Of a stretch of 64,000 nt of DNA, positions 1 through 64,000 are shown piece after piece. Within the stretch, counting starts at the first letter, position 1. Each line of letters opens with the position of its first letter. Both the position numbers and the translations under genes were made by a program. Where the stretch lies: NCBI RefSeq assembly GCF_022394535.1, contig NZ_CP089414.1, forward strand, positions 434,001-498,000, read 5' to 3'. This DNA is from Dyella terrae (lineage in GTDB: Bacteria > Pseudomonadota > Gammaproteobacteria > Xanthomonadales > Rhodanobacteraceae). Under the pieces are notes generated by a model. The model had not been told where the DNA came from. It did no database searches and worked only from the letters and a program-made list of their open reading frames with translations.

Positions 1-59
1 ATGCCGCGACCAGTGGGCGCGGCCTGATCTATGGCGAACCGGTGGAGTCCACCCCTTGA
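1..59 (+). CDS. 3' end of an upstream gene, truncated by the window edge
   Basis: A reading frame open from the first base ends in TGA at 57-59, which overlaps the TTG start of the next gene. Only about 18 C-terminal residues are visible, ending GEPVESTP. The TTGA overlap suggests translational coupling, so this is probably another member of the hemicellulose locus that follows. The family cannot be recognised from so little sequence. Confidence 0.45.
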   Translation, partial: AATSGRGLIYGEPVESTP

Positions 60-1996
60 AACACATTCATGTTGGTGCCTCACTGGCGCTACTCCTGTCG
101 CTTCCCGTGGCGGCTCAGGCAAAGCTCGAGCTGCCACTGATGTTTTCGCAAGGCGCCGTACTCCAGCGCGACATGCCCATGCATGTATGGGGATGGTCCA
201 CGCCCGGCGCCCAAGTCACCGTAGGCTTCGATGGCGCCCATGCCACGGCGAAGGCGGATGCCAAGGGGCGCTGGGATGCAACGCTTCCCAAGCACGCTGC
301 GGGCGGCCCGTACGCGATGGACATCGACGACGGCAGCGAGCATCGCGTGTTGCGCGACATGCTGGTGGGTGATGTCTGGCTGTGTTCCGGACAGTCGAAC
401 ATGGAGTTCACCATGGCCGACGTGCGCGATGCCGCCGCCGAGCAGGCGAAGGCGAACGATCCGGCCATCCGCCATTTCAAGATTCCGCACACCTGGTCGC
501 TGCAGCCGCAGGATCGCCTGGAAGGTGGCACCTGGGTGGCTGCCAGTCCTTCTACGGTGAGCGCGTTCTCCGCCGTCTGCTGGTTCTTCGCGCGTGACAT
601 GAAGGCGCGCACCGGCGTACCGCAAGGGCTGATCAATAGCAGTTGGAGCGGCAGCAGCGTGGAAGCGTGGACCGACGCGCACACGGGCAACGTGGACGTG
701 CAGGCGCTGGCTGACGCGATCAAGAAGGACGATGCTGCCGAAGAAGCCAAGCTCGACCAGACCCGTCAGCGCCTGGCGCGTTGGCCCGCGCAGCAGGGTG
801 ATGTACTGGATGCGGCCGGCAAGCCAGCATGGGCTGCGGAAAAGCTCGACACATCGGCCTGGGCGGACATTGCCGTGCCCGCCTACTGGGAAACCGTGGG
901 CTACGACGACATGGATGGCGTGGCCTGGTATCGCACCGAGTTCACGTTGAGCGCGGCGGAAGCGGCGCAGGGCGTGACGCTGGGCCTGGGCGCCGTCGAT
1001 GACTCCGACCGCAGCTACGTCAACGGTCAGTTGATTGGCGAAACCGAGAAGCAGTGGAACAAGCCGCGCGTCTACAAGGTGCCGGCCAGTGCGTTGCATG
1101 CCGGCAACAACAGCATTGCCGTACGTGTGGATGATCTTGGCAACAACGGCGGCATCCATGGCGATGCTGCCGCACTGTACGTGCAGATGGCAGATGGCGC
1201 GCGCCGACCGCTCGCTGGCACCTGGCATTTCCACACGGCCAACGTGACCCTGGTGGGCACGCCGACTCGCCACCTGACGCCTACGCTGCTGTACAACGGC
1301 ATGATCCAGCCGCTGCTGGGTTATCCCATGCGCGGCGTGGTGTGGTACCAGGGCGAGTCCAACGCATCGGCGCCGCACGCCATGGCGTATCGCAAGCAGT
1401 TCGGTGCGATGATCCAGGCATGGCGCATGGCGTGGAAGCAGCCGGAGCTGCCGTTCTTCTGGGTACAGCTGGCGAACTTCAAAAGCGGTAGCGACACGCC
1501 AGACCAAAGCCCGTGGGCGGAACTGCGTGAATCACAGTCCGCGGTGCTTTCGTTGCCGCACACCGGCCAGGCCGTCACCATCGATGTCGGCAACCCCGAC
1601 GACATTCATCCCACCGATAAGCAAGACGTGGGACACCGACTTGCGCTTGCCGCGCGCCGCGTGGTGCTGGGCGACAACATCGTGGCCTCCGGCCCCGTGT
1701 ATCGCCAATGGCATGTCGACGGTGCGAAGGCGGTGGTGTCGTTCAATACCGATGGCGCACCGCTCGCCGTGCGTGGTGGCGGCGATACCGTGGGCGGCTT
1801 CGAGGTTGCCGGTGCTGATGGCCGCTACCAATCTGCGCAGGCACGCATCGATGGCGGGAACGTCGTGGTGTCCAGTGCAGCAGTATCGCATCCAGCCGCT
1901 GTGCGCTATGGCTGGAGCGATAACCCCGTCGACGCCAACCTGATCAATGGCGACGGTTTGCCCGCATCACCGTTCCGCACCACGCCATCACCGTGA
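56..1996 (+). CDS. Sialate O-acetylesterase family SGNH hydrolase (carbohydrate acetylesterase)
   Basis: A 646-residue exported carbohydrate esterase that would remove O-acetyl groups from glycans. The TTG start at 56 has GGAG about 9 bases upstream and begins a signal peptide (hydrophobic [13 protein letters not shown], cleavage near residue 22). SGNH motifs are visible: SGQSN at 111-115 with the likely nucleophile Ser114, WYQGESN, and DIHP with Asp516 and His518. A beta-sandwich insertion separates the two halves of the hydrolase domain, as in other members of this family. It heads a run of glycosidases (GH35, GH3, GH31); related acetylesterases occur in xanthomonad xyloglucan loci, so acetylated xyloglucan side chains are the likely substrate here. 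The substrate is inferred from context. Confidence 0.88.
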
Positions 1997-2004
1997 GGCC
2001 CCTT

Positions 2005-3609
2005 ATGCGCGCGACGCTCTTACGCCGTATCGCCTTGGTGTTGTCCGCCGCCCTGATGACCTTGGGTGCACAGGCCGGCGAATTGACGCGCATCGTCCAG
2101 CAGGATGGCCATCACGCGCTCATGGTGGATGGCAAGCCGTATCTGATACTCGGCGCGCAGGTGAACAACTCCAGCGCATGGCCCGACATGCTGCCGGAGG
2201 TCTGGCCGGCGATTGAACGCATGCACGCCAATACAGTGGGCGTGCCGATCGCCTGGGAGCAGATTGAGCCGAAGGAAGGGCAGTTCGATTTCAGTTTCCT
2301 CGATACGCTACTCACGCAAGCGCGCGACCACCATGTGCGCTTGGTGCTCGTGTGGTTCGCCACATGGAAGAACAACGGGCCCAGCTATGCGCCGTCGTGG
2401 GTGAAGCTGGACAACCAGCGCTTTCCGCGTTTGGTGTCGCGCTCGGGCAAGCTGCTCAATTCACTTTCGCCGCATGCCACCGCCACCATGGAGGCGGATC
2501 GCAAGGCGTTCGTGCAATTGATGACGCACCTGCGTGCTGCCGACGGCGACAAGCACACCGTGATCATGGTGCAGGTAGAAAACGAGTCGGGCACCTACAA
2601 CACCGACCGTGACCATTCGCCTGAGGCCAACAAGCTGTTTGCTGGCGCTGTTCCCGACGCGTTGCTGCATGCCGTCGGCAAGCCGGCCGGCAACTGGAGC
2701 CAGGTGTTTGGCAAGGACGCGGCGGAGTTTTTCCACGCGTGGTCGATCGCGCGCTTTATCGACCAGGTCGCCACGGCAGGCAAGGCAGCCTACAACCTGC
2801 CGATGTACGCCAATGCTGCGTTGCGCGACCCCTTCCATCCCGGGGAGCCCGGTAGCTACGAGACGGGCGGCCCCACCGACAACGTGTTGGATATCTGGAA
2901 GGCTGGCGCGCCGTCGCTCGATCTGCTGGCGCCCGACATCTACCTGCCCGACTACACGCGCTACATCGCTGTGCTCGACCGTTACGCGCGCAAGGACAAT
3001 CCGCTGTTCGTGGCTGAAACCGGTAATGCCCACGCCTATGCGCGCTATGTCTACGCGACGCTTGGTCATGGCGGCATCGGGTTCTCGCCGTTCGGCATGG
3101 ATTTCACCAAGTACAGCAATTACCCGCTGGGCGTGCGCCAACTCGATGAAGCCGCGGTGGACGCGTTTGGCGTCAACTACAGCGCGCTGGCGCCGATGGG
3201 CAGCGAGATCGCCGCGGCTGGACTGGCCGGCAAGTTGTGGGGCGCGGCGGAACCCACGGATACGCACGCGCAGACGCTCGACCTCGGTGACTGGAAAGTT
3301 CAGCTCGGTTACGGGCAACTGCAGTTCGGCGTGGATCCTCCCAAGGGCAATGCCGATACCGATGGCGGCGCCATCGTGGCGCAGCTTGGCGACAACGAAT
3401 ACCTCGTCACCGGGCACAACGTGCGCGTGAGCTTTCAACCGGGACGGCGAGGCAAGGACGGCCGCTTCCTGCTCGACCGCGTCGAGGAAGGCCACTACGA
3501 GAATGGCAAGTGGATCTTTAAACGGCTGTGGAACGGCGACCAGACCGATTACGGCCTGAATTTCACCAGCGTGCCGCAGGTACTGCGCGTCAGGCTGGCT
3601 ACCTACTGA
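2005..3609 (+). CDS. GH35-type beta-galactosidase with DUF5597 C-terminal domain
   Basis: A 534-residue exported glycosidase of the type found with xyloglucan-degrading enzymes (compare Cellvibrio Bgl35A), expected to cut terminal beta-galactose from xyloglucan side chains. The ATG at 2005 is preferred because GAGG lies 6 bases upstream; a GTG at 1993 is possible. The signal peptide ends near AQAGEL. The clan GH-A pair is visible: the acid/base in VQVENESG (Glu194) and the nucleophile in FVAETG (Glu338). The C-terminal 130 residues match the DUF5597 pattern. It follows the esterase by 8 bases and precedes the GH3 gene by 8 bases, so the three probably share a transcript. Confidence 0.88.
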
Positions 3610-3617
3610 GGATGTTC

Positions 3618-5981
3618 ATGCGCAAGACCATGCTTGCCCTGGCGCTATGTGCGCTGGGGATGTCCACTGCTGCAACCTGCGGCGATGCCGTGCCCGCCGC
3701 CGATACCGCCGCTGTGGAACAGCGCGTCGAGAGCCTGCTCGGCAAGCTCACTGTCGAACAGAAAGTTGTCTTGCTCGGTGGCGTCGATAACTTTTATACC
3801 CGTGACGTGCCGGCTATTGGCCTGCCGCGCCTGGCCATGTCCGATGGCCCGATCGGCGTGCGCGCACCCGGACCTTCCACCGCCTACGCCGCGGGCATTG
3901 CCCTGGCGGCGAGCTGGGATCCAGCACTGGCCGAGCGTGTGGGTACGGCCATGGGCCGCGATGCGCGTGCTCGCGGCGTGAGTTTCCTACTGGGCCCTGG
4001 CGTCAACATGTATCGCGCGCCGCAGAACGGCCGCAACATGGAGTACTACGGCGAAGATCCGCTACTCGCCGGCAAGATCGCCGTGGGCCTGATCCAAGGT
4101 GTGCAGGGGCAGGGCGTGGTCGCCACCGTCAAGCATTTCGCCGCCAACAATTCCGAGTACGACCGCCGGCACCTAGATAGCCTGATCGACGAACGCACGC
4201 TGCGTGAGATCTACCTGCCAGCCTTCGAGATGGCCGTGAAGGAAGGCCATGTCGGCGCGGTGATGAGCAGCTACAACCTGGTCAATGGCGAGTATCTGGC
4301 GGAGAACCGCCGCATCGCTCACGACATCCTCAAACAGGAATGGGGTTTCAACGGCCTGTACATGTCCGACTGGGAAGCCGCGCACGATGGCGTGAAAGCA
4401 TTCAAGGCCGGGCTCGATCTTGAGATGCCGACGCCGGATGCGATGAAGCCGGCGCTGATCGAGAGCGGACTGCGCGATGGCTCCCTGTCCACCGCCGATC
4501 TCGACGACAAAACGCGCCGCCTGTTGCGCACCGCTGTGCGTTTCGGCTTCCTTGATCGTCCGTTGCGCGACTATGCCATTCCCCTGATGGATCCCGCGTC
4601 GGCACATGCCGCACTCGATGCCGCGCGCGAATCGCTGGTGCTGCTAAAGAACGCCTCGCAGACCTTGCCGCTGGATGCCTCGCACATGACATCGGTCGCG
4701 GTGATCGGACCGATGGCGTATCCGGGCGCGGCCAGTGCCGGCGGTAGCTCGCACATCGATGCATTTCGCACGCAAAGCATTCTCTCGGGCATCAGCGACC
4801 GCGTGGGCGATAAGGTGAACGTGCTCTACAGCCGTGGCCTGCCCAGTACGGCAGACGTGTTCGCGAAAGAAGTATTCGTGACCACGGATGGCAAGACCGG
4901 CCTGCTTCGCGAAACCTTCGGCAACGCGGACTTTACCGGCAAGCCGGTCGAGCGCATGGTCAACACCAAGGTGGACCAGTGGAAGCCAGAGCTGTGGACC
5001 ACGCCCGCGGCGGAGCGCCAGAGCATTCGCTGGTCCGGTCGCTTCGTGCCTGATCGCAGTGGCAAGTTTCTGTTCCTCACTGCCGCGGCAAGCAAGGATA
5101 GCTACACGCTGTACGTCGACGGCAAGCCAGTGATCCAGCAGCCGGTGTTTGAAGGCCAGGCGCCGCACTACGTCGTGTTGCCGATGACGGCGGGCAAGGC
5201 TGTGGACATCCGCCTCGACTATCGCCCCGACGTGAGCTACAGCCGCATGAGCCTGGGCGCCATCGCCGTGGATGCGATGATCCCCGAGGAAACCCGCAAG
5301 ATGGCTGCCATGGCCGATGCCGCCGTGGTCGCGGTGGGTTTCGATGGCACCTCCGAAAGCGAGGCCTTTGATCGCAGCTTCCAGTTGCCTTGGGGGCAGG
5401 AGGCGCTGATCGAGGCCGTCGCCGCCGTCAACAAGCACACCGTCGTCACCGTGACCTCCGGCGGCGGTTATGCCACCGACGGTTGGCTCGACCACGTGCC
5501 GGCGCTGCTGCAGAACTGGTACCCGGGCCAGGAGGGCGGGCAGGCGATTGCCGAAGTGCTATTCGGTGATCGCTCACCGGAAGGCAAGCTGCCGATCAGT
5601 TTCGAGCATCACTGGCAGGACAATCCGACCCACGATTTCTACGACGCGCATCCTGCTGCCGACGGCCACCCCACGGTGCGCTACGGCGAAGGTGTGTTCC
5701 TCGGCTATCGCTGGTACACCAGCCACCCGCGCGACGCGCAGCCGTTGTTCGCGTTCGGTCATGGCTTGTCGTACACGAGCTTCGCCTTCAGCAAGCTCGC
5801 GCTCTCCGCCGTGGCGGCGAATGGTGATGTCACGGTGTCGTTCGACGTGCGCAACACGGGCGCGCGCGAGGGTGCCGAGGTGGCACAGGTGTACGTGGGC
5901 GACCCGTCGGCACGCGTGGCGCGCCCGCAGAAGGAACTCAAGGCGTTTCGCAAAGTACGGCTGGCGCCCGGGCAGACGTAG
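3618..5981 (+). CDS. GH3 family beta-glycosidase with PA14 insert, truncated by an in-frame amber stop
   Basis: An exported GH3 enzyme of 787 residues as encoded, expected to act as a beta-glucosidase or beta-xylosidase on hemicellulose oligosaccharides. The ATG at 3618 is chosen because GAGG (3608-3611) stands 6 bases before it; the ATG at 3612 directly abuts that motif. Domain order is signal peptide, GH3 N-terminal barrel with nucleophile Asp251 in MSDWEA, GH3 C-terminal domain interrupted by a PA14-like module (about 420-545), then a fibronectin III-like domain. TAG at 5979-5981 stops translation inside that last domain, although the frame stays open with typical GH3 sequence to a natural TGA at 6135-6137. 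Loss of two or three strands of the terminal sandwich may destabilise the protein. Confidence 0.9.
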   Translation: MRKTMLALALCALGMSTAATCGDAVPAADTAAVEQRVESLLGKLTVEQKVVLLGGVDNFYTRDVPAIGLPRLAMSDGPIGVRAPGPSTAYAAGIALAASWDPALAERVGTAMGRDARARGVSFLLGPGVNMYRAPQNGRNMEYYGEDPLLAGKIAVGLIQGVQGQGVVATVKHFAANNSEYDRRHLDSLIDERTLREIYLPAFEMAVKEGHVGAVMSSYNLVNGEYLAENRRIAHDILKQEWGFNGLYMSDWEAAHDGVKAFKAGLDLEMPTPDAMKPALIESGLRDGSLSTADLDDKTRRLLRTAVRFGFLDRPLRDYAIPLMDPASAHAALDAARESLVLLKNASQTLPLDASHMTSVAVIGPMAYPGAASAGGSSHIDAFRTQSILSGISDRVGDKVNVLYSRGLPSTADVFAKEVFVTTDGKTGLLRETFGNADFTGKPVERMVNTKVDQWKPELWTTPAAERQSIRWSGRFVPDRSGKFLFLTAAASKDSYTLYVDGKPVIQQPVFEGQAPHYVVLPMTAGKAVDIRLDYRPDVSYSRMSLGAIAVDAMIPEETRKMAAMADAAVVAVGFDGTSESEAFDRSFQLPWGQEALIEAVAAVNKHTVVTVTSGGGYATDGWLDHVPALLQNWYPGQEGGQAIAEVLFGDRSPEGKLPISFEHHWQDNPTHDFYDAHPAADGHPTVRYGEGVFLGYRWYTSHPRDAQPLFAFGHGLSYTSFAFSKLALSAVAANGDVTVSFDVRNTGAREGAEVAQVYVGDPSARVARPQKELKAFRKVRLAPGQT

Positions 5982-6137
5982 CATGTCAGCCTGACGCTGG
6001 ATCGGCGCGCGTTCGCCTGGTACGACGCCGACAAGCATGACTGGCGAGTTGATCCGGGTCGTTTCGTCGTCTACGTGGGCGATGCTTCCGACCAGACGCC
6101 GCTGAGCGCGGACTTCACGATGGGTAAGCAGCCATGA
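5982..6137 (+). pseudogene. Untranslated C-terminal remainder of the GH3 gene
   Basis: This is the direct in-frame continuation of the GH3 gene after TAG 5979-5981. It encodes 51 residues beginning HVSLTLDRRAFAWYD and ending FTMGKQP, then TGA at 6135. This is the usual ending of the GH3 fibronectin III-like domain, where a PGxTxxVxLTL pattern is common. A single C-to-T change (CAG to TAG) would explain the stop. No ATG with a ribosome-binding site restarts translation here, so the segment is lost unless the amber codon is suppressed or the base is a sequencing error. Confidence 0.8.
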
Positions 6138-6249
6138 TGTCTGCGCTTTCGCCCCTGTAATCATCTGGAATAGCCACCGGGTCGGAAGGTGCCCCGGTGG
6201 TGTTCAAGAGCTCGTTTATGATCTTGCATGAGCGCCGGATTTTCTTCGC

Positions 6250-6399
6250 CGTCATTCCGGCGTACCCCGAAAAGGGGGCAAGGGCCGGAATCCAGTGGCG
6301 ACCACGTTCAATGATGGCGATGGTTGGCCATATTCCGGGACTTTTTTCGCGATAACCGGATACAGAGGTCACTGGATTCCGGCCTGCGCCGGAATGACG
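6250..6399. repeat. Palindromic intergenic element, degenerate copy
   Basis: It lies between the 3' ends of the convergent GH3 and xylR genes, in the 314-base gap 6138-6451 that holds nothing else. The outer arms are inverted copies: the left begins CGTCATTCCGGCG and ends GGCCGGAATCCAGTG, and the right (6370-6399) reads CACTGGATTCCGG...CGGAATGACG. The left arm is interrupted by about 18 bases that form their own CCCC-GAAAA-GGGG hairpin. A cleaner copy with the same arms lies at 44663-44795, so this is a dispersed REP/MITE-like family. It may also serve as a transcription barrier between the converging genes. Confidence 0.75.
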
Positions 6400-6451
6400 A
6401 GCAAGACATGTCGCTTTTCCGGGGTCCCCATAAGATCGTAGGGGCGGCGCC

Positions 6452-7618
6452 CTAAGAGCGCGCGTTCTCAATGAACTGCCGCGGCGTGCAATTGAATTCA
6501 CGACGGAACACGGCGTACATGTACTGCAGCGAGGTGAAGCCGCTGCTCACGGCTACGTCGGCCAGCGGACGTGACGTGTCCTTGAGCATGTTGCGCGCCA
6601 TCTCCAGCTTGTGCTCCAGGATGGTCTGGTGCACGGTGCGCTTCAGCTCACGCTTGAAGTGTTCTTCAAGCAGCGTGCGCGAGATGCCCACGTAATCGGC
6701 GACCTGTTCGGTTTTGATGCCCAGACACGCGTACTGGCGGATGTAGTGGCAGGCGCGCATCACATGCGGGCTCTTCATCGGCTTGTGCAGGCTGCTGGCC
6801 TGGATGTTGAGGCCAGCCGGCGGTACCAGGATGCGCGTACCCGCAGACACGCCACCATGCAGCATCTGATGCAGCACCTGCGCGGCCATGCGGCCCATTT
6901 CCTCCGCGCCCTGGGTCACCGAGGTCAGCGGGATACGGCTCAGGAGCTGCGCCAAGGGGTCGTTGTCGATGCCCGCCACGGCGATCTGCTCGGGCACCGG
7001 TACATCCGCCACCACGCAGGCCTGCAGCAGCTGACGCGCACGCGCGTCCGTCACTGCGATGATGCCAATGGGCTTGGGTAATGACTTCACCCACGCAGCC
7101 ATGTCTTCCTGTGCGCGGCCCCAGCCACCCGCACTGGTCGGCGAGCCGCGGTATACCAGGCCCTCGAGCCGATCTGCCTCGATCATTCGCAGGAAGGCGG
7201 ATTCGCGCTCCTGCGCCCAACGGTTGCCTGGATTGGGCGGCAGCCCATAGAAGGCGAAACGTTGCAGGCCCTGTTCAATCAGGTGGTCATACGCCAGCCG
7301 CACCAACTTGACGTTGTCGGTCGCCACGTAGGGCGTTATCGGTGGGTATTGGCTCACGTCCGCATAGGAGCCGCCCACGGCCACCACGGGAATGGGTATG
7401 TCGGCCAGGGTTTCGGCCACAACGGGGTCGTCGAAGTCCGCGATGATGCCGTCGCCGCGCCAGTGGTGAATGCCAAGGGTGCGGCTGCGGAAGTCCTCTT
7501 CCATGAAGAGGTCCCACTCCACGCGCGTGGATTTCAAATACTGGCCGATGCCCGCAATGATCTGCCGGTCATAAACCTTGTTCGCATTGAAGAGCAGGGC
7601 GATGCGGTGTGGAGACAT
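6452..7618 (-). CDS. xylR: XylR family xylose-responsive transcriptional regulator (AraC type)
   Basis: A 388-residue regulator collinear with E. coli XylR. It has an N-terminal LacI/periplasmic-binding-like sugar domain (RIALLFNANKVYDRQ near the start, then DGIIADFDD and FAFYGLP) and a C-terminal AraC double helix-turn-helix ending near FRREFNCTPRQF. The start at 7618 (MSPHRIALLF) matches the E. coli N-terminus; an upstream extension in the same frame lacks similarity and is rejected. In E. coli, XylR with xylose activates xylAB and the transport genes. Here it is divergent from dgoD-xylB-xylA-transporter-GH31, so it should control them and perhaps the esterase-GH35-GH3 genes. This E. coli-like form is notable because many xanthomonads use a LacI-type XylR. 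Confidence 0.93.
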   Translation of the reverse strand: MSPHRIALLFNANKVYDRQIIAGIGQYLKSTRVEWDLFMEEDFRSRTLGIHHWRGDGIIADFDDPVVAETLADIPIPVVAVGGSYADVSQYPPITPYVATDNVKLVRLAYDHLIEQGLQRFAFYGLPPNPGNRWAQERESAFLRMIEADRLEGLVYRGSPTSAGGWGRAQEDMAAWVKSLPKPIGIIAVTDARARQLLQACVVADVPVPEQIAVAGIDNDPLAQLLSRIPLTSVTQGAEEMGRMAAQVLHQMLHGGVSAGTRILVPPAGLNIQASSLHKPMKSPHVMRACHYIRQYACLGIKTEQVADYVGISRTLLEEHFKRELKRTVHQTILEHKLEMARNMLKDTSRPLADVAVSSGFTSLQYMYAVFRREFNCTPRQFIENARS

Positions 7619-7866
7619 GGTCTGGCTATTCGGGCCGTAATGAAAAGAGCCCAGGAAAGCCGACGCTACCAGCTCTCGCGGCACCGGGCATGACGCAACG
7701 CGACAGGGAAAAAAACCTGCCACGTTGGCGGATTTCGCAATTGCGGCCCCCCACGGCCTGATTGCAGCATCCCGGCGTTGTTTGAAGTGGCCCTGGACGC
7801 CACTCCCGGGCGCCACGTGTCGCGGCCGGTGTCGCCACTCCGCAGGCTTTGGGCCGAAACCTACGC
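7619..7866. promoter_or_regulatory. Divergent control region between xylR and the dgoD-xylB-xylA operon
   Basis: A 248-base gene-free interval between the starts of xylR (minus) and dgoD (plus) must carry both promoters and, by analogy with E. coli, the XylR operator. An A7 tract occurs in the middle (CAGGGAAAAAAACCTGCC), of the sort AraC-family direct repeats often flank. I could not identify a convincing pair of direct repeats or sigma70 boxes by eye, so only the region and its role are proposed. Confidence 0.45.
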
Positions 7867-9015
7867 ATGAAGATCACCGCCATCACCACTTTTATCGTGC
7901 CGCCGCGCTGGCTGTTCGTGCGCGTCGACACCGACGTTGGCATCAGTGGCTGGGGCGAGCCGATCGTGGAGGGCAGGGCGCACACCGTGGCCGCTGCGGT
8001 CGACGAGCTGTCCGACTACCTGATGGGCAAGGACCCGCGCCGGGTAGAGGATCACTGGAATGTGATGTACCGCGCCGGTTTCTATCGCGGCGGCCCGATC
8101 CTGATGAGTGCGCTGGCCGGCATCGACCAGGCCCTGTGGGATATCAAGGGAAAGCAGTTGGGCGTGCCCGTGCATGAGCTGCTGGGCGGCCCGGTGCGCG
8201 AACGCATCCGCGCCTACTCGTGGATTGGTGGCGACCGTCCGGCCGATACCGCGCGCGCCGCGAAAGATGCGGTGGCGCGCGGTTTTACCGCGGTGAAGAT
8301 GAATGCCACGGAGGAAATGCAGTACGTGGACACGCACGCCAAGGTTGAGCGTGTGCTGGAGAACGTGCAGGCCGTGCGTGACGCGGTGGGCCCGGACATT
8401 GGCCTGGGTGTGGATTTCCACGGCCGCGTGCACAAGCCCATGGCCAAAGTGCTGATGCGCGAGCTGCGGCCGTACAAGCTCATGTTCATCGAGGAGCCGG
8501 TGCTGTCTGAGCACCTGGAGGCCATTCCGGAACTGGCGGCGCTGTCGCCCGCGCCTATCGCGCTGGGTGAACGGCTCTATTCGCGCTATGACTTCAAGCG
8601 CGTGCTGGACATGGGTGGTGTGGACATCATTCAGCCCGATCCATCCCATGCGGGCGGAATTACCGAGACCCAGAAAATCGCCGCCATGGCCGAAGCCTAC
8701 GATGTAGCGCTGGCCCTGCATTGCCCGCTAGGCCCCATCGCTCTGGCGGCTAACCTGCAACTGGATGCGGTGTGCCACAACGCTTTTATTCAAGAGCAAA
8801 GCCTGGGCATCCACTACAACGCTGACAACGACCTGCTTGACTACGTGGTCGATCGCAGCGTCTTCACCTATCACGAAGGCTATGTAGCTATTCCGAAGGG
8901 GCCGGGCCTGGGCATCGAGATCAATCAGGCCTACGTGGACGAGCGCGCCATCGTCGGGCATCGCTGGCGTAACCCGGTATGGCGTCACGCCGATGGCAGC
9001 GTGGCGGAATGGTGA
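7867..9015 (+). CDS. dgoD: Galactonate dehydratase (enolase superfamily)
   Basis: A 382-residue cytoplasmic enzyme matching E. coli DgoD nearly end to end in length and motifs; it dehydrates D-galactonate to 2-dehydro-3-deoxygalactonate. The ATG at 7867 (MKITAITTF) reproduces the E. coli start. Shared landmarks include SWxGGDRPAD, the metal and base residues in GVDFHGR, FIEEPVL and LGERLYSR, the catalytic His in ALHCPLGP, and the ending [11 protein letters not shown]. It is translationally coupled to xylB by a TGATG overlap. No dgoK, dgoA or galactose dehydrogenase is in view, so either the rest of the oxidative galactose pathway is elsewhere or the enzyme acts on a related sugar acid such as xylonate or arabinonate. 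Confidence 0.9.
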
Positions 9016-10541
9016 TGCGCGCGCCCATGAACCTCGTTGCTGGCATCGACGTGGGAACGCAGAGCGTCAAGCTCGTCGTCTACGACATGGATTCGCGGTG
9101 CGTGGTTGCCGCCCACGGGCAGTCGATCGAGCTGATCGCCGGTGAGGATGGCAGTCGCGAGCAGATCGCCGAGTGGTGGATCGACGCCGTGCGTACCTGC
9201 CTCGCCAAACTGCCCAAGTCGCTGCGCGCAGCGATTGTGGCTATCGGTGTATCCGGACAGCAGCACGGTTTCGTGCCGCTCGATGCTGACGGCAACGTGC
9301 TGGCACCGGTCAAGCTGTGGTGCGACACGAGCACGCAACCGGAATGCGAAGAGATCATGGCGGCGGCCGGTGGTGCGGAGCGTTGCGTCGAACTGGGCGG
9401 CAACCCGATTCTCGCCGGCTATACGGCCTCCAAATTGCCCTGGACGCGCAAGCATCGGCCGGACGCCTACGCAAAGCTCGCCACCATCCTGCTGCCGCAC
9501 GACTACGTGAACTTCTGGCTCACCGGCGAGCGCTGGATGGAATGCGGCGACGCCTCGGGCACCGGCTGGCTGGATGTACGCACGCGCCAGTGGTCCAAGG
9601 CCATGCTCGAAGCGACCGATGCCGGGCGCGACCTGTTGGCCTGCCTGCCGCCGCTGGTGGCCGCCGACGCAAGTTTCCCAATCAAAGACAGCATGGCCGA
9701 CGAGTTGGGTCTGTCGCGCGGCGTGCGCGTCTCTGCTGGCGGCGGTGACAACATGATGGCCGCCATCGGCACCGGCAACGTCAGGCCCGGCGTACTCAGC
9801 ATCAGCCTTGGCACCTCGGGCACGCTGTTCGCCTATGCCGATCACCCCGTGGTTGACCAAGACGCACGCTGGGCGGCGTTCTGTTCGTCCACCGGTGGTT
9901 GGTTGCCGCTGATCTGCACGATGAATTGCACGCTCGCCACCGAAAAGGTAGCGCAGGCCTTCGGCTTCAGTGCGCGCGATGGCGACACGGTGATGGCGGG
10001 CACGCTGCCCGGCGCGGGCGGACTGGTGATGCTGCCGTTCTTCAACGGCGAGCGCACGCCGGATCTGCCGTATGCGCGCGGCAGCCTGCACGGTATGGAC
10101 CTGGGCAACATGACGCGCGCGAATATGTATCGCGCCGCGATGGAAGGTGCGACCTACGCGTTGCGCAGCGGTTACGACGCACTGCTGGCCACGGGCCTGC
10201 GGTTCGATGCGATCCGGCTCACCGGCGGCGGCAGCCACAGCGCCGCCTGGCGGCAGATGATCGCCGACGTGTTCAACCTGCCAGTGGAAGTGCCGCTTCA
10301 GGCTGAAGGTGCCGCGCTTGGTGCGGCATTGCAGGCCGCGTGGGCAAACGACCATGCGCGCGGTGGCTACGCGGATATCGCCGATCTGGCGAGCGAGCAC
10401 GTTGTCATCGCCACTGGTCTGTCGACGCGCCCGGATGCGGCCAGCGTTGCCGCCTACCGGCAGCACTACCCGATATTCCTGCGACACCTCGATGTGGCCA
10501 GGTCGCTACACACCCACCCCATGGTCACGAGCGCCGCGTGA
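9015..10541 (+). CDS. xylB: Xylulokinase (FGGY family)
   Basis: A 508-residue kinase that phosphorylates D-xylulose to xylulose 5-phosphate. The ATG at 9015 overlaps the dgoD stop as TGATG, with GGCGGA six bases upstream; a second ATG at 9027 ([10 protein letters not shown]) is a possible alternative. FGGY features are the N-terminal phosphate loop [10 protein letters not shown], the substrate motif [21 protein letters not shown], and the C-terminal nucleotide site [14 protein letters not shown]. It is followed after 46 bases by xylA in the same direction, giving the order dgoD-xylB-xylA. Confidence 0.94.
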
Positions 10542-10587
10542 CGGCCAACCGGACCTGCTTCATTTCCCCGACAAGGATTCCGACACC

Positions 10588-11925
10588 ATGAGCACTCCCT
10601 TCATCGGCAAGCGCGAATATTTCCCCAGCATCGGACGCATTCCGTTCGAAGGGCTGGGCTCGGACAACCCGCTGGCGTTCAAGCATTACGATGCCGGCAA
10701 GTTGATCGGCGGCAAGAGCATGGCCGAGCACCTGCGCTTCGCCGTGTGTTACTGGCATACGTTCTGCAACGCGGGCCACGACCCCTTCGGTCCGGGCTCG
10801 CGCGTTTTCCCGTGGGACCAGGAAGCGACACCACTGGCATGCGCCGAAGCGAAAATGGATGCGGCCTTCGAGTTTTTCACCAAGCTCGGCGTGCCGTACT
10901 ACTGCTTCCACGATATCGACATGGCGCCGGATGCCGACGACATCGGCGAGTACGAAGCCAACCTGAAGCATATGGTGGGCCTTGCCAAGGAACGCCAGCA
11001 GGCCACCGGCATCAAGCTGCTGTGGGGTACGGCCAACCTCTTCAGCCATCCGCGCTACATGAATGGCGCAGCGACCAATCCGGACTTCGCGGTGGTTGCG
11101 CGTGCCGCGGTGCAGATCAAGGCTGCGCTTGATGCCACCGTGGCGCTGGGCGGCGAGAGCTACGTGTTCTGGGGTGGTCGCGAAGGCTATGCCTCGCTGC
11201 ACAACACGAACATGAAGCGTGAGCTCGACCACTTCGCGCGCTTCCTCACCATGGCGCGTGACTACGGCCGCAGCATCGGCTTCAAGGGCAACTTCCTCAT
11301 CGAGCCCAAGCCGATGGAGCCGATGAAGCACCAGTACGATTTCGACTCCGCCACTGTGGTCGGCTTCCTCAAGGCGCATGGCCTGGACAAGGATTTCAAG
11401 CTCAACATTGAAGCCAACCACGCCACGCTTTCCGGCCACACCTTTGAGCATGATCTGCAGGTGGCTTCCGATCACCGCATGCTCGGCAGTATCGACGCCA
11501 ACCGCGGCAATGCGCAGAACGGCTGGGACACTGATCAGTTCCCGAGCGATCTGTACGACACCGTGGGTGCCATGCTGGTAGTGCTGCGTCAGGGCGGCAT
11601 CGCCCCGGGTGGCTTTAACTTCGACGCCAAGGCGCGCCGCGAATCTACCGATGCTGACGACCTTTTCCTTGCCCACATCGGCGGAATGGATGCGTTTGCC
11701 CGCGGGCTGGAAGTGGCTCATGCGCTGCTGAATCAGTCGCCGCTGGAACAGTGGCGCGCGGACCGCTATACGAGTTTCGACTATAGTGCCGGGCTCGATT
11801 TTGCCGATGGCAAGCTCAGTCTCGCCGATCTGCACGATTACGCCGTCAAGCATGGCGAGCCAGCACGGCAGAGTGGCAAGCAGGAGCGTTACGAGAACTT
11901 GATCAACCAGTATCTGCTGCGTTGA
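10588..11925 (+). CDS. xylA: Xylose isomerase
   Basis: A 445-residue isomerase converting D-xylose to D-xylulose. The ATG at 10588 has AAGGA about 10 bases upstream; the open frame extends much further back through xylB sequence but [14 protein letters not shown] is the family start. Class II xylose isomerase signatures are present: the active-site His/Asp region [28 protein letters not shown], the metal ligands in NIEANHAT, and GSIDANRGN. The length agrees with E. coli XylA (440). It sits between xylB and the sugar transporter under the presumed control of XylR. Confidence 0.96.
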
Positions 11926-11946
11926 CGGTATCAAGGGGGCGGGCAG

Positions 11947-11964
11947 GGCACACGGGGGTGTGCC
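11947..11964 (+). other. Stem-loop between xylA and the sugar transporter gene
   Basis: GGCACAC and GTGTGCC form a perfect 7-bp stem with a GGGG loop, 22 bases after the xylA stop. No T tract follows, so it is more likely an RNA-stabilising or partial attenuating hairpin inside the operon than a terminator. It could set different transcript levels for catabolic and transport genes. Confidence 0.4.
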
Positions 11965-12007
11965 TTGTCGGCGGGGAAGACCGGAAACGACATGAGATAC
12001 CGAAAGT

Positions 12008-13441
12008 ATGAACAGCATTGCGCTTGATAGCCCGGCTGCCGCGAATCAGGCAGAGAACACCCGACTCATCGTGCAGATCAGTTGCGTCGCCACCTTGGGC
12101 GGCTTCCTGTTCGGCTTCGACAGCGGCGTCATCAATGGCACGGTGGATGGCCTGAAGCAGGCCTTCCATTCGAGCTCGGCGGCCATCGGTTTTCAGGTGG
12201 CGTCCATGCTGCTGGGCTGCGCCTTCGGCGCGTTCTTCGCCGGGCGCGTGGCCGATGTCTGGGGGCGGCGTTCGGTGCTGATCGTTTCGGCGCTACTGTT
12301 CCTGTTGTCGGCATTGGGCGCAGGCGCGTCAGCCAGCGCAGCGTTTTTCGTGGCGGCCCGCATCACCGGTGGCTTCGCGGTGGGCGCGGCTAGCGTCATT
12401 GCACCGGCCTACATCGCCGAAGTGGCGCCTGCGCGTTACCGCGGCAGGCTGGCCACCATGCAGCAGATCGCCATCATCAGTGGCCTCTTCAGCGCCTTCC
12501 TTAGCAACTACCTGCTGGCGAAAGCGGCGGGTGGCTCCACCGGCATGCTGTGGCTAAGCCAGGACGCATGGCGCTGGATGTTCTGGATGCAGGTGCTGCC
12601 GTCCTCACTGTTCCTTGTCTCGCTGCTGTTCATTCCAGAGAGCCCGCGCTTCTTGGTGGTGCGCAAGCGTGACCAGGAAGCGGCCAAGGTGCTCACGCGC
12701 CTGTACGGTGAGCAGGAAGCACGGGCCAAGTTGGCGGATATCGGTGCCTCGCTCTCGCAAGACCGGCACAACCCGAAGTTCTCCGACCTGTTGGACAAGG
12801 CAACCAGACGCGTGCGCCCCATCGTATGGGTGGCCGTTGGTCTTGCCACTTTCCAGCAATTGGTCGGCATCAACGTGGTGTTCTACTACGGTGCCGTGCT
12901 GTGGCAGGCGGTGGGTTTTTCCGAAAGCGACGCACTGCTGATCAACGTGCTCTCCGGTGCGCTAAGCATCGGCGCATGTCTGGTCGCGGTGATGCTGGTC
13001 GACAAGGTGGGTCGCAAACCGCTGCTGTGGGTGGGCTCGGTCGGCATGACCATCACGCTCGCACTGGTGGCCTGGGCCTTCGCGCACGGCGGCGTCGACG
13101 CCAGCGGCAAGCTCATCCTGCCCGCCGGACAGGGCACGCTCGCACTGGTGGCAGCAAACCTCTACGTGATCTTCTTCAACATGTCGTGGGGCCCCGTGAT
13201 GTGGGTGATGCTCGGCGAAATGTTTCCTAACCAGATCCGTGGCTCGGGACTTGCCGTGGCCGGCGCCGCGCAATGGGTGTCCAACTTCACCATCACTGTG
13301 ACCTTCCCGATGCTGCTTACCAGCATTGGCCTGGCGGGTGCGTACGGTCTCTATGCCCTGGCGGCCGCACTATCGGTGGTCTTCGTGCTGCGCTATGTGC
13401 ACGAGACGCGCGGCAAGGAACTGGAAGAGATGGAGGGCTGA
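12008..13441 (+). CDS. MFS sugar porter (XylE/GalP-like sugar:H+ symporter)
   Basis: A 477-residue inner-membrane transporter with 12 predicted helices. Sugar-porter signatures are clear: GGFLFGFDSGVINGT in helix 1, RYRGRLATMQQ after helix 4, PESPRFLVV at the end of the N-terminal half, QQLVGINVVFYYG in helix 7, DKVGRKPLLW and the C-terminal HETRGKELEEME. The substrate is most likely D-xylose, because the gene directly follows xylA and precedes a GH31 alpha-xylosidase. The ATG at 12008 has no strong Shine-Dalgarno sequence. It is one base short of abutting the next start (TGACATG), indicating an operon. Confidence 0.92.
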   Translation: MNSIALDSPAAANQAENTRLIVQISCVATLGGFLFGFDSGVINGTVDGLKQAFHSSSAAIGFQVASMLLGCAFGAFFAGRVADVWGRRSVLIVSALLFLLSALGAGASASAAFFVAARITGGFAVGAASVIAPAYIAEVAPARYRGRLATMQQIAIISGLFSAFLSNYLLAKAAGGSTGMLWLSQDAWRWMFWMQVLPSSLFLVSLLFIPESPRFLVVRKRDQEAAKVLTRLYGEQEARAKLADIGASLSQDRHNPKFSDLLDKATRRVRPIVWVAVGLATFQQLVGINVVFYYGAVLWQAVGFSESDALLINVLSGALSIGACLVAVMLVDKVGRKPLLWVGSVGMTITLALVAWAFAHGGVDASGKLILPAGQGTLALVAANLYVIFFNMSWGPVMWVMLGEMFPNQIRGSGLAVAGAAQWVSNFTITVTFPMLLTSIGLAGAYGLYALAAALSVVFVLRYVHETRGKELEEMEG

Positions 13442-13442
13442 C

Positions 13443-15788
13443 ATGCGGACCTCAAAGAAAATCTCACTGCTTAGTCTGGCCTTGGCCCTCGCCACGGCGG
13501 TTACCGCCGCCAACGCTGCACCAGCGGTCACGCTTGATCGCCACGGCGCATGGGTAAGCATCGAAGCGTATGGCCCCAACGTGGTCCATATAACGATTGC
13601 CGCCGACAAGGCGCAGGCATTGAAGTCGCCCGGTTACGGGATTCTTGCCGATCACGCCGACCATTCCGCATTCCGTGAAACCCACGACGCGAGCGGCGAT
13701 ACCTTTGCATCGCCCGAGCTGACCTTGCATGTCAACGCTGCGCCGCCGCCGCATACGCCAGGCATCACGGAGCGTTACTTTGCGCCGGACCTGGCGCCAG
13801 TCCGCTTGCAAGTGAAGAACGCCAAGGGCGCGACGGTCGTCAACATGACCGGCTGGGAGATGTACCCGCACGAGGTGGCCGGCGAAGCCACCTATCAGGT
13901 GGGTGCCACGTTCTCCGCTCCCGTGGACGAACACTATTACGGCATGGGCCAGAATCAGGACAGCCTCGGCCCGCTCGATCTGCGCGGTCGCGTCATCGAT
14001 TGCCAGCACTGGTACGACGCACCGAGCGGGGAAACCGTCTGCGTACCCTTCATGGTGTCGTCCAAGGGTTACGGCATCATCTGGGACAACCCATCGGATA
14101 CACGCTTTGTCGCCGGCATTCGCGGCCGCACGAGCTTCCAGTCGAAAGTAGGGGAGCGCGTCAGTTTCTTTGTGGTGACGGGCGACACGCCCGACGCGAT
14201 CTACTCGGCCTATGCACGGGTGACGGGCAAAACGCCGATTCCGCCCAAGGCCGCCTTCGGCCTGATCCAGTCCAAGGCACGCTACGACAGCCAGGCTGAA
14301 GTTTTGCGCGTTGCGCATACGTATCGCGAAAAGAACTATCCGCTCGACGTGATGGTGGTGGACTGGTTCTATTGGACGCACATGGGTCAGCTGGACATCA
14401 ATCCGGCGGAATTTCCCGACCCCGATGGCATGAACAAGCAGCTTCATGATGCGGGCATGAAGTCGATCATATCGATCTGGCCGCGCTTCGAGCGATCCGG
14501 GCGTTACTTCAGCGAGCTTGATGCCAAGGGTTATTTTCTGAAGGACAAGAACGGCAAGACGGTTGATGGCCTGCCGTTCCGTTCAGATCGCACCGGCGCA
14601 CTGATTGACTCGACCAACCCCGCAGCACGTCAGTGGTACTGGGAACACGCCCGCGACAACATTCGCTCGCATGGCTTCGACTATCCGTGGCTTGACGAAA
14701 CCGAGCCGGATCTCGTGCCGGACGGCTACTTCTTCTCGATCGGCTCCGGCGATCGCTACCACAATGTTTTTCCGCTGGTGCACGTGGAAGGCGTTGCGCA
14801 GGGCATGCGCGCATGGAAGCCGGACGAACGTGTATTGATACTCTCCCGTGCAGCCTACCTGGGCTCACAGCGCACCGGCGCGCTGTTCTGGTCGTCGGAT
14901 ATCGACCCCACCTGGGAGGCGCTGCAGCGCCAGATTCCCACGGGCCTCAACATGACCGCCTCCGGCATTGCGTATTGGGGCAACGACATCGGCGGTTGGC
15001 AATACTTGCCGCAGACCACCAGCGCCACCAAGGCACCGCTGCTTGATCCTTCCGATGCGCGCGACACGGTGGGGCAGAACAACGACTATCCGGAACTGCT
15101 CACGCGCTGGTTCGAGTACGGCACCTTTCTGCCGACCCTGCGTTTGCACGGCGATCGCAAGCACACGGAAATCTGGGCGTTCGGTCATCAAGCCGAAGCG
15201 ATCATGGCGAAGTACGACAAACTTCGTTACCGCTTGATTCCGTATATCTACAGCCAGGCCAAGAAAACCTATGACACGGGCGCGCCCTTCATGCGGCCGT
15301 TGTGGATGGATTTCCCGGGCGATGCCAACGTTGCCAACTTGGGTACCGAATATATGTTCGGACCGGCTTTCCTGGTGGCGCCCATCACCGAGCAAGGCCA
15401 GACGGAGAAAGACATCTATCTTCCCGCTGGCAGCGATTGGTACAACTTTTGGACCAACGAAAAGCTGACCGGCGGGCGCTGGATCAAGGTGGCCGCGCCC
15501 ATCGACCAGATTCCTGTGTTCGTTCGCGCCGGGTCCATCGTGCCGCTGGGTTCGGATATTCAGTCGACTGCATCGAAGCAGTCGATCACCGAGATCCGTG
15601 TTTATCCGGGCAACGATGCTGGCTTTGCGCTCTATGACGACGACGGTGCGTCGTACGGCTATGAAGCGGGCAAGAGCACCACGACCCAACTGCATTGGAA
15701 CAATGCATCCGGCGTGTTGAGTGCCACCGGCGGCGATGCGGCGTTCAACAAGAAGGTCTCGGAACTTGCCAAGGTGATGGGCAGGTAA
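13443..15788 (+). CDS. GH31 alpha-xylosidase, exported
   Basis: A 781-residue glycoside hydrolase that should remove alpha-1,6-xylose from the non-reducing end of xyloglucan oligosaccharides. The ATG at 13443 has GGAGGG 5 bases upstream; a signal peptide (LLSLALALATAVTAANAAPA) follows. GH31 landmarks are MVVDWFYWTHMG, the nucleophile region PWLDETEPD with Asp418, and the acid/base region FWSSDIDPTW with Asp486. The sequence type resembles bacterial alpha-xylosidases more than alpha-glucosidases, although specificity cannot be fixed by eye. No PA14 insert was seen. It is the last gene of the xyl operon and ends at a strong hairpin. Confidence 0.9.
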   Translation: MRTSKKISLLSLALALATAVTAANAAPAVTLDRHGAWVSIEAYGPNVVHITIAADKAQALKSPGYGILADHADHSAFRETHDASGDTFASPELTLHVNAAPPPHTPGITERYFAPDLAPVRLQVKNAKGATVVNMTGWEMYPHEVAGEATYQVGATFSAPVDEHYYGMGQNQDSLGPLDLRGRVIDCQHWYDAPSGETVCVPFMVSSKGYGIIWDNPSDTRFVAGIRGRTSFQSKVGERVSFFVVTGDTPDAIYSAYARVTGKTPIPPKAAFGLIQSKARYDSQAEVLRVAHTYREKNYPLDVMVVDWFYWTHMGQLDINPAEFPDPDGMNKQLHDAGMKSIISIWPRFERSGRYFSELDAKGYFLKDKNGKTVDGLPFRSDRTGALIDSTNPAARQWYWEHARDNIRSHGFDYPWLDETEPDLVPDGYFFSIGSGDRYHNVFPLVHVEGVAQGMRAWKPDERVLILSRAAYLGSQRTGALFWSSDIDPTWEALQRQIPTGLNMTASGIAYWGNDIGGWQYLPQTTSATKAPLLDPSDARDTVGQNNDYPELLTRWFEYGTFLPTLRLHGDRKHTEIWAFGHQAEAIMAKYDKLRYRLIPYIYSQAKKTYDTGAPFMRPLWMDFPGDANVANLGTEYMFGPAFLVAPITEQGQTEKDIYLPAGSDWYNFWTNEKLTGGRWIKVAAPIDQIPVFVRAGSIVPLGSDIQSTASKQSITEIRVYPGNDAGFALYDDDGASYGYEAGKSTTTQLHWNNASGVLSATGGDAAFNKKVSELAKVMGR

Positions 15789-15809
15789 GGGGACTCAACT
15801 AAAGGACAT

Positions 15810-15838
15810 GGGGCGGACGCTTGCGAAGCGCCCGCCCC
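15810..15838. terminator. Hairpin between convergent GH31 and S53 peptidase genes
   Basis: GGGGCGG-A-CGCTT, loop GCG, AAGCG-C-CCGCCCC forms a 12-pair GC-rich stem with one mismatch, centred between the two converging stop codons. There is no T run on either side, so termination would be by stem strength or Rho. Confidence 0.55.
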
Positions 15839-15855
15839 ACGTCTGTGCCTTTCGC

Positions 15856-17595
15856 TTACGGAGTCGTCAGCGCGTTAATGAAAGCTGCGCCGATCGGGCT
15901 GCCCCAGCCGGTGACCAAGTCGAAGCCAGCCACGGCCTTGAAACCCGAGCCGCTACCTGCCTGAGGCGGGTTGCTGCCGCTTGTCACGTCATGCAACAGG
16001 CTGTGATAGGTGGAGCCCAGGCCGAGCGTGTACAGCTTGGTGTTGACGAAGCCAACCGTTCCATTGCCGGCGGCCACTGACTGCTGGTTGGCGAGGGCCA
16101 GCAGACCGGCCCAACGCGGTGCAGCGAAGCTGGTGCCGCCATAACCGGTTTCGAAGCTGCCGTTGCTCACCGTCGGGTTGTCGAAGTTGGCCTCCGCCGA
16201 CACGTCAGGATCGTTGCGCAGCGTGGTCGAACCCTTGTTGGTGGTGGTGATCACACCGGCCGTCTTCTGGTAAGCCGGAATCGAATAGCCGGCCGCCTTG
16301 TAGTAACCGCCGCTGCTGCCACTCCAGCCGGTTTCCGAACTCCAGGCGCCGCCAGGGCCCGTGGTGTTCAGATCGGTGCCACCGACATCGAGAATATTCG
16401 GGTCGAGTGACGGAGCTGCCCACGTCTGGCTGTTATAGGCGCCGGAGTCACCCGTGGCGTTGAGGAAGGTCTGGCCTTGCGCAGCGAACTGCTTGTAGAT
16501 CGGATCGTCAGCGCTGCCGAAGTCACCGCCACCCCACGAGGAGCTGATCACCTTGGCGGTGTTGTCGGTGGCCATCTGGTTGAGGATGTCGGTGGCGCTG
16601 GAGCCCTCGTAGAACAGCACCTGGGTCAGGCCCGGCGCCATGCCGATGACGTTGACGATATCCAGCACCTGCTCGCCGTCGTCGCAGGGCGAGGTGCCAC
16701 TGCCATCACCCGCATCGCAGACGCCGCTATAGCCATTGACCAGCACGTTGTTGACCGGCACCGACGAACTCATGCCGGTCTGGCTGTAGTAAAGGGCGAC
16801 GTCACTGGAGTAGTAGCCATCATAGGAAAAGATCGCCACTGTCTGACCCGCGCCAGTCAGCGAGCCTGAGCCGTAATACGCCGCACGCATATCACTGGGC
16901 AGATACTCGCCCGAGGGGCCCGAGCCATTGGCATGCTTCAGCGCATTGGCATGCTGCTGGGCATTGCCGTGGATCAGATGGTTGACTCGCGGGTTGACGT
17001 CGGTCAGGCCCGTGATCTTCAACAGCGGTACGCCCAGATCCACCGTGGGCTCACGGTTCGGCGCATAGAAATTGCGGTTTTCGGACAGATGGTGATACGT
17101 GGCCAACTGCATGTGCAACGCGCGGTTGATGGTATCCACCGAGCCCTCGACATCCACCAGACGGCGGTTGGCAGTGGTTTTAACTACGGTGAAGCCGTTG
17201 GCCTTGGCCCAGGCGACGACGGTGTCGTAATCCTGCTGGGTCGGTCCAAAGCGGTCGGTAAACTCCTGGACACTTAGATATTTGTGATAGCCCGGGCTCT
17301 GCGGGTCATACAGCTGCTGCAGCACGCTATCCAACTCGTCTTCGTTGCGCAGCGGCAGGTTGAGCGCCAACTTCAAGTGTTGCGATCCGGCCAGCGCGCC
17401 GGTAACGGCGGCTCCACCGGAAGACACGATCTCGGGCACTTGAGTTCGCAGGATATGCACCTGGCCCGTACTTGCGACATCGGCGGCGTGTGCGCTGGCG
17501 CCTGCGGCGAAAGCGCAGACGAACGCCATGGCTGGCATGGCCAGCTTGAGGCTGAAAGAGCGACGAATTTCCTTGCTGAGCGGTAGTAATTTCAC
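15856..17595 (-). CDS. S53 family serine-carboxyl peptidase (sedolisin, xanthomonalisin/kumamolisin-like)
   Basis: A 579-residue secreted pro-protease. The GTG at 17595 is chosen because AGGGAG lies 9 bases upstream and the following residues form a signal peptide ending near ASAHAAD. The prodomain (about 40-215, with LYDPQSPGYHKYLS) is followed by the catalytic domain. The S53 residues are visible as the ExxxD motif Glu308/Asp312 (DGEQVLDIV), the oxyanion Asp383 in ATGDSGA, and Ser489 in GGTSFAAP. The C-terminal Asp/Gly calcium region (VTSGSNPP, VTGWGSP) is intact. Such enzymes act at acidic pH outside the cell. It is convergent with GH31, so it is not part of the xylose operon. Confidence 0.94.
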   Translation of the reverse strand: MKLLPLSKEIRRSFSLKLAMPAMAFVCAFAAGASAHAADVASTGQVHILRTQVPEIVSSGGAAVTGALAGSQHLKLALNLPLRNEDELDSVLQQLYDPQSPGYHKYLSVQEFTDRFGPTQQDYDTVVAWAKANGFTVVKTTANRRLVDVEGSVDTINRALHMQLATYHHLSENRNFYAPNREPTVDLGVPLLKITGLTDVNPRVNHLIHGNAQQHANALKHANGSGPSGEYLPSDMRAAYYGSGSLTGAGQTVAIFSYDGYYSSDVALYYSQTGMSSSVPVNNVLVNGYSGVCDAGDGSGTSPCDDGEQVLDIVNVIGMAPGLTQVLFYEGSSATDILNQMATDNTAKVISSSWGGGDFGSADDPIYKQFAAQGQTFLNATGDSGAYNSQTWAAPSLDPNILDVGGTDLNTTGPGGAWSSETGWSGSSGGYYKAAGYSIPAYQKTAGVITTTNKGSTTLRNDPDVSAEANFDNPTVSNGSFETGYGGTSFAAPRWAGLLALANQQSVAAGNGTVGFVNTKLYTLGLGSTYHSLLHDVTSGSNPPQAGSGSGFKAVAGFDLVTGWGSPIGAAFINALTTP

Positions 17596-18266
17596 AGTCC
17601 ATTTCTCCCTTGGGAAGTGAAGGTGCAGCACCCTGCTGGGCTGCACTCGCTGTCTACTTGCATGACCTGCGGCGCCGTAGGAACGGCTCATTGCTAACGC
17701 CGTCGCTTTCGAAAAAAGACACGGTTACCTCCCCGTAAGGCCGGCCGGAATGCAGTCAAAAACTTGGGAGGCAGTGCGATGGGCGGTAAGGCGTGCCCTG
17801 GCGTAGCGGGTTATTTGTAAGGGCGTGGCGTAGCCCATGACAACCGCATGCGCGAACTTTCGAATGGCAATTACTTGCGATCACCTAAGTGATACTGGCG
17901 TGATGAGCTTGCGATATTCGTAGGGTTTTGGTGCCGCATGTCACAAGTCTCAAGCAACGAGATCTTTCGTTTCACATGGCCGCGACGAAGCGAATGAATC
18001 GTCAATAAACTTCACATCGAAGAAGTTAGACAAGCCATCAATAAACCGTGTGTCGCGTTGACAGGTCTGTCACGACGGCCGTCACAGATCATCGGGTGAG
18101 CACGCGCACATTGAATGTGTGAGCCGCCGTTTCGAACGTCCATCAAACCTATGCAGGGCGACACCATCGACAGAGTGGATGTGGCAGGCCATCGCTACAT
18201 GCGCAAGCCGGTGGATGGCATGGTTCGGCACGCGCGCCACTGCTCTGGTCCGCGTATGTGAGCAAC
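17596..18266. other. 671-base gene-free interval upstream of the S53 peptidase
   Basis: It separates the 5' end of the sedolisin gene from the 3' end of the GH89 gene, both on the minus strand. It is visibly richer in A/T than its surroundings over 17840-18060. I see no credible ORF, tRNA or repeat in it. A small inverted repeat ATCAC-CTAA-GTGAT occurs near 17879-17892 and could be an operator for the peptidase gene, which is the only gene the region can drive on the minus strand. Confidence 0.5.
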
Positions 18267-20462
18267 TCAGTAGGGGGTGCGGAGCACTTCGTCTATCCGT
18301 GCTGCCACGGTGTGCGCGTCGCCCGTGGGTTGGTCCGTATAAGGGTCCCTTGCGTGATTCCAGGCGTCGCCCAGGGCGAACCAGTCGACCGGCTTCGCAG
18401 GCACACCCGCACGAAGCTCCTGATCCAATCCATTGAAGAACGTTGCCCACCGCACGCGGTAATAGTCGTGCGTCAGTCCCGCCCAATCCTTGTTGCCGTA
18501 GTCGTGCAAGCTGGCACCCTCGCTGGCCTTGCGATCACCCCAGGTGGTGAGGATGGAGCGGGCGTCATAGTCGAGTCGCGTGCGTTCCTCAGGCGAGGAG
18601 GCCCAGCCATCGACGTGCGCCAACCAAGTTCCCACGAGGAAATAGCGGTTGGTCGAAAGCAACTGATCCTGTAAGTCCATCAGTTGTAGCCATCGCTGCG
18701 CGAGGTGTTCGAACTGCCCACGGTCCTTGGCGTCATACGCAGACTTGATGCGCGGCAATAGCAGGCGGCTTTCGTTGGCGAGCGTCTGTCGGGCGATATC
18801 CACAAGGTCATACTGGTAGGTATCGCTGCTGCGTAACGCCGGATCGATCTTGAGCATCTCGGGCAGGGCCTGCTTGAACAGGGTGGCGTCGTAGCGCATG
18901 CCCTCGGGAGACCAGTTCGAGGCACGGTTCGCAATGAGGCTGGGTTGGGCGTTGAACAGTGACTCCTGCGCCGCGTCGCGCTCGCTGTTGAATACCACGC
19001 TGTCGATGCGAATGTCGTAGGCGGTGGCGAGCAACACCTTCCAGGCAGCGAGTGCATGCGGATCGGCGGAACCGTAGCGGCGCCGCACATAGTCGGTTGC
19101 CCAAGGGCCAGCGTCGACAGCTTCGCCGCGCCAGGCCATTTCGGTGAACAGGTCGAAAGCGAAGGGGTTGGTATCCATGCCTTCGGTGAAAACTGCGGTA
19201 CCGACCATGTTGCGGTTGGTGCGACCAAGACGTTGCAGCCGTTCGGTGATATTGCGCGTGTTGGTGCCGAGTGTGGTGCGGCCGCCGAACTCCCAGATGC
19301 CGCCGAACAAGAATGGTGCGTCCTGGAAATCTTTCTGGCGGTCGTCGCGCGGCACACGGTCATGGTCGATATCGATGATCAGCAGGTGCCGGCGATCGAC
19401 GCCGCTCAGCAGGTCCTGCCGTGGATTGCCTTGCCAGGCCAGCATCATCCAGAGGGCATCGGGATGCGCATCGTGCAGCGCGCGTTGCACGGCTCGGGCT
19501 GCTTCCGGCACCGGTACATCGCCAGACTCGCCACCTTCCTGGAATACCTCCATATCGTAGACGGCGCTCTCGCCGAACAGTGCGCGTTGGTGCTTGTAGA
19601 AGGCTGTAGCCAGCCGCCTGAACAGCGGATCGCGCGGATCGAGCCAACCCGGACGCGTGAAGCCGGCCCATTCGCCTTGAGGCACGACATGTGACTTGGG
19701 GAATTTCGTCTGGAAGTCGGCGGGCACGATGCCATAGAAGCCAGGTAGCACGGGCGTGATGCCGAGCTCACGCAGGCGGGCGATGATCTTCTGCGCGGAC
19801 ACAGCGCGCTTCTGCATTAGGTCCGTGCTGATCGGGCCATTGAAGCAGCAGAGATTCCCCATCAATTGCCAGTTCTGATGGGCGGGTTGAGTAATCCACT
19901 GGCGGATCTCGGCATCCGAATAGCCGACGTCGCGGAAGGTTTGGTAGAGCACGCTATCCATGCCGCGCTCGACCAGCATGGCATTGATGCCGGAAAGTGC
20001 GAGCACGTCGATTTCGCGCTCCCAGCGCGTCCAATTCCAATAGGGGGCGGTATAGCCATCGACGTTCTCGTTCAGCGCATAGCGATGCGCATACTCAGCT
20101 TCGCGTTCGATGGTCTTCGCCGGTAGCGGAAACGCTTCGGTGCCCACCCTGTCACCGTTGGGCGATATCTGCACGTTCGCCACGTACTTCAGGTACCAGT
20201 TCACGCCGAAGAGCAACGCGCTGGGCGTGCTTCCTTCCACCCGGATATGCCCGTTCGCGCTACTGATGCGGAAATGTTCGCGGTCGCTCCCGCCTGGGAG
20301 CGTGCCTAGCTCGAACTGCGAAGCCTGATGCGGCAGCAGGCGATGGATCACCGCTTGTTGCGGGCCCGTATCAAAGCCAGGCAAGTCCGTAGCGCGTGAG
20401 GTTGCGCTCCACCAAAGGCATACGGCGATGGCCAGCCAAGTCCATGTGGCGGATGGGCGCAT
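18267..20462 (-). CDS. GH89 family alpha-N-acetylglucosaminidase
   Basis: A 731-residue exported hydrolase homologous to the NAGLU family, which removes terminal alpha-linked GlcNAc. The start at 20462 gives a signal peptide (WTWLAIAVCLWWSATSRATD). The order is an N-terminal mixed domain (residues 30-115), a TIM barrel (ALNENVDGYTAPYWNW, NLCCFNGPIS, GFYGIVPADF, VYDMEVFQEGG) and an all-helical C-terminal domain. GH89 uses two Glu residues; the EGG region here and the TEGMDTNPF region fit those positions by pattern. It stands alone between two long intergenic regions. Alpha-GlcNAc occurs on mucins, heparan sulfate and some bacterial or fungal glycans, not on xyloglucan, so its substrate differs from region 1. 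Confidence 0.88.
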   Translation of the reverse strand: MRPSATWTWLAIAVCLWWSATSRATDLPGFDTGPQQAVIHRLLPHQASQFELGTLPGGSDREHFRISSANGHIRVEGSTPSALLFGVNWYLKYVANVQISPNGDRVGTEAFPLPAKTIEREAEYAHRYALNENVDGYTAPYWNWTRWEREIDVLALSGINAMLVERGMDSVLYQTFRDVGYSDAEIRQWITQPAHQNWQLMGNLCCFNGPISTDLMQKRAVSAQKIIARLRELGITPVLPGFYGIVPADFQTKFPKSHVVPQGEWAGFTRPGWLDPRDPLFRRLATAFYKHQRALFGESAVYDMEVFQEGGESGDVPVPEAARAVQRALHDAHPDALWMMLAWQGNPRQDLLSGVDRRHLLIIDIDHDRVPRDDRQKDFQDAPFLFGGIWEFGGRTTLGTNTRNITERLQRLGRTNRNMVGTAVFTEGMDTNPFAFDLFTEMAWRGEAVDAGPWATDYVRRRYGSADPHALAAWKVLLATAYDIRIDSVVFNSERDAAQESLFNAQPSLIANRASNWSPEGMRYDATLFKQALPEMLKIDPALRSSDTYQYDLVDIARQTLANESRLLLPRIKSAYDAKDRGQFEHLAQRWLQLMDLQDQLLSTNRYFLVGTWLAHVDGWASSPEERTRLDYDARSILTTWGDRKASEGASLHDYGNKDWAGLTHDYYRVRWATFFNGLDQELRAGVPAKPVDWFALGDAWNHARDPYTDQPTGDAHTVAARIDEVLRTPY

Positions 20463-20655
20463 AGCGTGTTCCAGGCGGTGTGGGTGCCGGTCATCGTATA
20501 CCGCCGCGAAGGAGGCAAGGTTTGTCGCCGTCGATCCCTGGTACCCCACGGCGCTGGCGCTTGTGTTGCCCGTCGGCCGCCGTGATAAGTGAAGTTCTTC
20601 CCGCGACTTGTTTTCGGCGTAGGCTTGATGGCCTCATCGCCAGGAGGGTCGAACC

Positions 20656-21465
20656 ATGTTCCACCGAACCTGCAAGCGCTTGCTTCTGCTTCCCGTCCTG
20701 CTTTCACTCACAGCCGCGGCACAAGCGGCCGATACCCATCCGCCGGCAGCGGAGATGTCACTACAACAAGCCGTCAACGGTAGTTGGCGTTCCGATGCCA
20801 ACAAAGCGCGCGACGTCTATCGACATCCGGTGGAAACACTGCAGTTCTTTGGCATCCAGCCGGGCATGACGGTGATTGAGCTGTCACCGGGCGGCGGTTG
20901 GTACACCGAGATACTGGCGCCGTACCTTGCTGCGCATGGTCAGCTGATTGAAGCGGCACCGCCGAAGGCTGAGAAGTTCAACGCCAAGCTCAAGAGCAAT
21001 CCCGCTGTGTTCGGCCATATCGCCAAGGTGATTCCGTTCGCGCCGCCCGATCAGGTGAGTCTGGGCGCTAGCCAGTCGGCGGATATGGTGCTCACGTTTC
21101 GCAACACGCACGACTGGTTGATCAACAGCCCGGACACACTCGCGGCGGTGTTCAACGCCGCGTATGGCGTGCTTAAGCCTGGTGGCGTTCTCGGTATTGA
21201 GGAGCACCGCGCCAAGCCATTCGCCGATGGGCAGGCCACGGCTGGTGCGCTGCATCGCATCTCCGAGGATTACATGATTTCGCAGGCCACCAAAGCAGGT
21301 TTCCGGCTTGCTGATGTGTCGCAGGTCAATGCCAATCCGAACGATCCCGAAGACATCAATGTCCATCGTCTGCCGCCCGATCTGTCGGGCCCGGAAAGTG
21401 AGCACGCGAAGATGAAAGCGATCGGCGAGTCCGACCGCATGACGTTGAAGTTCGTGAAGCCATAG
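20656..21465 (+). CDS. Exported class I SAM-methyltransferase-like protein
   Basis: A 269-residue protein starting at ATG 20656 with AGGAGG 8 bases upstream. A signal peptide (LLLLPVLLSLTAAAQAAD) precedes a Rossmann methyltransferase fold: VIELSPGGGWYTEIL is the SAM-binding motif I, VLTFRNTHDW fits motif IV and GVLKPGGVLGIEEH fits motif VI. It resembles the COG4798-type predicted methyltransferases, many of which also carry signal peptides. SAM is not known to be available in the periplasm, so either the signal is a membrane anchor or the fold has another role. It is divergent from the GH89 gene. Confidence 0.78.
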   Translation: MFHRTCKRLLLLPVLLSLTAAAQAADTHPPAAEMSLQQAVNGSWRSDANKARDVYRHPVETLQFFGIQPGMTVIELSPGGGWYTEILAPYLAAHGQLIEAAPPKAEKFNAKLKSNPAVFGHIAKVIPFAPPDQVSLGASQSADMVLTFRNTHDWLINSPDTLAAVFNAAYGVLKPGGVLGIEEHRAKPFADGQATAGALHRISEDYMISQATKAGFRLADVSQVNANPNDPEDINVHRLPPDLSGPESEHAKMKAIGESDRMTLKFVKP

Positions 21466-21671
21466 CGGCGCTCGATGCCTTCGGCCATGCGGGTGTGCCT
21501 TATCCGATGATCGACCGGGCAGGGTGACTGGCTTGTTCACGCTTCGCTGGCACGATCCTTGATTCTCTCCCAGTAGAGAACAACAACATCCCCGCATGGA
21601 GCATCGACGTACCGGGCACTGCCGTTTAACGCAGTGACGGGGCGGCTTTGCCTGGATCTGTGGTTGCCACG

Positions 21672-21902
21672 ATGGAAATGAACTTCACACTTGTTGATGA
21701 ACTTGGCCAGCCGATCGAAGTCTTCTGCGAAGTCTTCGAGCGTGGTGAGTCGGTGTACTGGCGTGCCTGGCTGTATGGGTTTGCCACCCTGTTGGAGGAA
21801 CTGGACGGCCATGCGTCCGACGATGCTGTCATCGCGGGACAGATCCAGGCGGAGATCATGTTGCGCGGCATCCGCGCACATGCTGACCCAGAAGGGCAAT
21901 AA
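21672..21902 (+). CDS. Small hypothetical protein
   Basis: A 76-residue acidic protein starting at ATG 21672 (MEMNFTLVDELGQ), with a second possible ATG at 21678. The composition is protein-like (aromatic and acidic residues, few Arg/Pro runs), unlike the opposite-strand frame over the same bases. The pattern of alternating hydrophobics (TLVDELGQPIEVFCEVFERG) suggests a small beta-rich fold. No known family is recognised. A shared hairpin terminator lies about 115 bases downstream. No clear ribosome-binding site is visible, which lowers confidence. Confidence 0.5.
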   Translation: MEMNFTLVDELGQPIEVFCEVFERGESVYWRAWLYGFATLLEELDGHASDDAVIAGQIQAEIMLRGIRAHADPEGQ

Positions 21903-22018
21903 CTGACCCACCATCTCGGCCGTCTCCAGATGGCTTCCGCTTTATCCGGTCGAAAGCATCATGGTTCGATATGGCGGGTGATCTTCCGCCAGACCCGGAA
22001 TGGCCGGATGGATAAGAA

Positions 22019-22043
22019 AAACCCCGCGTTGTGCGGGGTTTTC
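22019..22043. terminator. Intrinsic terminator serving the small minus-strand gene, possibly bidirectional
   Basis: AACCCCGC-GTTGT-GCGGGGTT is a perfect 8-bp stem with a 5-base loop. Read on the minus strand it is followed by TTTTTCTTATC immediately after the stop of the 57-residue ORF; on the plus strand it is followed by TTCG. It therefore best terminates the minus-strand gene and may stop readthrough from 21672-21902. Confidence 0.85.
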
Positions 22044-22046
22044 GTT

Positions 22047-22220
22047 TCAAGCGCTGAGCGTGGCCAGTGACTGGAGGCGGCTGTGGTAGGTCGCGTCCGT
22101 TTCCCGGTACAGGCCGGACCACGGGTCCAATACGTAGCCCTCGGTGGGCTCGGGTGAAACGCCCCGGGCGTGGGGGTGTTCCGCGCTGGCAATCGGCGCA
22201 TCAAGGGTCATGGGATCCAT
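22047..22220 (-). CDS. 57-residue hypothetical protein with its own terminator
   Basis: This minus-strand ORF runs from ATG 22220 to TGA 22047 and is preceded by TTAGGAGTGCAT, a good Shine-Dalgarno sequence (AGGAG) at proper spacing. It is followed within 4 bases by the intrinsic terminator. The peptide starts MDPMTLDAPIASAEH, contains GYVLDPWSGLYRETDATYHS and ends LQSLATLSA. It has no signal peptide or membrane segment. Ribosome-binding site, ORF and terminator in order make it a convincing gene despite its size. The family is not recognised. Confidence 0.72.
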   Translation of the reverse strand: MDPMTLDAPIASAEHPHARGVSPEPTEGYVLDPWSGLYRETDATYHSRLQSLATLSA

Positions 22221-22322
22221 ATGCACTCCTAATGGTTGTCGCGTGGGAAGTTCAGCCTAGCGAGGCGTTCGTTGGCGGGTGGTTAAAGAGTAGGGCCGTT
22301 TCAGCGAACGCATTTCTTATGA

Positions 22323-22336
22323 AATTCCTAGGAATT
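22323..22336. promoter_or_regulatory. Perfect 14-bp palindrome in a divergent intergenic region
   Basis: AATTCCTAGGAATT is a perfect dyad located 103 bases upstream of the minus-strand small gene and 139 bases upstream of the plus-strand 93-residue gene. Such a site could be an operator for a dimeric regulator acting on one or both promoters. No matching regulator is encoded nearby. Confidence 0.35.
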
Positions 22337-22474
22337 GCGGGGTATTTGACGCATTGATGACGACACGATGGCAAAGCCGTCGCTGCGTGACGAACGTTCA
22401 CTGGCGCTGTGTTTCTCGCTGGTTGGTGAGGCGTGCGAGAATGGCTGCCCTTCCGCGCCGCGACGGCTGTTGCG

Positions 22475-22756
22475 ATGGCTATGAACAAAGACGCTTACCG
22501 CCAGTTTCAGGAAGAACTGGCTGCACTCGATAAGGCGCAGGACACGCGTCGCAAGGAAACCGGCGAAGCCCCGATGGAGCGCGCCCGGCGAGAGTTCCTG
22601 GCCCTGCGTGAGCGCTACCACTTGAGCGTTGCGGACGTAGTGGCTTTCTTCCCCGAGGAAGACGGCATTGCCTACCTGCAGAGCCTGATTGCAGCCTCGG
22701 CCGAGAAACCGGTTCGCAAGCGTCGCGTCAGCCGGAAGGCGGAGCAGGAGGACTAA
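22475..22756 (+). CDS. Small hypothetical protein with basic tail
   Basis: A 93-residue protein from ATG 22475 (a further ATG is at 22481). It is predicted helical with a charged coiled-coil-like N-terminal half (YRQFQEELAALDKAQDTRR), then FLALRERYHLSVADVVAFFP and a Lys/Arg-rich end (KPVRKRRVSRKAEQED). The arrangement of helix, short LSxxD motif and basic tail is faintly reminiscent of H-NS-type nucleoid proteins, but the DNA-binding core motif of that family is absent, so this is only a hint. No clear ribosome-binding site was found. Confidence 0.55.
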   Translation: MAMNKDAYRQFQEELAALDKAQDTRRKETGEAPMERARREFLALRERYHLSVADVVAFFPEEDGIAYLQSLIAASAEKPVRKRRVSRKAEQED

Positions 22757-22818
22757 TCGCACTGTGCCGGCGGAAGCGGGAACGCTAGCATCCGCCGATC
22801 CTTACGCGAGGTGTCCCG

Positions 22819-23757
22819 ATGTTGCGCTGTGCGTTCATTGCCTTGCTCGCCCTCCTGTCCGCCGATATATCAGCGCAGGACGCCACCCCCACGGTTTTCG
22901 CTCCCGGCATCATTTCAGGGCCGTTACACGACAGCGCGCCGGCGTTCACGCCGGATGGCCACACGGTGTACTTCACGCGCAGTGACGGCGCGAATTCCAG
23001 CATTCTGGTCAGTCACCTCGACAACGGGCATTGGTCCGCGCCGGTAACCGCGCCCTTTTCGGGGCAATGGAGCGATATGGAGGCCGCCATGTCGCCGGAC
23101 GGGCGCTTTCTGGTTTTCGTATCCAATCGGCCCAAGACGGCGGGCGGTAGACCGTTGGACGGCTTCTTTATGGGGCGCAGCTTTCCGGGCCACGGCGGCA
23201 ATCTGTGGAAGGTGACGTGGGAGAACGGCAAGTGGAGCGAGCCCGCGCGCCTGCCGGACATCGTCAACCGCAGCGACTCGACGTTCGCACCCGCCGTGGC
23301 GGCTGATGGCAGCCTGTATTTCATGCACCCAGCCGCTGACCCGAAGCACTTCCAACTGTTCCGCGCAGGGTGGCATCGCAATGCCTATGACGAGCCGCAG
23401 GCGCTGCCCTTCAGCGATGGGCATGTCACCGACGTCGACCCGGCGGTGGCGCCGGATGAGTCCTTCGTGGTGTTCGGCTCCAGCCGCTCGCCGGCTCGGC
23501 AGATCGATCTGTTCATCGTGTTTCGTGACCAGGGTGAATGGGGTACACCCATTCATCTGGGCAATGATGTAAACAGCGCCGGCTCCGATGCGGAGGCACG
23601 CCTGAGTCCGGACCACCAGACGCTGTATTTCGCCAGCGACCGTCTGGTGGATATTGCACCTGGCACCGTGCGAGCGGACTGGGACAACGGCAAGTACAAC
23701 ATCTGGGAAATCCCGTTGAGCCCCTGGTTGGAGGCGCACGCGAAGGCGCTCCACTGA
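22819..23757 (+). CDS. Exported PD40/WD40-like beta-propeller protein
   Basis: A 312-residue protein starting at ATG 22819 with GAGGTG upstream and a signal peptide ending near ADISAQD. Repeated PD40-type motifs are visible: SAPAFTPDGHTVYFTRS, EAAMSPDGRFLVFVSNR, DPAVAPDESFVVFGSS and EARLSPDHQTLYFASDR. These repeats form TolB-like propellers in periplasmic proteins of diverse function. No catalytic domain is attached. The gene stands alone, 62 bases after the preceding small gene. Confidence 0.8.
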   Translation: MLRCAFIALLALLSADISAQDATPTVFAPGIISGPLHDSAPAFTPDGHTVYFTRSDGANSSILVSHLDNGHWSAPVTAPFSGQWSDMEAAMSPDGRFLVFVSNRPKTAGGRPLDGFFMGRSFPGHGGNLWKVTWENGKWSEPARLPDIVNRSDSTFAPAVAADGSLYFMHPAADPKHFQLFRAGWHRNAYDEPQALPFSDGHVTDVDPAVAPDESFVVFGSSRSPARQIDLFIVFRDQGEWGTPIHLGNDVNSAGSDAEARLSPDHQTLYFASDRLVDIAPGTVRADWDNGKYNIWEIPLSPWLEAHAKALH

Positions 23758-23836
23758 GTCCTGCGCCCAGGACGCAACGTTTTCGTTAGCGGGGGCATCC
23801 AAGCGGAGACGTTTCAACCCACGTTGGGGGTACTCC

Positions 23837-24838
23837 GTGCGCGTATACCTGGGGTCATGGATGGGCGTGCTTTGCCTCGCCCTGTGGGTCATGCCGTTGC
23901 CTGCATCCGCCACCTTCTCCATTGTTGCTTGCGACCCGGCGGGCAATTGCGGCGTAGCCGTCGCGACCGACAACCTGGCGGTGGGGGCCACCGTGCCGTA
24001 CGCGCAAGCACGTACCGGGGCATTGGTGTCGCAGTTCGAGACGAACCCGAGCTACGGGCCCAGGGGCTTGGCTTTGTTGGCAACGGGTATAGCGCCCGAC
24101 GCGGTGATCCAGCGGTTGCTGGACGGCGATGGCGATTTCGATGGCACCACCATTGCGGAGCGTCAGGTGGGCATCGTGGATGCGTCCGGCCGCTCGGCGA
24201 GCTATTCGGGAGACGCGGCTTTGGCCGCGAGTTGGTCGGGGGCGCGTCATGGCGAGGGATACGCCGTGCAGGGCAATGGATTGGCGGGGGCGTCGGTGCT
24301 GGAGGCGATGGAAAAGCGCTTTCTCGCTGCACATGGAGCCCTCGGCGCGCGCTTGATGGCCGGCCTGGAGGCAGCGCAGGCCGCCGGTGGGCAAACCATC
24401 GGCAGAATGTCTGCCGCACTGCTGGTGCGCACGGTGGACGGCGGGTGGCAAGACATCGACCTGCGCGCGGACGGCTCGGCGGAACCCTTGACGGATCTGC
24501 GCCGACTGCTGGATCAGCACTATGCATGGCAGGCGATCGTGACGGCCGAACGGCAGTGGCGCGAGGGGCACGCGGCCGATGCGCGTGCATCGATGGCGCT
24601 TGCGTTGCAAGGTAGCCACGGCTGGGATCGCGTGTGGCGGCGTGGTGCGCGTCTGGCGATGTCGATGGGGGATACCGATCGCGCGCTCGATTGCCTGGCT
24701 ACGTTCGTAGCGACGAACCCCGTATGGGCGCGCAGCGAGCTACAGGATGAACTGTACGCACCGCTGCATGGCAATCGTCGTTTCGATGCCTTGCTACGGC
24801 ATGCGCAATCAGGTGCCAGGCCTGTGTTGCAGCCGTGA
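23837..24838 (+). CDS. Exported DUF1028 family protein (Ntn-hydrolase-like fold)
   Basis: A 333-residue protein starting at GTG 23837, with a signal peptide ending at PASA immediately before TFSIVACDPAGNCGVAVAT. The Thr after the signal cleavage and the FSIVA-D-xxG-GVAVA pattern are the hallmark of DUF1028, whose fold relates to Ntn hydrolases. The pattern QFETNPSYGPRG and the second-domain EGYAVQGNGL also fit. The C-terminal 100 residues are helical and TPR-like and are not part of the core domain. The biochemical role of the family is unknown to me. Confidence 0.82.
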   Translation: MRVYLGSWMGVLCLALWVMPLPASATFSIVACDPAGNCGVAVATDNLAVGATVPYAQARTGALVSQFETNPSYGPRGLALLATGIAPDAVIQRLLDGDGDFDGTTIAERQVGIVDASGRSASYSGDAALAASWSGARHGEGYAVQGNGLAGASVLEAMEKRFLAAHGALGARLMAGLEAAQAAGGQTIGRMSAALLVRTVDGGWQDIDLRADGSAEPLTDLRRLLDQHYAWQAIVTAERQWREGHAADARASMALALQGSHGWDRVWRRGARLAMSMGDTDRALDCLATFVATNPVWARSELQDELYAPLHGNRRFDALLRHAQSGARPVLQP

Positions 24839-24895
24839 CGCCTCCGTAACGCGTAGTTTGCGATACAGATATCTCACGTCATCGGGGCGTTGATC

Positions 24896-25288
24896 ATGAT
24901 CGAACAGATTCCCGGATTGCCGGTGGGTGCGTTGGGATTCCGTGCGAGCGGGCAGGTCACCGCGACGGATTATTCGCGCATATTGGTGCCGGACATCGAG
25001 GCGGCCTTTGCGTTGAACCGCAAGTTGCGCCTGCTCTACCATGTCGGCCCCGAGTTCACGGGGTTCGACGCGGGTGCTATGTGGGAAGACGCGCAGCTGG
25101 GTTTTCGCCACTTCAGCGGGTGGGATCGCGTGGCGCTGGTGAGCGATGTGCAGTGGTTGCGCCTTGCGGCTTCCGCCATGGGTTTTGCCGTGCCCGCTGA
25201 GTTCAGGCTGTTCCACAACGCTCAGTTCGACGAGGCCTTTGCCTGGATAGGCGAGCCCAGGGCCGCCGAGGACGATGGGAACAAATGA
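24896..25288 (+). CDS. SpoIIAA-like (STAS/SpoIIAA-like, DUF3478) protein
   Basis: A 130-residue cytoplasmic protein starting at ATG 24896 (MIEQIPGLPVGALGFRASGQVT). The pattern VLVPDIEAAF-like helix, LRLLYHVGPEFTGFDAGAMWEDAQLG and the ending FHNAQFDEAFAWI match the SpoIIAA-like family found widely in proteobacteria, whose function is not established. It lies 51 bases upstream of the asnB leader ORF, so the asnB promoter must fall in or near its 3' end. Confidence 0.78.
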   Translation: MIEQIPGLPVGALGFRASGQVTATDYSRILVPDIEAAFALNRKLRLLYHVGPEFTGFDAGAMWEDAQLGFRHFSGWDRVALVSDVQWLRLAASAMGFAVPAEFRLFHNAQFDEAFAWIGEPRAAEDDGNK

Positions 25289-25339
25289 AACTGTTTGCAG
25301 TGCTTGTCAGCCGGCGTGACATGTGGTGAAGTCGAGCTC

Positions 25340-25468
25340 ATGTCCAGCATCTGCGCCAAACTCGTCGCCATGACCGCCGCTTCCGCGTCGGCCGGCGAGT
25401 GCCTGCGCGCACTGAACAACAATAACGCCAATAACAATACCCGCATCAACGGGTGGGCCGGCGTGTAA
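25340..25468 (+). promoter_or_regulatory. Asparagine-rich leader peptide ORF of an asnB attenuator
   Basis: A 42-codon ORF from ATG 25340 (or 32 codons from ATG 25370) to TAA 25466. Codons 26-33 encode NNNNANNN, with one more Asn at codon 37. Runs of the codon for the pathway product just before an intrinsic terminator define ribosome-mediated attenuators. Three pairing regions can be drawn: GCCGGC (25391-25396) with GCCGGC (25457-25462), GGGCC (25455-25459) with GGCCC (25499-25503) as antiterminator, and the terminator itself. A ribosome paused at the Asn codons leaves 25455-25459 free; one at the stop codon covers it. A weak sigma70-like pair TTGTCA (25304) and TGAAGT (25327) would start RNA close to 25340. 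Neither ATG has a strong Shine-Dalgarno sequence. Confidence 0.82.
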
Positions 25469-25493
25469 GCAGAAGCAACACACATACACACGC

Positions 25494-25522
25494 AAAAAGG
25501 CCCGCTCCCAGCGGGCCTTTTT
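25494..25522 (+). terminator. Intrinsic terminator (attenuator) between the Asn leader and asnB
   Basis: AAAAAGGCCCGC-TCCCA-GCGGGCCTTTTT is a perfect 12-bp stem with a 5-base loop, followed by GTTTTTC. It lies 25 bases after the leader stop codon and 41 bases before the asnB ATG, so it must be read through for asnB to be expressed from the leader promoter. Its 5' arm can instead pair with 25451-25459 in the leader. Confidence 0.92.
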
Positions 25523-25562
25523 GTTTTTCAGCCACGCGAAAAATCATCAGGAAATCCAAGTC

Positions 25563-27236
25563 ATGTGCTCGATCTTCGGCATGTTCGATCTGCAACCCGG
25601 CGATGATCTGGCGGCCTTGCGCCAGCAGGCGCTGGAACTGTCCCAGCGGCAGCGCCATCGCGGCCCGGACTGGAGTGGCGTCTTCGTCGATGCAGGGGTG
25701 ATCCTTGTGCACGAACGCCTCGCCATTGTCGATCCCGCCAGCGGCGCGCAGCCCTTGCGTTCGCGCGATGGTGTACTGGCGCTGGCGGTGAACGGCGAGA
25801 TCTACAACCACCGCGAGCTTCGAGCGGCCAGCGACTACGACTTCACCACGGGTTCCGATTGCGAGGTGATCAACGCGCTGCATCAGGATGGCGCGACGCC
25901 TGCCGAATGGGTGTCCAGCCTCAACGGGATCTTTGCCTTCGCGCTGTGGGACAGCGCGGCGTCGCGTTACGTCATTGCGCGCGATCCCATCGGCGTGTGC
26001 CCGCTCTATTGGGGACACGATGGCGATGGGCGTCTGTGCGTCGCCTCGGAGATGAAGTCGCTGGTGGGCCTGTGCCATGACGTTGCGCCGTTTCCACCGG
26101 GACATATTTACGACAGCGCGGACGGCCAACTACGCTGCTACTACGTGAAACCATGGCGCGACTACGCGGCTACCCAGGGACATGATGTGTCGTTGCCGGC
26201 GCTGCGCGAGGCGTTCGAGCAGGCGGTGCACCGTCAGCTGATGACCGACGTGCCCTATGGCGTGCTGCTTTCCGGTGGCCTGGATTCTTCACTGGTGGCC
26301 GCCTGCGCCGCGCGCTTCGCGCGTCATCGCGTGGAAGACAATGACCGTGCGGAAGCCTGGTGGCCACGCCTGCATTCGTTCGCGATCGGGCTGGAAGGCT
26401 CACCGGATCTCGCCGCCGCACAGATTGCGGCCGACGCGTTGGGTACGGTGCATCACGGCTTTGTCTATACCTTCTGGGAAGGGCTGGATGCGTTGCCGGA
26501 GGTGATCCGCCATGTCGAAACCTACGACGTGACTACTATCCGCGCCTCCACACCCATGTACTTGCTGGCACGCCGCATCAAGGCCATGGGCGTGAAGATG
26601 GTGCTGTCGGGCGAAGGTTCGGACGAGATCTTTGGTGGCTACCTGTATTTCCACAAGGCGCCTTCTGCAGAAGCTTTCCATGAGGAGACCGTGCGCAAGC
26701 TCGACGCACTGCACAGCTACGACTGCCTGCGTGCCAACAAATCGATGATGGCGTGGGGTGTGGAGGCACGTGTGCCGTTTCTTGACCTGGAATTTCTCGA
26801 CGTGGCGATGGGCATGGATGCACGCCACAAGATGGCGGGGCAGGGACGCATCGAGAAAGCCGTGTTGCGCGAGGCGTTCCAGGGCGCATTGCCGGATGAC
26901 ATTCTCTGGCGGCAGAAGGAGCAGTTCAGCGATGGCGTGGGCTATGGCTGGATCGATGGCCTGAAGGCCCATGCGGAGCAGGCCGTGAGCGATCGCGAGT
27001 TCGCCGCAGCGACGACACGCTTCCCGCATAACCCGCCGGCTACCAAGGAGGCGTATCTGTATCGGCGCATCTTTGAGCGCTTCTATCCAGGGCCGGCTTG
27101 TGCAGAGACGGTACCGGGAGGCAAATCCATTGCCTGCTCTTCACCTGCGGCGCTGGCGTGGGATCCGGCGTTCGCCGCAGCTGCCGATCCGTCGGGGCGG
27201 GCTGTACGTGGCGTGCACCAGCAGGCGCTGGCGTAA
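25563..27236 (+). CDS. asnB: Asparagine synthase (glutamine-hydrolysing), class B
   Basis: A 557-residue cytoplasmic enzyme that makes asparagine from aspartate, glutamine and ATP. The ATG at 25563 is fixed by the second residue: Cys2 (MCSIFGMFD) is the N-terminal nucleophile of the glutaminase domain after Met removal. The glutaminase domain (1-205; RGPDWSG, NGEIYNH) is followed by the synthetase domain with the ATP-pyrophosphatase loop SGGLDSS (237-243) and GEGSDEIFGGYLYF. The length agrees with E. coli AsnB (554). An AGGAA motif lies about 11 bases upstream. Expression appears to be controlled by the attenuator just upstream, so Asn starvation should raise transcription. Confidence 0.96.
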   Translation: MCSIFGMFDLQPGDDLAALRQQALELSQRQRHRGPDWSGVFVDAGVILVHERLAIVDPASGAQPLRSRDGVLALAVNGEIYNHRELRAASDYDFTTGSDCEVINALHQDGATPAEWVSSLNGIFAFALWDSAASRYVIARDPIGVCPLYWGHDGDGRLCVASEMKSLVGLCHDVAPFPPGHIYDSADGQLRCYYVKPWRDYAATQGHDVSLPALREAFEQAVHRQLMTDVPYGVLLSGGLDSSLVAACAARFARHRVEDNDRAEAWWPRLHSFAIGLEGSPDLAAAQIAADALGTVHHGFVYTFWEGLDALPEVIRHVETYDVTTIRASTPMYLLARRIKAMGVKMVLSGEGSDEIFGGYLYFHKAPSAEAFHEETVRKLDALHSYDCLRANKSMMAWGVEARVPFLDLEFLDVAMGMDARHKMAGQGRIEKAVLREAFQGALPDDILWRQKEQFSDGVGYGWIDGLKAHAEQAVSDREFAAATTRFPHNPPATKEAYLYRRIFERFYPGPACAETVPGGKSIACSSPAALAWDPAFAAAADPSGRAVRGVHQQALA

Positions 27237-27242
27237 GGCTGC

Positions 27243-27276
27243 GGCGCCACGCTGCCCCGGAGGACGGCGTGGCGCC
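27243..27276. terminator. Hairpin between convergent asnB and the PEP/pyruvate-binding protein gene
   Basis: GGCGCCACGC (27243-27252) and GCGTGGCGCC (27267-27276) form a perfect 10-bp stem with a 14-base loop in the 47-base gap between the two stop codons. There is no T tract, but the position and stem strength suggest transcription separation in both directions. Confidence 0.6.
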
Positions 27277-27283
27277 AGCACAT

Positions 27284-29779
27284 TCAGACGTCCAGACGCA
27301 CTACCTGGCCGTTGCGCCCATCCACGCGTACACGCTCGCCATTGCGCAGCAAGCGAGTCACGTTGCGCACGCTCATGACCGCCGGTAGCCCCAGTTCGCG
27401 GGCCGTCACGGCGCCGTGCGACAACGGCCCACCGCTTTCCGTGATGATGCCGATGGCCTGGTAGAACAAAGGTGTCCAGGCCGGGTTGGTGGTGCGCGCG
27501 ACGAGGATGGTGTCCTTGGGGAAGCGGGCGAAATCCTCGGGGCCGTTCACCACGAACACGTCCCCTTCGATCACACCGGGGCTGCCGCCCAGGCCTTTCA
27601 GGGCATTGCTATCGGTGTCGGGTTCTTCGTGCTCGCCGTGGACCCAGTCGGGTATGCGTTGCCCTGCGGCTTCGTAGCCTTGCTTGTGTTCGGCCACGGC
27701 GGCGGGGATGGCTTCCAGATGCTGCTCGCGCATGGCCACATCCAGGATGCGCAGCGGGATGAAGTAGATGTCGGAAGCATCAGTGAGCACACCCGCCTGC
27801 ACCAGTCGCTCGCCGATGGCGCGCAGGCCACGACGGAGCGGCAAGGTGAGTCGCGTGGTCTGGTAATGCTCCAGATCATCCAGTGCGGTATAGACGCGTG
27901 CGAGGCGAATGACCTCGTGCACCAGATAGCGCAGTTCTTCTGGGGCCTCGCTGAGCACGCGATGTTCCATGTCCGCCTGGGCGATCTTCTGTCGTCGTTC
28001 GGTGGCGGCGCGATCTTCGTCCGTCCGCTGGCACAGGATTTTCAGCTGATCCAGCACGATGTGCGGTGCTTCGATCCAGGTCGGGTGGTACGCATCGAAA
28101 TCCAGCTCGCGGTGGCCATGCCGTTGCAGGAATGTCGCGAACTCGCGCGCAAAGGTGGGGTGCGAAGGCAGGAGCTGGACCAGCTCATGCCCGGAAAGGG
28201 TTTCCATTGCCTGCGCGAGCGTGGCGTCGGCCCGCGCCAGTCGCGACAGCGCCCACAACTCTGCGTTGACTTGTCCGGTCTTGGTGTCGGTGACAGCGAG
28301 CAGGCGGTCGAATACTTCCTGTGCCTGCTCGGGCGGGAGGGCCAGCTTGAGCATTTGCAGCAGACCGGTATACAAGGTGCGCTGGGTGAGTGAGATGGCG
28401 ATGTTGGGCAGGAAGTAGCGGGTGCCGAGCGCATTGATGCGCATGACGTAATCCCATAGCGCCGGCAGCGGCAGTCCTTCGAGCGACTCGCGCATCAGTG
28501 AGCCGATCTCGATGAGATAGGTGTCCAGGTCGCGCATCCATGTCACCGGCAGCTCCTGCACCCAGGCGAACTGGCTGGCGATCTGCGGCAGCGCGGCGCG
28601 CACGCTTTCCACGTCCTTGAGCATGCGCGTGGGTGTGCGCCCACTGTAAAGGCGTACGGCGTTCTGGTTGCCGTAGATGTAGTAGTCGCGCATGACAAAC
28701 CATTTGTCGCCGAACGGCGGCAAGCCCATCAGGCGAAAGCTGTGGTTGAGCGACGCGTGGAAGCCTTCTTCGCACAGGTCCCAGGTGAGTGGCGTCATCG
28801 GGTTGGGAAACCGCTCCGCCGATTCGTCACGCGTCCAGCGTGCAGGAACACGGGTGATGGCGCGTGACTGCAGCAGGTACAGCGAACCGTCTTGCCAGGC
28901 CCATTCGATATCTTGCGGAAAACCGAAGTGCGCCTCTGCCGCGACCGCAAGACGCGCGACGGCTTGGCGTTGCGATTCGTCCAGCGATGCGCGCTGGCGT
29001 TGTTCTGCGGGCAGTTCGACGTGTCGTGTTCCGTTGGCCTCATCGGCTATCAATGCATGGGTCTTCTCGGCGACAGAGGCTTCCGTATCGCCGAAGTCGC
29101 TACGGTGCTGGCGGAATTCGTCGACGGGCGACTCGCCCGCGACTACGGTTTCACCTAGGCCGAAGGACGCGTTGATCAGTACCTGATCGAGTTCGCCGCG
29201 CACCGGGTCGATGGAGAACGCAACGCCGGCGGCCTCATCCACGCCGACCTGCACTAGCGATTGCACCACCACGGCCATCGCTGCATCCAGGTGGTTCAGT
29301 CCCATCCGTTCGCGGTAGGGAAGCACATGCGCGTTCCACAGCGAGGCGTAGCACGCGCGAATGGCCTCGGCGATGGCGGCTGTACCGCGTACACCGAGGA
29401 AGGTGTCGTGTTGCCCGGCGAAGGCGGCGCCCGGAAGATCCTCCATGGTGCCGGAGGAACGCACGGCTACCGGGCCATGCAGCCCGGCGTCGTCGATAGC
29501 GGTGGCTAACGCTTGTTCCAGACCTGCCGGCAGGGGATGGGCGAGCAGCAGGGCGCGAATGCGCTGGCTGCGCGCGTCGTGATCCAGCTTGTCGTCACAC
29601 AGTATCCCGGCCAGGTCGTCGCGCAACGGTGCAACGAACGCTCGATAGACATCGCTGGAGACCACGATGCCGGGTGGCACCGGCAGGTGTTGGGCCGCCT
29701 GCGCCAGGCTCGCGCCCTTGCCCCCGCTACGTGCGACATCAGTAGCCCGGGGATCGGTGAGGGCGAACAGGTACGTCAT
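27284..29779 (-). CDS. PEP/pyruvate-binding domain protein with rifampin phosphotransferase-like architecture
   Basis: An 831-residue ATP-dependent phosphotransferase. The ATP-grasp domain comes first (GGKGASLAQ, AVRSSGTMEDLPGAAFAG, LINASFGLGETVVAGE, IEWAWQDGSLYLLQSR). A long helical substrate domain follows (about 315-730), and the swivelling phospho-His domain is at the C-terminus with His788 in GGPLSHGAVTARELGLP. PEP synthase PpsA has the His domain in the middle, so this order matches the rifampin phosphotransferase (RPH) class. Whether it inactivates rifampin is unknown; many RPH-like proteins have other substrates. The start at 29779 has GGAG upstream and overlaps the PAP2 stop as ATGA. 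Confidence 0.85.
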   Translation of the reverse strand: MTYLFALTDPRATDVARSGGKGASLAQAAQHLPVPPGIVVSSDVYRAFVAPLRDDLAGILCDDKLDHDARSQRIRALLLAHPLPAGLEQALATAIDDAGLHGPVAVRSSGTMEDLPGAAFAGQHDTFLGVRGTAAIAEAIRACYASLWNAHVLPYRERMGLNHLDAAMAVVVQSLVQVGVDEAAGVAFSIDPVRGELDQVLINASFGLGETVVAGESPVDEFRQHRSDFGDTEASVAEKTHALIADEANGTRHVELPAEQRQRASLDESQRQAVARLAVAAEAHFGFPQDIEWAWQDGSLYLLQSRAITRVPARWTRDESAERFPNPMTPLTWDLCEEGFHASLNHSFRLMGLPPFGDKWFVMRDYYIYGNQNAVRLYSGRTPTRMLKDVESVRAALPQIASQFAWVQELPVTWMRDLDTYLIEIGSLMRESLEGLPLPALWDYVMRINALGTRYFLPNIAISLTQRTLYTGLLQMLKLALPPEQAQEVFDRLLAVTDTKTGQVNAELWALSRLARADATLAQAMETLSGHELVQLLPSHPTFAREFATFLQRHGHRELDFDAYHPTWIEAPHIVLDQLKILCQRTDEDRAATERRQKIAQADMEHRVLSEAPEELRYLVHEVIRLARVYTALDDLEHYQTTRLTLPLRRGLRAIGERLVQAGVLTDASDIYFIPLRILDVAMREQHLEAIPAAVAEHKQGYEAAGQRIPDWVHGEHEEPDTDSNALKGLGGSPGVIEGDVFVVNGPEDFARFPKDTILVARTTNPAWTPLFYQAIGIITESGGPLSHGAVTARELGLPAVMSVRNVTRLLRNGERVRVDGRNGQVVRLDV

Positions 29780-30639
29780 ACAGAGCACTCCTTGCGATAA
29801 CGCTGGACGAAGGTGAGCACCACGGCGGCCAGCGTCAGGCCGCACAACACGTCGATGCCGTAGTGATAGCGCAGATAAACCGTGGCAATGACCAACGCCG
29901 TCACCACTGGGGCCAGCACTACCGCGATGCGTCGGTAGCCGCCCAATGCGAAGAAGCCAAGAACATAGGTGCCGATGCCGGCATGCAGGCTGGGAAATAC
30001 ATCCATGCCGGTGATACCGTTCTTTACGACGGACACCAGGAACGCTGTGATAGGACCGCCCTGCGGTGGATACGGAAATGTCTGCGGGAAAGCCAGGTAC
30101 GGCCCACCTGCCGGCACAAGCACATAACCCACGAAGCCCAGCAGGTACATCAGCGTGAGCCCGATGAAGAACGCCTTCGCTTCATTGCTGCGGCGACGCA
30201 TGCTGAAACCGATAACCGGTAAAAGCACTACGAAGTAGAACAGGAAATAACCCGTGCTGAGGATTTCCGAGAGCCATGCGTGCTCCCAGCCCAGGATGTG
30301 TTCGGGCAAGCTGGCGCCGCCCCATAGCCGACGATCCAGTGCGAGTAGTGCGGCGTCCGCCGGATGTGTGATGTAGACCGCGCGGATGGCTTTGAACAAC
30401 GGGAAGATCAACCAGCATGCGGCGAACTGGAGCGTGCCGCGCCACTGGCGCATGAGCGAGGTGTCGTTTCCTCGCAGAGTCGTCGCCGCCACCAGCCATG
30501 CGGCGGCACCCACCACGACCGTGGCGTGCAACATGCGGTCGTCGAGCTGCCACGCGGCGAATCCGCCCGCGAGCAGAAGCAGCAGTAACTCGATTTGAAA
30601 CAGTATGCCGATCCATCGGCCCCAACGTTCCATCGTCAC
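29776..30639 (-). CDS. PAP2 family membrane phosphatase / inositolphosphotransferase-like
   Basis: A 287-residue integral membrane protein with about six helices. The phosphatase motifs are MDVFPSLHAG, with the catalytic His, and YLRYHYGIDVLCG, as in the PAP2_3/Aur1-type branch that acts on lipid phosphates. The GTG at 30639 is preferred because AGGAG is 9 bases upstream; the ATG at 30633 would have 15-base spacing. The 5' end lies just after the acyltransferase stop, whose last codons contain this ribosome-binding site, and the 3' end overlaps the next gene by 4 bases. The three genes are thus coupled, suggesting a joint role in membrane or lipid-phosphate metabolism. Confidence 0.85.
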   Translation of the reverse strand: MTMERWGRWIGILFQIELLLLLLAGGFAAWQLDDRMLHATVVVGAAAWLVAATTLRGNDTSLMRQWRGTLQFAACWLIFPLFKAIRAVYITHPADAALLALDRRLWGGASLPEHILGWEHAWLSEILSTGYFLFYFVVLLPVIGFSMRRRSNEAKAFFIGLTLMYLLGFVGYVLVPAGGPYLAFPQTFPYPPQGGPITAFLVSVVKNGITGMDVFPSLHAGIGTYVLGFFALGGYRRIAVVLAPVVTALVIATVYLRYHYGIDVLCGLTLAAVVLTFVQRYRKECSV

Positions 30640-30645
30640 TTTGTA

Positions 30646-31694
30646 TTACTCCTGAGGAAACATGTGCGGATAGCGCCACCAGCCGATCGCGGCCAGTGCG
30701 ATCAATGTCAGCGCGGGTAGTGGATGCCAAATCGTTAGCGCCACGATCATCGGCAACCAGATGAGCCCGGCGAAGAACCCCCCCCGGCCATGCGGAAGAA
30801 CGTCACCGTGTTGCGGGCATCGGCCTTGCTCCCCGTCACTGCTGCCGCCAACGCGATCGGGAGGCAGGTCAGGATCAGGCTGGCGAGCGGCAATGCATCC
30901 CAGAGCCAATGCACGTGACTGGACCGTGCTGCTGGCGGAGCAGGTGCGAGTTCTGGCTTTGCCTGTGCGGTAAGCAAGGCTTCCGCATAGGATTCGCCAG
31001 CGGCAAGGCGGTGGCGCGCCCACGCTTCGGCGCTGGCGAACTGGGCTTCATCGCGACAGTTCACCGAGATGGCATCCAGTGCGTGGCCGATGGCTTCATG
31101 CGCGCGGTTCTCCCACGAGCGCAGGGCTTCACCGTCTTCGCGTGCAGGCAGAGTGATCGCTGGACCCCGCATGATTTCCACGTGCGAGCGAAAGCCGTCC
31201 GGTCGCACGTAGTGCAGGCCGACGGGCAGTACCGAGACGGGCGTGCCCTCCACCAACAAACGGCACGCCATGCGGGCGGCGCCGCGTTGATAGGGCAGGG
31301 GGCGATGGCCCCATTCGCTGCTGCCTTCGGGAAAAACCACCAGGTCGCCGCCGGCGCGCAGGTGCGCGCAGCCGGCATCTACGGGGTCGTCGAAGGCAGA
31401 ACGTTGGATGCCATAGCGTTCGCGATCCTTGTCGCGCACTACGGGAATGCCCGTGAACATCCAACGCAGCAAGCGACTGCGCAACAACTGGACGGATATC
31501 AGGAACTGGGCGCGTGGAAACGCCCGGAGCACGGTGTAGCCGTCGATGGCGCCGTTGCGGTGGCTGCTGACCACCAGGCGGGCTTTGTTGGCTGGTTGAG
31601 CCGCACCAACCACATCGATGCGCCCGAAATAGAGGCTGCGCAACAGCCAGGCGACCAGACGATAACGCAAGGGCAGCGACGCTCCGGTCGCCAT
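30646..31694 (-). pseudogene. PlsC-type acyltransferase, frame broken in a G8 tract
   Basis: A lysophospholipid acyltransferase-type protein. Motifs visible are SSHRNGAIDG (HxxxxD-type; normally HxxxxD with Asp), GIPVVRDKDR, VVFPEGSSEWG and SVLPVGLHYV. The start at 31694 has AAGGAAG 9 bases upstream; the ATG at 31721 has none. The frame runs into a tract of eight G (30778-30785) and then ends at 30747 with low-complexity residues. If the tract had nine or six G the frame would continue with FFAGLIWLPMIVALTIW and end at TAA 30646 (MFPQE), giving a typical C-terminal membrane segment. This points to a homopolymer indel, a phase-variable tract or a sequencing error. Confidence 0.75.
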
Positions 31695-31849
31695 GGGGAC
31701 GGTCTTCCTTGACTTGGTCATTCGGATCCACGAAGCGGCGACGCCGGCATCATGCCCAGAAGCCCGGGGGCGGTTGTAAAGAAATTGCTGGGACGGAATC
31801 GCGAGGTGGCCAGTACGCCGGTACTGGCCGGAATCAGGCGCTGGCTTTG

Positions 31850-33166
31850 TCAGTGAAGGTTATGGTGCACGAGCACGCAGGTGTGCTGCTTCTCGAAATC
31901 GATATAGAAGTCCATATCGCCGAGGGCGCCGCTGCCCAGGATATAGCTCCACGCGAGATCCGCATCCGGGAATACGCCAAAGGTCATCTGGATGGGTTGA
32001 CCGGAAACGATCACATCGGCGCTCGCCTGTTTGACGCGAGCGACATGCTCCGCGCCGATATCGCGGATGCGCATGCTCTTGTGCGCGCTGGCTTGTACTT
32101 CATCCATCGCCGCCTGGTTGCCGCTGAGGTAGAACGCACTGCCAGTATCGAGCAGCGTCGTCCGCAAGCTGCCGTTGATGGAAAGCGCTACCACCGGGCG
32201 CACGGTGTTACCCCACATGTCCGAGGAGACGAGCATCGGCTCGTTGCAAGCCGGACGGTCGCCGCCCTTGCCATAAACCTGGAGTTCGCGCTGGGTGAAG
32301 CGGAACGCGCCGAGCTGACGCAGGATGTCCAAGCCGATCAGGCGACGATTGTTCGGCACGATCTCCACGGGCGCGTTTTCCAGCGTGATCGAGCCGAAGT
32401 GAGCCTGTTCCAGAATGCCGTGCGTCACGGGCACGTTCTTGGACAGCAGGCCCCGCGTTTTGCCATCGGTGCCTAGCGAGCGGACGCCGAGTTTCACAGC
32501 GGTGTCCATATCCATGATGATCGGGCCGGCTCCCGTATCCAGCGTCATGCGCACGGAAGCGCCGTTAGCGGCTTCCAACATCACCGCGCCGCGCTGGTCA
32601 TAAGCGGCCTTCAGGAGGGCAAGGGTGAAATCGCCTTCAGGTTTGCCGAGGTGGAAGGGTGGAATGTCGCGTTGCGTGGCCGCGTAGCTGGTCATGCGGT
32701 CGAGCTCACTCTGGGGAACGCGGCCCGCGAAGCGCTTGACGATGTCCAGTTCCTCCGCGTCCGCTGCCTTGCCGCCCCGCGCGAGGCGCATGTTGCCGCT
32801 GGCGAAGCGGGCGCAGTACAGCGCCACCATGGGCTGCGTGGCGATTAGCTCCTTCTCGCACAGGCGTGCGTCTTCGGTGGCCTTGTCCAGGTTGTAGTGG
32901 ATGCGCTCCAGCGCCATGGCCGCCAGCACGTGGGCTGCCGGGTCGGGATTCTGCTGGTACATGGCGGCCATGGCCGGTACATCAGCCTTCGCGATGGCGG
33001 CGTTGACGGCTCGCACGGCTTGCTCGGCCGTCAGGGTGGCCGGATCAGGGGTGGCGGTCGAGGTGGCCGGTGCCGGCGTAGCGTTCGTCGCGGCCTGCGA
33101 TGTCCCCATCGTGGCCGTGGCCAGAGCAGCCAGGCCAAGCAGTGCCCAAGACTTCATCCGATGCAT
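31850..33166 (-). CDS. Exported protein with two retropepsin-like aspartyl protease domains
   Basis: A 438-residue protein with a signal peptide (LLGLAALATATMGTSQAA) and a Thr/Pro/Ala linker. A helical repeat region (45-185) is followed by two retropepsin-like modules. The first has MTLDTGAGP and LIGLDILRQLGAF; the second has TTLLDTGSAFY and ILGSGALGDMDFYID. Each carries the DTG catalytic triad motif, so the protein could form the active pair within one chain, whereas retropepsins need a dimer. No clear Shine-Dalgarno sequence is seen at 33166; the ATG at 33157 is an alternative. It is divergent from prfB and 156 bases upstream of the acyltransferase gene in the same direction. Confidence 0.82.
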   Translation of the reverse strand: MHRMKSWALLGLAALATATMGTSQAATNATPAPATSTATPDPATLTAEQAVRAVNAAIAKADVPAMAAMYQQNPDPAAHVLAAMALERIHYNLDKATEDARLCEKELIATQPMVALYCARFASGNMRLARGGKAADAEELDIVKRFAGRVPQSELDRMTSYAATQRDIPPFHLGKPEGDFTLALLKAAYDQRGAVMLEAANGASVRMTLDTGAGPIIMDMDTAVKLGVRSLGTDGKTRGLLSKNVPVTHGILEQAHFGSITLENAPVEIVPNNRRLIGLDILRQLGAFRFTQRELQVYGKGGDRPACNEPMLVSSDMWGNTVRPVVALSINGSLRTTLLDTGSAFYLSGNQAAMDEVQASAHKSMRIRDIGAEHVARVKQASADVIVSGQPIQMTFGVFPDADLAWSYILGSGALGDMDFYIDFEKQHTCVLVHHNLH

Positions 33167-33300
33167 CCATGCGGGGTGAGAAGGCCGGAGTATAGGGATT
33201 CCCCTATGTCGGTTTCATGCAGCGCCAGGGGTGGAGCCTAGGTCCTGACAGGCCGGGGCTCTGCTATCATTGGCGACCGTTTTCCCATGATTTCCCATCC

Positions 33301-34426
33301 ATGATCGAAACTAATCCGATCCTTGCGCAGATCGCGGACCTGAAGGGCCGCGTCGAGTCGCTTAGGGGGTATCTTTGACTACGCTACCAAGCGTGAGCGT
33401 CTCGAAGAAGTAAGCCGCGAGCTGGAAAGCCCCACAGTGTGGGACGATCCGCCGCGCGCACAGGAACTGGGCCGCGAACGCGCCCGCCTGGACACCATCG
33501 TCAACGGCATCGATTCGCTGACGGCCGGCCTCATCGATGCCGGCGAATTGCTGGACATGGCTGCCGCCGACAGCGACGAGGACACCATCCAGTCCGTCGT
33601 GACCGATCTGGCCGGCCTTGAGGCCAAGGTGGCTAAGCTGGAATTCCAGCGCATGTTCTCCGGCAAGATGGACGCCAACAACGCCTTCGTGGACATCCAG
33701 GCCGGTGCCGGTGGTACCGAGGCGCAGGACTGGGCGGAAATTCTGCTCCGCATGTACCTGCGCTGGGCCGAATCGCGCGGCTGGAAGGCTGAGCTGATGG
33801 AAGTCAGCGGCGGCGAAGTGGCTGGCATCAAGTCCGCCACGTTCCGCGTCGAAGGCGACTACGCCTATGGCTGGCTGAAGACCGAAATCGGCGTGCACCG
33901 TTTGGTGCGCAAGAGCCCGTTCGACTCCGACAACCGTCGCCACACCAGTTTCACCTCGGTGTTCGTGTCGCCGGAAGTGGATGACGACATCGATATCGAC
34001 ATCAACCCGGCCGATCTGCGTACGGACGTGTACCGTTCGTCCGGCGCCGGTGGTCAGCACGTGAATAAAACCGAATCGGCGGTGCGTATCACGCATATTC
34101 CGACCAATACGGTGGTGGCCTGCCAGACCGAGCGCAGCCAGCACGCCAACCGCGATCGCGCCATGAAAATGCTGGCGGCGAAGCTGTATGAGTTGGAGGT
34201 GCAGAAGCGCAATGCCGAGAAGGATGCGCTGGAAGCTACCAAGTCCGACATCGGCTGGGGTAGCCAGATCCGCAACTACGTGCTGGACCAGAGCCGCATC
34301 AAGGATCTGCGCACCGGTATCGAGCGGTCGGATACACAGAAGGTGCTCGACGGTGACCTGGACGAATTCGTCGAGGCCAGTCTGAAGTCGGGCCTGGACG
34401 CCGGCGCCAAGCGCATCGATGCCTGA
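33301..34426 (+). CDS. prfB: Peptide chain release factor 2, with programmed +1 frameshift
   Basis: RF2, which recognises UGA and UAA stop codons and triggers peptide release. The product of 374 residues is read from 33301-33375 joined to 33377-34426. The first 25 codons end in CTT followed by TGA at 33376-33378; a +1 slip at CTT continues as DYATKRER. The second part contains the SPF anticodon tripeptide in VRKSPFDSD and the GGQ motif at 250-252, the same numbering as E. coli. Low RF2 favours the slip and so raises RF2, an autoregulatory loop. Transcription may end at the hairpin 34453-34483. Confidence 0.97.
33364..33379 (+). promoter_or_regulatory. Programmed frameshift site of prfB
   Basis: The sequence AGGGGGTATCTTTGAC contains an internal Shine-Dalgarno-like element (AGGGGG) three bases before the slippery CTT codon and the in-frame TGA followed by C, the poorest stop context. 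All the elements of the known bacterial prfB site are present, so the break is functional rather than an error. Confidence 0.97.
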
Positions 34427-34452
34427 TCGCCGGCATGGGATGTAACACGCAG

Positions 34453-34483
34453 GCAGCCGACGCGTTCTCCGCTCGGCTGCTTT
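34453..34483 (+). terminator. Hairpin after prfB
   Basis: GCAGCCGA (34453-34460) and TCGGCTGC (34473-34480) form an 8-bp stem with a 12-base loop followed by TTTAAA. The short T tract makes it a moderate intrinsic terminator 27 bases after the prfB stop and just ahead of the next gene's AAAGGAC ribosome-binding site. Confidence 0.6.
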
Positions 34484-34495
34484 AAAGGACAGGCC

Positions 34496-35617
34496 ATGAG
34501 AGCAGCGTCGCGTTCGTTTTTCCTGCTGGCGATTGGCTTGCTTGCTGGCGGCCTGCACGCGGAATCGCTGCTGCTGCGTGGCAGCGTGGGCAAGTACCCG
34601 GTCGTGATGAAACTGGACGCGGATGACGGCACGGCGTCCGGCTCGTATTTCTATGAGAAGTACAAGCAGGACATTTCATTGCGCGGGAAGGTCGACGGGC
34701 AGAGTTACGCGCTGAGCTCGGCGATCTTCGACGCCGATGACAAGAACGCCGACCACTTCGCGCTGACCCGCACCAAGGACATCGTGAAAGGCACGTTCAC
34801 GGGCGGCAACGGCAAGTCGTTGCCGGTGGAGCTGCATATCGTTCAACCCGGATCGGTACCGGAACCCAAGTCCGGGCTGCATTTTTCCCGTGAGTTGGGC
34901 GACTACGAAAAGCTGCAACTGGCAGACCTGACCTTCGTGCCTGGCAAGAAGGAAACCGTTGGCGGCAAGTACGTCATCCAGTGGTACACGGAGCCGCACT
35001 CCAAGGTTTCGATGTTCCGCGTGGTGAGTGGCTACCCGGAACCGGTCATCGCGTCCATCAACACCGTGATCGACAGCGACTTCTACGGGAATCTCAGCGG
35101 CTATTTCGGTTGCTCCGACGAGACCGGCAAGCCAGGTACGGACACGATGCAGGTCTCGGACTATTTCCTGAACGACCGCTTCGTGAGCTACGCCGTTTCA
35201 AGCAGCTGGTTTTGTGCGGGTGCGGCGCATCCGGATTTCGCGACGGGCGGCACCACCATCGACGCGCAGACCGGCAAGCAGCTGACGCAGGAAGACCTGT
35301 ACTGGCTCGGCACGGGTGCTAAGCCCGCCCCGAATTCAGATGCTTGGATGAAGTATCACGACAAGGTGTTCGGCCCCGCCATGGTGAAGCTGCTCGGGCG
35401 GCTCTACCCGCAAGAGATGAAGCCGGTTGGCGATGAGGACGGTTGCAACTATGCCGATCCGGACGTCTGGAAGTTCGGGTCGTGGTACCTGACTGCCAAG
35501 GGCATGTATGTCGGGGCGTATTTCGCACGGGTCCAGAAAGCCTGCGACAATCCCGAGTGGTCGTTCATCCCCTATGGCATCCTGAAAAAGAACAACCCAG
35601 CGCTGTTTGGCAACTGA
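34496..35617 (+). CDS. Exported hypothetical protein
   Basis: A 373-residue protein starting at ATG 34496 with AAAGGAC upstream and a signal peptide (FFLLAIGLLAGGLHAES). The N-terminal third looks like a small beta-barrel or sandwich (LLRGSVGKYPVVMKLD, SGSYFYEKYKQD). The rest (YAVSSSWFCAGAAHPDFATGG, then a Cys-containing end CNYADPDVWKF) is loosely reminiscent of RsiV/DUF3298-type extracellular domains. Four Cys residues suggest disulfides in the periplasm. I cannot assign a function. It lies between prfB and lysS in the same direction. Confidence 0.75.
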   Translation: MRAASRSFFLLAIGLLAGGLHAESLLLRGSVGKYPVVMKLDADDGTASGSYFYEKYKQDISLRGKVDGQSYALSSAIFDADDKNADHFALTRTKDIVKGTFTGGNGKSLPVELHIVQPGSVPEPKSGLHFSRELGDYEKLQLADLTFVPGKKETVGGKYVIQWYTEPHSKVSMFRVVSGYPEPVIASINTVIDSDFYGNLSGYFGCSDETGKPGTDTMQVSDYFLNDRFVSYAVSSSWFCAGAAHPDFATGGTTIDAQTGKQLTQEDLYWLGTGAKPAPNSDAWMKYHDKVFGPAMVKLLGRLYPQEMKPVGDEDGCNYADPDVWKFGSWYLTAKGMYVGAYFARVQKACDNPEWSFIPYGILKKNNPALFGN

Positions 35618-35668
35618 GTCGTCCAGACACGCGGTGCCTTCGCCGGCACCTCCACCCACGGAATTATC

Positions 35669-37189
<1,521 letters not shown>

Positions 37190-37193
37190 GCCG

Positions 37194-37661
37194 ATGACGA
37201 CTCGCTCCCTGCCGCGGAACACGTTGCCCGGCCTGTTCGGGGCGGGTCTGGTCATTCTGGTGCTGGGGGCGTGCTCATCGCCCTCGCAATCGCAGGACGA
37301 TCATACGGAAGGCGCGGCTTCGCCCGCGCCCGCCGCCACGGTGGCGATGCCGGCAACTGCCGCCAGTGCGGCGGGGACCGACGCCGATGCGGACGCCGAT
37401 GATGCCGTGATCGAGCGGGTGAGCGTGGTGATCAGGAAGCACAAGCTCACCTCGCTGAAGGACGAGTGTATCGACTACATGGTCGATGATTCCGATGGCG
37501 CTACGGTCGATATCGACGTGCACGAAAAGCACGACGCCAAGTGCGGTGGCGACCCCAATACGTCGCCACGCCTGTTCTCGTTTAAGCTGGATCGCGCCAG
37601 TGGCCAGTTGACCACCGATGCACTGGATCTGGCCGATGGTGATTTCCAGCCCATCAACTAA
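37194..37661 (+). CDS. Putative lipoprotein
   Basis: A 155-residue protein starting at ATG 37194, 4 bases after the lysS stop, so it is probably cotranscribed with lysS. A lipobox VLGAC ends the signal sequence near residue 27. A Ser/Ala/Pro and Asp/Ala low-complexity linker (DADADADD) precedes a compact C-terminal domain of about 85 residues (VSVVIRKHKL ... LADGDFQPIN) that has two Cys. No known family is recognised. Confidence 0.72.
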   Translation: MTTRSLPRNTLPGLFGAGLVILVLGACSSPSQSQDDHTEGAASPAPAATVAMPATAASAAGTDADADADDAVIERVSVVIRKHKLTSLKDECIDYMVDDSDGATVDIDVHEKHDAKCGGDPNTSPRLFSFKLDRASGQLTTDALDLADGDFQPIN

Positions 37662-37803
37662 GAGCCACTAACAAAACTACTGCGCGGCCGCCAGACGGGC
37701 GCGGTCGGTGCTCGGAATCCTCATGTACGACGAGTACACTCCGGCTCCTCCGCGCCGTCCGCACCCGTCTGACGGCCGCTCGCTACGTTTTGTTAGCGGC
37801 TCT
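37661..37803. repeat. Large imperfect palindrome (about 143 bp) between lipoprotein and YCF48-like genes
   Basis: The outer arms AGAGCCACTAACAAAAC (37661-37677) and GTTTTGTTAGCGGCTCT (37787-37803) are inverted with one mismatch. The arms continue inward imperfectly through GCGGCCGCCAGACGGGCGC and GCACCCGTCTGACGGCCGC. The central loop carries a smaller dyad, TGTAC-GACGA-GTACA. The unit begins exactly at the stop codon of the preceding gene. Its size and structure fit a non-autonomous MITE or a REP-type element; only one copy of this family was seen in the window. Confidence 0.7.
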
Positions 37804-37882
37804 AACAGGGTTTCGCCGCACGGGAATGCGGTGGTTGGCTGCGCTACCATCCGGTCTCTCTAGCGGCTTTAAGGATGACGCC

Positions 37883-39148
37883 ATGGTGGCATTGCGCTTG
37901 TGCTTTGCTTTCGCCGTTGCATGCGGGCTGTGTGCCTGTCAGGCACACGATCAATCCGGGCAGGGCGCATCGGTCAGTGCCAATGCACCCACGCCGGCGC
38001 CATCGGCTTATACCTATTGCAAAGAAGACGCCCGCGCTGCGGAGTGCGCGAACCTGCACGATCCGCTGAATCCTTATGAGTTTTCGGCCGTCGACGCGAA
38101 GCGCGTCGACCTGCCCTTGCAGGCAGGCGGGCATTCGGCAGTGGCCACCTCGCTTACCGGAAGCCACGTGGCTTTCAACGGGATTATGGTGCAGCCTTCG
38201 GGGCGTCTTTATGCTGTTGGCGGACCAGGCTTGGCTATTGCGGCGGCGCCGAGCGATACGGCCACCACATGGCATGTCGCCAGCTATTCCGAGTTTGCCG
38301 ACATTCTGAATGCGATCACCTTCCTGGACGACAAGCTGGGCTTCGCTGTCGGCGGGGCCGGGCTGATCCTGCGTACCAGGGATGGCGGTGAGCACTGGGA
38401 AAGCTTTAACAGCACCTTTGCGTCGTATAAGGATCCGCAGCGTGCGGCGCTGACCTTCGAAGGCGCGGCTTATGCCATCGCCTTTGCCGACCCGACACAT
38501 GGCGTGGTGGTGGGCGAGCAGCGCATCCTGCGCAGCGCTGACGCAGGGCAGACTTGGGAGCGGGTTGCGCAGCCGCTGGATGGCGTTGCCCTGCAGCGCC
38601 TGCAGTTCACCGACAAGCAACACGGTTGGGCCGTGGGCAGCAGCGGAACGGTGTTACGTACCGATGATGTAGGCGCGCATTGGACCGCCGTGTCGTTGGG
38701 TGACAGCGAAGTCCACCTGATGGGCCTGAGTTTCAGCGACGCTGCGCACGGCTGTATCGGCGGTGGCTACAAGGTTTGGTGCACGACGGATGGTGGCGTG
38801 CACTGGGAAGCTGCCGAACTTGCCGTGCCCGCGAACGTCGATACGTCCGAAAGGATCGCCATCACCCAACTACTGATGCGCGATGCCCAGCAGGGTTGGC
38901 TGTTGACCCGCGATGGCCTGATCTTCCACAGCAGCGATGCTGGACGGCATTGGGCGTTGTGGATGGATGTGGTGAAGGCCTCTCAGGGCAAGTTGCAAGG
39001 CGTTGAGTTGTGGGGACTGTCGTTGGGTCGCGAGCGTGCCTGGGCGGCGGGCGCGGGGGCCGTGGCGTCGCCTCGGCCGGACGGGAGCGAGGCAGCGATG
39101 TCGCTGGATTCATCACCTCTACTGCTGTCCTGGCCCCTGCAGCCGTAA
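37883..39148 (+). CDS. YCF48-like/BNR repeat lipoprotein
   Basis: A 421-residue protein starting at ATG 37883 with AAGGA 7 bases upstream. A lipobox (LCAC, Cys near residue 19) indicates lipid anchoring. Repeats of the sialidase/YCF48 type are visible: ILRTRDGGEHWESF, ILRSADAGQTWERV, VLRTDDVGAHWTAV, VWCTTDGGVHWEAA and IFHSSDAGRHWALW, spaced about 45-70 residues apart, which should build a beta-propeller. Cyanobacterial YCF48 helps photosystem II assembly, but in proteobacteria the fold is used for other periplasmic roles, often unknown. It is monocistronic, downstream of the palindromic element. Confidence 0.8.
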   Translation: MVALRLCFAFAVACGLCACQAHDQSGQGASVSANAPTPAPSAYTYCKEDARAAECANLHDPLNPYEFSAVDAKRVDLPLQAGGHSAVATSLTGSHVAFNGIMVQPSGRLYAVGGPGLAIAAAPSDTATTWHVASYSEFADILNAITFLDDKLGFAVGGAGLILRTRDGGEHWESFNSTFASYKDPQRAALTFEGAAYAIAFADPTHGVVVGEQRILRSADAGQTWERVAQPLDGVALQRLQFTDKQHGWAVGSSGTVLRTDDVGAHWTAVSLGDSEVHLMGLSFSDAAHGCIGGGYKVWCTTDGGVHWEAAELAVPANVDTSERIAITQLLMRDAQQGWLLTRDGLIFHSSDAGRHWALWMDVVKASQGKLQGVELWGLSLGRERAWAAGAGAVASPRPDGSEAAMSLDSSPLLLSWPLQP

Positions 39149-39231
39149 CCGCGGACTTTCCCGGGCCGATACGCAGGTGCCCCGCGGCATAGTCGGCTAA
39201 ACTCAGCGATTGACCTCAGCAGGAGCTCGCC

Positions 39232-39537
39232 ATGTGGTTCGCCATCGTCGGTACCGACGTCCCTGATTCGCTGGAGAAGCGCAAGGCGGCCCGGCCGGCC
39301 CATATCGAGCGCCTGCAGAAGCTGCTGGACGAAGGCCGCCTGTTGGTGGCGGGCGCCTTTCCCGCCATCGAATCGGAAGACCCGGGCCCGGCGGGTTTCA
39401 CCGGGAGCCTGATCCTTGCCCAGTTCCCGTCGCAGGCTGAGGCGGAAGCCTGGGCCAAGGACGATCCGTACGTGGCGGCCGGCGTCTACGCCGGCGTCAG
39501 CATCAAACCGTTCCGCAAGGCGTTGCCGCCGGCATGA
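39232..39537 (+). CDS. YciI family protein
   Basis: A 101-residue protein with the YciI ferredoxin-like fold: [13 protein letters not shown] at the start, [23 protein letters not shown] containing the conserved His, and [16 protein letters not shown] containing the conserved Asp and Pro. AGGAG lies 9 bases before ATG 39232. Its stop overlaps the BolA start as ATGA. YciI-like proteins are small dimers of uncertain enzymatic role. YciI and BolA genes are often adjacent in gammaproteobacteria. Confidence 0.92.
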
Positions 39538-39797
39538 GCGCGGCCATGGTGGAGCAGATCCGCGAGCGCCTGCAGCAGGCGCTCGATCCCGTTGCCCTTG
39601 AGGTGTTGGACGAGGGCCACGAGCACGCAGGACACGCCAACGATGGGAAGGGGCATTTCCACGTGCGCGTCGTCAGCGCGGCCTTCGCGGGCCAGTTATC
39701 GATCAAGCGGCACCGCCTGGTGTACGCCGCCCTGCAGGGCCTGATGGACAACGGCATCCATGCGCTTTCCATCGATGCGAAGGCCCCGGGCGAATAA
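39534..39797 (+). CDS. BolA/IbaG family protein
   Basis: An 87-residue BolA-type protein starting within the YciI stop (ATGA overlap). The fold signature is [11 protein letters not shown], then the loop EGHEHAGH with His residues that can bind iron-sulfur ligands in partnership with monothiol glutaredoxins, [13 protein letters not shown] and the C-terminal helix [14 protein letters not shown] with the conserved His. BolA proteins act in iron-sulfur handling and in some species as regulators of cell shape genes. Confidence 0.93.
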
Positions 39798-39829
39798 GCG
39801 GCTCGGGTGCCCCTGATAGGTCCAGAGTT

Positions 39830-39846
39830 GGTCATTTTTTGACCAG
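39830..39846. promoter_or_regulatory. Inverted repeat upstream of smc
   Basis: TGGTCA-TTTTT-TGACCA is a perfect 6-bp dyad about 33 bases after the BolA stop and 208 bases before smc. It could be a weak terminator of the yciI-bolA pair or an operator. Further downstream, TTACACGTCAGTGTTAA (around 39930) is another imperfect dyad of the type bound by TetR-family regulators; it overlaps the likely smc promoter zone. Confidence 0.35.
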
Positions 39847-40053
39847 TCGGTGACCCGGGGCTCGACCATCGACCGCCCCTGCCGGAGCGGTCGATAATCT
39901 CTTCTATAGAAACGCTTTCATAACATTGGCTTACACGTCAGTGTTAAAGTGAAACATAGTCACCGAACGCATTGCGGCTGGGACCTGCGTTTGGCACAGT
40001 GACCCATCGCCCGATTTCCCTCGGGCCTCACCTATTTGGCTGCTGACGCCCGC

Positions 40054-43000
40054 ATGCGCCTGACCACGATCAAACTCGCCGGCTTCAAGTCCTTCGTGGA
40101 CCCGACCACTCTGCATTTGCCGACCAATATGACCGGCGTGGTAGGTCCCAACGGCTGTGGCAAGTCCAACATCATCGACGCCATCCGTTGGGTGATGGGC
40201 GAGAGCGCGGCTAGCCGCTTGCGCGGTGATTCGCTCACCGACGTGATCTTTTCCGGCTCCAACGCGCGCAAGCCGGTGGGTCAGGCGACGGTCGAACTGA
40301 TCTTCGACAACAGCGACGGCACCATCCAGGGCGAGTACGGCCAGTACGCCGAGATTTCCGTGAAGCGCCAGGTGACGCGCGACGGTCAATCGGCGTATTT
40401 CCTCAATGGCGCGCGCTGCCGCCGCCGCGACATCACCGACCTGTTCCTCGGCACCGGCCTGGGCCCGCGCAGTTACTCGATTATCGAGCAGGGCATGATC
40501 AGCCAGATCGTCGAGGCAGCGCCCGACGAACTGCGCATGCATCTGGAGGAAGCCGCTGGCATCTCCAAGTACAAAGAGCGCCGCAAGGAAACCGAGAGCC
40601 GCATCAAGGCCACCCGCGAAAACCTCGACCGCGTGCGCGATGTGCGAGATGAGGTGGACAAGCAGCTCGAACACCTCAACCGGCAGGCTCGCGCCGCCGA
40701 GCGCTGGAAGGCCCTGAAGGAAGAGCAGACCCGCAAGGAAGCCGAACTACGCGCACTCGAGTACCGCGGCCTGAAGGGCCAGCACGACAAGGAAGGCTCG
40801 GGCCTCAACGCGGCTGAGGTGGAGATCGAAAAGCACGTCGCCCAGCAGCGCCATCACGAGGCGCAGATGGAGACGGTGCGCGAGCGCCACACCGAAGCGA
40901 CCGAGCATCTGAACAAGGTGCAGGCGGAGGTCTATAAGGTTGGCGCCGAGATCGCCCGCGTGGAGCAGCAGGTTCGCTTCAATCGCGAAACGGCCGACCG
41001 CCTGCAGCGTACGCAGGGCGAGACCGAACGCGAACACGCCGAACTGGCCGAACATATTGGTAATGACCGTGCGCAGGTGGAAACGCTGCGCATGGCGCTG
41101 GCCGAAGGTGAGCCCAAGCTCGAAGCGCTGCAGCAGATGCAGGACGACACCTCTGAGTCGCTGCGCGAAACCGAAACCAAACTGGCGGACTGGCAGCAGC
41201 GCTGGGACGTACATACACGCACCGCGGGCGAGTCCAGCCGTGCCGCAGAAGTGGAGCGCACCAAGCTTAATTACCTCGACCGTCAGGCCGTCGACCTGTC
41301 GCGTCGCCGCGAGACGCTGGAAGCCGAACAGAAGGCCACCGACATCGCCGCGCTCGATGCCGCCGCCGAACAGCTGGATACCGAGCACGACACGCAGCGC
41401 GAGCGCGTGGAATCGCTGGGCAGCCTGCTGGATCAGCACAAGCTGGCGCACGAGAAGGTTCAGGACGAAGAGCGCCAGGTACAGTCCGCGCTCAACGAGG
41501 CGCGTCAGCAGTTGCAGACCGCGCGTGGCCGTCAGGCCTCGCTGGAGGCACTGCAGCATGCGGCGCTGGGTCAGGAAGAAAGTGCAGCCAGCGGCTGGCT
41601 GGCGCGGCTGGGGCTGGACAAGTCGCGTCGTCTCGGCGAGTCGCTGCAGGTTGAGGCCGGCTGGGAAACCGCGGTTGAAACGGCACTGGCCGGCTTTCTC
41701 GATGCCGTGCTGGTGGACGAATCGCACGCGCTCGCGGCGGAATTCGGCGCGCTGGAGAATGCCGACGTCGCCCTGATCAACATCGCGGAAGGCGGTGCCA
41801 ACACGGCAGGCACGCTGGCGGCGCATGTGCGTGGTCCGGCGGCTGCGCTGTCGATTCTCAATCATGTGCTGACCGCCGATTCCATCGAGCACGCGCACCA
41901 GGTCGTCGCCGGCCTTTCCGCGCTGGCGCCGTACCAGTCGGTGATGACGCGCAATGGCGAATGGATGGGCCCCGGCTGGGCACGCGTGCGTCGCGCGCAG
42001 GGCAATCAGGTGGGCGTGCTGGCACGCGAACGCGAGATGCGCACGCTGGCCGAACAGATCCTCGTGCTGGAAGACCGCATCGAAGAGGCCACCAACACGC
42101 TGGACGACCTGCGCACGAACAAGTTCGAGGCCGAACGCGCGCGCGACGATGCGCAGCGCGAGTTGTACAACGCACATCGCCGACAGTCAGAACTGGCCGG
42201 GCAGTTGCAAAGCCATCGCGGCAAGATGGAAACAGCCCGAGCCCGCGCGGAAAAAGTGACCGGCGAAATCGTTGATCTGGTCACCCAGCTTGACGAGCTG
42301 CAAACGCAGACACGCGAAGCGCGTGCGCGCCTGGATGAATCCGTCGGCTACATGGGCGATCTGGAAGATGAGCGCCGCGAGCTGGAGAACGAACGTCGCG
42401 CACTGCTTGAGGCCCGTGAAGAAGCACGCATGAACGTGCGCGAGGCGGCCGATCAGGCGCATGCATTGGCGCTGTCGATGGAGTCCAAGCGCTCCTCGCT
42501 GACCTCGCTGGAGCAGTCGCTGGCGCGTATGGACGCGCAGCTGCGCCAGATCGAGGCACGTCGCACCGAAATCGCCGAACAGCTGGCGGCAGGCTCCGAC
42601 CCCATCGCCGAGCTGGAAGCCGAGCGCCAGACCTATCTCGATCAACGCCTTTTGGTCGACAAGCAGTTGGTGGAAGCGCGCCGCGCGCTGGAAGACTGCG
42701 ATGGCGAATTCCGCCGCCTGGAGCAGGAGCGCCAGCGCGTCGAGCATCTGCTCAACGGGCTGCGCGAAGGCCTTTCGCAGAAGCGTCTCGCCGCACAGGC
42801 ACTGCAATTGCGCGCCGAGCAGTTGGCCGAGGCCATCGTCGCTTCCGGTCTCGAGCTGGAGCCCCTGCTGGCGGAGTTGGCGGAAGACGCCGATGCCAGC
42901 CAGTGGCGCACGCAGTTGGTCGACATCGGTCAGAAGATCGTTCGCCTGGAGCCGGTGAACCTTGCCGCGATCCAGGAGCATGCCGAGCAGAGCGAGCGCA

Positions 43001-43563
43001 AAACGTATCTCGACAACCAGCTCGCCGATCTGGTCAGCGCTATGGAAACGCTGGAGGCAGCGATCAAGAAGATCGATCGCGAAACGCGCCAGCGCTTCAA
43101 GGAAACCTTCGATCGCGTCAACGCTGGCGTGCAGGAACTGTTCCCGCGCCTGTTCGGCGGCGGCCATGCCTATCTGGAACTGACCGGCGACGACCTGCTC
43201 GATACCGGCGTGGCCATCATGGCGCGCCCGCCCGGCAAGCGCGTGTCCAATATCACGCTGCTCTCTGGTGGCGAAAAGGCATTGACCGCAGTGTCGCTGG
43301 TGTTCGCTATCTTCGGCCTCAATCCTGCGCCGTTCTGCCTGCTGGACGAGGTGGATGCGCCGCTCGATGAGGCCAACGTGGGCCGCTTCTCCAGCATGGT
43401 GAAGGAGATGAGCGAGAAGGTGCAGTTCATCTTCGTCAGCCATAACAAGGCCACTATGGAAGCGGCTTCCCAGCTATGCGGCGTGACCATGCGCGAGCCG
43501 GGCGTATCGCGTTTGGTGCAGGTGGATCTTGCCGAAGCAGCTAAACTTGCGGGCGCAGCTTGA
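40054..43563 (+). CDS. smc: Chromosome segregation protein SMC
   Basis: A 1169-residue condensin ATPase. The start at ATG 40054 (MRLTTIKLAGFKSF) is the family start; there is no clear ribosome-binding site. Domain order: N-terminal ATPase half with Walker A GPNGCGKSN, a long coiled coil (about 165-500), a hinge (about 510-660; GWETAVETALAGFLDAVLVD), the returning coiled coil (680-1000), then the ABC signature LLSGGEKALTA, Walker B CLLDEVDAPLD and the switch His in FIFVSHNKATM. It is followed after 3 bases by zipA. With no mukB in view, this SMC system would organise the chromosome. Confidence 0.97.
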   Translation: MRLTTIKLAGFKSFVDPTTLHLPTNMTGVVGPNGCGKSNIIDAIRWVMGESAASRLRGDSLTDVIFSGSNARKPVGQATVELIFDNSDGTIQGEYGQYAEISVKRQVTRDGQSAYFLNGARCRRRDITDLFLGTGLGPRSYSIIEQGMISQIVEAAPDELRMHLEEAAGISKYKERRKETESRIKATRENLDRVRDVRDEVDKQLEHLNRQARAAERWKALKEEQTRKEAELRALEYRGLKGQHDKEGSGLNAAEVEIEKHVAQQRHHEAQMETVRERHTEATEHLNKVQAEVYKVGAEIARVEQQVRFNRETADRLQRTQGETEREHAELAEHIGNDRAQVETLRMALAEGEPKLEALQQMQDDTSESLRETETKLADWQQRWDVHTRTAGESSRAAEVERTKLNYLDRQAVDLSRRRETLEAEQKATDIAALDAAAEQLDTEHDTQRERVESLGSLLDQHKLAHEKVQDEERQVQSALNEARQQLQTARGRQASLEALQHAALGQEESAASGWLARLGLDKSRRLGESLQVEAGWETAVETALAGFLDAVLVDESHALAAEFGALENADVALINIAEGGANTAGTLAAHVRGPAAALSILNHVLTADSIEHAHQVVAGLSALAPYQSVMTRNGEWMGPGWARVRRAQGNQVGVLAREREMRTLAEQILVLEDRIEEATNTLDDLRTNKFEAERARDDAQRELYNAHRRQSELAGQLQSHRGKMETARARAEKVTGEIVDLVTQLDELQTQTREARARLDESVGYMGDLEDERRELENERRALLEAREEARMNVREAADQAHALALSMESKRSSLTSLEQSLARMDAQLRQIEARRTEIAEQLAAGSDPIAELEAERQTYLDQRLLVDKQLVEARRALEDCDGEFRRLEQERQRVEHLLNGLREGLSQKRLAAQALQLRAEQLAEAIVASGLELEPLLAELAEDADASQWRTQLVDIGQKIVRLEPVNLAAIQEHAEQSERKTYLDNQLADLVSAMETLEAAIKKIDRETRQRFKETFDRVNAGVQELFPRLFGGGHAYLELTGDDLLDTGVAIMARPPGKRVSNITLLSGGEKALTAVSLVFAIFGLNPAPFCLLDEVDAPLDEANVGRFSSMVKEMSEKVQFIFVSHNKATMEAASQLCGVTMREPGVSRLVQVDLAEAAKLAGAA

Positions 43564-43566
43564 GGA

Positions 43567-44619
43567 ATGAATATGACCGCGCAACCCGTACTTGCCTTTG
43601 CCTGGAATGCCGCCGTTGGCATTCCGATGTTTATTCTTGGCTTGATCGTCCTCGCGGCGATGTGGTTGTTCGGCCAACCTAGGAAAGAGCAAGGCAAGCG
43701 GCGCGTGGTGGCGAATGCGGCAGGTGAGCGTCGCGAACCGACGTTCGGTGGTGAAGGCGAGGAGCCCGGTGAGCCCGCATTCAACGCACGAGACGACTTC
43801 CACATGGATCCGCTGGATGTTCGCAACCCGAAGCAGGGCGAGCTGGATGTCGGCTTGCGCGAAGAGCTGGAACGCCTCGGTGCCACGCTCGCCGGCGACA
43901 AGGGGCGCGTAGAGCCCGCAACGATCGGCAAGCCGCAGGGTATGGCCGCCTCCATCGTCGACGCTTTACGCGCGCCACCCGAGCAGTTCGAGCAGAGCCT
44001 GGCGCAGGCGACGGGTGCGGACCACGTCCACCTGCCGCGTGCATCGGAGCCCGAGCCGGTGGCAGCGCCGGCGCCCGCACCGGCCCCCGTTGCTGCGCAG
44101 GCTCCGGCTCCTGAGCCGGAAGCGCCACGCGTCGCGCCGCGTTCTGACGTTGGCCGTCGACCGGAGCGTATGCCGGTCGAACGCATCGTCACGTTGTTTG
44201 TGGTGGCGCGTGAGGGCAGCATTTTCAATGGCGCCGACCTGATCGTCGCCGCCGAGAAGGCCGGTCTGGAATTCGGTGACATGGGCATCTACCACCGCTT
44301 GGTGGATGGCAAGCGCGAACTGGGGCCGATCTTCAGCGTGGCCAATATGGTCAAGCCCGGTAATTTCGACGTGACCCGTGTCGACGCCATGCGCACGCCG
44401 GGCCTGAGCTTCTTCATGACGTTGCCGGCGCCAATCTCTGCGCTGGACGCGTGGGACGCCATGCTGCCCACGGCTCAGCGCTTGGCTGAGTTGCTCGACG
44501 GCCAAGTGCTGGACGAGGAACGCAATGCCCTGGGGCGCCAGCGCGTGGCGCACATCCGCGACGAATTGCGCGGCTGGGACCGCGACCACGAAGGCAAGGA
44601 AATCACCTTCGGAAAGTGA
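43567..44619 (+). CDS. zipA: Cell division protein ZipA
   Basis: A 350-residue division protein that tethers FtsZ to the membrane. An N-terminal membrane anchor (VGIPMFILGLIVLAAMWLFG) is followed by a charged segment, a Pro/Ala/Glu linker (about 165-190) and the C-terminal FtsZ-binding domain (from about 205; RIVTLFVVAREGSIFNGADL, FSVANMVKPGNFD, RTPGLSFFMTLP, LDGQVLDEERNAL). The ATG at 43567 gives MNMTAQP; the second Met (43573) is possible. It is coupled to smc. In many gammaproteobacteria ligA follows directly, but here ligA is 14.3 kb away. Confidence 0.94.
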   Translation: MNMTAQPVLAFAWNAAVGIPMFILGLIVLAAMWLFGQPRKEQGKRRVVANAAGERREPTFGGEGEEPGEPAFNARDDFHMDPLDVRNPKQGELDVGLREELERLGATLAGDKGRVEPATIGKPQGMAASIVDALRAPPEQFEQSLAQATGADHVHLPRASEPEPVAAPAPAPAPVAAQAPAPEPEAPRVAPRSDVGRRPERMPVERIVTLFVVAREGSIFNGADLIVAAEKAGLEFGDMGIYHRLVDGKRELGPIFSVANMVKPGNFDVTRVDAMRTPGLSFFMTLPAPISALDAWDAMLPTAQRLAELLDGQVLDEERNALGRQRVAHIRDELRGWDRDHEGKEITFGK

Positions 44620-44662
44620 GCTCTCCGGAGGGGCTGCTTGTGGGGCGCGTCGGCTTTACTCG

Positions 44663-44795
44663 CCCGTCATTCCGGCGCAGGCCGGAATCCAGTGGCGGCC
44701 ATGCTGGACTATCGAGATACCGTTCGGGCCGGTAACACTGAAGCGAAGACCTATCGACTCGGCTACTGGATTCCGGCCTGCGCCGGAATGACGGG
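44663..44795. mobile_element. 133-bp palindromic MITE/REP-like element with 31-bp perfect terminal inverted repeats
   Basis: The left arm (44663-44693) begins CCCGTCATTCCGGCGCAGG and the right arm (44765-44795) is its exact reverse complement over 31 bases. Each arm also contains its own hairpin ATTCCGGC-GCAG-GCCGGAAT, the usual form of a bacterial REP unit. The 71-base centre has no ORF. A diverged copy lies at 6250-6399. The element sits 44 bases after the zipA stop, at the junction where the normal zipA-ligA linkage is lost. Confidence 0.8.
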
Positions 44796-44893
44796 TAGGT
44801 GAGGCTAAGTGGCATGTGGCATCAGGCGCCGGGTCGAACGCCGCTGTTGCATTGGCTCCCCGCCTCGGACAGAGTCCAATCCACGGAGGGAAC

Positions 44894-46465
44894 ATGGCCT
44901 GCACTTTGCTGCGTCGCCTTGCCTGTCTTGGGTTGCTGGCGCTGGCCGGCTGCACCCATTCGGACCTGCGTCCCGATTATCCGCGCGTCCCAAGTGCCGT
45001 CCTGCCGGCTAAGCCGGATGCACCGCTGGCGGGGTATGCCGCCCGCATCACCGCGGGACACGGCAGCGACAGCGGCGTGCGCCTCATCAGCGACTCCAAT
45101 GATGCACTGCTGGCCCGCATCGCGCTCGCGGATCGCGCCATGCACTCGCTGGACCTGCAGTACTACATGTTCCATAGCGACGCCACCGGCGGGCTGCTGG
45201 CGCAGCGCCTGCTGGCGGCGGCCGACCGTGGCGTGCGCGTGCGCTTGCTGTTGGATGATCTGCACGTAGCGGGCAACGACAACGTGCTGCGTATCCTGGA
45301 TGGCCATCCGAATATCCAGATCCGCCTGTTCAACCCGTTCCTGGAACGGAGTCCGTCGCTGTGGGGCATGGGCAAACAGTTTGCCGGCGATTTCTCGCGA
45401 CTTAACCGCCGCATGCACAACAAGGCGTTCATTGCCGACGGGGCGATGGCCATCGTCGGTGGCAGGAACATTGGCGACGAGTATTTCGACGCCAACGACA
45501 CCCTCAATTTCCGCGACCTGGACGTCCTGACCGTCGGCCCGGTGGTGGCGGAGGTGGGGCAGATGTTCGATCGTTACTGGAACAGCGATCAGTCGTATCC
45601 GATCGGCGCCTTCCATCACCGCACACCCGGTCCCGGGGAACTGGCCCAACTACGCAAGACCATGGCGGCCAATGCACGCCAGTTCAGTCAGAGCAGCTAT
45701 GCGCAGAGTCTGGTGGCACGCGTGGGCGACCTGGCGCATGAGGTGCCCGCGACCGACTGGGCCTGGGGGCCAACGACCTATCTGGCCGACGACCCGGACA
45801 AAGGCAATCCAGCGGCCGACAGCAAGGACTTGCACATGGCGCCCGAGATCCGTGCCTGGCTGGATAGTGCACAGCATCGCCTTACCCTGATCTCCCCGTA
45901 TTTCATCCCTGGCACCAAGGGCGTGGCTTATCTGCAAGGCATGCGCGAGCGCGGCGTGACGATCGAGGTGCTGACCAACTCGCTGGCGTCCACGGATGCC
46001 GGCGATGTCTACCAAGCCTATGCGTCGTATCGGGTGCCGCTGCTCAAGGCCGGGGTGGAGCTTTACGAGCTGAAGCCAGATGCGCGGCGCGGCCGGCACA
46101 GCAGTCATTTCTTCGGCTCGTCGGCCGGTAGCAACAGCCTGCACGCCAAGGCCATGGTGGTGGATGAGCAACATGCCTTCGTTGGCTCCATGAACCTCGA
46201 CCCGCGTTCCATGCACTTGAACACGGAAGACGGCGTGATCGTCGATTCGCCCGTGCTTGCCCACGCGCTGTTGGCGATCTTCGCCGACGCCACCAAGCCC
46301 ATCCACAGCTATCAGGTGCAGTTGGACGACAAGGGGCGCGTGTACTGGGAGGGAAAGGAGCCGGATCAACCCTTGATCCGTTACGACCATGCGCCGGATA
46401 CCAGCTGGTGGCGTCGTTTCAAGGTGAACATGGGCGGTCTGTTGCCGATCGAAAGTCTGCTTTGA
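44894..46465 (+). CDS. Phospholipase D-type cardiolipin synthase (ClsC-like), lipoprotein
   Basis: A 523-residue membrane-associated enzyme with two HKD motifs: RMHNKAFIADGAMAIVGGRN (His175) and SLHAKAMVVDEQHAFVGS (His417). It would form cardiolipin or related phospholipids by transphosphatidylation. The ATG at 44894 follows GGAGGG; a lipobox LALAGC ends the signal peptide near residue 19, which would place it on the periplasmic side. The ending WWRRFKVNMGGLLPIESLL is typical of the ClsC/YmdC branch. No ymdB-type partner is adjacent. The next gene is a lipoprotein lipase, so both may act on envelope lipids. Confidence 0.86.
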   Translation: MACTLLRRLACLGLLALAGCTHSDLRPDYPRVPSAVLPAKPDAPLAGYAARITAGHGSDSGVRLISDSNDALLARIALADRAMHSLDLQYYMFHSDATGGLLAQRLLAAADRGVRVRLLLDDLHVAGNDNVLRILDGHPNIQIRLFNPFLERSPSLWGMGKQFAGDFSRLNRRMHNKAFIADGAMAIVGGRNIGDEYFDANDTLNFRDLDVLTVGPVVAEVGQMFDRYWNSDQSYPIGAFHHRTPGPGELAQLRKTMAANARQFSQSSYAQSLVARVGDLAHEVPATDWAWGPTTYLADDPDKGNPAADSKDLHMAPEIRAWLDSAQHRLTLISPYFIPGTKGVAYLQGMRERGVTIEVLTNSLASTDAGDVYQAYASYRVPLLKAGVELYELKPDARRGRHSSHFFGSSAGSNSLHAKAMVVDEQHAFVGSMNLDPRSMHLNTEDGVIVDSPVLAHALLAIFADATKPIHSYQVQLDDKGRVYWEGKEPDQPLIRYDHAPDTSWWRRFKVNMGGLLPIESLL

Positions 46466-46591
46466 CAGCGCAGTAGGGTGGGAGATGCATCAAGCGGGCG
46501 AATGGCGTAGCGTGACGCGGCGTTCCTTTGGCTGCGGGCCTGTCCAGACAGGTCTGCATTGGCTGCCACCTGTCCGGTAACGAGTGCCTGC

Positions 46592-48253
46592 ATGCGCGGT
46601 TCACGTGTTCCTGGCAAACCGCACTCGCACCGCTGGTGGCGCACCGGCTGGGTTGTCGGCGTGGCCTTGTTGGCGGCGTGCAGCGGAACGCTGCGACCCG
46701 CGGGTCCCCCGAAAGAGGATCAGCTGCTCGTCGCTCGCCGACTGTGGCACGACACTGCGGAAACCCAGCGTCGGGACATCGCGGCGCGCAACTGGCTGCG
46801 CTGCGCCGTGGCAGCCTATCGTGCGTCGGATTCGGACGAGGCCGCACGCCAGGCGGAAGCCCAATCCATTGCCGATGGTTGCACGCACCAGCTGATGGGT
46901 TACTTGCTGGACCAGGAGCCTGGAGCCTGGCGCCCCCACACCATCCAGGTCTTGGATGAGTCGGTACGGGTGGTGTTCCGCGATCTGCCGAGCAGTCTGG
47001 ACGATGGTCCGCTGGCCTTGGCGCGTGCTGACGAGGTGACCGTTCCCGTCGTGATGGGCGAACGTTACACGTCACCGGGTTACGGCGTGGCCCTGGTGGG
47101 ATGGCAGGCGCAGTGCCATGACCGGCCCATCTGCGTGCTCGACCCGCCCGATGGCGTGACGCGGGCGCTCACCGCCTGGGTGGAGCCTGGTGACGACGGT
47201 GTTGCGCAGTTGGTGGTGGCCGGTACGCGCAAGCATCCGGCCATCACCATCGGTCACCGCGATGTGCCGCTGGCGGCGGATTTCTCGGCCGCCTACGCCG
47301 CCCTGTTCGATCGTTCGCACATCAACCGTGCAGCGGTGTGGAGCCTTATCGGCGGCCATGAATTCGCGCAGCGCCAGGGGCTCTATCTGCTGGAAGACTA
47401 CGACCCGGCCAAGACACCGCTGATCATGGTGCACGGCCTGGGGCGCAGCCCCATGATCTGGGCGAAGCTGACCAACCTCATCGACGGCTCGCCCGAACTG
47501 CGCAACCGTTACCAGGTGTGGCACATCGTCTACCCGACCAATACGCCCCTGTTGCTCGACCGCTTATACGTGCAGCGCATGATGGATAACGCGTGGCACA
47601 TCCTCGATCCTGATGGCACAGCGCCAGCGCACCAGGACATGGTGCTGATCGGCCACAGCATGGGTGGCGTGATCTCGCGGCTGCTGGTGTCTAACAGCGG
47701 TGATGTCGTGTGGAATGCGGTGTTCGATATCCCACCCGATCAGTTGCACGGTGCGCCCACGGACATCGCCACGCTGGAGTCGGTCACCCGCTTCCAGGCC
47801 TACCCCGGGGTGACGCGGGCGTTTTTCCTGGCGTCGCCGCACCTGGGCAGCCCTTACGTCGACAGCGTCGTTGGTTGGCTGGCGCAGCGCGTGATACACG
47901 CGCATACGCCGGAACTGGATGCCTTGCTCCGCGTGGCGGCTGAAAACCGCAGCCACGAAAACCCGCTGCTGGCGGAGGACTACGAGCGCAACGGTCTCAG
48001 TAGCATCAGCACGCTGCGCTCCACGCAGCCGGTCAGCCGCGCGGCCCAGTCGCTGATGCCCGTGCCGGGTGTGCGTTATTACACCTTCGCAGGCCACTTA
48101 CCCGGCACGCATCCGCCCAGCGACGGCTTTGTGCCGCTGGCCAGTGCGCTGATTCCGGGCGCCACCTCGACGACTATCGTGAAGGACGGCCACCAGCTTT
48201 ACCTCAACGACGAAGTGCTGGAGAAGATCGTGGAGATTCTGCGTCAGCCTTGA
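46592..48253 (+). CDS. Lipoprotein alpha/beta hydrolase (lipase-like)
   Basis: A 553-residue exported hydrolase. The ATG at 46592 starts a signal sequence with a lipobox LLAAC (Cys near residue 29). An N-terminal all-new region of about 230 residues precedes the alpha/beta hydrolase core: TPLIMVHGLGRSPMIW forms the oxyanion loop and LIGHSMGGVISRLL the nucleophile elbow with Ser356. The likely Asp and His of the triad lie in the C-terminal third (SDGFVPLASAL and KDGHQLYLND). Substrate is unknown; triacylglycerol, phospholipid or other ester hydrolysis is possible. It lies 126 bases after the cardiolipin synthase gene. Confidence 0.84.
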   Translation: MRGSRVPGKPHSHRWWRTGWVVGVALLAACSGTLRPAGPPKEDQLLVARRLWHDTAETQRRDIAARNWLRCAVAAYRASDSDEAARQAEAQSIADGCTHQLMGYLLDQEPGAWRPHTIQVLDESVRVVFRDLPSSLDDGPLALARADEVTVPVVMGERYTSPGYGVALVGWQAQCHDRPICVLDPPDGVTRALTAWVEPGDDGVAQLVVAGTRKHPAITIGHRDVPLAADFSAAYAALFDRSHINRAAVWSLIGGHEFAQRQGLYLLEDYDPAKTPLIMVHGLGRSPMIWAKLTNLIDGSPELRNRYQVWHIVYPTNTPLLLDRLYVQRMMDNAWHILDPDGTAPAHQDMVLIGHSMGGVISRLLVSNSGDVVWNAVFDIPPDQLHGAPTDIATLESVTRFQAYPGVTRAFFLASPHLGSPYVDSVVGWLAQRVIHAHTPELDALLRVAAENRSHENPLLAEDYERNGLSSISTLRSTQPVSRAAQSLMPVPGVRYYTFAGHLPGTHPPSDGFVPLASALIPGATSTTIVKDGHQLYLNDEVLEKIVEILRQP

Positions 48254-48537
48254 TGCGCGGCAGGCGGCTGCCGGCTCTGTCATAGGTGGGGTCCGCATCG
48301 TTCGGATACACCCCAAAAGTCGTAGATGGATAAGCCTTCGAATTCACGCAATTTCAGCATTTGCTTGAGCATGATCGGGCCGCATGGTGAGCGCCCGCTC
48401 GAGTGGGTAGGCACCATGCATCGAGCACTGCGAGGCTCAGGGAAGAGCGATAGGAGTCTAGGCGCTGCTCACACGCCGAGGCGGCGGCGACCCGGACGAC
48501 GTGATCTGACGGCGTGGAGGAAAAAGGGAGTGAACGC

Positions 48538-48855
48538 ATGCGCAAGGTTACGATCAGGTTTCAGGATGTCGCCACGGAGCTAGCCCAGATCAACGCGTTG
48601 CGGGACGACGTGATGGAGCGGGCGTTTGTCGTGCTCGAGCAGCGTCATGGCACGCTGGCGGCCATGCTGGTGCAGAGCCTCGGCGAGCGTCAGCGCGCAG
48701 TGCGCTGGATGTGCCGTCACCAGAACGCCTTCAGTGGGCGCACCGCGTACGAACTGCTCGCCGATGGCGAGGAGGACACCGTCTGGGACGAGATTGCGCT
48801 GCTGAGCGATGCGCCCGCATCGGCACGCATGAGCCCAGCGCGCATGGCGTACTGA
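48538..48855 (+). CDS. Orphan DUF2384 (MbcA/ParS/Xre antitoxin-type) domain protein
   Basis: A 105-residue protein starting at ATG 48538 with GGGAG 7 bases upstream. The C-terminal half, RWMCRHQNAFSGRTAYELL followed by ADGEEDTVWDEIALL, resembles the toxin-binding domain of Xre/MbcA/ParS antitoxins (consensus GRTPLELL-x-G, then a hydrophobic helix). The N-terminal helical part fits no clear Xre HTH. In type II systems such a protein pairs with a RES-domain toxin, but no RES gene flanks it. It may be a solitary antitoxin, a ParS-like factor or a relic. The 284-base gap upstream (48254-48537) shows no feature. Confidence 0.6.
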   Translation: MRKVTIRFQDVATELAQINALRDDVMERAFVVLEQRHGTLAAMLVQSLGERQRAVRWMCRHQNAFSGRTAYELLADGEEDTVWDEIALLSDAPASARMSPARMAY

Positions 48856-48875
48856 GCCGGTTTGTGGCTGAGGAA

Positions 48876-50447
48876 TCAGGGCTTGGCGTGAGCCGTGTCT
48901 CGCAGGGCCCACACGCTGTTGGCGTCGCCTGTGCGTGCCCGCCGGGACGCAGCGCGCGCGAACAGGGCGAATACGATGCCCAGTGCGATGCCCGTCAGGT
49001 CTACTCCAAGGACACGCCATGCAAGTGGAGACCCTGTCTGCGTCATGGCCGATGCATTGCATGCCAGATCGACCACCGCCATCACGATAGTCAGCACGGA
49101 TGTGGTCCATAGCAATTCGATCGTTGCCTTGGCGATGGGGCGCAAGCAGGCATAGGCGCAGGCCCCCAGGAACAGCCCGTAGCACGCCACGCGTTGCGGT
49201 ATGGCCGCTTCGACCCCAAGACGCATGGCGATCCAGGTCGCGACGAATGCCCCAGTGATCGCCAGGCATGTGCCGATGCATACGCCGATGGTGGCTCGCG
49301 CCATGACCAGCGTCTTGCGTGGTTGGTCGAGGTGTCTGCGCTTGCGGCGCGACTCGATCCACAACAGGTTGCCGGAATAGAACAGGAAGGCGCCGGCGAG
49401 GCCGAGAATGAAGTACAGCCATTGCACCGTGCGGCCGCCGAAGCTGCCGAAGTGCAGGCCGAACAGCGAGGCGTAGCTGATGCCGTTGAGGCTGTAGCGG
49501 TCGCCGACATGCGTGGCGAGTACGGTGCCGTCATGCGCGGACATGGCCACGGTGCCGTAGGAGCCCAGCGTGTGCTGCGAGAGCCCGCGTACTTCCGCGA
49601 CAGCATTGCGGTCGCCGTAGTGTACGAAGTGCATGTAGTCCGGCTCGAACGTAGTCACGCCGTTCTTCAGGGCTTCGGCGCGGGCGCGTTGAATCAGAAC
49701 ATCGGTGGACAGCATGGTGGCCGGTGTGCCGCTGACGGTGACGGTTGGCGTGGTTTCCGTCGCCTTGGCAAACGCCTCGAACAGCTTGCCGTCGAACGCG
49801 ACAGTGTTGAGCGCAGCGAGCGTGATGGTGAACAGGCAGAACAATGCGCCCGTGACCGCAAAGATCACATGGAAGGGAAGGCTGATGACGCCGATGGCGT
49901 TGTGCGCATCCTGCCAGAGTCGCTTGATGTTGCGTCCCACGCGCATGGCGAAAAGATCTTTCACCAGTTGCGGCAGGTGAATCAGGATGCCCGACAGCAA
50001 CGCTAGCCCGTACAGCACGCTGACGATGCCCATGAGGTACAGCCCGACCACTGGCAGACCCAGCGAGTCATGCAACGCGTAGACAAAATCGGCGAGCTCG
50101 TTCTCGGCGCCCTCTGTGCGCGGCGCTTCCACCTGGCTGGCGGTGGCGAAGCGGCTGCCGTCCTTTGCCTGCCAATAGGCGTAGGCGGCGTGCGAGCTGT
50201 CATGCGCCAAGATGATGCCAAAGTCATCGCGGGCATCGGGATGACGCGCGAGCAGGCGATCGACGAGAGTGTCGATCGGCACGTTGGCGTCGGCCACTGC
50301 GCGCCAGGGCGGGTTCTGCCACGCAGCGATGTCGTCGTGGAATACCGTCAGCGCGCCAGCGTAGAACGCGACGAACAAGGCAAACCCGGCGAGCAGTCCC
50401 GTCCAGGTGTGCACCGTTTGGAATGTGCGGATGGTGGAGGCTTTCAT
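48876..50447 (-). CDS. PepSY-associated TM helix protein (siderophore/iron uptake type)
   Basis: A 523-residue inner-membrane protein with PepSY-TM architecture. An N-terminal membrane helix (WTGLLAGFALFVAFYAGALTV) precedes a periplasmic PepSY-like domain, three further core helices (IGVISLPFHVIFAVTGALFC), a second PepSY-like domain (HTLGSYGTVAMSAHDG) and a C-terminal membrane part of four or more helices. Members of this family often reduce or process ferric siderophores after TonB-dependent import. The start at 50447 follows the DUF3649 gene closely. With DUF3649 and DUF3325 upstream and a Fur box at 51023-51037, this forms an iron-regulated operon, although no TonB receptor is in the window. 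Confidence 0.87.
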   Translation of the reverse strand: MKASTIRTFQTVHTWTGLLAGFALFVAFYAGALTVFHDDIAAWQNPPWRAVADANVPIDTLVDRLLARHPDARDDFGIILAHDSSHAAYAYWQAKDGSRFATASQVEAPRTEGAENELADFVYALHDSLGLPVVGLYLMGIVSVLYGLALLSGILIHLPQLVKDLFAMRVGRNIKRLWQDAHNAIGVISLPFHVIFAVTGALFCLFTITLAALNTVAFDGKLFEAFAKATETTPTVTVSGTPATMLSTDVLIQRARAEALKNGVTTFEPDYMHFVHYGDRNAVAEVRGLSQHTLGSYGTVAMSAHDGTVLATHVGDRYSLNGISYASLFGLHFGSFGGRTVQWLYFILGLAGAFLFYSGNLLWIESRRKRRHLDQPRKTLVMARATIGVCIGTCLAITGAFVATWIAMRLGVEAAIPQRVACYGLFLGACAYACLRPIAKATIELLWTTSVLTIVMAVVDLACNASAMTQTGSPLAWRVLGVDLTGIALGIVFALFARAASRRARTGDANSVWALRDTAHAKP

Positions 50448-50463
50448 CAGGAACGTCCGTGTA

Positions 50464-50719
50464 TCAGCCGGGTAGGCGCAGTAGCCACAGCACGGCGAAC
50501 ACAGCCATGTTGGCGCCCCCCCATCACCAGCCATGCGCGAGGGCCGCTGCGGAACATGTAGGCAGCGGCCATAAACACCGTCCACAAGGGGAAGAACAGG
50601 ATCAGCGCGGGAATCAGAAAAGCGTCGCCGTGGTTGGGCAACATGTGCAACAACAGGGCGAGCAACAGTGCAGCGAGCGGAAAGCCGAGCAGGGTGCCGG
50701 CAAGGCAACGGGCGATCAT
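50464..50719 (-). pseudogene. DUF3649 family small membrane protein, frame altered in a G7 tract
   Basis: A short membrane protein from ATG 50719 (MIARCLAGTLLGFPLAALLL), overlapping the DUF3325 stop as ATGA. Two membrane segments are visible, then FRSGPRAWLVMGG. In the given sequence a run of seven G (50516-50522) leads into basic, non-hydrophobic residues that end at 50447. With six G the frame would read GGANMAVFAVLWLLRLPG and stop at 50464, which restores a third membrane segment. The corrected version fits the family better. The uncorrected stop overlaps the PepSY start as TGATG, so it cannot be fully excluded. Coordinates refer to the corrected gene. Confidence 0.6.
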
Positions 50720-50985
50720 TCCACGGTGTCCCTCACCGCGGTACGCCACCACGCCGCGTAGGGCAGGGCGACCCAGCAGAGCATTAGCATCGTCAGGGCG
50801 GCCGTAATGCCCGCACCCATGCCGGCCTCGTAGCACCAGCAGGCCGTGCCGCCAGCCACCAACAACCAGCCAGTCAACCTTGCCATGGCTGGCAGGCTGG
50901 ACGCACGCAGTCGCTGCTGGGCGCTGGCGAGGTAGATCAGCGCAGCGCCCGACAGGGTCAATAACAGGGCAAGCAGGGTGATCAC
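50716..50985 (-). CDS. DUF3325 family small membrane protein
   Basis: An 89-residue membrane protein starting at GTG 50985 (MITLLALLLTLSGAALIYLA) with three hydrophobic segments (residues 2-20, 33-50, 55-75). DUF3325 genes typically sit with DUF3649 and PepSY genes in siderophore-uptake loci. Its stop overlaps the next ATG by ATGA. A Fur box lies 38 bases upstream of the start. Confidence 0.7.
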   Translation of the reverse strand: MITLLALLLTLSGAALIYLASAQQRLRASSLPAMARLTGWLLVAGGTACWCYEAGMGAGITAALTMLMLCWVALPYAAWWRTAVRDTVE

Positions 50986-51022
50986 ATCGGGGCCTAGACG
51001 CCGGGGTTTTGCATCGCAATAT

Positions 51023-51037
51023 TGAGAATTATTCTCA
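51023..51037 (-). promoter_or_regulatory. Fur box upstream of the DUF3325-DUF3649-PepSY operon
   Basis: TGAGAATTATTCTCA is a perfect dyad of the 7-1-7 Fur type (consensus TGATAATNATTATCA). It lies 38-52 bases upstream of the GTG of the first gene of the operon and within a visibly A/T-rich patch. Repression by Fe-Fur is therefore expected. Confidence 0.8.
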
Positions 51038-51114
51038 TTTGATGGCAGGGCTGTCAACCGCGAACCGCAAGTAGCTTGCGATGGATGCATAACCGAGCAG
51101 CGTTGAAGAACGCC

Positions 51115-52434
51115 TCAGAACTGGTACTGGAAGCGCCCCACGATGGCCGTTGGGTGCGTGCCATTGTCCGGATTGCCTGGCTTGTTCAGGTCAATGGCGT
51201 GTACCAGGTTGGCGGAGAGACGCACGGATTTGTCCAGGTACCAGTTAATGCCGACCGTGACATTGGTTTCCTTGCCGCCGCTGATGTCGCGATCGTTGAG
51301 GTCAGTCATGCTCAAACGTGCGCCTACTTCCAGCGCACCACCGGCGTGCCCGTTCCATGACGCGTGGGGCACGACCGGCCCGAATGTCGCATTGCTCTCG
51401 TTGTAGTTACGGCTTTCGCCGGTGAGCATCCAACTGGCATAGCCGTACCAGCCGCGAAACCGTAGCGAGGGCAGGCCGTCACTACGTTCTAGATGGGTTT
51501 CCATGTACTCGGCCTGCCAAGAGAATGGGCCGCTGACATGAGCCGCCTCCAGGCCGTAGCGCTGCACCCGGTTGGAGCCGGGAATGCTATGGGTGTCGAG
51601 AAAATCGGGGCCGGATTGCAAGGCGACTTCAGGCGGAGAGTCGAATCGTTGATCGTTGCCCGGGCCGAATCGGCGGGTCGAGTAGGACGTCGCCAAGTGG
51701 TAGATGCCGCCATCGGTCTGGAAGATGTGCGCCAGACGACCCGTCAATGCCGCGCCGCGCTGCTCGCGACCCTCGTCACGGGGGCCGGCGGTAAAAAAAC
51801 CGTAGCTCCACACCCATGGGCCATGAAAATCACTGGAAGCGATGCCGACGCTGCGGCTGGGGGCCAATGCGTTGGTCGTCGCCCGTTCGAGGAAGGTGGT
51901 GTTGCGGAAGCTGCCGTACTGCTCGAGCCCGAAGGGTTCTTGCTGGTTGCCGATGGTGATAGCGCCGAGGTACTGCGTTTTCTTGCGCACGTAGACGTTC
52001 TTCAGCTCCACGTGACCGTCGTTCAATTGGCCATCGAAATAAAACAGCCAGCCGAACTTCAGTTCACGCTCGAGAATGATGTCGGCGCGCCGAAGGCTGA
52101 AGTCGGTATGGCCAAGTCCGCCCCCTCCGTTGTGGTTGGCCGCATCGATCATCACGTAGCCGTGGATCTGCATATGGGTCAACGGGGTGTCGATGCCGCC
52201 TTCGAAGGGGCGCATCAGCGACAACTGGCGCAGGGCATCCACCGTGGCACCACCATCGCCCACCGTCGATGCCGAGGGCACCTGCGCCTGAGTCGGAGCT
52301 TGCAACGTCGTCTCCACGGGCGTCGATGTCTTCGGGGCCTGGTGGACACAACCTGCCGCAGTGGCGCAGGCCAGGCCGGCAACGATGGACGCCAGGCCGT
52401 GACCTGTCAGCGTCTTGCGCCTGCTATCAACCAT
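51115..52434 (-). CDS. Outer-membrane porin of the OprO/OprP (phosphate-selective porin) family
   Basis: A 439-residue outer-membrane beta-barrel. The start at 52434 gives a signal sequence (ASIVAGLACATAAGC) followed by a Pro/Thr-rich stretch. The barrel begins with THMQIHGYVMIDAANHN and includes the conserved RRADIILERELKFGWLFYFD and GNQQEPFGLEQY segments of porin O/P proteins, and it ends in FQYQF with the terminal Phe typical of outer-membrane proteins. Solute specificity (phosphate or another anion) cannot be read from sequence. It is divergent from fabV. Longer starts up to 52512 are possible. Confidence 0.84.
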   Translation of the reverse strand: MVDSRRKTLTGHGLASIVAGLACATAAGCVHQAPKTSTPVETTLQAPTQAQVPSASTVGDGGATVDALRQLSLMRPFEGGIDTPLTHMQIHGYVMIDAANHNGGGGLGHTDFSLRRADIILERELKFGWLFYFDGQLNDGHVELKNVYVRKKTQYLGAITIGNQQEPFGLEQYGSFRNTTFLERATTNALAPSRSVGIASSDFHGPWVWSYGFFTAGPRDEGREQRGAALTGRLAHIFQTDGGIYHLATSYSTRRFGPGNDQRFDSPPEVALQSGPDFLDTHSIPGSNRVQRYGLEAAHVSGPFSWQAEYMETHLERSDGLPSLRFRGWYGYASWMLTGESRNYNESNATFGPVVPHASWNGHAGGALEVGARLSMTDLNDRDISGGKETNVTVGINWYLDKSVRLSANLVHAIDLNKPGNPDNGTHPTAIVGRFQYQF

Positions 52435-52692
52435 GGTGCCCGACGTCCTCTTGCCACATGCCGCCATTGATCCTGCGCGCCAGTGCTCCACGCCCGGCCG
52501 TCCCATGTCCATAATGTCGGGATCGTAAGGCTTTGGTCTGTAAGAGCGAACCGCAAAATTACTGCTTTGCCGTCTCTTTCGGCTGTCGGTAAACAGGCGG
52601 GCTGACCCCCGGAACGAAGCTCCCTACGGAAGCGCATGGCAAGGCGCGTAGGTTAATATGACGGTTTGCAATGCCCTCTCAGGAGTCTTCGA

Positions 52693-53898
52693 GTGATCAT
52701 CAATCCCAAGGTGCGTGGTTTTATCTGCGTGACGGCCCATCCGGTCGGATGCGAGCGCAACGTGCTCGAACAGATCAACATCACCAAGGCGCAGGGCGAT
52801 CTGGGCGAAGGCCCCAAACGCGTGCTGGTGATCGGCGCCTCCACCGGCTATGGCCTCGCCTCGCGCATTACGGCGGCCTTCGGTTACGGTGCCGCGACCC
52901 TGGGTGTGTTCTTCGAGAAGCCCAGCAGCGACACCAAGACCGGCACGGCGGGCTGGTACAACTCCGCTGCGTTCGACAAGTTCGCCAAGGATGCGGGCCT
53001 GTATAGCCGCTCCATCAATGGCGACGCGTTCTCGAACGAAACCCGCGAGCGCGCCATTGAGATGATCAAGAACGAGATGGGCGGCAAGATCGATCTCGTC
53101 GTCTATTCGCTCGCCTCGCCGGTGCGCAAGCTGCCGGATACGGGCGAAGTGGTGCGTTCGGCGCTCAAGACCATCGGTGAGACCTTTACGGCCAACTCGA
53201 TCGACACCAATCGCGACACGGTGGTGCAAGCGTCGGTGGAGCCGGCGACCGAGCAGGAGATCAAGGACACCGTCACCGTGATGGGTGGCGAGGACTGGAC
53301 GCTCTGGATCGACGCGCTGAGCAAGGCCGGCCTGCTGGCCGACCACGCCAAAACGGTCGCCTACAGCTATATCGGTACCGAGATCACCTGGCCGATGTAC
53401 TGGCACGGCACGCTAGGCCAAGCCAAGCAGCACCTGGACAACACCGCCAGGCAGCTGGTTGCCGAGCACAAGGCGGAGCATCTGGACGCCTACGTGGGCG
53501 TGATGAAGTCGGTGGTTACGCAGGCGAGCGCAGCGATTCCAGTGCTGCCGCTGTATATCGCCATTTCCTTCCGCGTCATGAAGGAAATGGGCATCCACGA
53601 AGGCACCATCGAACAGATCAATCGCCTCTTCCGCGACCGCATGTACCGCAAGGATCACACGGCACCGGAAACCGACAACGAAGGCCGTCTGCGTTTGGAC
53701 GACTGGGAGCTGCGCGAAGACGTGCAGAAGGAATGCAAGGCGTTGTGGCCGACAGTGACCACTGAAACACTCAACGAACTGACCGATTACGCTGGCTACA
53801 AGAGCGACTTTCTGCGCCTGTTCGGCTTCGGCCGCAACGATGTGAACTACGAAGAAGACGTCAATTCGGATCGTCGCTTCGACGTCGTCGAGCTCTGA
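52693..53898 (+). CDS. fabV: Trans-2-enoyl-ACP reductase (NADH-dependent, FabV)
   Basis: A 401-residue enzyme for the final reduction of the fatty-acid elongation cycle. The GTG at 52693 ([10 protein letters not shown]) has AGGAG 7 bases upstream. The FabV-specific Yx8K active site is present as Tyr236 and Lys245 ([12 protein letters not shown]), the numbering reported for the Xanthomonas oryzae enzyme, and the cofactor region [15 protein letters not shown] is clear. FabV enzymes are insensitive to triclosan, so resistance to that biocide is expected. The 258-base divergent region to the porin gene holds its promoter. Confidence 0.96.
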
Positions 53899-53987
53899 TC
53901 GCTGGTTGCCGGATGCCGCTTAAGTGGCATCCGGCCCGATCCGCGGGCAAGGCATACAAGGCCGCCCGCTCCCGCTAAGCTGCCGCG

Positions 53988-55403
53988 ATGAGCACTGCCA
54001 TCGTCTGGTTCCGCCGCGACCTTCGTCTTGCGGATCACCCCGCATTGAGCGCCGCCTGCGAGGCGTTCGAGCGGATCATCCCTGTCTACATTCATGCGCC
54101 GCACGAGGACGATCCGTGGCCAGCAGGCGCCGCGAGTCGGTGGTGGTTGCATCACTCGCTCTCCCGCCTTGACGCGCAACTGCGCGGTCATGGCAATGCC
54201 TTGCATCTGGCGCAGGGCGACAGCTTGCCGGTGCTTCGCGACCTGATCGAGCGCACGGGCGCCACCGCGGTTTTTTGGAACCGATGCTACGAGCCGGCTG
54301 CCATCGCACGCGACAGCGCCGTCAAGGCTGCGCTGCGTGAGCAGGGCATCGAGGCACACAGCTTCGGCGGTTTGCTCTGGTACGAGCCCTGGCAGATCGA
54401 AACGAAGCAGGGCGAGCCTTATCGCGTCTTTACGCCGTTCTGGAAGAATCTGCGTCAGCGTCTCGATACGCAGCGACCGTTGCCGATCGCTTCGTCATTG
54501 CGTGGTGTGGATATCGATGGAGGCCTGCCGATCGATGCACTCGGGCTGCTTCCCGGGATTCCCTGGGATGCCGGTCTGCAGAATGCATGGCAGCCGGGAG
54601 AAGCAGGAGCGCAGGAGCTCGTGGACATTTTCCTGGACGATGCGATCAGCGACTATGCGAAAGCGCGTGATTTGCCCGCGCGGCACGGCACATCGAGGCT
54701 GTCGCCGCACCTTCATTTCGGCGAGATATCGCCTCGGCAGATTCACTATCGGCTGACGGAACGGGTTGCCGCCACCGATGCACGTCGACGACCGGACATC
54801 GAGCCGTATCTGCGCGAGCTGGGCTGGCGCGAATTTGCGCATCACTTGCTGTATCACTTTCCCGGAACGCCCACAGAGAACTTCAATGACCGGTTCAACC
54901 GGTTTGCGTGGGCTGATGACGACGTCGCGCTCGAGCGCTGGCAGCGGGGTCGCACGGGCATTCCACTAGTGGATGCCGGCATGCGCGAGCTTTGGCATAC
55001 CGGGTGGATGCACAACCGCGTGCGTATGATCGTCGCCAGCTTTCTTACCAAAAACCTCCGGCAGCATTGGCGCCACGGCACCCGCTGGTTCTGGGACACG
55101 CTGGTCGATGCCGATCTCGCCAACAACACCATGGGTTGGCAATGGGTGGCGGGTAGTGGTGCCGACGCCGCGCCTTATTTTCGGGTGTTCAATCCGGTGA
55201 CGCAGGCGCAGAAGTTCGACCCGGAAGGGCATTACCTCCGTCGTTGGTTGCCTGAACTGTCCTCCGCGCCATTGCCGCTATTGCACGAACCATGGAAGGA
55301 CGCCGGGCTGCTGAAACGCAGCGGTTACCCCGCGCCGATGGTCGACCTTGGCGGGACGCGCCAGTCGGCGCTGGACGCCTATCAGCGTATGCGGAACGCG
55401 TAG
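53988..55403 (+). CDS. phrB: Deoxyribodipyrimidine photolyase (class I)
   Basis: A 471-residue light-dependent DNA repair enzyme. An N-terminal Rossmann antenna domain (TAIVWFRRDLRLADHPAL at the start) precedes the FAD-binding helical domain, with FGEISPRQIHY, ELGWREFAHHLLYHFP, GIPLVDAGMRELWHTGWMHN and the signature DLANNTMGWQWVAGSG. Length fits CPD photolyase (E. coli 472). It converges with the Na+/H+ antiporter gene with only 2 bases between stop codons and no visible terminator. Confidence 0.95.
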   Translation: MSTAIVWFRRDLRLADHPALSAACEAFERIIPVYIHAPHEDDPWPAGAASRWWLHHSLSRLDAQLRGHGNALHLAQGDSLPVLRDLIERTGATAVFWNRCYEPAAIARDSAVKAALREQGIEAHSFGGLLWYEPWQIETKQGEPYRVFTPFWKNLRQRLDTQRPLPIASSLRGVDIDGGLPIDALGLLPGIPWDAGLQNAWQPGEAGAQELVDIFLDDAISDYAKARDLPARHGTSRLSPHLHFGEISPRQIHYRLTERVAATDARRRPDIEPYLRELGWREFAHHLLYHFPGTPTENFNDRFNRFAWADDDVALERWQRGRTGIPLVDAGMRELWHTGWMHNRVRMIVASFLTKNLRQHWRHGTRWFWDTLVDADLANNTMGWQWVAGSGADAAPYFRVFNPVTQAQKFDPEGHYLRRWLPELSSAPLPLLHEPWKDAGLLKRSGYPAPMVDLGGTRQSALDAYQRMRNA

Positions 55404-55405
55404 CC

Positions 55406-56602
55406 TCACACTGTCTCGTCGGTAGCCGCGGTGCCTTTGTCGCGCCGTAACATCCAGGCGAGCACGGGCGGCGTCACCATCGCGGTGAGCAAGGACATGG
55501 CCACGATGATGGCGTAGATGCGGTCGCTGAAAACGCCTGCGGTCAAACCCAGGCTCGCGATCACCACGCCGACCTCACCACGCGGCACCATGCCGAAACC
55601 CACCATGGTTGCGCTGCGTGCGCCGAGCGACAGCGAGCCAAGGAAGCCGCCGATCAGCTTGGATGCAATGGCGATCACCGTGACTACCAATAGCATGATG
55701 GCCGCGTCCGCATTCATAAGTTGATGCAGGTCGATCTTGCTGCCGGTGATGACGAAGAAGAACGGCGTGAGCAGAGCGAGCAAAGGCTGCGTCTGTTTCT
55801 CCAGCGTATGCTGCTGGCGCGTTTCCGACGCGATCATGCCGGCAAGGAAGGCGCCGATGATGGCGGCCAGCCCAAATAGCGTGGACACGTAGGCCAGGCC
55901 CAGGCACAGCGCCAGCACGATGGCGAGCGCCGAATGCGGGCTCTGCGGCTTGTCGAGCCAGCTGGAGTTCCAGCGCATCATGCGTGCACCGCCAATGCCG
56001 ATGATGGCGATAAAGCCGATGGCGCCCGCGAGCACGGCGATCAGGTGCGTCACGTCGATCCCTTCGCCGCCTTGGACCGATACCACGACACCAAGCAGCA
56101 GCATGGCGAGGATGTCGTCGATGACGGCCGCGCCCAGGATCACCTTGCTCTCGGTGCGCTGTAGCGCACCTAATTCCTGCAGCACGCGTGCCGTGATGCC
56201 GGCCGAGGTCGCGACGAAAGCAGCCGCGATGAACAGTGATCGGCTCCAATCGAATCCGCTCGCATGTGCCCATACGCCGCCCATGCCGAATGGCACCAGC
56301 ACGCCCAGCACGCCAACGAGAAAGGCCACCTTGCCGACTTTCTTCAAGTCTTCGAGGCGGGTTTCCAGGCCTACGGAGAACAGCAACAGCACAACGCCGA
56401 TCTCCGAGAGCACGTCCAACGGCGTGCCCGCGGCAGTCAGATCCGGAGTGATCCAGCCCAGCAGGGAGGGGCCAACCACGCAGCCCGCGGCAATCTCGCC
56501 CACGACGCCGGGCAACTTCAGTCGTTGCGCGATCTCGCTGCCGATCTGCGCGGCGAGGAAGACGATGAAGAGTGTGAGCAGGATGTCGCTGGCGTGGTGC
56601 AT
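55406..56602 (-). CDS. Cation:proton antiporter (CPA2 family)
   Basis: A 398-residue inner-membrane protein with about 12 helices, matching the Na+/H+ exchanger domain of CPA2 transporters (KefB/NapA type). Conserved features include KLPGVVGEIAAGCVVGPSLLG, LLLFSVGLETRLEDLKK, VATSAGITARVL, VIDDILAMLLLG with the ion-binding Asp pair, and FFFVITGSKIDLHQL. It has no C-terminal TrkA-N domain, unlike KefB/KefC. Ion specificity (Na+ or K+) is not determined. Confidence 0.9.
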   Translation of the reverse strand: MHHASDILLTLFIVFLAAQIGSEIAQRLKLPGVVGEIAAGCVVGPSLLGWITPDLTAAGTPLDVLSEIGVVLLLFSVGLETRLEDLKKVGKVAFLVGVLGVLVPFGMGGVWAHASGFDWSRSLFIAAAFVATSAGITARVLQELGALQRTESKVILGAAVIDDILAMLLLGVVVSVQGGEGIDVTHLIAVLAGAIGFIAIIGIGGARMMRWNSSWLDKPQSPHSALAIVLALCLGLAYVSTLFGLAAIIGAFLAGMIASETRQQHTLEKQTQPLLALLTPFFFVITGSKIDLHQLMNADAAIMLLVVTVIAIASKLIGGFLGSLSLGARSATMVGFGMVPRGEVGVVIASLGLTAGVFSDRIYAIIVAMSLLTAMVTPPVLAWMLRRDKGTAATDETV

Positions 56603-56682
56603 GGAAAGAGGCGGCCTCCGTGTCAGGTCCGTTGCATGCTACATGCTTGACGCGTGGCACGTCCCCATAGGGTTAACAGGCC

Positions 56683-58158
56683 CTATTCGGCGGCTCGTCC
56701 CGAACGCATGGGGCTTTCATTCTTCAAGCAACTGAATACCCAGCTTGCGGTGGCCGTCACGATGGCAAGCAGCAGTACGGTCCAGCGGAAGGCGGGGATG
56801 TAGTCGTCGTGAGCATGGCCTTGCAGCAGTGCTTCCATCAATAGCGAGGCCAGCGCAATGCCGAAGCTCATGGACAGGTATTGCGCCGTCGATGCCATCG
56901 ACGAGGCCTGCGAGGCGAACTTCACATCCAGGTCGTTGTAGATCAGCGTGTTCATGGCTGTGTACTGCATGCCCATGAAGCCACCGTAGACATACACCAT
57001 CAAAGCGATCACCCACATCGGCGAACCCTTGCCGAGCAGTGCGAACGACCCCAGTAGCGCGCCGACGATCAAGGTGTTGGTAAACAGCAGTCGCCGATAA
57101 CCGAAGCGTTGCAGCAAGCGGTTGATGCCCCATTTGGCCGTGATCGAACCCAATGCCTGCGGCACCATCATCAGGCCGGCCATTAGCGGCGACCAGCCGC
57201 AGCCGACCTGCAGGAACAGCACCAGCAGCAGGAACATGCCCGATACGCCCAGGCGTGTGAACAGGTTGCCGGCCAGCGATACCCACACGCTGCGCACACG
57301 CAACAGGTTGAGATCCGCCACAGGGTGGTCGGTGCGGCGGCTGTGCCACACGTAAGTCGCACCGAACACGATGGCGAGCACGCCATAGATGGCGATGCGC
57401 ACCCATTGGCCACCGCCGCCGCTGGCGACTTCTGCGGCCGTGAGCAACATGGCGGAGGCGGCGGCGAACAGCAGGAAGCCCATCAGGTCAAACGGATGGA
57501 CGTCGTCCAGTCGGTAATCGGGCATGTCGCGGCGATTCATCCACATGCCCACCACGCCCACGGGCACGTTGATCAGGAAGATCAGGCGCCAGGAGGTGTA
57601 TTGAGCCAGCGCACCGCCGAGCAGTGGACCCAGCACCGAGCCGAGCAGGCCTACTGTGGCCACCGTGCTCATGGCTCTTACGAACTCGCGCTTGTCGATG
57701 CTGCGCACGAGCACATAACGACCGACCGGCATAAGCGCTGCACCACCCAGGCCCTGCAGCACGCGTGCCGCGACAAGTTGCGGCAACGTTTGTGCGAGGC
57801 CGCACAACAGCGAGCCGATGGTGAACGTGGCGATGGCAGCGGCGAAGATACGCCGCGTGCCGAAGCGGTCGCACAGCCACGGACTGGCGGGAATGAAAAT
57901 AGCCAGGGTCAGCACGTAGCTGGTGAGCGCGGTGCGCATACCTAGTGGCGTGACGTTGAGCGCTTCGGCCATCGCCGGCACGGCCGTGTTGACGATGGTC
58001 GAGTCCAGGGCCTGCATGAAGAAGGCGGCGGCCACCAGCCAAATGAGCCCGCGATAACGGTCTTGTGAAGATTCCGTGGGCGGTGCCGGAACCGCTGCTT
58101 CCTCGCCGGGAGGCGTAACAGGAAGGTTGGTTTCGGTGGCGGCTAAATTCTCGGGCAT
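56683..58158 (-). CDS. MFS drug/metabolite transporter of the DHA2 family (HsrA/EmrB-like)
   Basis: A 491-residue transporter with about 14 helices and a 35-residue polar N-terminal extension. DHA2 features are visible: MQALDSTIVNTAVPAMAEAL in helix 1, WLCDRFGTRRIF after helix 2, RVLQGLGGAALMPVGR in helix 4 and GLLGSVLGPLLGGAL in helix 5. It resembles E. coli HsrA in length and motifs. No EmrA-type adaptor gene is adjacent. It is divergent from rnk. Confidence 0.88.
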   Translation of the reverse strand: MPENLAATETNLPVTPPGEEAAVPAPPTESSQDRYRGLIWLVAAAFFMQALDSTIVNTAVPAMAEALNVTPLGMRTALTSYVLTLAIFIPASPWLCDRFGTRRIFAAAIATFTIGSLLCGLAQTLPQLVAARVLQGLGGAALMPVGRYVLVRSIDKREFVRAMSTVATVGLLGSVLGPLLGGALAQYTSWRLIFLINVPVGVVGMWMNRRDMPDYRLDDVHPFDLMGFLLFAAASAMLLTAAEVASGGGGQWVRIAIYGVLAIVFGATYVWHSRRTDHPVADLNLLRVRSVWVSLAGNLFTRLGVSGMFLLLVLFLQVGCGWSPLMAGLMMVPQALGSITAKWGINRLLQRFGYRRLLFTNTLIVGALLGSFALLGKGSPMWVIALMVYVYGGFMGMQYTAMNTLIYNDLDVKFASQASSMASTAQYLSMSFGIALASLLMEALLQGHAHDDYIPAFRWTVLLLAIVTATASWVFSCLKNESPMRSGRAAE

Positions 58159-58399
58159 CTCTGTCTATGATAACTGCTATGGCAACTTGCTTTTGTGGGT
58201 CGCCGCGTCCAAAGTCCGCTCAGTTTCATCTTTGACGTTTGGCTGTGCGGATGATGTCAATCGCGCGGCAGCCCGACTTGCACGGATGAGCGACAAACAG
58301 CGAAGGAATGAACGCGCCGGGGCGGCATCGTCCCGGCGCGTCGTCTTTTGCGAACCCCTATGGTCGATGCATCACCCCGTTCGGACGACAGGAGTCCCC

Positions 58400-58810
58400 A
58401 TGAGCAGCAAGCCCGCCATCATCATTTCTTCGCTGGATCTGCAGCGCATCGAAGCGTTGCTGGAGCGTATGCCGCCGACACAGGCCGCGCAGTACCAGGC
58501 GCTGCGCGGCGAACTGGACCGGGCGGACGTGCTGGAGCCGGCGGACATCCCGGCGGACGTGGTCACCATGAACTCGGTCGTCACCTTCAAGGACGACGAT
58601 TCCGGGGACGAGCTGACGATCAGCCTTGTCTACCCCTCGGGGGCGGGTGTGCCGGGTACGGTGTCGATCCTGGCGCCTGTCGGCAGCGCCTTGCTGGGCC
58701 TCAAGGTCGGCCAGCCTATCGAGTGGCCCACGCCGGATGGTCGCCGCCGCCAGTTGCGCGTGCTCGAGATCGAGTACCAGCCCGAAGCATCCGGCGATCT
58801 GCATCGCTGA
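58400..58810 (+). CDS. rnk: Nucleoside diphosphate kinase regulator (Rnk), GreA/GreB-like
   Basis: A 136-residue protein starting at ATG 58400 with AGGAG upstream, equal in length to E. coli Rnk. A short N-terminal helical region (DLQRIEALLERMP) is followed by the GreA/B C-terminal FKBP-like domain (VVTMNSVVTFKD, ELTISLVYPSGA, SILAPVGSALLGLKVGQPI and the basic LRVLEIEYQPEA). Rnk binds RNA polymerase at the secondary channel but lacks the long coiled coil needed to cleave RNA. It lies 109 bases upstream of ligA. Confidence 0.93.
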   Translation: MSSKPAIIISSLDLQRIEALLERMPPTQAAQYQALRGELDRADVLEPADIPADVVTMNSVVTFKDDDSGDELTISLVYPSGAGVPGTVSILAPVGSALLGLKVGQPIEWPTPDGRRRQLRVLEIEYQPEASGDLHR

Positions 58811-58895
58811 TTGACGCGCGCTCGCGTCCACGTGTTCTTCACATCGTGGACGCGATGGGCTGGTTTATAGGCCGAAATCCGCTGGGACTCGGTAA

Positions 58896-62264
<3,369 letters not shown>

Positions 62265-62268
62265 GCGG

Positions 62269-62664
62269 ATGGCATCTACCTTGTTGCCCGCGATCCATCA
62301 CGTGGCGCTGATCTGCTCGGACTACGCTCGGTCGAAGGCCTTCTACAGCGAGACGCTGGGTTTTCGCATCATCCGCGAGGTTTACCGGGCGGAGCGCGAT
62401 TCGTGGAAGCTCGATCTGGAAGTCTCGCCCGGGGTCAGCCTGGAGCTTTTCTCGTTTCCTTCGCCGCCGAGTCGCCCGTCCCGGCCGGAGGCTCAGGGCC
62501 TACGCCATCTGGCGTTCGCCGTGCCCGATGTCGATGCGGTGATCGCCACGTTGCAAGCACGGGGCGTTACGTGCGAGCCAGTGCGCGTGGACGAATTCAC
62601 CGACCGGCGCTTTACCTTCTTTGCTGATCCGGACGGTTTGCCCATCGAACTATACGAAGCGTGA
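62269..62664 (+). CDS. gloA2: VOC family metalloprotein (GloA2/YaeR-like)
   Basis: A 131-residue protein of the glyoxalase/bleomycin-resistance/dioxygenase superfamily, most like the GloA2/YaeR branch. Two betaalphabeta modules carry likely metal ligands: AIHHVALICSDY (His), LELFSFPSPPSRPSRPEAQG with LRHLAFAV (His) and the terminal LPIELYEA (Glu). It lies 4 bases after epmA, so it is probably cotranscribed with it. The substrate is not known. Confidence 0.87.
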   Translation: MASTLLPAIHHVALICSDYARSKAFYSETLGFRIIREVYRAERDSWKLDLEVSPGVSLELFSFPSPPSRPSRPEAQGLRHLAFAVPDVDAVIATLQARGVTCEPVRVDEFTDRRFTFFADPDGLPIELYEA

Positions 62665-62686
62665 CGCTTCGCGACCGGGCCTGAAA

Positions 62687-62728
62687 AAGAAGAACCCGGC
62701 GGCTCTCACGAGCGGCCGGGTTCTTCTT
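62687..62728. terminator. Bidirectional intrinsic terminator between the VOC gene and aqpZ
   Basis: AAGAAGAACCCGGC (62687-62700) and GCCGGGTTCTTCTT (62715-62728) form a perfect 14-bp stem. The loop contains a small GCTC/GAGC stem. The A-rich and T-rich ends make it usable in both directions, which fits its position between two convergent genes. Confidence 0.88.
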
Positions 62729-62746
62729 AGGTGAAGCGGGATGCGC

Positions 62747-63481
62747 TCAGCTTTCGCGTGAGTCGAGCAGGTGTCGATAGATCAGTCCGCCCACCGCGCC
62801 GCCGATCAGCGGAATCACCCAGAACATCCAAAGCTGCTGGATCGCCCAGGTTCCCTGGAACACCGCCACCGCCGTGCTGCGAGCGGGATTCACCGAGGTA
62901 TTGGTGATCGGGATGCTGATCAGATGGATAAGCGTCAGGGTGAGGCCGATGGCCAGCGGGGCAAAGCCCGTGGGCGCCAGCTTGTGGGTGGTGCCATTGA
63001 TCACGATGAGGAAGAACGCGGTCAGTACGAACTCCGCAACGATGCACGCTTGCAGCGAATAGCCCGTTTTCACCAGCGAACCGTTTTCCCAGATGGCGCT
63101 GGGCGAATGATCGCCATAGCCGTTGGACGCAAAGCCCGCCACGGCTTCAAAACCCGGCTTGCCACTGGCGATAAGGTAAAGCACGGCGCCGGCCACGAGG
63201 CCGCCAATGACCTGGGCTATCCAGTACGGCACTACATCTTTGAGAGGAAAGCGCCCGCCGGCACACAGGCCAAGGGTTACTGCGGGGTTGAAATGACCAC
63301 CAGAAATGTGGCCCACGGCGTAGGCCATGGTCACGACGGTCAGGCCGAAGGCGAGGGCGACGCCCGCAAAACCAATACCCAGATCAGGATAGGCTGCAGC
63401 GAAGATCGCGCTACCGCAGCCACCGAACACCAACCAGAACGTACCGAAGAACTCCGCTCCCAAACGCTTGCCCATACTCAT
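62747..63481 (-). CDS. aqpZ: Aquaporin Z
   Basis: A 244-residue six-helix water channel. Both NPA motifs are present ([10 protein letters not shown] and [10 protein letters not shown]), with the conserved Arg after the second one as part of the selectivity filter. The N-terminus [19 protein letters not shown] matches bacterial AqpZ. The start at 63481 has AAGGAGAT 5 bases upstream; the second Met (63475) is less well placed. An extracellular loop ([15 protein letters not shown]) is typical of AqpZ. Confidence 0.96.
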
Positions 63482-63720
63482 GAGGATCTCCTTGCCAGAT
63501 TTTCAGGGGGTGGCCTGGGCGGCGTCCCTGCGTGACTTTCACGACCATCCCGAGTTGAAACAGGCTGCTAGTGCTGGGCCCAGGTGTCCCTAGGCTGAGC
63601 AAAACTGTTCGGTCGGGTTGCGATCGCGGCGCATGCTAGTGGCTAGGTCGATGCATTTGAATCGGAATTGTCTGGCTATATGCTGCCCCGTCGCACTTAT
63701 CTGCCTTTGCGGGACCACCG

Positions 63721-64000
63721 ATGACGCAAGCCTTGCCGACCACCGCTGCACTGGTATCTCCCGACCGCCGCCTGGGTGCGCGCGACATCCAGACGTTGTT
63801 TCTGGCGTCCCTGGGCGGCGCGTTGGAGTTCTACGACTTCGTGGTCTTCGTGTTCTTCGCGCTGCCACTGAGCCACCTGTTCTTTCCGCCGAACACGGCG
63901 CCCTGGCTGGCGCAGTTGCAGGTCTACGGCATTTTCGCGGCGGGCTACCTCGCCCGCCCGCTCGGCGGCATCGTGATGGCGCATTTCGGTGACAGGCAGG
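63721..64000 (+). CDS. MFS transporter of the metabolite:H+ symporter (MHS) family, 5' part
   Basis: An open frame from ATG 63721 runs through the end of the window (93 residues visible). The start MTQALPTTAALVS is followed by RDIQTLFLASLGGALEFYDF and VYGIFAAGYLARPLGGIVMAHFGDR, the signature of the MHS family (ProP, ShiA, KgtP). The substrate, possibly a carboxylate or compatible solute, cannot be decided from this part. The 239-base region upstream contains its promoter and that of aqpZ; no motif stood out. Confidence 0.87.
   Translation, partial: MTQALPTTAALVSPDRRLGARDIQTLFLASLGGALEFYDFVVFVFFALPLSHLFFPPNTAPWLAQLQVYGIFAAGYLARPLGGIVMAHFGDRQ

Follow-up and report, generated by a model that had tools for sequence, protein, structure and literature searches.

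A conserved Asn-rich leader ORF and terminator upstream of asnB suggest a ribosome-mediated attenuator with a predicted 5'-terminal AUG

The window, a 64,000-nucleotide stretch of a 5.36-Mb genome, contains asnB, which encodes a glutamine-hydrolysing asparagine synthase B. The product matched NF006949 (asparagine synthase B) with 844.5 bits, the cut-off being 499, and PF00733 was also matched. The closest named AsnB loci were those of Dyella, followed by Rhodanobacter, both of the Rhodanobacteraceae (family 1 below). Upstream, a SpoIIAA-like gene ends at 25288. A promoter-like pair, a leader ORF and a terminator are all located between this gene end and the start of asnB at 25563:

25304..25309, + strand: -35-like element TTGTCA of the promoter predicted in silico
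25327..25332, + strand: -10-like element TGAAGT of the predicted promoter, 7 nt before the leader ATG
25340..25468, + strand: Asn-rich leader peptide ORF of 42 aa, MSSICAKLVAMTAASASAGECLRALNNNNANNNTRINGWAGV, assigned from reading frame and conservation
25415..25438, + strand: putative regulatory Asn codons 26–33 (7 Asn in 8 codons), with first bases 15–36 nt before region 2
25451..25466, + strand: region 2, the predicted 5' strand of the antiterminator, formed by the last codons and the first stop-codon base
25488..25507, + strand: region 3, the predicted 3' strand of the antiterminator, of which 25492–25506 doubles as the terminator 5' arm
25492..25528, + strand: predicted intrinsic terminator, stem 25492–25506/25510–25524, loop CCC, T run to 25528
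25563..27236, + strand: asnB, glutamine-hydrolysing asparagine synthase B, 557 aa (NF006949, PF00733)

The leader ORF extends from the ATG at 25340 to the TAA stop codon at 25466–25468. It holds NNNNANNN, and codons 26–33 read AAC AAC AAT AAC GCC AAT AAC AAT. Asn is encoded by codons 26–29, 31–33 and 37 (the last at 25448–25450), so that the leader ORF of the original prediction, with Asn codons 26–33 and a further Asn at codon 37, was confirmed in the sequence. The pattern of four AAY codons, any codon and three AAY codons occurred once on the forward strand of the 5,355,565 bases of the genome and not at all on the reverse strand; the backward-pattern control also gave no occurrence. The terminator stem has 15 pairs with a G-U at its base, a CCC loop at 25507–25509 and a 3' arm at 25510–25524, which is followed by the T run at 25525–25528. 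A perfect 12-bp terminator had been proposed at 25494–25522. It exists, but it is just the core of the 15-bp stem spanning 25492–25524. A simple consensus scan of 24500–26500 listed neither the leader terminator nor any sigma-70-type promoter. The terminator was probably missed because its U-tract sits inside the long stem, and the -10-like TGAAGT does not have the A that the scan requires at position 2.

The upstream regions were read for 110 asnB-homologue loci, for 60 further places in the family and for 60 places in other families of the order. The 110 loci include some repeats of one genome and some records without a family label, several of them named only as MAGs; for records from the unlabelled collection, AsnB was the ground for counting them as family members. 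Of the 84 family places without a locus, 82 were listed (the split gene of G028 was omitted), and 60 of these were examined. The 60 places in other families were hand-picked and comprised 47 from family f2, 3 from f3 and 10 from f10. A locus was counted if its upstream DNA was complete and its AsnB reached 75% identity. Two loci cut by contig ends and locus L110 were excluded from the leader count.

An ORF with at least three Asn in nine codons preceded asnB in 153/153 close-relative loci and in 50/50 loci of other families (47 of f2 and 3 of f3); the sequences are related, so locus and leader counts are not independent. At the stricter limit of at least four Asn in nine codons, the counts were 146/153 and 43/50, respectively, and 14 of the 203 leader loci contained only three clustered Asn. 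The controls at this limit gave 0/14 for the 62–65% identical paralog, 0/10 for f10 and 1/203 for the reverse strand. The AsnB of f10 is about 69–71% identical, and two of the ten f10 loci reach three clustered Asn, without a terminator. Dereplication left 174 leaders (124 from family 1 and 50 from families 2 and 3), and in all of them the terminator lay 18–34 nt past the leader stop. A terminator lacking a conserved Asn-rich ORF had been named as the case that would speak against attenuation; the outcome was the opposite, both elements occurring together in the 174 non-redundant leaders. AsnB relatives with E ≤ 1e-150 were found in five of 321 class genomes, including the window's own, and one of the five lies outside the order. 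In E. coli K-12, inspection by eye of the 400 nt before asnB found no Asn-rich ORF.

A related AsnB can also occur with no such leader. L110 (3001–4662, on a contig labelled Rhodococcus sp. RD6.2) encodes an AsnB 82% identical to that of the window; either the gene alone was transferred, or the DNA is mislabelled. The f10 AsnB is also without the leader, and in 6/10 loci (L232, L234, L235, L237, L238 and L240) an ORF ends at most 22 nt from asnB, which suggests an operon.

In the last 24 codons of the leaders, AAC was found 564 times and AAT 512 times, compared with 2 AAA and 5 AAG. With C or T in the third position of its Asn codons, the leader ORF appears to behave as a coding sequence. The AAT share of the Asn codons was 519/1141 in the leaders of 173 loci and 65/500 in the asnB genes of 69 relatives. 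As to the cause of this bias, we can only guess at slower decoding or at a lower degree of RNA structure.

Leader starts were assigned in 173 of the 174 leaders and were picked via a promoter score; L092 has no assigned start because its upstream DNA is cut. Ahead of the -10 element, the 173 leaders share a conserved CTTGC-like motif (with a 17-nt spacing in 125), and in 162/173 the -10-like hexamer ended 6 or 7 nt upstream of the leader ATG, counts that are partly circular since the start codons were chosen by promoter score. Two further properties played no part in the choice. Base -1 was C at 162/173 leader ATGs, compared with 37% of other ATGs, and Shine-Dalgarno-like 4-mers preceded the leader ATG in 14/173 cases, compared with 165/173 for asnB. 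With the -10 element so near to the ATG, transcription would be expected to start at the AUG itself. The transcription start is therefore predicted at or next to the A of the leader ATG, which would make the leader mRNA leaderless. The original prediction had regarded the poor Shine-Dalgarno sequence as a caveat. The sequence is indeed missing, but this would fit a 5'-terminal AUG and is better read in that way than as a weakness.

The antiterminator predicted for the leader in the window consists of 9 bp (25451–25459/25499–25507) and 6 bp (25461–25466/25488–25493). Region 3 includes the terminator 5' arm, and in silico the two structures are mutually exclusive. When a modelled ribosome was placed at several positions over codons 26–33, the pre-terminator folds of this leader contained the region 2:3 pairs, either fully or in their inner part. 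With the ribosome beyond the codon that follows this run, or at the stop codon, the terminator alone was left. Geometry and folding of the models thus agree with the earlier proposal that a stalled ribosome would leave region 2 free and that a ribosome at the stop would cover it. Across the leaders, region 2 began 12 nt or more downstream of 986 of the 1141 Asn codons and closer to the other 155; none of the codons was inside it, as a stalled ribosome requires.

With the ribosome at the median Asn stall, at least five region 2:3 pairs were formed in 173/173 leaders. Since 87% of synonymous recodings do likewise, we dropped this pair-number criterion as evidence. RNA downstream of the stop folded into the terminator in 173/173 leaders. 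The fold energy was -28.4 for the real leaders versus -20.9 for the recodings, and in 112/173 leaders at most 5% of the recodings were as stable; for the window's own leader, 7.5% were. The isolated duplex had a mean of -26.2 in family 1 (-19.0 when recoded) and of -26.0 in families 2 and 3 (-18.0 when recoded). It reached p ≤ 0.05 against synonymous recoding in 90/124 and 30/50 leaders, respectively, with p = 0.02 for the window. Exchanging the duplex partners between families yielded -19.6 and -19.9. The GGGCC/GGCCC antiterminator proposed earlier is conserved and on average more stable than its recodings, but it is longer than claimed (9 bp + 6 bp).

Alignments were made of 76/98 (A1) and 40/45 (A2, second-family rows only) dereplicated leaders, with omissions by hand of mostly divergent sequences. 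A third alignment (A3) comprised 31/51 leaders from a pool already without 17 divergent leaders. In the second family (40 sequences), both-sided changes affect three antiterminator pairs, from UA to CG (in 5 and 10 sequences) and from GC to AU (in 3). These changes occupy 18 cells versus 7.9 in shuffles, and 85.7% of the antiterminator cells pair versus 27–44% when the strands are slid. The number of both-sided pairs (3 versus 2.9 shuffled) and of pair types (6 versus 7.5) was not above shuffles in this family. In family 1 (76 sequences), the 8-bp part of the antiterminator is nearly invariant, with 97.7% of the cells paired, and 84.1% are paired in the 6-bp part; its column covariation was not above shuffles. 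The homologue alignment suggested with the original prediction thus revealed conserved Asn runs and, in the second family, both-sided changes, but no antiterminator covariation beyond shuffles in family 1. The terminator had compensatory pairs in both family alignments, located in relatives within the A/T-rich lower part of the stem.

The original prediction also contained a region 1:2 protector (25391–25396/25457–25462). This pairing can be drawn in the window, but it is not conserved, and in some relatives the Asn run starts after only about 6 codons. We rejected it. In untranslated pre-terminator folds, region 2 was mainly paired upstream in 38/173 leaders, and pairing with region 3 was at least equal in 135/173. 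The terminator was present in 162/173 untranslated full-length folds. The family-1 consensus fold showed no structure ahead of the stop-codon region. A small hairpin past the Asn codons reached -4 kcal/mol in 151/173 leaders, with p ≤ 0.05 versus synonymous shuffles in only 22/173. A 1:2 protector or pause hairpin belongs to the trp archetype but is not known from every described attenuator.

With these results in hand, we consider it very probable that the locus controls asnB by ribosome-mediated transcription attenuation, with charged tRNA-Asn as the signal that is sensed. The leader ORF, its Asn codons, the predicted terminator and antiterminator, their spacing and their conservation can all be read from the DNA, and by most of the testable sequence criteria the locus would be a conserved Asn-codon transcription attenuator, unusual in its predicted leaderless initiation. 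The comparison of relatives supports the Asn-sensing attenuator that had been proposed upstream of asnB. We infer the transcription start, the translation of the leader, the stalling and the regulation of asnB as follows. From the promoter, transcription would begin at the leader AUG or no more than one or two bases away from it, so that ribosomes would load on the 5'-terminal AUG. When Asn-tRNA is plentiful, the ribosome would pass the Asn codons, reach the stop and cover region 2; the terminator (regions 3:4) would then form, and transcription would end before asnB. Under a shortage of Asn-tRNA, the ribosome would wait at the Asn codons, all of which lie upstream of region 2. Region 2 would be free to pair with region 3 as antiterminator, no terminator would form, and asnB would be transcribed. 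If the leader AUG is indeed 5'-terminal, no RNA precedes the ORF, a conserved protector hairpin is lacking, and the switch depends on the position of the ribosome alone. AsnRS was above the cut-off in 16/16 genomes checked, and GatB was found in 0/16 of them, with 12/14 control genomes positive. The presence of AsnRS and the absence of GatB suggest that Asn-tRNA is made from free asparagine, and its charging may thus report the product of asnB.

An arrest caused by the nascent peptide itself, for example with free Asn as co-factor, could replace uncharged tRNA-Asn as the stalling signal. Within family-1 groups, the peptide is indeed conserved in its 3' half (NNNNANNNxR..GWAGV or ..WRARA). However, the peptide outside the Asn run differs between groups (GWAGV, WRARA, RMRVCD, LPRAGD), its assigned length varies from 20 to 91 aa, and the C-terminal leader codons serve RNA pairing. 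These features make an arrest peptide improbable. We regard as somewhat less probable still a terminator that works constitutively or is that of the upstream gene, combined with a spurious ORF and an asnB promoter downstream of the terminator. The high stability of the stem, the distance of up to 441 nt between leader stop and asnB in relatives, and the lack of a promoter before the leader in the consensus scan would fit such an arrangement, but the Asn codons conserved with C or T in the third position, the promoter-like pair conserved before the leader ATG and the complementarity of region 2 all link the ORF to the terminator and argue against it. A T-box or metabolite riboswitch acting on the terminator, with the Asn ORF being secondary, is very hard to credit: the terminator does lie directly upstream of an amino-acid gene, but no Rfam family reached its gathering score at the leader (sub-threshold matches only, in seven relatives, some of them to Thr_leader RF00506, Leu_leader RF00512 and Trp_leader RF00513), and in one genus the leader of 22 aa has about 6 codons ahead of the Asn run, which leaves little room for an aptamer.

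Several relatives (for example L024, L092, L095 and L100) carry short palindrome-like repeats, such as GCGCGGATCCATCCGCGC and GGCCATGGATGGCCGG, in the stretch that separates the attenuator from asnB.

A covariance model of the family-1 leader was trained on 31 leaders. Searching 117 family genomes yielded 76 matches with E < 1e-5, all just upstream of asnB according to coordinates compared by eye. The next two, with E 2.6e-5, were found at asnB in G086 and at a gene end in G034. Weak matches occurred in 40 of 229 class genomes, the best outside the window's own genome having E 3.8e-7. Inspection by eye of eight matches away from asnB, at seven places in six class genomes and in one family genome, revealed no Asn-rich leader before asnB. 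The match with E 3.8e-7 (L248 in G510, 2639815–2639932) has short Asn stretches before a terminator; asnB was not seen in the part inspected. The model misses second-family leaders, with no match in G158 and a match only elsewhere in G147. It is therefore blind to these leaders and uninformative on divergent Asn leaders outside the order.

Ribosome-mediated attenuators control the his, trp, phe, thr, leu and ilv operons in Proteobacteria. The asnB leader resembles them in its run of codons for the product amino acid, in the alternative antiterminator and terminator hairpins and in the biosynthetic gene that follows. It differs from them in being an Asn leader with asnB as the controlled gene, in the predicted leaderless AUG and in the absence of a conserved 1:2 protector; unlike the known attenuator leaders, it is also not reached by any Rfam leader model at its cut-off. 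Five of the leader peptides gave no match in NCBIfam and one weak match in Pfam. T-box riboswitches act on Gram-positive amino-acid genes. They likewise sense tRNA charging at a terminator, but the sensor predicted here is a translated ORF, and the T-box covariance model had no match at the leader or at the leaders of the relatives.

The literature matches listed, from a search mostly outside subscription papers, included no Asn attenuator of asnB. A term search found neither 'asparagine' nor 'asnB' in the main texts of PMC2965389 and PMC1262725. In PMC3771888, the single mention of asnB concerns a qRT-PCR test of this gene in Xanthomonas, and the asparagine passage of PMC5864092 is on another matter. 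Polycysteine leaderless short ORFs of mycobacteria are described in a passage of the review PMC9031893 citing Canestrari et al. 2020, a study also in the reference list of PMC13236596. According to this passage, they share with the asnB leader a short ORF that is leaderless (predicted here), contiguous codons for one amino acid and the use of ribosome speed as a sensor. The mycobacterial ORFs have Cys codons and regulate downstream translation in the account of the review, whereas the asnB leader has Asn codons and an intrinsic terminator as its predicted output. Contiguous Cys codons of the mycobacterial type are absent from the asnB leader, where Asn codons are found instead. As far as that passage describes it, the closest precedent for an attenuator ORF with leaderless initiation is the mycobacterial cysteine system.

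We think it likely that the asnB leaders form a previously undescribed class of Asn-sensing attenuator, present in at least three families of one order, whose leader is translated from a leaderless 5'-terminal AUG. Such a class would extend ribosome-mediated attenuation in Proteobacteria to asparagine as a further amino acid, and it would point to a mode of asnB control in an order to which well-known plant-associated genera belong. It would combine leaderless initiation with a terminator-based attenuator, giving a simple system for studying how translation from a 5'-terminal AUG couples to RNA polymerase. The 174 leaders provide a comparative data set that is ready for use.

Elsewhere in the window, at 37723–37798 on the + strand, Rfam RF02228 (Xanthomonas sRNA sX9) was matched with 86.2 bits, the gathering score being 44, in this genome near Dyella.
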